Virus record (IMG/VR): IMGVR_UViG_3300035698_001574
Location: 1 to 25,272 of that record
Length of the DNA stretch: 25,272 nucleotides
From: a virus
Strand: one strand, 5' to 3'
Shown here: positions 1-25,272 of the stretch, piece after piece
Numbering within the stretch: position 1 is the first letter of the stretch
Layout: every line of letters begins with the position of its first letter
Translations under genes and position numbers: made by a program
Notes under the pieces: generated by a model
Told to the model about the DNA's origin: nothing
Seen by the model: the letters and a program-made list of their open reading frames with translations, nothing else
Databases searched by the model: none

Positions 1-143
1 CAAATGCTTTTAGCCTGTTCTTCTGTGAACTTTTCCGCTTTCTTAATATCGCAAGTATAACCACCATCTCGCCACCATATTAAAGCATTTCCTACGTATC
101 CTTCGTGTCTAATGTAATAATATTCCATAATATTAACAGACAT
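1..143 (-). CDS. Small phage protein of unknown function, cut by the left window edge
   Basis: An open frame on the minus strand starts at 143 (MSVNIMEYY...) or at the in-frame ATG at 128 (MEYYYIRHEG...) and runs off the window at position 1, so only about 42-47 residues are visible. The visible part contains an aromatic stretch (EYYYIRHEGYVGN) followed by LIWWRDGGYTCD and KKAEKFTEEQAKSI. I recall this pattern from short uncharacterised phage proteins that combine a Gly-Tyr strand with an Ala..Phe-Thr-x-Glu-x-Ala helix; no function is known to me. If 143 is the start, the gene overlaps the end of the upstream gene by 11 nt. If 128 is the start, there is a 4-nt gap. Neither start has a clear ribosome binding site, as is usual in Bacteroidota phages. 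The C-terminus cannot be seen. Confidence 0.7.
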   Translation of the reverse strand, partial: MSVNIMEYYYIRHEGYVGNALIWWRDGGYTCDIKKAEKFTEEQAKSI

Positions 144-312
144 CACGCTTACCTTCTTCATATGCTTCTTTTAGCATAGCTTCTATTGCCCTTATGTATT
201 TGATTAAATTTTCATTGGGTACTTCACCGCTTGCGCTATCTAATAATTCCAACGTTTCTGTAACTTCATCATTACTTAAAACAAACTTTGCTACTCTTTC
301 TTTAAAATTCAT
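133..312 (-). CDS. Small acidic helical protein, unknown function
   Basis: This minus-strand ORF encodes 59 residues starting MNFKERVAKFVLSNDEVTET and ending EEGKRDVC, with a TAA stop. The composition is strongly helical and acidic (LELLDSASGE, RAIEAMLKEAYEEGKR), with no transmembrane segment and no motif I recognise. It overlaps or abuts the next leftward gene, an arrangement typical of co-transcribed phage early genes. The codons look like ordinary coding sequence (a mix of GAA, AAA and TTA with no rare runs), which supports a real gene despite its short length. No function can be assigned. Confidence 0.65.
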   Translation of the reverse strand: MNFKERVAKFVLSNDEVTETLELLDSASGEVPNENLIKYIRAIEAMLKEAYEEGKRDVC

Positions 313-317
313 AAGTT

Positions 318-386
318 CTATCGTTTAATGGTTTTGTGTTTTACACCTAAAACTACATGTATTGTAGAAACTGGTGTCCTCAACAT
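318..386 (-). CDS. Possible 22-aa mini-ORF, basic peptide
   Basis: In the gap between two leftward genes an ATG at 386 opens a 22-codon frame (MLRTPVSTIHVV... ending KHKTIKR) that closes with TAG at 318-320, 5 nt before the next ATG at 312. The peptide is basic, has a mixed hydrophobic core and contains no low-complexity sequence. The close spacing to the downstream gene would suit translational coupling or a leader peptide. So short a frame can easily arise by chance, so this is only a candidate. Confidence 0.25.
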   Translation of the reverse strand: MLRTPVSTIHVVLGVKHKTIKR

Positions 387-418
387 CTTGGAAAGTTATT
401 GAGTTTTTTATATTAGAA

Positions 419-724
419 CTACATAGAGTTTAAATGCTCTAGTAGTTCATAATAATGTCTATAAGGAATGCAATCTTCCTCATCTATAAACCAAGGACTG
501 TTTTCATGACAATCCTCTAGGTTATATTGATGTTCAAGCACCCATACAATATAATTAGAGTTAGATGAAATTACTCTACTTGTAACAGGTGCAAACTCTT
601 CTTTGTGGTTTATACAATTCATTAACAACAAAGATTGATTATTGTCCACACATACGGACAAGTAGAAAGTTTCTATAAGATCGGTTTTGTTAAACTCGTC
701 TTCATATCTTTTAAGTAATATCAT
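419..724 (-). CDS. Hypothetical phage protein, 101 aa
   Basis: This minus-strand gene encodes 101 residues starting MILLKRYEDEFNKTDLIETF and stops with TAG. It is acidic and rich in aromatic residues and His/Cys, especially toward the C-terminus (HENSPWFIDEEDCIPYRHYYELLEHL). There is no signal peptide, transmembrane helix or nucleotide-binding motif, and I do not recognise a family. It has its own long leader: positions 725-878 upstream hold a 13-bp inverted repeat and a short leader ORF. Expression may therefore be controlled at the level of RNA structure, separately from the gene at 879-1124. It lies in the leftward block, which by position opposite the replication gene is probably early or accessory. 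Confidence 0.7.
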   Translation of the reverse strand: MILLKRYEDEFNKTDLIETFYLSVCVDNNQSLLLMNCINHKEEFAPVTSRVISSNSNYIVWVLEHQYNLEDCHENSPWFIDEEDCIPYRHYYELLEHLNSM

Positions 725-747
725 AAGCTTTATTCTTTAATTTATTA

Positions 748-804
748 AAAGCTTATCAAGGCTCGATAAGAGATATACTCTATTCATGTTACTTGATAAG
801 CTTT
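748..804. promoter_or_regulatory. Perfect 13-bp inverted repeat with alternative stem, leader of the 419-724 gene
   Basis: AAAGCTTATCAAG (748-760) is exactly complementary to CTTGATAAGCTTT (792-804), separated by 31 nt. Inside it, CTTATC (752-757) can instead pair with GATAAG (765-770), giving two mutually exclusive hairpins. A third AAGCTTAT-like copy lies at the start of the downstream gene (723-732). On the minus-strand transcript a 16-codon ORF (MNRVYLLSSLDKLLIN) starts between the arms and runs through the second arm. The architecture resembles an attenuator leader or an operator dyad. It has no U-tract, so it is not a classical terminator. Function is inferred. Confidence 0.55.
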
Positions 805-850
805 GTATTGGGTTAACACTTTAAAACTTGTTGCTATAGATGTACGAGTT

Positions 851-871
851 GGAAGGGAACAAGTCCCTCCC
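851..871 (-). terminator. Hairpin just downstream of the 879-1124 gene
   Basis: GGAAGGGA (851-858) pairs with TCCCTCCC (864-871) across a 5-nt loop, giving an 8-bp G+C-rich stem with one G-U pair. It begins 8 nt past the stop codon of the leftward gene. No run of U follows on the minus strand, so it may be a weak terminator, an RNA 3'-end stabiliser or a processing site rather than a full intrinsic terminator. Confidence 0.4.
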
Positions 872-878
872 TGTACTA

Positions 879-1124
879 CTAGTCTTCTACTGGAACTATC
901 CAAGTGAATTCGGCTCCTGTGTCGGTTTGGGTTTTCTCTAACCTCCATTTAGTCAAGGGTATTTTAACTTCCTTGTTTAGCTCAAGGGTCTTTATTAGCT
1001 CAGGAGAAACCATTATCCAACCAAGTTGGGGTTTACCATTTATACACCAGCCATCGACAAAGGTGTTGGGTATTTGAACTAGAACAGCCTTATTAGAAAT
1101 GTGTTTAACGATTGCATTGATCAT
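879..1124 (-). CDS. Hypothetical phage protein, 81 aa
   Basis: This minus-strand gene encodes 81 residues starting MINAIVKHISNKAVLVQIPN and ending with TAG. The alternation of short hydrophobic strands (KAVLVQIP, PQLGWIMVS, KEVKIPLTKWRL, EFTWIVPVED) suggests a small all-beta fold, but no family is recognised. It is the first gene of the leftward block, so its transcript would start in the divergence region. A TAATTTTG element (minus strand, 1193-1186) lies about 60 nt upstream. A hairpin follows its stop codon at 851-871, so it may be transcribed alone at higher level than the genes beyond. Confidence 0.72.
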   Translation of the reverse strand: MINAIVKHISNKAVLVQIPNTFVDGWCINGKPQLGWIMVSPELIKTLELNKEVKIPLTKWRLEKTQTDTGAEFTWIVPVED

Positions 1125-1185
1125 ATCAATTGTATTTAGAGTTGAAATTCCCTCAATGATTTAAAGAGGGGTGTGGCTTAATTGC

Positions 1186-1193
1186 CAAAATTA
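1186..1193 (-). promoter_or_regulatory. Candidate -7 element (TAnnTTTG) for the leftward genes
   Basis: Read on the minus strand, 1193-1186 is TAATTTTG, an exact match to the Bacteroidota -7 consensus TAnnTTTG, placed to give a leader of about 55-60 nt before the ATG at 1124. I see no TTTG at the expected -33 distance, so the promoter is incomplete or depends on an activator. Such octamers are common in A+T-rich DNA; the position is the main support. Confidence 0.4.
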
Positions 1194-1217
1194 AAGCAAG
1201 GTGCTATTGTTAGGTGG

Positions 1218-1325
1218 TACTCTCTCTTATATATTAAAAAATTATATATTAAAAAATTATATATTAAGTACTCCCTCTTATATACTAAAAAAATTATTAG
1301 GTACTTCTTATATACTAAAAAATTA
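1218..1325. repeat. A+T-rich direct repeats in the divergence region
   Basis: A 15-bp unit TTATATATTAAAAAA stands in tandem at 1227-1241 and 1242-1256, with a partial third copy at 1257-1267. A larger imperfect unit begins with GTACT (about 1218, 1268 and 1301), each time followed by a pyrimidine stretch and CTTATATA(T/C)TAAAAAA. The segment is almost pure A/T, with poly-A runs spaced roughly one to two helical turns apart, and would be easily melted and probably bent. Together with the iteron-like repeats at 1555-1642 it is the best candidate for an unwinding element of a replication origin. No ORF crosses it. Confidence 0.75.
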
Positions 1326-1357
1326 TAGACCATATATATATATTAAAAAAATTATAG

Positions 1358-1456
1358 ACTAAAAAATAATTTTAAAAATTTATCATACTACTACCCCTAC
1401 TACTTCTACTACTACTATTACCCCTACTACTACTCCAACTACTACTATTATTATTA
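1358..1456. repeat. G-free tract with CTA/ACT trinucleotide repeats
   Basis: For 99 bases the plus strand has no G. The right part is built of repeated ACT/CTA triplets interrupted by CCCC and ATT (for example TACTACTACCCCTACTACT), with two imperfect copies of about 30 bp. The complementary strand is therefore C-free and G-rich in short runs. It encodes no plausible protein on either strand. It could be a site kept single-stranded, a binding tract for a replication or transcription protein, or a slippage-prone microsatellite. Confidence 0.7.
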
Positions 1457-1554
1457 GTAATATACTCCAAAGAAAAAGTTGATCTCGTGGTTTTTAGGTC
1501 TTAGGGTGACGTTTATAACCTAACTCCCTCATTTATAAGGACTTAGCAATATAT

Positions 1555-1642
1555 TTTCTCATTTCTCGTGTCCCAGTTTCTCATTATTTCGCATGACTTT
1601 TCTCATTATTTGTGTCCTAGTTTCTCGAATAATGAGAAAAGA
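1555..1642 (+). repeat. Four 22-bp-phased direct repeats (iteron-like) upstream of the RepL-like gene
   Basis: TTTCTC occurs at 1555, 1577, 1599 and 1621, exactly 22 bp apart, and three of these copies continue as TTTCTCATT. Units 2 and 3 share the 13-mer TTTCTCATTATTT. Units 1 and 3 also share a right half of the form GTGTCC(C/T)AG, agreeing at 18 of 22 positions. The fourth unit turns into an inverted repeat, TTTCTCGAATAATGAGAAA (1621-1639), ending 5 bp before the -7 element at 1645. An extra out-of-phase TTTCTC lies at 1562. Repeats of about 20-22 bp, in phase with the helix and next to the initiator gene, are the hallmark of iteron plasmids. The alternative is a multi-site operator for autoregulation; both can be true. 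Confidence 0.75.
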
Positions 1643-1652
1643 GCTATATTTG
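1621..1652 (+). promoter_or_regulatory. Promoter of the RepL-like operon, overlapped by an inverted repeat
   Basis: TATATTTG at 1645-1652 fits the Bacteroidota -7 consensus TAnnTTTG exactly. Twenty bases upstream TTTC (1621-1624) stands where TTTG is expected for -33. Transcription would begin near 1659, about 10 nt before the ATG at 1670. The palindrome 1621-1639 covers the -33 region and the spacer, so a protein bound there would occlude RNA polymerase. Confidence 0.55.
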
Positions 1653-1669
1653 TAAAAACAAGGTTTTCC

Positions 1670-2041
1670 ATGCAAGAAAAAGATGAAGTTTTTTCACCCA
1701 AACGGAGAATTATTTTACACAATCCAATTCAGTTCTTTGTCAAGACAGGACATACTAAAGGTAATATACTTTTAGGTTTTATTATTGATAGAATTAATAC
1801 AAGGAACTACAAATTTAGCTTTAATAGAGATGATAAGCAGTATTTAGCTGATCAACTTAGTGTTTCACCTGCTACTGTAGGTAGAATGGTTACTGAGTTA
1901 GTTAAGTTAGAACTATTGATAAAGAGAGCTAATGGTTCTTATTACATTAATCGTAAGTTTATTGAGATACAATTTGGAGATACGCATAATGTAAACATAG
2001 AACAAGTGTTAGAACAAACTAAATACGCATTTAAACAATAG
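1670..2041 (+). CDS. Winged-helix replication initiator/regulator, RepL-like
   Basis: I take the ATG at 1670 (MQEKDEVFSP...), giving 123 aa. The open frame extends to a GTG at 1568, but that part would translate the 22-bp repeats and the promoter and looks non-coding. Residues 10-30 are basic with beta character (KRRIILHNPIQFFVK), residues 33-42 form a hydrophobic helix, residues 56-82 form a helix-turn-helix (KQYLADQLSVSPATVGRMV), and residues 82-100 form a wing (LLIKRANGSYYINRKFI). This order and length match the RepL class of small plasmid replication proteins; the 'A-x-x-L-x-V-S-x-x-T-V-x-R' turn followed by a 'K-x-G-x-Y-x-I-N' wing is typical. It heads a six-gene operon and sits right after iteron-like repeats, so it probably binds them. 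A plain MarR-like repressor with no replication role is the alternative. From memory, RepL-type proteins are known in crAss-like phages. Confidence 0.65.
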   Translation: MQEKDEVFSPKRRIILHNPIQFFVKTGHTKGNILLGFIIDRINTRNYKFSFNRDDKQYLADQLSVSPATVGRMVTELVKLELLIKRANGSYYINRKFIEIQFGDTHNVNIEQVLEQTKYAFKQ

Positions 2042-2046
2042 AAATT

Positions 2047-2340
2047 ATGAATTATTCTTTTACTTTTGATCAAGCTAATATTCAACCTAATACTAAGACT
2101 AAAGATACTCCTAGCATTGATTGGATTCTTAATACAGAGATAGATGAGATGAAAGTTACGTTTGTTGTAACTGATAGTTATAATTCTGAGCGTATTAAGT
2201 TTAGACAAGTAATAGCCAAACGAAAAGTTAGTGATAGAACAATGGCTGAGATATTTAGATGCTACCCTAAGAAGCATGTTGCATTATCTAATGCTAAACT
2301 AGAAGAAATAGATATTATAATCAAGACTAATGACTTATGA
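2047..2340 (+). CDS. Hypothetical protein, 97 aa, second gene of the RepL-like operon
   Basis: The protein starts MNYSFTFDQANIQPNTKTKD and ends in TGA. The centre reads as alternating strands (EMKVTFVVTD) followed by a basic stretch (RIKFRQVIAKRKVSDR) and a helix (RTMAEIFRCYPKKHVALSNA). I recognise no family. It begins 5 nt after the stop of the RepL-like gene, so the two are co-transcribed. Its stop overlaps the start of the next gene by 4 nt (ATGA), which indicates translational coupling. Its position makes it a candidate partner in replication or copy control, but the sequence does not show this directly. Confidence 0.75.
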   Translation: MNYSFTFDQANIQPNTKTKDTPSIDWILNTEIDEMKVTFVVTDSYNSERIKFRQVIAKRKVSDRTMAEIFRCYPKKHVALSNAKLEEIDIIIKTNDL

Positions 2341-2576
2341 TTTCTAAAGAGAGATTTAAGAGAGTAAAGAATAAGCTGATTGCTGATCATGTAGGTAGTT
2401 CTATAAATGATCAAAATGTAACGTTTATGACTGATATGAGTGTGTATTGTGGCTTAGATTATAATCCTGTACTTAAGAAGGTATATATTACTATAAACAA
2501 TCAGGTTAGAAGTGAAGTAGATACAGATGAAGAACTAGATAAGGCTTTATATTTATTAAATAGTGTAGTATGCTAA
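2337..2576 (+). CDS. Hypothetical protein, 79 aa
   Basis: The protein begins with a basic helix (MISKERFKRVKNKLIADHV) and continues with short strands (QNVTFMTDMSVYCG, KKVYITINNQVRSEV) and an acidic C-terminal helix (DTDEELDKALYLLNSVVC). It has no known motif. The start overlaps the previous stop by 4 nt and its stop overlaps the following start by 7 nt, so it is locked into the same operon. The function is unknown. Confidence 0.7.
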   Translation: MISKERFKRVKNKLIADHVGSSINDQNVTFMTDMSVYCGLDYNPVLKKVYITINNQVRSEVDTDEELDKALYLLNSVVC

Positions 2577-2806
2577 CAATGAGTACTTACATAGATCAAG
2601 AGAATGATAGAATTATTTTAACTACTTTAGGCAGTCGTAGTTTTGCTACTATTATTAGTCAAAAGGAGAATTTGGAGATCGAAATAAAAAATATACTGAA
2701 TTGCTATAAAGTGTCCGAATTTACTATTATCATTGCCGTAGACAAAAATGTAAAAGAGGTGACGTGTAAAATAGAAGACGTGCCTAAATTGATTAATTTT
2801 CTGTAA
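2570..2806 (+). CDS. Hypothetical protein, 78 aa
   Basis: Two starts are possible: ATG at 2570 (MLTMSTYID...), overlapping the previous gene, and ATG at 2579 (MSTYIDQEND...), just behind its stop. The second is as likely as the first. The protein has a beta-alpha-beta look: RIILTTLGSRSFATIIS, then KENLEIEIKNILNCY, then SEFTIIIAVDKNVKEVTCKI, with a final KLINFL. No family is recognised. Codon use matches the neighbours. Confidence 0.68.
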   Translation: MLTMSTYIDQENDRIILTTLGSRSFATIISQKENLEIEIKNILNCYKVSEFTIIIAVDKNVKEVTCKIEDVPKLINFL

Positions 2807-2825
2807 CCTTTCTAAACTTAGAATA

Positions 2826-3386
2826 ATGAGTATTAAAACACCTTCAATTAACATGAGTACTGAAATAGCTGATCGAGCTTTAATAAACTACGAAAGACAG
2901 GTAGCTGCTTTCTTGCGTGAGAGTACTACTGATCTGAATGAAACACTTGTTTTAGATAAAAACTCTGTATTAGTTGTTGCCAATGCTATTGATCCTATTA
3001 TGAATAGAGAACAATATGAAGCTAGCAATAGAACACTTAAGCCTTTTTCTAAGACTGCTGATCAGATACAAGAAGAAATAGGTATGATCTTTTCTGGTAC
3101 ACCTTTTCCTGTAATCATTGCAGGTGAGAACTGTGAGTTTGATAATGATGCTTATGTTTATATTCAACCGGGTCAAGCCCCTAAGAAGATATTTACTTAT
3201 AGAAACGTTAGATATATCATGTATGATATGTTTGCTATAGTAGGTTATATTCATAATAAATTCAAAGATAGACTAGAACACTTTGATGTTGATTATGTAG
3301 TAGAAGCTAAACCGCAAACTGCTAGAATGGAAGCTGGTATTGATGAAATAAGCACTCCTACTGTAGATGCTCCTTCCATCGTATGA
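2826..3386 (+). CDS. Hypothetical protein, 186 aa
   Basis: This is the largest gene of the RepL-like operon. The N-terminal third is helical (EIADRALINYERQVAAFLRE), the middle has strands with Pro-Gly turns (FPVIIAGENCEFDNDAYVYI, QPGQAPKKIFTY), then comes a Tyr/Met-rich helix (RNVRYIMYDMFAIVGYIHNK), and the last 25 residues are Pro/Thr-rich and probably disordered (EISTPTVDAPSIV). I do not recognise a family. It starts 19 nt after the preceding stop and overlaps the next gene by 20 nt in another frame. It is probably a soluble early protein; no catalytic motif is visible. Confidence 0.75.
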   Translation: MSIKTPSINMSTEIADRALINYERQVAAFLRESTTDLNETLVLDKNSVLVVANAIDPIMNREQYEASNRTLKPFSKTADQIQEEIGMIFSGTPFPVIIAGENCEFDNDAYVYIQPGQAPKKIFTYRNVRYIMYDMFAIVGYIHNKFKDRLEHFDVDYVVEAKPQTARMEAGIDEISTPTVDAPSIV

Positions 3387-3582
3387 GACAGAATTTGACA
3401 TAGGAGAAATAGTCTATGATGGTCTTAGTGGTAATAAAGGAGTTATACTAAACATACAATTGATATATGATCATACCTATAAGATACCCAGAGAATCGTA
3501 CAATTTAAGATGGGAAGGTGGAAGCTATGCTTGGGAAGATAGAGATGTGATTACAAGAAAATTCGTTAGGCTAAACGGATAG
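3367..3582 (+). CDS. Small SH3/KOW-like beta protein, unknown function
   Basis: The 71-aa product has the pattern of a small beta-barrel: FDIGEIVYDGLSGNKGVILN, a loop, then YNLRWEGGSYAWEDRDVI and a basic end (TRKFVRLNG). A Gly-x-x-V-Tyr-x-G...Gly-Val-I-L turn resembles KOW/SH3-like domains that bind nucleic acid or protein, but the match is only by shape. It is the last gene of the operon: two TAG codons in a row (3580-3585) run into a strong intrinsic terminator. Confidence 0.65.
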   Translation: MLLPSYETEFDIGEIVYDGLSGNKGVILNIQLIYDHTYKIPRESYNLRWEGGSYAWEDRDVITRKFVRLNG

Positions 3583-3584
3583 TA

Positions 3585-3630
3585 GAGGGGTGGGTGAGAT
3601 TACATAGGGTATCTACACCTGCCCTTTTTT
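3585..3630 (+). terminator. Strong rho-independent terminator closing the RepL-like operon
   Basis: The strand GAGGGGTGGGTGAGAT (3585-3600) folds back on ATCTaCACCTGCCC and the first T residues (3611-3627) with one bulged A and some G-U pairs. The loop is about 10 nt, followed by a TTTTTT tract ending at 3630. It begins directly at the end of the preceding gene and separates the early-looking operon from the packaging and structural genes. Confidence 0.85.
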
Positions 3631-3643
3631 AATTATAACAACT

Positions 3644-3721
3644 ATGGGTTTAATACTTTTCTTTATAGGTATATTAAGTATGTATATTATTACACGGGTA
3701 GTTAAAAAAGCAAAAAGATGA
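3644..3721 (+). CDS. 25-aa single-pass membrane microprotein
   Basis: The frame MGLILFFIGILSMYIITRVV is followed by KKAKR and TGA. It is one hydrophobic helix (residues 2-20) with a basic tail, so a membrane peptide with the C-terminus in the cytoplasm by the positive-inside rule. Its TGA overlaps the ATG of the next gene (ATGA at 3718-3721). It lies 14 nt behind the terminator and is the first gene of the structural operon. Because the next gene looks cell-wall-active, it could be a tiny holin or spanin-like accessory, but 25 residues with one helix cannot prove that. A leader peptide is the alternative. Confidence 0.55.
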   Translation: MGLILFFIGILSMYIITRVVKKAKR

Positions 3722-4311
3722 GAACTAATGTAAGAAGTTATATGGCAGATCAATTACTCGATAGAGTATTTGATGTTGCTAAAGGTTTTAATGGTTATCC
3801 TTTAGATTATTGGGTAATAGCAGTAAGATCAAATGAAGATGAGTTTAATGTCTTTGATGACAAGTTCTATTTGTTTCATGGTCTTGACTTTGTAAAAGTT
3901 TATACTGGTACAACTAATAGTGGTGCTAAAGGACTTAAAGAGTTTGATACTTATAATCCTAATGGTGTTGCTATGTTAGCTGGTGATACTATTGTTATGA
4001 ACTCACATAAAAGAGGTATATCTAAAGGCAGAGGAGTCTATAGACAAGACCGTCCTTTTCCTTATTATAGAGATAATGATAAAGATGATAAGTCTGAAGA
4101 ACTAGGTAAAGTAATAGAAGGAGAGATCATACATGCTCACTTACATGATGTTAAGATGGGTAATGTAGATGAATACAAGGAGTTTATTAATGGTTGGTCT
4201 TTAGCTTGTCAAGTTTGGAACAACGGAGAACAATGGAATGACTTCTTTAATGTTATAACTAAAGATCAAGAGTATATAACCTTATGTATATTAAACGAAT
4301 TTGATATATGA
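3718..4311 (+). CDS. Putative endolysin-like L,D-transpeptidase/peptidase-fold protein
   Basis: The 197-aa product has no signal peptide. Central features are a Gly/Lys segment with GDTIVMNSHKRG (89-100), an FPYYRDNDKDD block (114-124), a His cluster IHAHLHD (138-144) and a W-S-L-A-C-Q-V-W motif (160-167) with Cys164. This succession of a variable 'H-K-G-x-Y', 'P-x-Y-R-D-N', 'I-H-x-H' and 'S-x-G-C-Q-V' is what I know from phage cell-wall hydrolases related to L,D-transpeptidase-type cysteine enzymes, where the Cys of the S-x-G-C motif is catalytic and the upstream His assists. Here the Gly before Cys is Ala. It would act on peptidoglycan during lysis or entry. It is coupled to the membrane microprotein before it and overlaps the nuclease after it. 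The family assignment is by motif memory only. Confidence 0.5.
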   Translation: MRTNVRSYMADQLLDRVFDVAKGFNGYPLDYWVIAVRSNEDEFNVFDDKFYLFHGLDFVKVYTGTTNSGAKGLKEFDTYNPNGVAMLAGDTIVMNSHKRGISKGRGVYRQDRPFPYYRDNDKDDKSEELGKVIEGEIIHAHLHDVKMGNVDEYKEFINGWSLACQVWNNGEQWNDFFNVITKDQEYITLCILNEFDI

Positions 4312-5090
4312 CCTGCCAAGTAAGCTTTGATGAGCCTTCACATACTTATCGTGACACTAAGACTAATGAGCTTTACGAAAGTGTTACTACTATTATAGGT
4401 AAGTATAAGAATAAATTTGAGACTGAGCGTATTGCTAAAGAGTACGTAATTAACCATCCTGAAGAAAAATGGAAAAACTGGCAAGAAGTAGTCATTCATT
4501 GGAAGGAAATTAATACTAAGGCTTTAGATAAAGGTAATACTTATCATACTACTCAGGAACTTCAGAGCTTACTGGCGGAATCGAAACTAAAAGCGGACTA
4601 CAATGATCACATCATTAATCTAGAAGGACTACCTGATGGAGTCTACCCTGAGCTAAGAGTATATCTACATAAATATAAAAAAGCGGGTACTGTAGATAAG
4701 GTTACAATTGAAACTATAAATGGAGTAAGGTGGATAGATGTAGATGATTATAAGACTAATAGACATCCACTACTATATTCAGGATTTAAAGGTCAGATGA
4801 TGTTAGGTCCTCTATCTTATCTTCCTGATGCTACTTATCACCACTATGGCTTCCAGATGTGTACATATGGTTACTTCTTAGAGCAGTATGGTTATAAGGT
4901 GCGTAATCTAAGACTCATACATAAAAGGTATCTTAATGAAGAAAGTATACCTGAAGATGAGTTTATACCTTTTGAAACTAGAGAATCACAACTAAGGAAG
5001 TTTCTAGAAGCTAAACCTGTAGCAGTCAAGTATCTACCGTTGAGAGTTAAGGCACTTCTTGAGTACGATAAACAATTAATAAATGCTTAA
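4308..5090 (+). CDS. PD-(D/E)XK (RecB/Cas4-like) nuclease
   Basis: The 260-aa product carries the layout of single-domain PD-(D/E)XK nucleases: an N-terminal SHTY...SVTTIIGKYK segment (11-34), a G-N-T-Y-H motif (76-80) matching the helix that supplies the first catalytic-site residue, AGTVD (126-130) with Asp130, a strand INGVRWIDVDDYKTN (137-151) giving Asp147 and Lys149 of the D-x-K motif, and a helix with GFQMCTYGYFLEQYGYKV (181-198) containing the Gln of motif QxxxY. All key positions are present, so the enzyme should be active. Genes of this type lie near packaging genes in many large phages and may act in DNA processing, recombination or host DNA degradation. It overlaps both neighbours, by 4 nt upstream and 1 nt downstream. 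Confidence 0.8.
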   Translation: MTCQVSFDEPSHTYRDTKTNELYESVTTIIGKYKNKFETERIAKEYVINHPEEKWKNWQEVVIHWKEINTKALDKGNTYHTTQELQSLLAESKLKADYNDHIINLEGLPDGVYPELRVYLHKYKKAGTVDKVTIETINGVRWIDVDDYKTNRHPLLYSGFKGQMMLGPLSYLPDATYHHYGFQMCTYGYFLEQYGYKVRNLRLIHKRYLNEESIPEDEFIPFETRESQLRKFLEAKPVAVKYLPLRVKALLEYDKQLINA

Positions 5091-5299
5091 TGATAGTACC
5101 TAATCAAATTGACAACTTAGAGATTTGTAGAAAGTTAGCTAAGAAACATAATATACCTGTAAGTAAAATAATAGAAGCGGTAAAGCATCAGTATAAAGTA
5201 GTAGCTACAACAATAGATAACAATGACGAACTTATCGTTCAAGTTCCTAGAATAGGTAAGTTTCAAAAAATGCATAACTTTAAGCAAAATAAAAAATGA
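5090..5299 (+). CDS. Small basic HU/IHF-like protein
   Basis: The 69-aa product reads like the N-terminal part of an HU/IHF-type DNA-binding protein: helices ICRKLAKKHNIPVSKIIEAV (12-31) and HQYKVVATTI (33-42), then LIVQVPRIGKFQ (48-59), which matches the 'V-x-L-P-x-x-G-x-F' turn. The DNA-grasping beta arm is missing. Similar short proteins with '(L/V)P-x-(L/I/F)GKF' are widespread in large phages of Bacteroidota and other hosts without known role, and IHF-like genes are known in crAss-like phages. It lies between the nuclease and the terminase genes with 1-nt and 4-nt overlaps. Packaging or DNA-architecture duties are inferred. Confidence 0.5.
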   Translation: MIVPNQIDNLEICRKLAKKHNIPVSKIIEAVKHQYKVVATTIDNNDELIVQVPRIGKFQKMHNFKQNKK

Positions 5300-5901
5300 A
5301 ACTATTCGATCTAGTAAATGACATGCCTGTTCCTAGTGCTGAAGCAAGAACTATTAAAGAGTTTAGTAAAATTATTTCTCGCGATAGAGGTTCTGAAGGT
5401 GATACTAGTGGACGTAAGAAAAAGAAGGCGTTACAAGAACTAGCTTTTGTTCATTGGTATTGTACGTTTGATAGTAGATTTGAACACTATGAAACTGAAA
5501 AAGTTAGAAATGAAGCTATAGCTAATGCGGTAGGTCTTCCTGAAGATTGGGAACCTGATAGTGAAGTTAAACTAGCTGTTGAAAGATATAATGATATGTT
5601 AGTTACTGAGTCTATGGCTTTTGTTAAGAGTCTTAGGAAAGGACTAAATAAGATAAAGAACTTTATTGAAACTATTGAAATGACTAGTTTTAATACTGAA
5701 ACACTTGAAACTAGAGTTGTTTATGATCCTAAGAATTTACAAATTATCATCAAAGAGTCTGTTAAAACTTTAGCTGCTTTAAATGATGCAAAAAAAGAAG
5801 TAGAGAAAGAGCTTCAGGATAAATTTGGCGGAAGCAGTAAGAAGATAAGAGCTATGGTAAATACATTCACTAGTGATACAGATACAGAAGGTAGAATTTA
5901 A
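5296..5901 (+). CDS. Putative terminase small subunit or packaging accessory protein
   Basis: The 201-aa product lies immediately before the large terminase, with a 1-nt stop/start overlap (TAATG). It has a Lys-rich patch (SGRKKKKALQEL, 38-49), a middle with aromatic residues and a conserved-looking 'E-x-x-R-x-x-A..A-x-x-L-P-x-x-W-x-P-D' block (RNEAIANAVGLPEDWEPD), and long C-terminal helices that could form a coiled coil (LAALNDAKKEVEKELQDK). Position, size and helical, basic character fit a small terminase subunit that recognises DNA, but no clear helix-turn-helix is visible. I recall similar proteins in front of large terminases of Bacteroidota phages. Confidence 0.5.
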   Translation: MKLFDLVNDMPVPSAEARTIKEFSKIISRDRGSEGDTSGRKKKKALQELAFVHWYCTFDSRFEHYETEKVRNEAIANAVGLPEDWEPDSEVKLAVERYNDMLVTESMAFVKSLRKGLNKIKNFIETIEMTSFNTETLETRVVYDPKNLQIIIKESVKTLAALNDAKKEVEKELQDKFGGSSKKIRAMVNTFTSDTDTEGRI

Positions 5902-7964
5902 TGCTTGTAAATACTCAATATTTTAATGAAGCTGCTAGATACTTCAAGAAGCACAACGTTTATGATTGCGGTCCTCCGGGTTCTAAAGATAATATAAACT
6001 GGTGGAGAGAACAACATCGTAGATGTTTAGTTGGTTATACTGTAGGTGGTATGCATATTACTGGTTATCATTATAACTACCTTAATTTTACACCTATACA
6101 AATAGTAGAACGTAAAGGAACTGGTCGTGCAGGTGTTAGAAAATTAGACTTTCCTAAATTTTGGGATTTAGATTATGCTTTCTTTCATTCTGTAGATATA
6201 GCTAGATATGGTTGTACACCTGAGTATCTTGATAGTTTAGCTGTAAGTATTCCAATTAAACGTGATATTAAAAATTTAGCTGGAGGACATCATCTTGGTT
6301 GGCTTAAAGGTAGAGGAGTAGGAGCCTCTTTTAAAGGAGGGTCAATGGCTTCTCGTAACTATCATCATATATCTACTTCTAAAACTTATCTACTTGCTGA
6401 TCAAAAAGAATATCTTATTAAAGATGGTATTTATAGTAAGTTTTTAGAATACGCTGATTGGATTAACGCAAACGCTCCTGAGTTTAGAGAGTATCATGAG
6501 GTCAAAGGAGATCGTAACATGATGCATTTCATTAACAGTTATTATAATGATGATAAAACTGTTAATGGTTTAGGTAGTGAGGTAATTGGAGTTACTGTAC
6601 AAAACGATCCTGATAAAGCTAGAGGTAAAAGAGGTATTCTATATCTATGGGAAGAGTCTGGTAGATTCGGAAGTTTAGATGCTGCATGGAATATAGCAAG
6701 GTCTTCTGTAGAAGAAGATGGTGTAGTTTATGGTATTATGGTCTTTTTTGGTACAGGTGGTACGGAAGGTGCTGACTTTGACAGTATGAAAAAGATGTTT
6801 TATAACCCTAGACCTTTTAATGTATTAGCTTTTGATAATATATGGGATATGGGCATGGAAGGTAATGACTGTGCCTTATTTACTCCTTCTATCCAACAAA
6901 TACAACATATAGATAGTAATGGTAATTCAGATTTAGAAGCTGGTAGATTAAATATACAAGAGCTATGGGATGAAGCTGAACAGTCTAGTGATCCTACTGA
7001 CTTAGTAAGAGTACGTGCTGAGAAACCTATGTCTCCTCAAGATGCTATGCTTAATACTAGCATCAACAAGTTTGTTACTGAGGGTATGATTGCTCATAGG
7101 AATTACATGCTTGCTAGTGCTAACTATAAGAACTACGGAAATGCTGTAGAGTTATATAGAGATGGGGAAGGTAAGATAAAAACTAGACTTAATACAAAGC
7201 ATCTTCCAATAATACAGTTTCCTCATAATGCCAAAATGGATTTGTTTGGTAGTGTTGTAGAATGGGCAAAACCTTATGTTGATCCTAGTACAGGTCAAAT
7301 ACCTGATTATCTTTATATTATATGTCATGATCCTTACGCTGATAACCATGCTGCTGATACGACATCATTAGGTGCTGCTTATGTAATAATGAATCCTAAT
7401 AATGTTGTGCCTCATGATAAAGGTGATCGCATTGTAGCTGAATGGGTTGGTCGTCCTGATACTACAGATGAGTACAATGAAATACTCTTTATGTTAGCAG
7501 AACGTTGGAATGCTAAGATAGGTTTTGAGAATGATAGAGGTGATGTACAAGGTTTTGCAAAGAGGAAAAAAACATTACATTTGTTAGCACCTGAGTTTGA
7601 ACTTGGATGGGATGATAACATTGCAAACACTAGAATATCGGGTCAAAAATACGGGATGCGAATTGGTTCGGGAAAGCTGAATACCAAATTACATCAAGGT
7701 AATACTTATATTGGACAATGGATTAATGAAATTAGAAGTTCTGACATTGAAGGTAAGACACTTAATAATTTCCATCTTATTAATAGTATAGGTTTATTAG
7801 ATGAGTTAATCAATTATAAAACTGGTAACTTTGATAGAGTATCAGCACTTCGTATTGGAATGTATTATATGCAGGAGCTTATGTATAAAAACAAAGCACC
7901 TTCAGTAAAAAGCAAAAGTAAAAAAAGTTTTAAAGCGTTTCTTCAAGCAGACAGGTTTCAATGA
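5901..7964 (+). CDS. terL: Terminase large subunit
   Basis: The 687-aa packaging motor has an N-terminal ATPase and a C-terminal RNase H-like nuclease. An adenine-binding-side motif ITGYHYNYLNFTPI lies at 53-66. Walker A is the lambda-type variant KGRGVGAS (136-143), with the lysine at the front of the loop. Walker B is GILYLWEE (245-252) with the catalytic Glu, and the coupling motif FFGTGG is at 282-287. The nuclease acidic residues are Asp477 (CHDPYADN), Glu543 (IGFEND) and Asp645 (NFDRVSALR). All catalytic elements are intact. The enzyme docks on the portal, whose gene follows with a 4-nt ATGA overlap. The sequence is typical of terminases of crAss-like phages and allied Bacteroidota phages. 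Confidence 0.93.
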   Translation: MLVNTQYFNEAARYFKKHNVYDCGPPGSKDNINWWREQHRRCLVGYTVGGMHITGYHYNYLNFTPIQIVERKGTGRAGVRKLDFPKFWDLDYAFFHSVDIARYGCTPEYLDSLAVSIPIKRDIKNLAGGHHLGWLKGRGVGASFKGGSMASRNYHHISTSKTYLLADQKEYLIKDGIYSKFLEYADWINANAPEFREYHEVKGDRNMMHFINSYYNDDKTVNGLGSEVIGVTVQNDPDKARGKRGILYLWEESGRFGSLDAAWNIARSSVEEDGVVYGIMVFFGTGGTEGADFDSMKKMFYNPRPFNVLAFDNIWDMGMEGNDCALFTPSIQQIQHIDSNGNSDLEAGRLNIQELWDEAEQSSDPTDLVRVRAEKPMSPQDAMLNTSINKFVTEGMIAHRNYMLASANYKNYGNAVELYRDGEGKIKTRLNTKHLPIIQFPHNAKMDLFGSVVEWAKPYVDPSTGQIPDYLYIICHDPYADNHAADTTSLGAAYVIMNPNNVVPHDKGDRIVAEWVGRPDTTDEYNEILFMLAERWNAKIGFENDRGDVQGFAKRKKTLHLLAPEFELGWDDNIANTRISGQKYGMRIGSGKLNTKLHQGNTYIGQWINEIRSSDIEGKTLNNFHLINSIGLLDELINYKTGNFDRVSALRIGMYYMQELMYKNKAPSVKSKSKKSFKAFLQADRFQ

Positions 7965-10225
7965 GCAACAATAACTACAACTCGATAACTAGAAAACCTA
8001 GTCAATTAAAAAAGATTAGTGAGAAACTAGGTGAAAGTGATGCAGCTAAAGCATGGAGAAAAAATACGGTTGATTATTTTCTTGCTAGAAATCAAAACAA
8101 GCAAAATAAGTCTCTACATTTTGAGTACTTATATAAGGCTGCTGCTGGTCACTTAAAAGAAAGTGACTATTCTTATATAACCAATCCTAATCATACAAAC
8201 AAACAGCGTTCTTTTCCTGCTAAACTAAGGAATTACGATATTATATCACCTATTGTACAAATGCTACTAGGTGAATATAGTAAAAGAATATTCAAACCTT
8301 CTGTTTCTGCTGTCAATCCTGACATTACTACTATACGTCAACAGATGTTAGCTCAAAGTATTAATAGTGAGCTAGAGCAAATGTACATAAATGCTATCAA
8401 CGAGTTTGTTGATACAGGTTTTATCTCAAGAGATGTAGCTAATCATGAAACTTTAGTTACTAAAGTTGATGGTATGAAAGATGAGAAGTCTATGACTGGT
8501 CAAGATAGTCTAGACTATATTGTGTCTACTCATAAGATGGAACGTAAACTAAGAGAAGGGTTTTATGACTTCTTAGTTACAGGTTTTACTTTCTCTGAAA
8601 AAGGAATAAGATTTGAAGATATTTTTTATCAAACACATTCACCTACTAATTGTGGTTATATTTGTGATGAGAATACTACATTTGTAGAAGATGGTGAAGC
8701 TGCTTGGGTAAAAACTAAAATGACTATAAGTAGTATAGTAGATAACTTCCATCACTTACTTACTAAAAAAGAAATAGAGGAGTTAGAGACTCTTGACGAG
8801 TTTAATAACCCTAACAATGCAGCTAATGCTGATCCTTATATGAGTACGCTTCTTAATAACATGCGTGAGAAGCATCATTTAAGTTATCACAATAACTTAA
8901 GTAATGAAGATGCCAAACAAGAAGTAGCTTACGTTAGTTTTAAGTCTATGACTATACTTAACAAAGTAGAAGGTACTGATGTATTTGGTGAGAGTTATGA
9001 ATTTGAAGTAGGTGAAGGTTATAAAAAACTACCTAATGAAAAAGTAACTACTACATGGGTGTCTGAAGCATGGCACGGCTGGAGAATAGCCCATAAGTAT
9101 TATGTAGGCATTGAACCTGTTGAAGCTCAAAGAGGCACATTTGATAATCCTAGTATATGTAGACTTACTATTAATGGTAGAACTTTGTTTGGTAGACATT
9201 TCTATACAAAGTCTCCTGTAGAAAAGCTATTACCTTTTCAGCAGATGCATAATGTAGTTAAGTGGCAACTAGAAAAGACTATCAATAAAAATAAAGACAA
9301 GTTTATAACTTTACCTAGGCAACTTGTACCTGATGATGAGGACATGGATATGTTCGACATGATGCACTTTACTGAGGCTGACGGTATAATGTTTCTTGAT
9401 GAAATAGATAATGCTCAAGCAATGGCTGTGCAATCTATTAAGGTTGTTGATCTTAGTGCTAGAGAATATATCAAGTTCTTATATGAAGTTGGTGCTTTAA
9501 TAAAGCAGGAAGCTGAAGATGTTTTAGGTATTAACCGACAAAGAAAAGGTCAAACTTTTTCTAGTGACGGTAAAGGTATGAATGAGCAAGCTATATTCCA
9601 GAGTGCTATTATATCTGAAGAACTATTTTTAGAGTTTGAAGAATATCAAGATGCTGAACTTGCTGGTGTAGTTGATTTATCTAAGTACGCTTGGACTGAA
9701 GGTAAAAAAGCTGCGTTTATAGATAGTGACAAAAGACAAAAAATACTAACTGTAACTAAAGAGCATAGAGAAACAGAGTATAGTGTTACTGTAGGTAATG
9801 GTAGAAAACAAGGTGAGGCTTTAGATATACTTAAAAATCAAGCTCAAGCTGTTATTCAAAATGAAGGTAAATTAAGTACTGTAGCTAAACTTATTCGTGA
9901 AACTAATATAGACAAGCTGGTTGATATTCTTGAAGTAGAAGAAGAGAATATGATGCAGAGACAAGAGCAGATGCAGATGCAGGAAAAAACCATGCAACAA
10001 CAAATGGCTCAAATTGAAAATAAAAAGAATGCTGATAAAATGGCTATGGAGAAGTACAAAATAGATGCTACTATTTATTTAGGTGAGCTAAATGCTGGTG
10101 CTAGTGATAAGTCTCCTGAATTAAATCTTAAGCAACAAGACCTAGACATTAAAAGAGAGAAGCTTCAAGTAGACAGAGAAAAAAATCAAGTAGCTTTACA
10201 GAATAAAGTTGTTGGAGAAAAGTAA
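7961..10225 (+). CDS. Portal protein
   Basis: The 754-aa product has the place and length of large portal proteins of crAss-like and related phages. The N-terminal region has FPAKLRNYDIISPIVQMLLG (about 85-105), the typical start of the portal core, where a membrane- or head-associated clip and stem follow. The middle includes an LFGRHFYTKSPVEKLLPFQQ segment (405-425) and QLVPDDEDMD. The C-terminal 95 residues are a Gln/Met/Lys-rich coiled coil (EEENMMQRQEQMQMQEKTMQ and LKQQDLDIKREKLQVDREK), corresponding to a barrel/crown domain inside the head. Twelve copies would form the vertex through which DNA passes and on which terminase and connectors assemble. The call rests on position and architecture. 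Confidence 0.85.
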   Translation: MSNNNYNSITRKPSQLKKISEKLGESDAAKAWRKNTVDYFLARNQNKQNKSLHFEYLYKAAAGHLKESDYSYITNPNHTNKQRSFPAKLRNYDIISPIVQMLLGEYSKRIFKPSVSAVNPDITTIRQQMLAQSINSELEQMYINAINEFVDTGFISRDVANHETLVTKVDGMKDEKSMTGQDSLDYIVSTHKMERKLREGFYDFLVTGFTFSEKGIRFEDIFYQTHSPTNCGYICDENTTFVEDGEAAWVKTKMTISSIVDNFHHLLTKKEIEELETLDEFNNPNNAANADPYMSTLLNNMREKHHLSYHNNLSNEDAKQEVAYVSFKSMTILNKVEGTDVFGESYEFEVGEGYKKLPNEKVTTTWVSEAWHGWRIAHKYYVGIEPVEAQRGTFDNPSICRLTINGRTLFGRHFYTKSPVEKLLPFQQMHNVVKWQLEKTINKNKDKFITLPRQLVPDDEDMDMFDMMHFTEADGIMFLDEIDNAQAMAVQSIKVVDLSAREYIKFLYEVGALIKQEAEDVLGINRQRKGQTFSSDGKGMNEQAIFQSAIISEELFLEFEEYQDAELAGVVDLSKYAWTEGKKAAFIDSDKRQKILTVTKEHRETEYSVTVGNGRKQGEALDILKNQAQAVIQNEGKLSTVAKLIRETNIDKLVDILEVEEENMMQRQEQMQMQEKTMQQQMAQIENKKNADKMAMEKYKIDATIYLGELNAGASDKSPELNLKQQDLDIKREKLQVDREKNQVALQNKVVGEK

Positions 10226-10245
10226 TAACTTAGATAATTATAGAC

Positions 10246-11490
10246 ATGAAAGTAAATCAAAATCTTTATAAAGAAGATAACCCTGTTGATCCTAATGCTT
10301 CTGCATTAAGTGAGCTTAGTAAAAATATGGGACTTGGTGGTAGTAGTTTAACAGTAGCTAGAGGCCCTGCTCCTGCTCCTGAACCTACTCCACCTAATCC
10401 CGATGATCCTACACCTCCTGTAGATACACCTCCTGTAAATCCCGATGATCCTACACCTCCTCCTGTTCCCGATGCTATTGTTCCTGATGCATTTAAAGAT
10501 GTAACTAAAGATACCATTACTCCTGAGCAGATAACAGCATTAGAGCAAATTAAGGATGAGGAACTTACGGATGTTCAGAAAGCTTTAATTCAACAGCTAG
10601 ATGGTGATACTCCTCCTGCTGGAGATAGTGATAGTGAGACTATTGATTATGTGATTCAGGATTTAGGTCTTGTTGAAGAAGGCAAACAACATAATTATAG
10701 TGATGATATAGATGGTATCAAAGCTGCTACTAGAGATTATGTTAATAAAGAATTAGAATCACAAGTTGAGAGAAGTATAAAGTCGATGTTTGCTCAACAT
10801 CCTTATCTTGATGCTCTTTACAGACATGAGGTTGAGAATGGTCTAGGTATAGAATCATTCCTTTTAGAGAGTAAACCGAAAGCCACCGATCAGTTTTCTT
10901 TAGAAGGAGAAGATGGTCAGGAAGCGGTTGTGCGTTACGATCTTGCACAAAAAGGTTTAGATGAAGATAGTATTGATACTATTATAGAATCTAAAAAGAA
11001 TAATGGTAGACTTGAAGATGATGCTAAAGTAACGTTGGCTTCATTAAAGAAAATAGAGACTTCACAAATAGAAGCACAAAAAGCTACTGAAAAAGCACAA
11101 GCTGCTGCACAGCAACAAGAAAATGCTGCTATAGCTAAACAAGTAAATGACATATTAGAAGTTGGTAAAATAGGTAATTTTACTCTTGATAATAGTGATA
11201 TTCAAGCACTTCGGGATTTTGAATTTGGTACTACTCAAGAGGGTACACCTCTTGTTATGGATGCTTATAATAAAATGAGCAAAGAAGATCAAATAGCTAT
11301 TGATTATATTATAATGAAAGGACCTAATAACGTTATAAATGGTAGCCAAAGAGCACAGCGTTATAGAAGATTAAGTAATATAGTTACTGTAGGTAGTACA
11401 AACACACCTTCTGCTAGTACTGGAAACAATGGAGGTAGACTACCTAAGTTTGATCCTGCTAAAATGGTTACTGCTAACAAGAAAGACTAA
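10246..11490 (+). CDS. Scaffold-like internal head protein with a Pro/Asp-rich N-terminal repeat
   Basis: The 414-aa product lies between portal and capsid genes, the usual scaffold position. Residues 40-80 are a disordered Pro/Asp-rich linker with a 14-residue repeat (NPDDPTPPVDTPPV, then NPDDPTPP again). The middle is acidic and helical (ITPEQITALEQIKDEELTD), followed by an Ala/Gln coiled coil (IEAQKATEKAQAAAQQQENA, about 270-295). The basic C-terminus (RAQRYRRLSN... FDPAKMVTANKKD) would bind capsid protein. Acidic, elongated, coiled-coil proteins with a basic C-terminal helix are typical scaffolds. No Ser-His protease motif is visible, so a fused maturation protease is unlikely. A cargo or internal-core role is the alternative. 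Confidence 0.65.
   Translation: MKVNQNLYKEDNPVDPNASALSELSKNMGLGGSSLTVARGPAPAPEPTPPNPDDPTPPVDTPPVNPDDPTPPPVPDAIVPDAFKDVTKDTITPEQITALEQIKDEELTDVQKALIQQLDGDTPPAGDSDSETIDYVIQDLGLVEEGKQHNYSDDIDGIKAATRDYVNKELESQVERSIKSMFAQHPYLDALYRHEVENGLGIESFLLESKPKATDQFSLEGEDGQEAVVRYDLAQKGLDEDSIDTIIESKKNNGRLEDDAKVTLASLKKIETSQIEAQKATEKAQAAAQQQENAAIAKQVNDILEVGKIGNFTLDNSDIQALRDFEFGTTQEGTPLVMDAYNKMSKEDQIAIDYIIMKGPNNVINGSQRAQRYRRLSNIVTVGSTNTPSASTGNNGGRLPKFDPAKMVTANKKD
10396..10461 (+). repeat. 42-nt tandem repeat in the scaffold-like gene
   Basis: A 24-nt identical block beginning AATCCCGATGATCCTACACC stands at 10396-10419 and again at 10438-10461, giving a period of 42 nt (14 codons). It encodes the NPDDPTPP motif of the disordered linker. 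Exact repeats of this kind change length readily by recombination or slippage. Confidence 0.8.
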
Positions 11491-11491
11491 T

Positions 11492-11523
11492 TTTGTTCTT
11501 TAACTAAGTAATCGGTAATTTTA
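11492..11523 (+). promoter_or_regulatory. Candidate promoter of the major capsid gene
   Basis: TTTG (11492-11495) and TAATTTTA (11516-11523) lie 20 bp apart. This fits the Bacteroidota layout TTTG-N20-TAnnTTTG with one mismatch in the last base. It is in the 74-bp gap before the capsid gene, one of the few real gaps in the structural cluster. The predicted leader is A-rich up to the ATG (AAAATAGAAAAAA), as in highly translated Bacteroidota genes. Confidence 0.5.
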
Positions 11524-11564
11524 ACCGTACATATAAAACATACTTTAAAATAAAATAGAAAAAA

Positions 11565-13037
11565 ATGGCTGAAGGTATTAATCCAATTTTGCGCTTGTAT
11601 GAAGATCAATACAACGCTGATGGGTACTCAAGCGTGAATCACATTGCCAAAGGTCTTATGACCGAAAGTGACATGTTATCACCTTACGTGACTCATTTGT
11701 ACTACACACAAGGTAGTAACAAGTTTCCTCTATCTTTCCTTACGGAAGGTATGGGCAGAACTAGATCAATCAAAAGTACAGACATGTCTTATAAGACACC
11801 TATCATGGGTAGACCTAAGACAGATAGTACAATTGCTACTAGTATTTACGCTGCTACTGATAAGCCGGGTATTAACGGAAGTGAATTTATTATTCCTTTT
11901 GCTGATAAATGGTTTAAAGCTAATCAAACTCTACATTCTAAGGATCAAGGTGTACAAGTACACGTTAAAAAGTCTCCTGAGAAGATAGGTAGTATTTATC
12001 ATTATACTGTAACTCTTATCACCAACAGTAAAGCTGCTTTCTGTCCTGTCACTCTGCTTGATGCTGGAATTAAATGGGCAGGTGGTATTGTCAAAGTAGG
12101 TATAGAGAACTCTGTAGGTACTGAACAAAGAAGTCAATCTCCCGGAGAGATGGTCAACCAACTGTCTCTTGTACGTGATAGCTTTAAAGTTAAAGGTAAT
12201 GTCTCTAACAAAGTAATGGTTGTAGAGATTCCTACTGATGAAGGTCCTAAAAAGTACTGGTCTGAGTTTGAGTACTACTTGAGAAATCTTGAGTGGAAAG
12301 AGGTTTGTGAAACCGATCTATGGTACTCTACTTATAACAAGACTTCTGATGGACAGATTCTTACTACTGATGAACTAGCTGGTGATGTTGTTGTTCCTTC
12401 TGGAGCAGGTGCTATTCAGCAAATTCCTAATGAGGACACGTATTCTATCATGACAGAAAAGAAGCTATCTCAAATTATGAGAAACGCTTTCTTTAATGCT
12501 TCTGATGCTGATACTGTTCAGATTGAGGTATTTACTGGTACAGGTGGTTTGGAAGAAGTTGATAGAGCAATGAAAGAAGGTGCTAAAGGATTTACTATAA
12601 TCCAAGACAACACTAATTTCATTAGAGGTAATGATCCTACTGCATTAGCATACGGAGCTTACTTTAAAGAGTATCAGCATATTGATGGTCATAACATCAA
12701 GTTTAGATACCTACCAATGCTAGACAAAGGTAGATATGCTAAGATTACTGATCCGCATCCTGAAACTGGATTACCTCTAGAGTCTTACTCTATGTACTTC
12801 ATGGACATGTCTACTGTAGACGGTGAAGCAAACATTTCTTATGTATCTGAAGAAGGTAGAGAGAATGTTGAGTTCATGGTTCCCGGTGCTGCTCCCATTA
12901 AGGGTTATACTGATGCTGTAGGTAGTGCAATGCGAGCTACTAGTAGAGATGCTAGTACTGTAGAGTTTATGAAAACTCAAGGTATCGCAATGAAACGCCC
13001 TACTAACTGCTTCAAAGTATATTGTAAAGCAAACTAA
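11565..13037 (+). CDS. Major capsid protein
   Basis: The 490-aa product is recognised by position after portal and scaffold and by size and sequence character. It begins MAEGINPILRLYEDQYNADG and has an extended-arm-like N-terminus (SPYVTHLYYTQGSNKFPLSF). A central segment has NEDTYSIMTEKKLSQIMRNA and VFTGTGGLEEVDRAMKEGAK, corresponding to the spine helix and P-domain of HK97-fold proteins. The C-terminal block includes GHNIKFRYLPMLDKGRYA and a conserved-looking ending RPTNCFKVYCKAN. It resembles crAss-like major capsid proteins. The gene has its own promoter candidate and an A-rich leader, and its codons favour C-ending and common forms more than neighbouring genes do, as expected for the most abundant virion protein. 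The HK97 fold is inferred. Confidence 0.85.
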   Translation: MAEGINPILRLYEDQYNADGYSSVNHIAKGLMTESDMLSPYVTHLYYTQGSNKFPLSFLTEGMGRTRSIKSTDMSYKTPIMGRPKTDSTIATSIYAATDKPGINGSEFIIPFADKWFKANQTLHSKDQGVQVHVKKSPEKIGSIYHYTVTLITNSKAAFCPVTLLDAGIKWAGGIVKVGIENSVGTEQRSQSPGEMVNQLSLVRDSFKVKGNVSNKVMVVEIPTDEGPKKYWSEFEYYLRNLEWKEVCETDLWYSTYNKTSDGQILTTDELAGDVVVPSGAGAIQQIPNEDTYSIMTEKKLSQIMRNAFFNASDADTVQIEVFTGTGGLEEVDRAMKEGAKGFTIIQDNTNFIRGNDPTALAYGAYFKEYQHIDGHNIKFRYLPMLDKGRYAKITDPHPETGLPLESYSMYFMDMSTVDGEANISYVSEEGRENVEFMVPGAAPIKGYTDAVGSAMRATSRDASTVEFMKTQGIAMKRPTNCFKVYCKAN

Positions 13038-13062
13038 TACAAACGATAGATAAGACAATTTT

Positions 13063-13986
13063 ATGGAAAGCAAAGATGAGATAGTTATTGTTAGACGCAC
13101 TGCTCCGATAAGTTTATTACCGGATGCAGTCTCTGACGATACTACGTTAGTGATAGGCAGTAAATATAGGAAAGGAACTAAGTCGCTATATATGGGTATA
13201 GATAGACAGGAACGTGAACTTATGATGCCTTCGGTTATTGAAGTAACACCATCGGACCCAAGTTGGGAGTCGGTGGTTAAACTTTATTTTGCTAATTTGG
13301 AGATTAGAGTACCTCCTGAAGGATTAAAGCTAAATAAAGGATTAACAAAAGCTACTCGTGTTATTGGTCAAAGAGAAGTCGAAGTAGATTTTCCCATTGA
13401 GCCTGAAGACTACATAATGTATAGACAACTATTAGGTGATAATAGTGTTGCTGTAAGTCGTGAACAAGCTCAAAGTGGTATCTATAAGGTTTATATTGAA
13501 GACCTTGTAGCACAGAAAATTAAAGAGATAGCTTTAAGAAAAGACAAAGCTTCTGTTGAGAGAGCATATTTAAGTTTGGTTGACACCGACGGAACTGGTA
13601 TGTACACTAACGGAAACAAGCTTAGGGCTGTATTTTATTGCTTTGGTCTAAACCCTGATGCACATGACATTGATAATATAGTTGGGATAATAGAGTCTAA
13701 AAAGACTTCTGCTATTTCAGATATAAACAATGGTGTGGAACCTAGTGCTACTGAGTTCATGCGTGTGGTTAATGATCCAAATCTTCCTATTAAATCTAAG
13801 CTATATAAGCTTATTATAATGGGAGAGATTAAAGCAATAGGAGAATACTTTGTTGATCCTAATAATTCTGAAAGGGTTTATGGTAAATCTATAGATCAAT
13901 TAGTTGCTTATTGGAACTCGGATTTAAACCAAGCAGATGTAATGAAGTGGGAACACACATTACAGGAAGCTAAAAAGCTAGTATAA
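13063..13986 (+). CDS. Structural protein of unknown role, next to the capsid gene
   Basis: The 307-aa product is soluble and acidic/basic mixed, with a beta-rich N-terminal half (SKYRKGTKSLYMGIDRQERE, VVKLYFANLEIRVPPEGLKL) and a helical C-terminal half (YKVYIEDLVAQKIKEIALRK; LYKLIIMGEIKAIGEYF; MKWEHTLQEAKKLV). I recognise no enzyme motif. It stands between the capsid and connector genes, where head-completion or tail-stabilising proteins are found, and starts 25 nt after the capsid stop. A conserved gene of about 300 codons follows the capsid gene in several Bacteroidota phage genomes as I remember them; its function was not assigned. Confidence 0.7.
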   Translation: MESKDEIVIVRRTAPISLLPDAVSDDTTLVIGSKYRKGTKSLYMGIDRQERELMMPSVIEVTPSDPSWESVVKLYFANLEIRVPPEGLKLNKGLTKATRVIGQREVEVDFPIEPEDYIMYRQLLGDNSVAVSREQAQSGIYKVYIEDLVAQKIKEIALRKDKASVERAYLSLVDTDGTGMYTNGNKLRAVFYCFGLNPDAHDIDNIVGIIESKKTSAISDINNGVEPSATEFMRVVNDPNLPIKSKLYKLIIMGEIKAIGEYFVDPNNSERVYGKSIDQLVAYWNSDLNQADVMKWEHTLQEAKKLV

Positions 13987-13987
13987 T

Positions 13988-14644
13988 ATGACAACAGCAG
14001 AAATGCTGATCTATTTTAATGAGAGGTATAGTGCTTCTGGACAAACCAATGCTGGTAAAACTCCAGAAGAACTATACCTTTATTTAAATGCAGCAATTAA
14101 TTACTTTACAAATACTAGATTTACAGGTAACAATTCTAGACAGGCATCGTTTTTAAATGATCCTAAAAGAGTTGATGATCTAAGAACTCTTATGGTACAG
14201 AGTGCTAATCTTGTAGATGGAGGTGCTGTATTGTTTTATACTAATGGTAAGGCATATCAGATGCCTACTGATTATAGGTTTCTAATAAACGCATTTACAA
14301 ATGCGGATGGTTGGTTGCCTTGTGATATTATTACTGCTGGTCAATCTGATAAATTTACAGAAACTAGATTCAATAGAGTTATATTAGAAACACCTAAAGC
14401 TTTTCTTGAGGCTGGTGGTAATATTGTTATTTTATATAATTCTGATCAAAATTTAGCTTCTGTTACTAGTAGAATAACATATATTAAAAGACCTACTGTT
14501 GTAGCTTTGGGAGTAGACTGTGATCTACCTGAACATACACATCTAGAAATTGTAGAGCTTGCTGTATTAATGGCGGTAGAAGGCGTAGAAAATACTGCTA
14601 GGTATCAAACACAAGCTGACTTAATTGATAAACGTACAGAATAA
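13988..14644 (+). CDS. Head-tail connector (ring/adaptor) protein 1
   Basis: The 218-aa product has the layout of phage adaptor proteins that form a ring under the portal. An N-terminal helix pair (TAEMLIYFNERYSASGQTNA, EELYLYLNAAINYFTN) is followed by a loop with YTNGKAYQMPTDYRFLINAF, a beta domain (VILETPKAFLEAGGNIVILY, ITYIKRPTVVAL), and a last helix LPEHTHLEIVELAVLMAVEG (about 181-200). A 'L-P-x-x-x-H-x-E-I-V-x-L-A-V' C-terminal helix is typical of these connectors. The next gene is a diverged paralogue and overlaps by 1 nt. Confidence 0.72.
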   Translation: MTTAEMLIYFNERYSASGQTNAGKTPEELYLYLNAAINYFTNTRFTGNNSRQASFLNDPKRVDDLRTLMVQSANLVDGGAVLFYTNGKAYQMPTDYRFLINAFTNADGWLPCDIITAGQSDKFTETRFNRVILETPKAFLEAGGNIVILYNSDQNLASVTSRITYIKRPTVVALGVDCDLPEHTHLEIVELAVLMAVEGVENTARYQTQADLIDKRTE

Positions 14645-15318
14645 TGACTGCTAGAGAATTTCAATCTGAATTTGAAAGAGCCGCTTCTTACTATGATAGA
14701 CTTAGAGATATTAGAGTTAAGAGTACGGATGTTAATTACTTTCTAAATGAAGGACAAGATACCTTTATTCAAAAAAGACTTAACGCAGTTAAAGAAAGCA
14801 TAAAAGATTCACAAAGATCACTGGATGAAATAAGAAGTTTAATAGTAAGAGGAGTAGAATTAACTTTAGATGAAACTATACCTGTACCTACTGAGTACAA
14901 TAGGTATCCTCTTCCTGTTGATTATTTATACTTAATAAGTGATCGTACTGAAACTTTATTTTGCGAAGTTGTATACAAAGCACAAAACAGATTATATTCT
15001 ACAGAAAAACTAAATGAGATACTTACAGGTACTCATACTCAATCACATTATAAATCACTTGTTAGTGAATTAGCACAGGAAGTATTGTACGTACATTTAA
15101 ACTCAAATTTGTCTTTTACAATAAATAGAGTTATCATTGACTATGTAAAAACGTATCGAAAAATAGATGTAATTAATGATGTTACATCTGAATTAAATGC
15201 GTCTGTACATAGAGACATTGTTCAATTAGCAGTTAATATATTTCTAGAGTCGGTAGAGAGTGGTAGATTTAGAACAAATCTAGAAAAGAATATAACTACT
15301 ACAGAACAAATTAAATAA
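14644..15318 (+). CDS. Head-tail connector (ring/adaptor) protein 2, paralogue of the preceding gene
   Basis: The 224-aa product repeats the plan of the gene before it: N-terminal helices (TAREFQSEFERAASYYDRLR, TDVNYFLNEGQDTFIQKRLN), a loop of the same type (TEYNRYPLPVDYLYLISDRT), a beta portion ending in VIIDYVKTYRKID, and the C-terminal helix VHRDIVQLAVNIFLESVESG corresponding to EIVELAV in its neighbour. Overall identity is low but the order of elements is the same. Two stacked rings built from related adaptors are known in crAss-like virions and in other phages. It is coupled to the first by a TAATG overlap. Confidence 0.7.
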   Translation: MTAREFQSEFERAASYYDRLRDIRVKSTDVNYFLNEGQDTFIQKRLNAVKESIKDSQRSLDEIRSLIVRGVELTLDETIPVPTEYNRYPLPVDYLYLISDRTETLFCEVVYKAQNRLYSTEKLNEILTGTHTQSHYKSLVSELAQEVLYVHLNSNLSFTINRVIIDYVKTYRKIDVINDVTSELNASVHRDIVQLAVNIFLESVESGRFRTNLEKNITTTEQIK

Positions 15319-15343
15319 GAAAAAACATAAATAATATATAACA

Positions 15344-16594
15344 ATGGCAAGAGAAGTATTTCCCTTAAAAAACGGTCAGTACGGTGGCACAAAAGCTGCT
15401 GATACTGCTAACCTAGCAATTAACCCTTATAACCTACGTGAAGGTTCTATTGGCATTTATGGTATTCCTAAGTCGGGTGCTAATGCTAATAAGCTTTCAT
15501 TGATTACTGATGGTGTTGCTGGTACTGGTCAAGTTACTGCTGCTGCATTTGATGGTGATTCTGTTGTGTTCGCACTTGGAGTTGCTGATGGTGCTGATCA
15601 GTCGGTTCCTTTCGATATTTCTGGAATTAAAGTAAGCCCTAAAGCTTATGATGCTCCAGTTAAACAAGTAATAGCTGTAGGTTATCATCCTGTGGATGCT
15701 ACTCGACAAGCTCAAACTTTGAATCTTGATGCTTTAGTTAAGAATAACGAAGCTTCTATTCTATTAAAAGATAACAATGATCTAGATCAACTACCTCAAG
15801 TAGGTAAGCCTTTTTCTGGTTATGTTACTTCTGATGGACAAGATGCTTATACATTCCTTTCTAACCTAGCAGGTAGAGTGAACACTAGCTCTCTTGCAGT
15901 AATGGATGTATTTGCTGAAGGTACTATTACTGAGTTCGCTGCTGGTAGAGATGCAGCTGTAGTAAATGGTTCTCAATCAGTAGTACTTGGTGGTGCTGGA
16001 GCACTACAAGTAGTAGGCACTTACGTAACACTAAAAGGTTCTATTTACAAAGTTGTTGCTGTCGCTGACGTAAACAACTTCACTATTGATAGACCTTATC
16101 AAGGAGTATCTGAAACTATTGACGTTGATGGTACTGTTAATCAAGCTGGTACAATTGCAACTATTACTGCATTTGGCTTTACTATTACTGACTGGGCATT
16201 TGGTCAAGCGACTAAATTGTCTCTAGATGGTATTCTTGGTGATGCTGATGTATCTGTAGTAACTGAAGCAAATCTTGGTTCTGGCTCTGGTGCTCAAGTA
16301 GTACAAGCTGAAACTGATGCAATTGCTAAGTTTGGAGTTCATGCTTTGAGAGACAGAACAATTCCTTCTAAAGGAGTGGAAGCTGTTGCTGCTACAAATT
16401 ATGATCTTTATTCTATCGGAGGTACAAACTCTAGATACACTAGTGATCCGCATGCAGATGGTAAATCTGATAACGCTGTAGCCGTTACGGTTGCTGCTGA
16501 TAATGCTGCTGATAACACCACTGGTAATAACGCTTCTGACTTTGAAGACATTTTGGCTTCATTAGGAGTATCGTTTACTGGTATCGTAGCATAA
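15344..16594 (+). CDS. Tail tube- or head-decoration-like major structural protein
   Basis: The 416-aa product is Ala/Val/Gly/Thr-rich with few Cys and long beta strands. Residues 35-100 (SIGIYGIPKSG...VPFDISGIKVSP) and 105-180 (VKQVIAVGYHPV...FLSNLAGRVN) look like tube or shell domains. Residues 208-260 form an inserted beta barrel (VNGSQSVVL, VGTYVTLKGSIYKVVAVAD, FTIDRPYQGVSETI), a pattern I know from phage tail tube and related structural proteins. Codon use is optimised like that of the capsid gene, and a strong hairpin follows, so the protein should be abundant. A tail tube would imply a long-tailed virion, whereas a decoration or muzzle protein would suit a short tail. The sequence alone does not decide. 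Confidence 0.6.
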   Translation: MAREVFPLKNGQYGGTKAADTANLAINPYNLREGSIGIYGIPKSGANANKLSLITDGVAGTGQVTAAAFDGDSVVFALGVADGADQSVPFDISGIKVSPKAYDAPVKQVIAVGYHPVDATRQAQTLNLDALVKNNEASILLKDNNDLDQLPQVGKPFSGYVTSDGQDAYTFLSNLAGRVNTSSLAVMDVFAEGTITEFAAGRDAAVVNGSQSVVLGGAGALQVVGTYVTLKGSIYKVVAVADVNNFTIDRPYQGVSETIDVDGTVNQAGTIATITAFGFTITDWAFGQATKLSLDGILGDADVSVVTEANLGSGSGAQVVQAETDAIAKFGVHALRDRTIPSKGVEAVAATNYDLYSIGGTNSRYTSDPHADGKSDNAVAVTVAADNAADNTTGNNASDFEDILASLGVSFTGIVA

Positions 16595-16625
16595 TAAAAC
16601 TTTGCTTTTTGTCTTATCTAAGTTT

Positions 16626-16656
16626 AGAGAGGTAGGGGATTTTCCCCTATTTCTCT
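16626..16656 (+). terminator. 14-bp hairpin after the abundant structural gene
   Basis: AGAGAGGTAGGGGA (16626-16639) pairs with TCCCCTATTTCTCT (16643-16656) through 14 bp with two G-U pairs and a TTT loop. The following bases (TACTTTATTA) are T-rich but not an unbroken U-run. It lies in the 82-bp gap before the appendage genes. It probably reduces transcription into the tail-fibre genes, or stabilises the upstream mRNA, rather than stopping all transcripts. Confidence 0.7.
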
Positions 16657-16676
16657 TACTTTATTAACCACACATT

Positions 16677-17372
16677 ATGGCTTTAAATCTCACTTTAGAA
16701 TTAGCACTTGACTCAGATGGTGATGTCATTTATGTGACTGATAAGACTGGTGCTTATAATGCTACTTCTAATGTAGGGGGTTGGGGTACTCCTAATAAAG
16801 AATTAAATTATACTTCTTTAGCTCTACTAGTTGAACTAGTTAGAGATGAAACAACAAATCCTGCTTTTGCTGGTACTGATCAATTTGTTTACGATAACGT
16901 GGCTGCAAATACAAAAGAAACTCAATGGCAAATACTAAGAGAACTAGATGGTAGATATAAGTTCTGGATATTTGCTTTACAAACTTCCGTTGATGGTACT
17001 ACTTACGTAGAAGACGCTAGTGCTATTCCTGATGATGCTTTCTACGCATATAATGGTCTTCTTTATAAGATGGTTAGTGGTACTCCTACAATATGGGATG
17101 CTGGTCTAGCTGATTTAAAAGATGATGCCAATGTAGAACAAGTCTATGCTGAAGACTTCTTTCAGCCGGGTATTCATTTGTGTCTATGGAAAAAATATGC
17201 AGAATATCAAGCCTCTATTCCTATAAGTGATTGTAATTCAGATAAACTCTTAGATGAGTTTCTTTCTGCTTATGCTAATATGGTCGGTGCTGATTATGCT
17301 TATAGAACAAACCTTACTAGTCAAGCACAAAGTATATTAGAAGCTGATACTAAGAAAATCTGTAATTGCTAA
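16677..17372 (+). CDS. Putative tail/baseplate structural protein
   Basis: The 231-aa product begins MALNLTLELALDSDGDVIYV and has a TDKTGAYNATSNVGGWGTPN block (21-40). A beta domain with FVYDNVAANTKETQWQILRE and YKFWIFALQTSVDGTTYVED follows, then a segment DDAFYAYNGLLYKMV. The C-terminal helical part LLDEFLSAYANMVGADYAYR ends in a Cys pair (ICNC). The 'TG-x-Y-N..N-x-G-G-W-G-x-P-N' pattern recurs, as I remember, in tail-region proteins of Bacteroidota phages with unknown detail. It is the first gene after the hairpin, and its stop overlaps the start of the next gene (TAATG). A tail-tip or adaptor role is inferred from position. Confidence 0.6.
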   Translation: MALNLTLELALDSDGDVIYVTDKTGAYNATSNVGGWGTPNKELNYTSLALLVELVRDETTNPAFAGTDQFVYDNVAANTKETQWQILRELDGRYKFWIFALQTSVDGTTYVEDASAIPDDAFYAYNGLLYKMVSGTPTIWDAGLADLKDDANVEQVYAEDFFQPGIHLCLWKKYAEYQASIPISDCNSDKLLDEFLSAYANMVGADYAYRTNLTSQAQSILEADTKKICNC

Positions 17373-18253
17373 TGCCTGAGAATCCCGTATATCCGAAAGT
17401 CCCGCCCATCACTTCGCCCTCCGACGAGAATAAGGGTAATAATAACTTTTATATTCCACCTTGGTCGCAAAATTTCACCAATGAAGAGGTAGCAAGTGTT
17501 AATCCTGCTATAGTTGTAAGTAAAGAGGTCAATGGTACTGAAGAAACCTTCAGACTAAACTTTATACCATACACAGTACCTGAACTCTCCCTTACTTTAG
17601 AAGGAGTAGCATCAGGAGTAGTAAAAGGTAATCCTGTATTATTAGGAGAAACTATTGATGAACTTCGTTTTGCTTGGACTATAAACAAACAAGTTGCAAT
17701 ACAAATTATTACTAATGATGGTGGTTTATTAGAACCTACATTATTGTTTGATGATAGAGTAGTTACACAAATAGGACTATCTTTAACTGATGATGTAGAG
17801 TTTACTTTAACTATCAACGATGGTGGTAATACAGGAACATCTATTCAATCAGAAGTAGAGAGTATTGTTTTTGGTAACTATTTTCATTATGGTGATGAAG
17901 TAACATTGTTAGGTTTAGCTATAGCATCATTGCAAGCTAGAATAAACACATTAAATAAAGATATAGTAAGAAATAGAAGCAAGTCTTTTTATCCTACTGG
18001 AGGAGCTAACAGATTTGTTATTATTGCTTTTCCTGTTAGATTTGGATTAGCGACTACAATATTTAAGTCTCCTTTTGCTGGAGGCTTTGTCAGATTGAAG
18101 AATGTAAACAACGTATTGGTTGAAACAGTACCTAATGGTCAAACTGAAATACCTATTACTCTTACTAATGGTATAGTTTCGGAACCTTACTATGTATATC
18201 AAAGTTCATTTGATAATCAAGCAGACCCTAGTAATTTAATAACAGTTAATTGA
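17372..18253 (+). CDS. Tail appendage protein with a C-terminal beta domain
   Basis: I place the start at the ATG at 17372 (MPENPVYPKVPPITSPSDEN), which overlaps the previous stop as TAATG, rather than at the TTG 6 nt upstream; this gives 293 aa. The first 35 residues are Pro-rich and flexible. The rest is beta: PELSLTLEGVASGVVKG, LRFAWTINKQVAIQIIT, DVEFTLTINDGG. Then comes FGNYFHYGDEVTLLGLAIAS, and finally a domain with RFVIIAFPVRFG, GGFVRLKNVNNVLVE and SEPYYVYQSSFDN. This last part matches in order the end of the gene at 22647-23567, so the two are probably related appendage proteins. It is probably part of a tail fibre or collar; the receptor role is unproven. Confidence 0.6.
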   Translation: MPENPVYPKVPPITSPSDENKGNNNFYIPPWSQNFTNEEVASVNPAIVVSKEVNGTEETFRLNFIPYTVPELSLTLEGVASGVVKGNPVLLGETIDELRFAWTINKQVAIQIITNDGGLLEPTLLFDDRVVTQIGLSLTDDVEFTLTINDGGNTGTSIQSEVESIVFGNYFHYGDEVTLLGLAIASLQARINTLNKDIVRNRSKSFYPTGGANRFVIIAFPVRFGLATTIFKSPFAGGFVRLKNVNNVLVETVPNGQTEIPITLTNGIVSEPYYVYQSSFDNQADPSNLITVN

Positions 18254-18254
18254 T

Positions 18255-21200
18255 ATGAGTGCAGATGATCGCTTTATACGTATACCGGCTCCATTAAGAG
18301 TTCAAAACGATAACCCTAAAGGCTATGTTACTGATGTAACAAACATTAAAGGTGCGCCTCAAACATTCGATACTATTACTGATCTGATTGCTTTTCATCC
18401 TGCAAGAATGTCTTTTGGTATGTTGATGACTCTTATCAACTATCCTTCTTTAAATTCTACTTCTACATATAAGCTAGTAGTAACTCCTGAAGCATTAGTA
18501 GATATTAACAATGACAGCATTGTCACTTTAGCTAATTGGACAGAGTATTTTGAACAAATTGAAATCATAAACAGAACAAATGCAGATAATGAAGCGATTG
18601 AGTATGCTCCTTCCAAAGTTGATGGTAATGCTCCTACTTTTCCGTATACTTTTGCTACAGATGCCTCTGAAGAATGGACTGCTGAATACGATGCTACTTT
18701 AGCTCACAAGTGGTACAGAATAAGAAATGATGACATAGATGCTAACAATGATCAAGTTTATGATAACTGGTCGCCTCCTATTGCCATAAAGAACAACTTT
18801 GAAGTTGGTGATTATGGAGCTAACATATTCAAACGTTTTGATGTAGTTGAGACTGTATTGACTAGTAATGCAGGAATGATATTAGATGCTACTTATGCAG
18901 TATTGACTGGTTCTGTTACTGTTAATGATACAGATTTTACAAAAGGTAAGAAATTTATAAATGCTAGTGGTAATGCATATGTATTTGGTGCAGGTGCTGA
19001 AATAAGACAAACTATTGCTGTACCTCTTAGAAACAAAGAAGACGGAACATTAAACAATGATCCTCTTACTTGGACAGATACGATACCTGCTGGTACAGAA
19101 ACTCTTTGGGTTGCTGAATCTATCAAAAATGTTTATGGTAATCTTAAAAGTGCGTGGAGAACTAAGCGCATAAAAGAGGCTGCTAACCTTATTAGATATA
19201 GCTTTAAAGCTTCACCTAGTCCAAGCACACTAGTAGGTACTGGTACTGATGCTAGTACTTCTACAGCAGGAGATATTGCTCTTGAAGCAGCAGGTTGGAA
19301 CAAGGTTTATAATGATCATACTTTTATAGCATATCGTGAAGACCTTGGTGGTGGTGTTTACTCTGTTTGGTTTATAGATAAGATCAAAGAAGAGTCTGGA
19401 GAATTTAGTGCGAATGCTTACAAGCTGTTTGATGCTACATTAATTCCCGGTGATCCTAGATTGCAACCACCTACTATTTCTGATGCTACACAAGAAGGAT
19501 GGTCTGATATTCCTTTGCTTCCTACAGCTACACAAATTAACTTTGTTAGTTTTGCTACAAAGTTTTTTAATGGTGCATTGAAATCTGTATGGTCTGATCC
19601 TGTGCCTGTTGAAGGTAGACTACAACAAATACTAAGCATTACTTCTAATGTAGGTGACGACTTTAAATATATACCTAACACAGATACTATAACTCCTACA
19701 GAAATAGTATTAACTGCAAAATTAACACAAGCTGGTGTAGATTTAACATTGATTGCAAATGTTACACTTTCTTTTATTTGGAAAAGAATTTATAATGAGG
19801 CTACTACTTTAGATGAAACAGCTACTGCTAATTCAGGAGATGATTTTTATACTTTAGGAGAATCTAGTGTTCGAGATGATGCAAATGGTGATAATATTGT
19901 AGACGATGCTGATTACAAATATGCAGGACAAAGATTAGTCGTGAAGCCTGCTGGTGTTGACGGTAATGCTGTTTTTAGATGCTATTGTACTTTAAGTTTT
20001 CCTACTGCTGACGACTTAGTTATAACTCAAGAATTTTCTATTCTTGATATAACCGATGGTCTTGACGCTAAAGATTTATCTTTACGTTCTGATAATGCTA
20101 TTACAGTAAGAGATACAGTTGGTAATGTATGGAATCCTACTTCTATAATAATTAAAGCTTTTCAAGCTAATCTAAATTTTCCTGATCTATTTTGGTATAG
20201 ATGGAATGGTTCTGCGTGGGTTGCTCTAAATCCTTTAGGTGTAGAATCTGATGCTGTTAATTTTAACGTATCAACTAATTTCTATTCAATGGCTGTAAAT
20301 CCTAATGCTATATACACGGCAGATGGTGCAGCAGAAGAAGTTAAATTTGCGGTATCTACAATAGACGGTAATCCTGACACAAGAGATAATATTACTAGCT
20401 TTACTGATACAATAACTCTTATTAAATTAGGTAGTGCAGGTATTGGTGCTGCTGGTGCAGATGCTATAGTTGCTTTACTGAGTAATGAATCTATAAATAT
20501 AGTTCTTGATGCTGTCACATTAGTTCCTTTTGCGGGCGAAATAACAAGTGTAGGAAGAATAAAAACACTTGTTAAATTATTTGATGGTGTAAATTCTAGA
20601 ATATATAATACAGATTATACCGTTACTGTATCACCTATAGCAGGAGACATTACATTTGGTGTACAAGCTAATGGAAATGATGCTGAGATTTTTGTTGCTA
20701 CTTGGGCATCAGATACTGTAACTAATAGAAACGCTACAATTACTATTACTTATAATGGTAATAATTACATTAAGGTATTTTCTGTTAGTGGTGTTAAAGA
20801 TGCACCTGGAGCTACTATACTTGATATAAATATAGACAAAGGAGTAGTTTTTGATTTTGCTGATCTTACTCCTAAAACAGTAACTGCATTATTTCTTGAT
20901 ACTAATAAAACACCTGAATTACAAACTAGTGGTTATGAGTATAAATTTACAACTAGTCTTGGTGCAACATTGCAAAATTGGAGCACCAATAGAGTTATAT
21001 CGCTTACTATTAATGACGTAAGAAATAGCACAGAGCTAATCACTCAAGTTCGATTAGAAGGAGGTGACGGTACTGTATTAAGAACTAATGTAACAAGAAT
21101 TACTGATCTTAGTGATTATTTTAAAGTTACTATGTTTACTGATGTGGATGTTGCTGCGGTAACTACTAGTCTTACTGAAGGTAAATTGCAAGCTACTTCA

Positions 21201-22157
21201 ATACCTGATGGAAATAATCCTTCTTCTCTTACAACTCTACAAGATGCTTATGGTGCTGATAAGCCTAGTATTGATATTATATGGAGAAGTACACAAGATA
21301 TATATTGGGAAAATGAAAATAATGAAATTTTTTATGCTATAGATGGTCAACCTTCAATCAATGATCCTGCTAATAGCTTTTTATGGAGTACTCCATATAG
21401 AGTTAAAGGAGAACTTGGTAGTCAAGGTGCTCCTGGTGATGATGGTGCTGATGGTGCTGATGGTGATGATGGTGCTGCCGCAGCAATATCCGTAGGTACT
21501 ACTACTACTTTACCTCCAGGTAGTAATGCTACAGTTGTTAATGTAGGAAGTTCAGCAGCAGCAATATTAAACTTTGGCATTCCTGAAGGTGCTGATGGTA
21601 TAGACGGTAGTGATGGTGATGTTGGTATTCAAGGAATACAAGGAATACAAGGAATACAAGGTGTTAAAGGAGATCAAGGAGATCAAGGTATACAAGGTGA
21701 TGCTGGTGCTGATGGTATATTAACTGGAGCTAGTGAAATATGGACTGCTCAAAGTCCGTCTACTTATGGTACAAATGGTACTTCTTCAGGTAATAGATTA
21801 GTACAACTTTATCCTACTGGAACCTTAGTTAGAAATCTTTTAGTTGATTTTGGAACATTAGTGTCAGGAACTTATTTAATTACAGTATCACATATTCAAA
21901 ATCCGGCTACTAATAAAATAGATATTTGGATTGCAGGTACTAATCATGGTTTTATATCAGCAACAGCTGGTTATGATTTGTATGCTTATGCTAAAGCAGC
22001 AAGTGGAGATGTAAATGGAGTTAATTTAGCTAACACTATACAAATTGTAACAGGAATAAATAATATTAGATATATACATGTTTTATTTGCAAAAGAAAAT
22101 TCAGGTTTTTCAGTAGCTATTATAACTTCTTCTATATCAATAATTAAATTAAACTAA
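18255..22157 (+). CDS. Giant tail fibre with collagen-like Gly-X-Y segments
   Basis: The 1300-aa product has the modular build of a host-recognition fibre. The N-terminal 100 residues (MSADDRFIRIPAPLRVQNDN...) probably anchor it. Then come repeated beta modules of fibronectin/Ig-like type, each with a 'W-x-x-x-P' or 'AWRTKRI'-like strand (YDNWSPPIAIK, LKSAWRTKRIK, LKSVWSDPVPVE), and later modules with DGLDAKDLSLRSDN and FSVSGVKDAPGATILDINID. Residues 1052-1075 and 1112-1155 are collagen-like (GADGADGDDG; GIQGIQGIQGIQGVKGDQGD), flanking a VGTTTTLPPGSNATVVNVGS module. The last 145 residues are a beta head (GTLVSGTYLITVSHIQNP...). Collagen-like stretches trimerise fibres. It starts 1 nt after the preceding stop and overlaps the next start by 1 nt. 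Confidence 0.85.
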   Translation: MSADDRFIRIPAPLRVQNDNPKGYVTDVTNIKGAPQTFDTITDLIAFHPARMSFGMLMTLINYPSLNSTSTYKLVVTPEALVDINNDSIVTLANWTEYFEQIEIINRTNADNEAIEYAPSKVDGNAPTFPYTFATDASEEWTAEYDATLAHKWYRIRNDDIDANNDQVYDNWSPPIAIKNNFEVGDYGANIFKRFDVVETVLTSNAGMILDATYAVLTGSVTVNDTDFTKGKKFINASGNAYVFGAGAEIRQTIAVPLRNKEDGTLNNDPLTWTDTIPAGTETLWVAESIKNVYGNLKSAWRTKRIKEAANLIRYSFKASPSPSTLVGTGTDASTSTAGDIALEAAGWNKVYNDHTFIAYREDLGGGVYSVWFIDKIKEESGEFSANAYKLFDATLIPGDPRLQPPTISDATQEGWSDIPLLPTATQINFVSFATKFFNGALKSVWSDPVPVEGRLQQILSITSNVGDDFKYIPNTDTITPTEIVLTAKLTQAGVDLTLIANVTLSFIWKRIYNEATTLDETATANSGDDFYTLGESSVRDDANGDNIVDDADYKYAGQRLVVKPAGVDGNAVFRCYCTLSFPTADDLVITQEFSILDITDGLDAKDLSLRSDNAITVRDTVGNVWNPTSIIIKAFQANLNFPDLFWYRWNGSAWVALNPLGVESDAVNFNVSTNFYSMAVNPNAIYTADGAAEEVKFAVSTIDGNPDTRDNITSFTDTITLIKLGSAGIGAAGADAIVALLSNESINIVLDAVTLVPFAGEITSVGRIKTLVKLFDGVNSRIYNTDYTVTVSPIAGDITFGVQANGNDAEIFVATWASDTVTNRNATITITYNGNNYIKVFSVSGVKDAPGATILDINIDKGVVFDFADLTPKTVTALFLDTNKTPELQTSGYEYKFTTSLGATLQNWSTNRVISLTINDVRNSTELITQVRLEGGDGTVLRTNVTRITDLSDYFKVTMFTDVDVAAVTTSLTEGKLQATSIPDGNNPSSLTTLQDAYGADKPSIDIIWRSTQDIYWENENNEIFYAIDGQPSINDPANSFLWSTPYRVKGELGSQGAPGDDGADGADGDDGAAAAISVGTTTTLPPGSNATVVNVGSSAAAILNFGIPEGADGIDGSDGDVGIQGIQGIQGIQGVKGDQGDQGIQGDAGADGILTGASEIWTAQSPSTYGTNGTSSGNRLVQLYPTGTLVRNLLVDFGTLVSGTYLITVSHIQNPATNKIDIWIAGTNHGFISATAGYDLYAYAKAASGDVNGVNLANTIQIVTGINNIRYIHVLFAKENSGFSVAIITSSISIIKLN
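21624..21659 (+). repeat. 9-nt tandem repeat coding Gly-Ile-Gln in the fibre
   Basis: GGAATACAA is repeated exactly three times (21633-21659), preceded by the variant GGTATTCAA (21624-21632) and followed by related GGxGATCAA units. It encodes the (Gly-Ile-Gln) part of the second collagen-like segment. Three consecutive identical 9-mers amid otherwise synonymous variation point to recent expansion, so copy number may vary between relatives. Confidence 0.8.
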
Positions 22158-22654
22158 TGGCATATTCAGTAGAAGCAACACAAGCAATAGCAGAGTTTCT
22201 TAGAGATGGTCAGTATGCATATGCTTTATTATCATACGAGTTATCTGAACGTAGACACAAAAAGATTACTGAGATAGGTCTTAAACGTACTCAATTAAAA
22301 GAGTTACTAGTATTTATTAACCTGTTGTATATAGAAAGGTATAAGTTTATAGGTAGTGACTTTAATCTTAGCACATGGACAGAAGAAGAAGTACTTGCTC
22401 AAATTGAAAAGTTTAGGCTTGCACTTAATATGAACATAATGGCTATTGCTGATTATACAGGATATACTTCTAATATATATGTTAAAGTTCAAGACCTTGT
22501 GAGTGGCAGCATTGGAGGTACAATCACAAGTGGTACAATTGGACAAAATGCGGTATATTCTGGACAGAATGAACTTTCTCCTGAAGATAATACTGAAGCA
22601 TTAGGTTTCAACAATTTTACAGCTAATCAGTTTTTTAATTTAGACAATGAGTGA
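22157..22654 (+). CDS. Hypothetical tail-region protein, 165 aa
   Basis: The N-terminal two thirds are helical (AYSVEATQAIAEFLRDGQYA; KRTQLKELLVFINLLYIERY; VLAQIEKFRLALNMNIMAIA). The last third is Gly/Ser/Thr-rich and probably extended (DLVSGSIGGTITSGTIGQNA, then NELSPEDNTEALGFNN). It has no transmembrane helix. It lies between the giant fibre and another appendage gene with 1-nt and 8-nt overlaps, so a fibre chaperone or a small attachment protein is reasonable, but no family is recognised. Confidence 0.65.
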   Translation: MAYSVEATQAIAEFLRDGQYAYALLSYELSERRHKKITEIGLKRTQLKELLVFINLLYIERYKFIGSDFNLSTWTEEEVLAQIEKFRLALNMNIMAIADYTGYTSNIYVKVQDLVSGSIGGTITSGTIGQNAVYSGQNELSPEDNTEALGFNNFTANQFFNLDNE

Positions 22655-23567
22655 TCAACGTATATATTTAGGTACTTTTACTGCTGGTAAACTTGGTGGT
22701 CTTAATCCTCTTCTTAAAAAAGGAGAGGTTATTTTTGTTGAAGAAGGCGGTTTAGTAGTTAACTTTAAAGTAGGTCCCGGTAATTGGAACGATTTAAGTT
22801 ATCAGTTAAATAAACTATATACTTCTTCTGATCCTGTTACTAATCCTATAGGTGATGCGATTGGAGTCCTTCAAGGACTTTCTTTAGAAGCAATTATAGC
22901 AAAAATGTTAACTCCGTATTTGTTTGTTGAAATTAGTGACTTACAGAATAATGCTGATGGTAGTTATGGAAAAGACTCTATCTTTGAAGTAGGACAAAGT
23001 ATTAATACATTATCTATTCAATACAATATTAATGTATTAGCTAATCTTGCTGATGCTAATCCTATCAATGTAACTGCTGGTGGATTATTTAACGAAGAAG
23101 GAAATCAAGTATATAATTCAGGTGTAGTAAACCTTACTACTATAGCACCGTTAAATCCAAATTCACCTACTGTATATACAATTACTACAATAGTAACTGG
23201 AGATAATGCAGAGGTTGATTCTGATACTACAACTATATCATTCAAACCTAAATTGATTTGGGGAGTAGCACAAACTAGTACTCTTACTGAAAATCAACTT
23301 AATGATATTAGTGATAAGCAGACACTAATAGACAATATTTTTAAAAGAGATTATACTTTTAATGTTTCAGGATATTTATACATAGCAATTCCTACTATGT
23401 TAAATCCTTCAGCCTTAAATTTTATAGATACTACTAATAACTTACCTGTAGAGTTTGTAGACAGAGGAACATTAACTGTAAACAATGGTGTAGGTACTTA
23501 TAATTATAATATATATAGATCAACATATTTACTTACAACTGCTACTAATAAAGTAACTATCTTCTAA
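22647..23567 (+). CDS. Tail appendage protein with a fibre-anchor N-terminus
   Basis: The 306-aa product opens with a small anchor domain of a type widespread in phage fibres: NPLLKKGEVIFVEEGG (20-35), then FKVGPGNWNDLSYQ (40-53), equivalent to 'G-E-x-x-x..K-V-G-x-G-x-W-x-x-L-x-Y'. A bridging helix (LQGLSLEAIIAKMLTPYLFV, 74-93) is followed by a beta domain (SINTLSIQYNINVLANLADA; TVYTITTIVTGDNAEVDSDT). The end has GYLYIAIPTMLNPSALNF and GTYNYNIYRSTYLLTT, which recall the C-terminal domain of the gene at 17372-18253. It probably projects from the tail and may contact the host. The TAATG overlap couples it to the next fibre gene. Confidence 0.68.
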   Translation: MSDQRIYLGTFTAGKLGGLNPLLKKGEVIFVEEGGLVVNFKVGPGNWNDLSYQLNKLYTSSDPVTNPIGDAIGVLQGLSLEAIIAKMLTPYLFVEISDLQNNADGSYGKDSIFEVGQSINTLSIQYNINVLANLADANPINVTAGGLFNEEGNQVYNSGVVNLTTIAPLNPNSPTVYTITTIVTGDNAEVDSDTTTISFKPKLIWGVAQTSTLTENQLNDISDKQTLIDNIFKRDYTFNVSGYLYIAIPTMLNPSALNFIDTTNNLPVEFVDRGTLTVNNGVGTYNYNIYRSTYLLTTATNKVTIF

Positions 23568-25272
23568 TGGCTATAAAATACAAACATTCAATTGAACCTG
23601 CTGGTGATTTTCCCCTCGTGGCTAATAAGCATACTAAAGGTGGTATTTTTATTAGACAGACAGCAATACAAAGAAATCAAATAACACAGAACTTTAGAGT
23701 TTTAGATTCTAATGAAGGTACTCTTGTTTTTGTAGAAGAAGATCGTACTTTATATAGATTAATTAGTGAACCCTTTACTCCATTTACAACAAATACAGAT
23801 TGGGAACCTGCTATTAATCTTAATGCTACTCAAACTCCTTTAGGTGTATGGAATAAAAACAATCTTTCTCCTGTATTAACTGATCTTAATGCGGTAGGTA
23901 AGAAAAATTCTTATTACTTTGTTACTGGTATACCTAATGGTGAGTTTCAAACTTACGCTGGTCTTTTTGCTGGACAAGAAGTATATGTAAAAGATGGATA
24001 TTGGATTTACTCTAATGGTACTAAATGGTTGGTTGTACCTCTTAGTTTAGATGTAGTTACTGATAGTCAAGTAGTAATTGATTTTTTTACTGATAACAAT
24101 GGTAAAATATTAAATCAATATTTACCTGCTGGAGTTGCTTATCAAGCTGATATACAAGGTGATCAACCGAGTTTTGCGGTTACTACAGGTACAAACGTAG
24201 CTTTAACAGCACCATTTACACCTACAATTCTCTCTGTCTTACAAGGAGCACAATTAAGATTAAGATTACACGTAGATATAGGAACAGGAGCCACATTAGA
24301 TGCTGGTGATGGTAATGCTTTAGCTTTAGTTAAATCTATTGATAATACTACTTCTGTACCTGTAACTGCGAATGATTATAAAATAAATCAGACCATGACG
24401 ATTGTTAAAAACAACGTCAATGGAACTGATGTATATGAAATAGTAGGTACTACAAATAGCTTTGATTCACTTACAGTAAATAATGATTTAACTGTTGAAG
24501 GTAATTTAATTGTTAATGGTAGTCAAGTAATTCAAAATGTAACTACTGTTGAAATTGAAGATAATACACTACTCTTAAATAGAAATGAAGCAGGTGCAGG
24601 AGTAACTGCTGGTAGTGCCGGTATTGAAATTGAAAGAGGTTCTGCAACAAATTATCAATTTATTTTTGATGAAGCAGATGATTTATTTAAAGTAGGTGAA
24701 ATAGGTTCTTGGCAGCCTGTAGCTACTAGGGAGGGAACTCCTAAGGTTAATGGTATTGCTGTATGGAACTTAGCCACTTCTACTTTTGAAACTTCTTCTA
24801 ATTTAACGTGGAGTAATCCTATTTTAAATATTACTGGAAGTATTACTACTACCGGCATTGGAACCTTCCCAACCCTAATCACAAATAATATAACTCATAG
24901 CGTCACTAATAGTATTTTAGCGATATATGGTGGCAATGCCGTAAATAATGGTGGAGGTATATTATTATATGGTAGCACACATGCTACAAATGCAAATGAT
25001 ATTGTATTTAGAACTGGTGGTAGTAGTACTCTTATATATAGTTCAGCTGCGACTACTTGGAATTTTGGTAGTGGAGCAATAACCACAACAGGTAATATTA
25101 CGGGTGACCTACTCTCAGTAGATAATATAAACATAAACGGTAACACCATATCTACCACCAACACAAATGGGAATCTAACACTATCACCAAACGGTACAGG
25201 AGTAATAACCACTATTAATGGGATAAATACAGGCGCAAATAATTTTGTAATTAAACCCAATACAACTTTTGG
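23567..25272 (+). CDS. Tail fibre/structural protein, cut by the right window edge
   Basis: An ATG at 23567, overlapping the previous stop (TAATG), opens a frame with no stop up to the end of the window: 568 codons, C-terminus missing. The start MAIKYKHSIEPAGDFPLVAN is followed by GTLVFVEEDRTLYRLI, similar in shape to the anchor domain of the gene before. A segment with YVKDGYWIYSNGTKWLVVPL follows. Around residues 300-385 stand the repeat-like VNNDLTVEGNLIVNGSQVIQ and TVEIEDNTLLLNRNEAGAGV, then AGSAGIEIERGSATNYQFIF, a block known from fibres of T4-like and many marine phages. After residue 425 the sequence is Asn/Thr/Gly-rich (NININGNTISTTNTNGNLTL), a shaft typical of fibres. Codon choice shifts in this last part (many ACC, CTA and CTC). 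Confidence 0.85.
   Translation, partial: MAIKYKHSIEPAGDFPLVANKHTKGGIFIRQTAIQRNQITQNFRVLDSNEGTLVFVEEDRTLYRLISEPFTPFTTNTDWEPAINLNATQTPLGVWNKNNLSPVLTDLNAVGKKNSYYFVTGIPNGEFQTYAGLFAGQEVYVKDGYWIYSNGTKWLVVPLSLDVVTDSQVVIDFFTDNNGKILNQYLPAGVAYQADIQGDQPSFAVTTGTNVALTAPFTPTILSVLQGAQLRLRLHVDIGTGATLDAGDGNALALVKSIDNTTSVPVTANDYKINQTMTIVKNNVNGTDVYEIVGTTNSFDSLTVNNDLTVEGNLIVNGSQVIQNVTTVEIEDNTLLLNRNEAGAGVTAGSAGIEIERGSATNYQFIFDEADDLFKVGEIGSWQPVATREGTPKVNGIAVWNLATSTFETSSNLTWSNPILNITGSITTTGIGTFPTLITNNITHSVTNSILAIYGGNAVNNGGGILLYGSTHATNANDIVFRTGGSSTLIYSSAATTWNFGSGAITTTGNITGDLLSVDNININGNTISTTNTNGNLTLSPNGTGVITTINGINTGANNFVIKPNTTF

Follow-up and report, generated by a model that had tools for sequence, protein, structure and literature searches.

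Tandem repeats with a 22-bp period lie ahead of the gene that opens the terminase-side operon of a crAss-like phage fragment, and they raise the question of whether this locus is a plasmid-like replication origin, an operator of the adjacent gene, or both. The original prediction read it as an iteron-type replicon of a RepL-like initiator, or at least as a multi-site operator. We analyzed the whole stretch of DNA (25,272 bases, hereafter the window) and the corresponding divergent regions of its relatives.

The divergent region and its repeat array

From its predicted proteins, the window is assigned as a fragment of a diverged Crassvirales branch. Its terminase (TerL) and portal match crAss-type PHROGs at E<1e-75, and its major capsid protein matches Pfam Crass_capsid at E=1.3e-66. 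Against the best-ranked named crAss-like phages its terminase reaches about 35% identity at most, and against the nearest IMG/VR relatives about 40%; the nearest capsids are 50% identical. A virulent appearance and the lack of an integrase had been offered as evidence of lifestyle; we dropped both arguments, the sequence being only a 25-kb fragment. The window also contains a large gene (18255-22157) with short-period coding tandem repeats, 9-bp based and collagen-like, at 21426-21701.

Genes are oriented leftward up to 1124 and rightward from 1670, and both arms share the intervening region (Table 1). The GC-skew switch anticipated at this position is present, with the fragment's cumulative minimum at 1626, as would be expected of a replication origin. 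This minimum is not specific to the array, however: skew goes with gene orientation throughout the crAss-like phages, and in crAss001 opposite gene orientation is accompanied by a skew switch (PMC6235969). Within the region, AT content reaches 80-85% at 1200-1399, about 180 bp from the 22-bp array.

Table 1. Features of the divergent region and of the genes discussed (window coordinates except for the G003 gene; a dot marks features without strand)
Feature	Position	Strand	Remark
Divergent intergenic region, both arms	1125-1669 (545 bp)	.	Cumulative GC-skew minimum inside
AT-rich 15/29-bp tandem repeats, possible unwinding element	1227-1378	.	80-85% AT
TAC-rich simple repeat	1386-1447	.	Same divergent region as array
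Direct copy 1, 13-bp site TTTCTCATTTCTC, 2 mismatches	1555-1567	+	Sequence and motif search
Direct copy 2, TTTCTCATTATTT	1577-1589	+	Repeat and motif search
Direct copy 3, TTTCTCATTATTT	1599-1611	+	Full 22-bp unit 1599-1620, 18/22 against unit 1
Perfect 14-bp inverted repeat, 17-nt spacer	1597-1641	.	Arms 1597-1610 and 1628-1641, beside promoter
Inverted copy 4, TTTCTCATTATTC on minus strand	1627-1639	-	Motif search
Bacteroidetes-type -7 box (putative), TATATTTG (TAnnTTTG)	1645-1652	+	25 bp before ATG at 1670; adjoins inverted copy 4 and dyad
123-aa winged-helix DNA-binding protein (predicted), RepL/MarR-like	1670-2041	+	First gene of TerL-side operon
RepL-like 179-aa gene heading TerL arm of relative G003	L092, 5279-4599	-	Pfam RepL 20.0 bits; motif YWINPHFFFKGNR

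The 22-bp repeat array is real and beyond chance. TTTCTC recurs at 1555, 1577, 1599 and 1621 with an exact 22-bp period; units 2 and 3 have a 13-mer in common and units 1 and 3 are identical at 18 of 22 positions, all as first described. Unit 2 keeps the first half of the 22-bp unit and not the second, and an additional, overlapping TTTCTC occurs at 1562. Of the four direct repeats originally proposed, three stand, but unit 4 agrees with the others at only 9 of 22 positions and the real fourth copy is inverted. A motif search of both strands recovered three direct 13-bp copies and one inverted copy, a result that none of 300 shuffles scored as well, and copies 3 and 4 together form a perfect 14-bp dyad. 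When the region was shuffled 1000 times with dinucleotides preserved, no shuffle attained the 22-bp four-unit statistic (1.42). The chance expectation of the spaced triple TTTCTC pattern in the window is 0.00, and full unit 3 is unique in the 25 kb at up to three mismatches, its sole match being itself. AT-rich and TAC tandem repeats in the neighbourhood might suggest low-complexity drift in an AT-rich intergenic region; with 0/1000 and 0/300 shuffles, and with a unit that is not simple sequence, this reading is hardly credible.

The array lies beside a putative promoter. We take TATATTTG to be the TAnnTTTG form of the Bacteroidetes -7 box, with TTTC at 1621-1624, 20 nt upstream, as a possible -33 half. 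By itself TAnnTTTG occurs often in the window, 43 times where 33 are expected, and the weight of this box therefore rests on its position. The dyad folds strongly (ssDNA z = -3.2; -17 kcal/mol for the hairpin as RNA), which could point to an RNA hairpin in the 5' leader. Transcription from the box at 1645, though, would begin near 1659 and so leave the hairpin upstream of the start; the hairpin does not include direct copies 1 and 2; and an Rfam search gave no match. We consider an RNA hairpin very unlikely, and rejected it as the main function.

A RepL-like winged-helix protein

The original prediction likened the first gene product to RepL-type initiators. The winged helix held up: the 123-aa protein has weak Pfam matches to MarR, RepL, DtxR-type and Crp families, and modelling from an alignment of two sequences produced a modest winged-helix core, for which the PDB matches were CAP, MarR and DtxR (single-sequence folding gave no usable model, pLDDT 52). 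The likeness to RepL is weak, at 17.8 bits for PF05732 against a cutoff of 20.3. The corresponding proteins of two relatives score 13.8 (G005) and 20.0 (G003), so that every RepL score is under the cutoff, which counts against an initiator at a replication origin; in favor of one, 30 control proteins from the general crAss winged-helix family, typified by cr118_1 gp64, gave no Pfam RepL match at E<=0.1. In RepL proteins an N-P-x-x-x-F-x-G motif follows the winged helix; the window protein has YYINRKFIEIQFGDTHN, without the P, and G003 a fuller form of the motif.

When the window and G005 proteins were compared as a profile (hhalign), plasmid RepL matched at 91.8% and the gp64 family at 84.4%. 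The first value would likewise favor an origin, but the plasmid RepL profile is small, built from five plasmid RepL proteins, and against it part of the general crAss winged-helix family comes near the score of the window protein. A tblastn search of plasmids with the window protein returned nothing significant; one of its 11 matches was an annotated RepL, that of Butyrivibrio pOM1 (E=1). No close relative of the protein was found in IMG/VR (peptide seeds) or among phage records. By these profiles, the protein is RepL-like and not a certified RepL.

The cr118_1 gp64 protein, annotated as a transcriptional regulator, resembles the window protein in its related winged helix (hhalign 84%) and in lying in the same operon region. 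It differs in its place further down the operon and in the absence of Pfam RepL matches from 30 members of its family, and G005 carries both kinds. The window holds no further copy.

Analogous repeats in diverged relatives

We chose G003 as a test of the pattern because, in the RepL profile search, its protein and that of the window held neighbouring ranks. Upstream of its RepL-like gene, TTTTGCA occurs at -141, -89 and -37 with an exact 52-bp spacing; the copy at -37 abuts TATATTTG at -30, and TTTGCAAA overlaps TATATTTG. These sites are weakly beyond chance (9/500 shuffles) and statistically the weakest case, and the 13-mer test was not significant in G003. In G006, whose head gene encodes 162 aa, two copies of TGTAGGAAATCTACA and a degenerate third lie upstream at spacings of 30 and 31 bp, the third overlapping TATATTTG at -25. 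G005 is headed by a 102-aa winged-helix protein, 27% identical over the core to the window's (E 4e-4), and carries ACTGTCA...TGATAGT four times, at 249, 274, 299 and 632; three copies are 25 bp apart, and that at 632 lies 30 bp ahead of the head-gene ATG. Repeated or inverted sites that abut or overlap the gene's promoter, as an operator should have, were thus found in the window, G003 and G006.

The head proteins appear very diverged in sequence. Those of G003 and G006 match each other (91%); G006 had no detectable similarity to the window protein and is linked to it through G003 only, and the G005 and G006 proteins as queries retrieved only themselves. A 13-mer statistic, with 20 shuffles per region, was applied to 37 distinct divergent regions. 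Besides the window, G005 alone was above every shuffle in this run; the window's own score came from its AT-rich repeats, the 22-bp array having been tested on its own, and G006 was mis-delimited in the run and above every shuffle in a dedicated test. None of the other 34 relatives' divergent regions, which come from genomes with no such head gene recognized by eye and by non-exhaustive profile searches, had an array above its shuffles. Across IMG/VR, the DNA pattern of the window's array gave seven chance matches, none near crAss genes. In the window, G003, G005 and G006, then, a head-of-operon winged-helix gene is preceded by repeats that are specific to each genome and differ among them. 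The relatives' spacings of 25, 30/31 and 52 bp leave no general rule in the earlier argument that a 22-bp period places bound proteins on the same helix face.

A probable operator and a possible origin

At the least, the array is most likely an autoregulatory operator of the 1670-2041 gene, judging from the arrangement of sites and promoter. We put at roughly 0.7 the probability that it comprises predicted binding sites of the adjacent protein, with autoregulation. The protein would occupy the three direct copies and the inverted copy; since the inverted copy lies between the possible -33 half and the -7 box of the gene's putative promoter, binding there would control this gene and thereby also entry into the structural arm. 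Both the identity of the binder and the protein's regulation of its own promoter are inferred. The cognate-site reading follows from the repeats changing sequence between genomes while staying beside the same kind of gene and promoter. The multi-site operator of the original prediction has good support from the inverted copy next to the promoter and from analogous repeats before the syntenic gene in three relatives.

The binder could instead be a host or other phage factor. Factors encoded elsewhere often control phage promoters, and both arms depend on the divergent region; the array might thus be an operator for a host regulator, a phage RNA polymerase or another early regulator, independently of the adjacent gene. 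This is unlikely: the repeats accompany the head-of-operon winged-helix gene in four genomes and vary by genome, as expected of a co-evolving cognate protein and not of a conserved host factor.

A replication origin of a phage-plasmid state would be compatible with autoregulation by the adjacent protein and does not exclude it, and we regard it as a tentative reading, short of even odds. Here the RepL-like protein would act as initiator on the direct copies, the AT-rich tandem repeats would melt, and the inverted copy would autoregulate the gene. Inverted operator copies and an AT-rich flank are typical of iteron plasmids, an anatomy that the locus parallels, although its AT-rich stretch lies about 180 bp away from the repeats, and the array presents the tandem direct repeats of about 17-22 bp beside a rep-like gene by which an iteron replicon is recognized. 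The staphylococcal Rep_3 iteron plasmid pSK639 likewise has five 22-bp tandem direct repeats at its rep promoter, with suspected autoregulation; its initiator, however, is a 287-aa protein with a Rep_3 domain (PMC5703833), whereas the 123-aa window protein has one winged helix and no match to Rep_3 (PF01051) at E<=1. Plasmids of the pSN2 family share the RepL-like winged helix and its G-x-Y-x-x-N wing, but they are rolling-circle replicons with a nicked double-strand origin, for which the source consulted describes no tandem iterons (PMC5703833), and the window protein aligns to the RepL core only. An iteron RepL replicon, as first proposed, mixes two replicon types, RepL initiators being rolling-circle and iteron initiators Rep_3.

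Within Crassvirales, the nearest likeness is Carjivirus, which has an annotated RepL-type initiator with one of two copies near the divergence of the arms. Two repL copies are known in p-crAssphage (PMC7551546, PMC10136315). Two reviews report a phage-plasmid lifestyle for Carjivirus communis, which favors an origin here, and 19 further repL-bearing candidates (PMC11652158, PMC11844821); one of them notes that repL, being divergent, is possibly more widespread than detected (PMC11652158). In our Carjivirus-type comparison genome, CrAssphage LMMB, the repL genes (184 and 251 aa) belong to the replication arm, whereas the window gene heads the TerL arm. Pairwise BLAST detected no similarity between the LMMB repL products and the window protein, and no comparable phased array lies upstream of the annotated LMMB repL genes, which weighs against an origin. 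An inverted pair, ATACTCCCCGTGGAGGAT and ATCCTCCACGGGGAGTAT, about 120 bp apart, was observed upstream of an annotated LMMB repL (L099:47600-47740).

A limited search of the open-licence literature found no description of repeat arrays before such a gene. The persistence of crAss-like phages that lack integrases still calls for an explanation, and where the arms diverge, a syntenic RepL-like gene accompanied by sites of its own would offer a concrete locus for the control of both persistence and the structural arm, extending the relevance of RepL-like loci to branches of Crassvirales beyond Carjivirus. It is doubtful that a diverged RepL-like initiator heads the structural operon with fast-turnover, iteron-like sites serving as both origin and late-arm switch; if true, one protein would couple plasmid-like maintenance to the lytic decision.

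Separately, the leftward arm carries a 41-bp intergenic element, AAACTCAATAACTTYCCAAGACATTGAGGRCACCAGTTTCT, on the minus strand at 366-406 of the window; it was also found at L002:3565, at L004:4745 and in L184-L188. Three IMG/VR contigs hold exact copies, and 14 named crAss-like records across Suoliviridae and Steigviridae carry the element at about 83-93% identity to the window. The terminases of these records are only about one-third identical to the window's, and the flanks of the element are not conserved. Rfam searches of the element gave no match. Its plus strand spells a CTCAAT..ATTGAG-type stem and then T6, and the element is a candidate small RNA or terminator, early promoter or packaging site.
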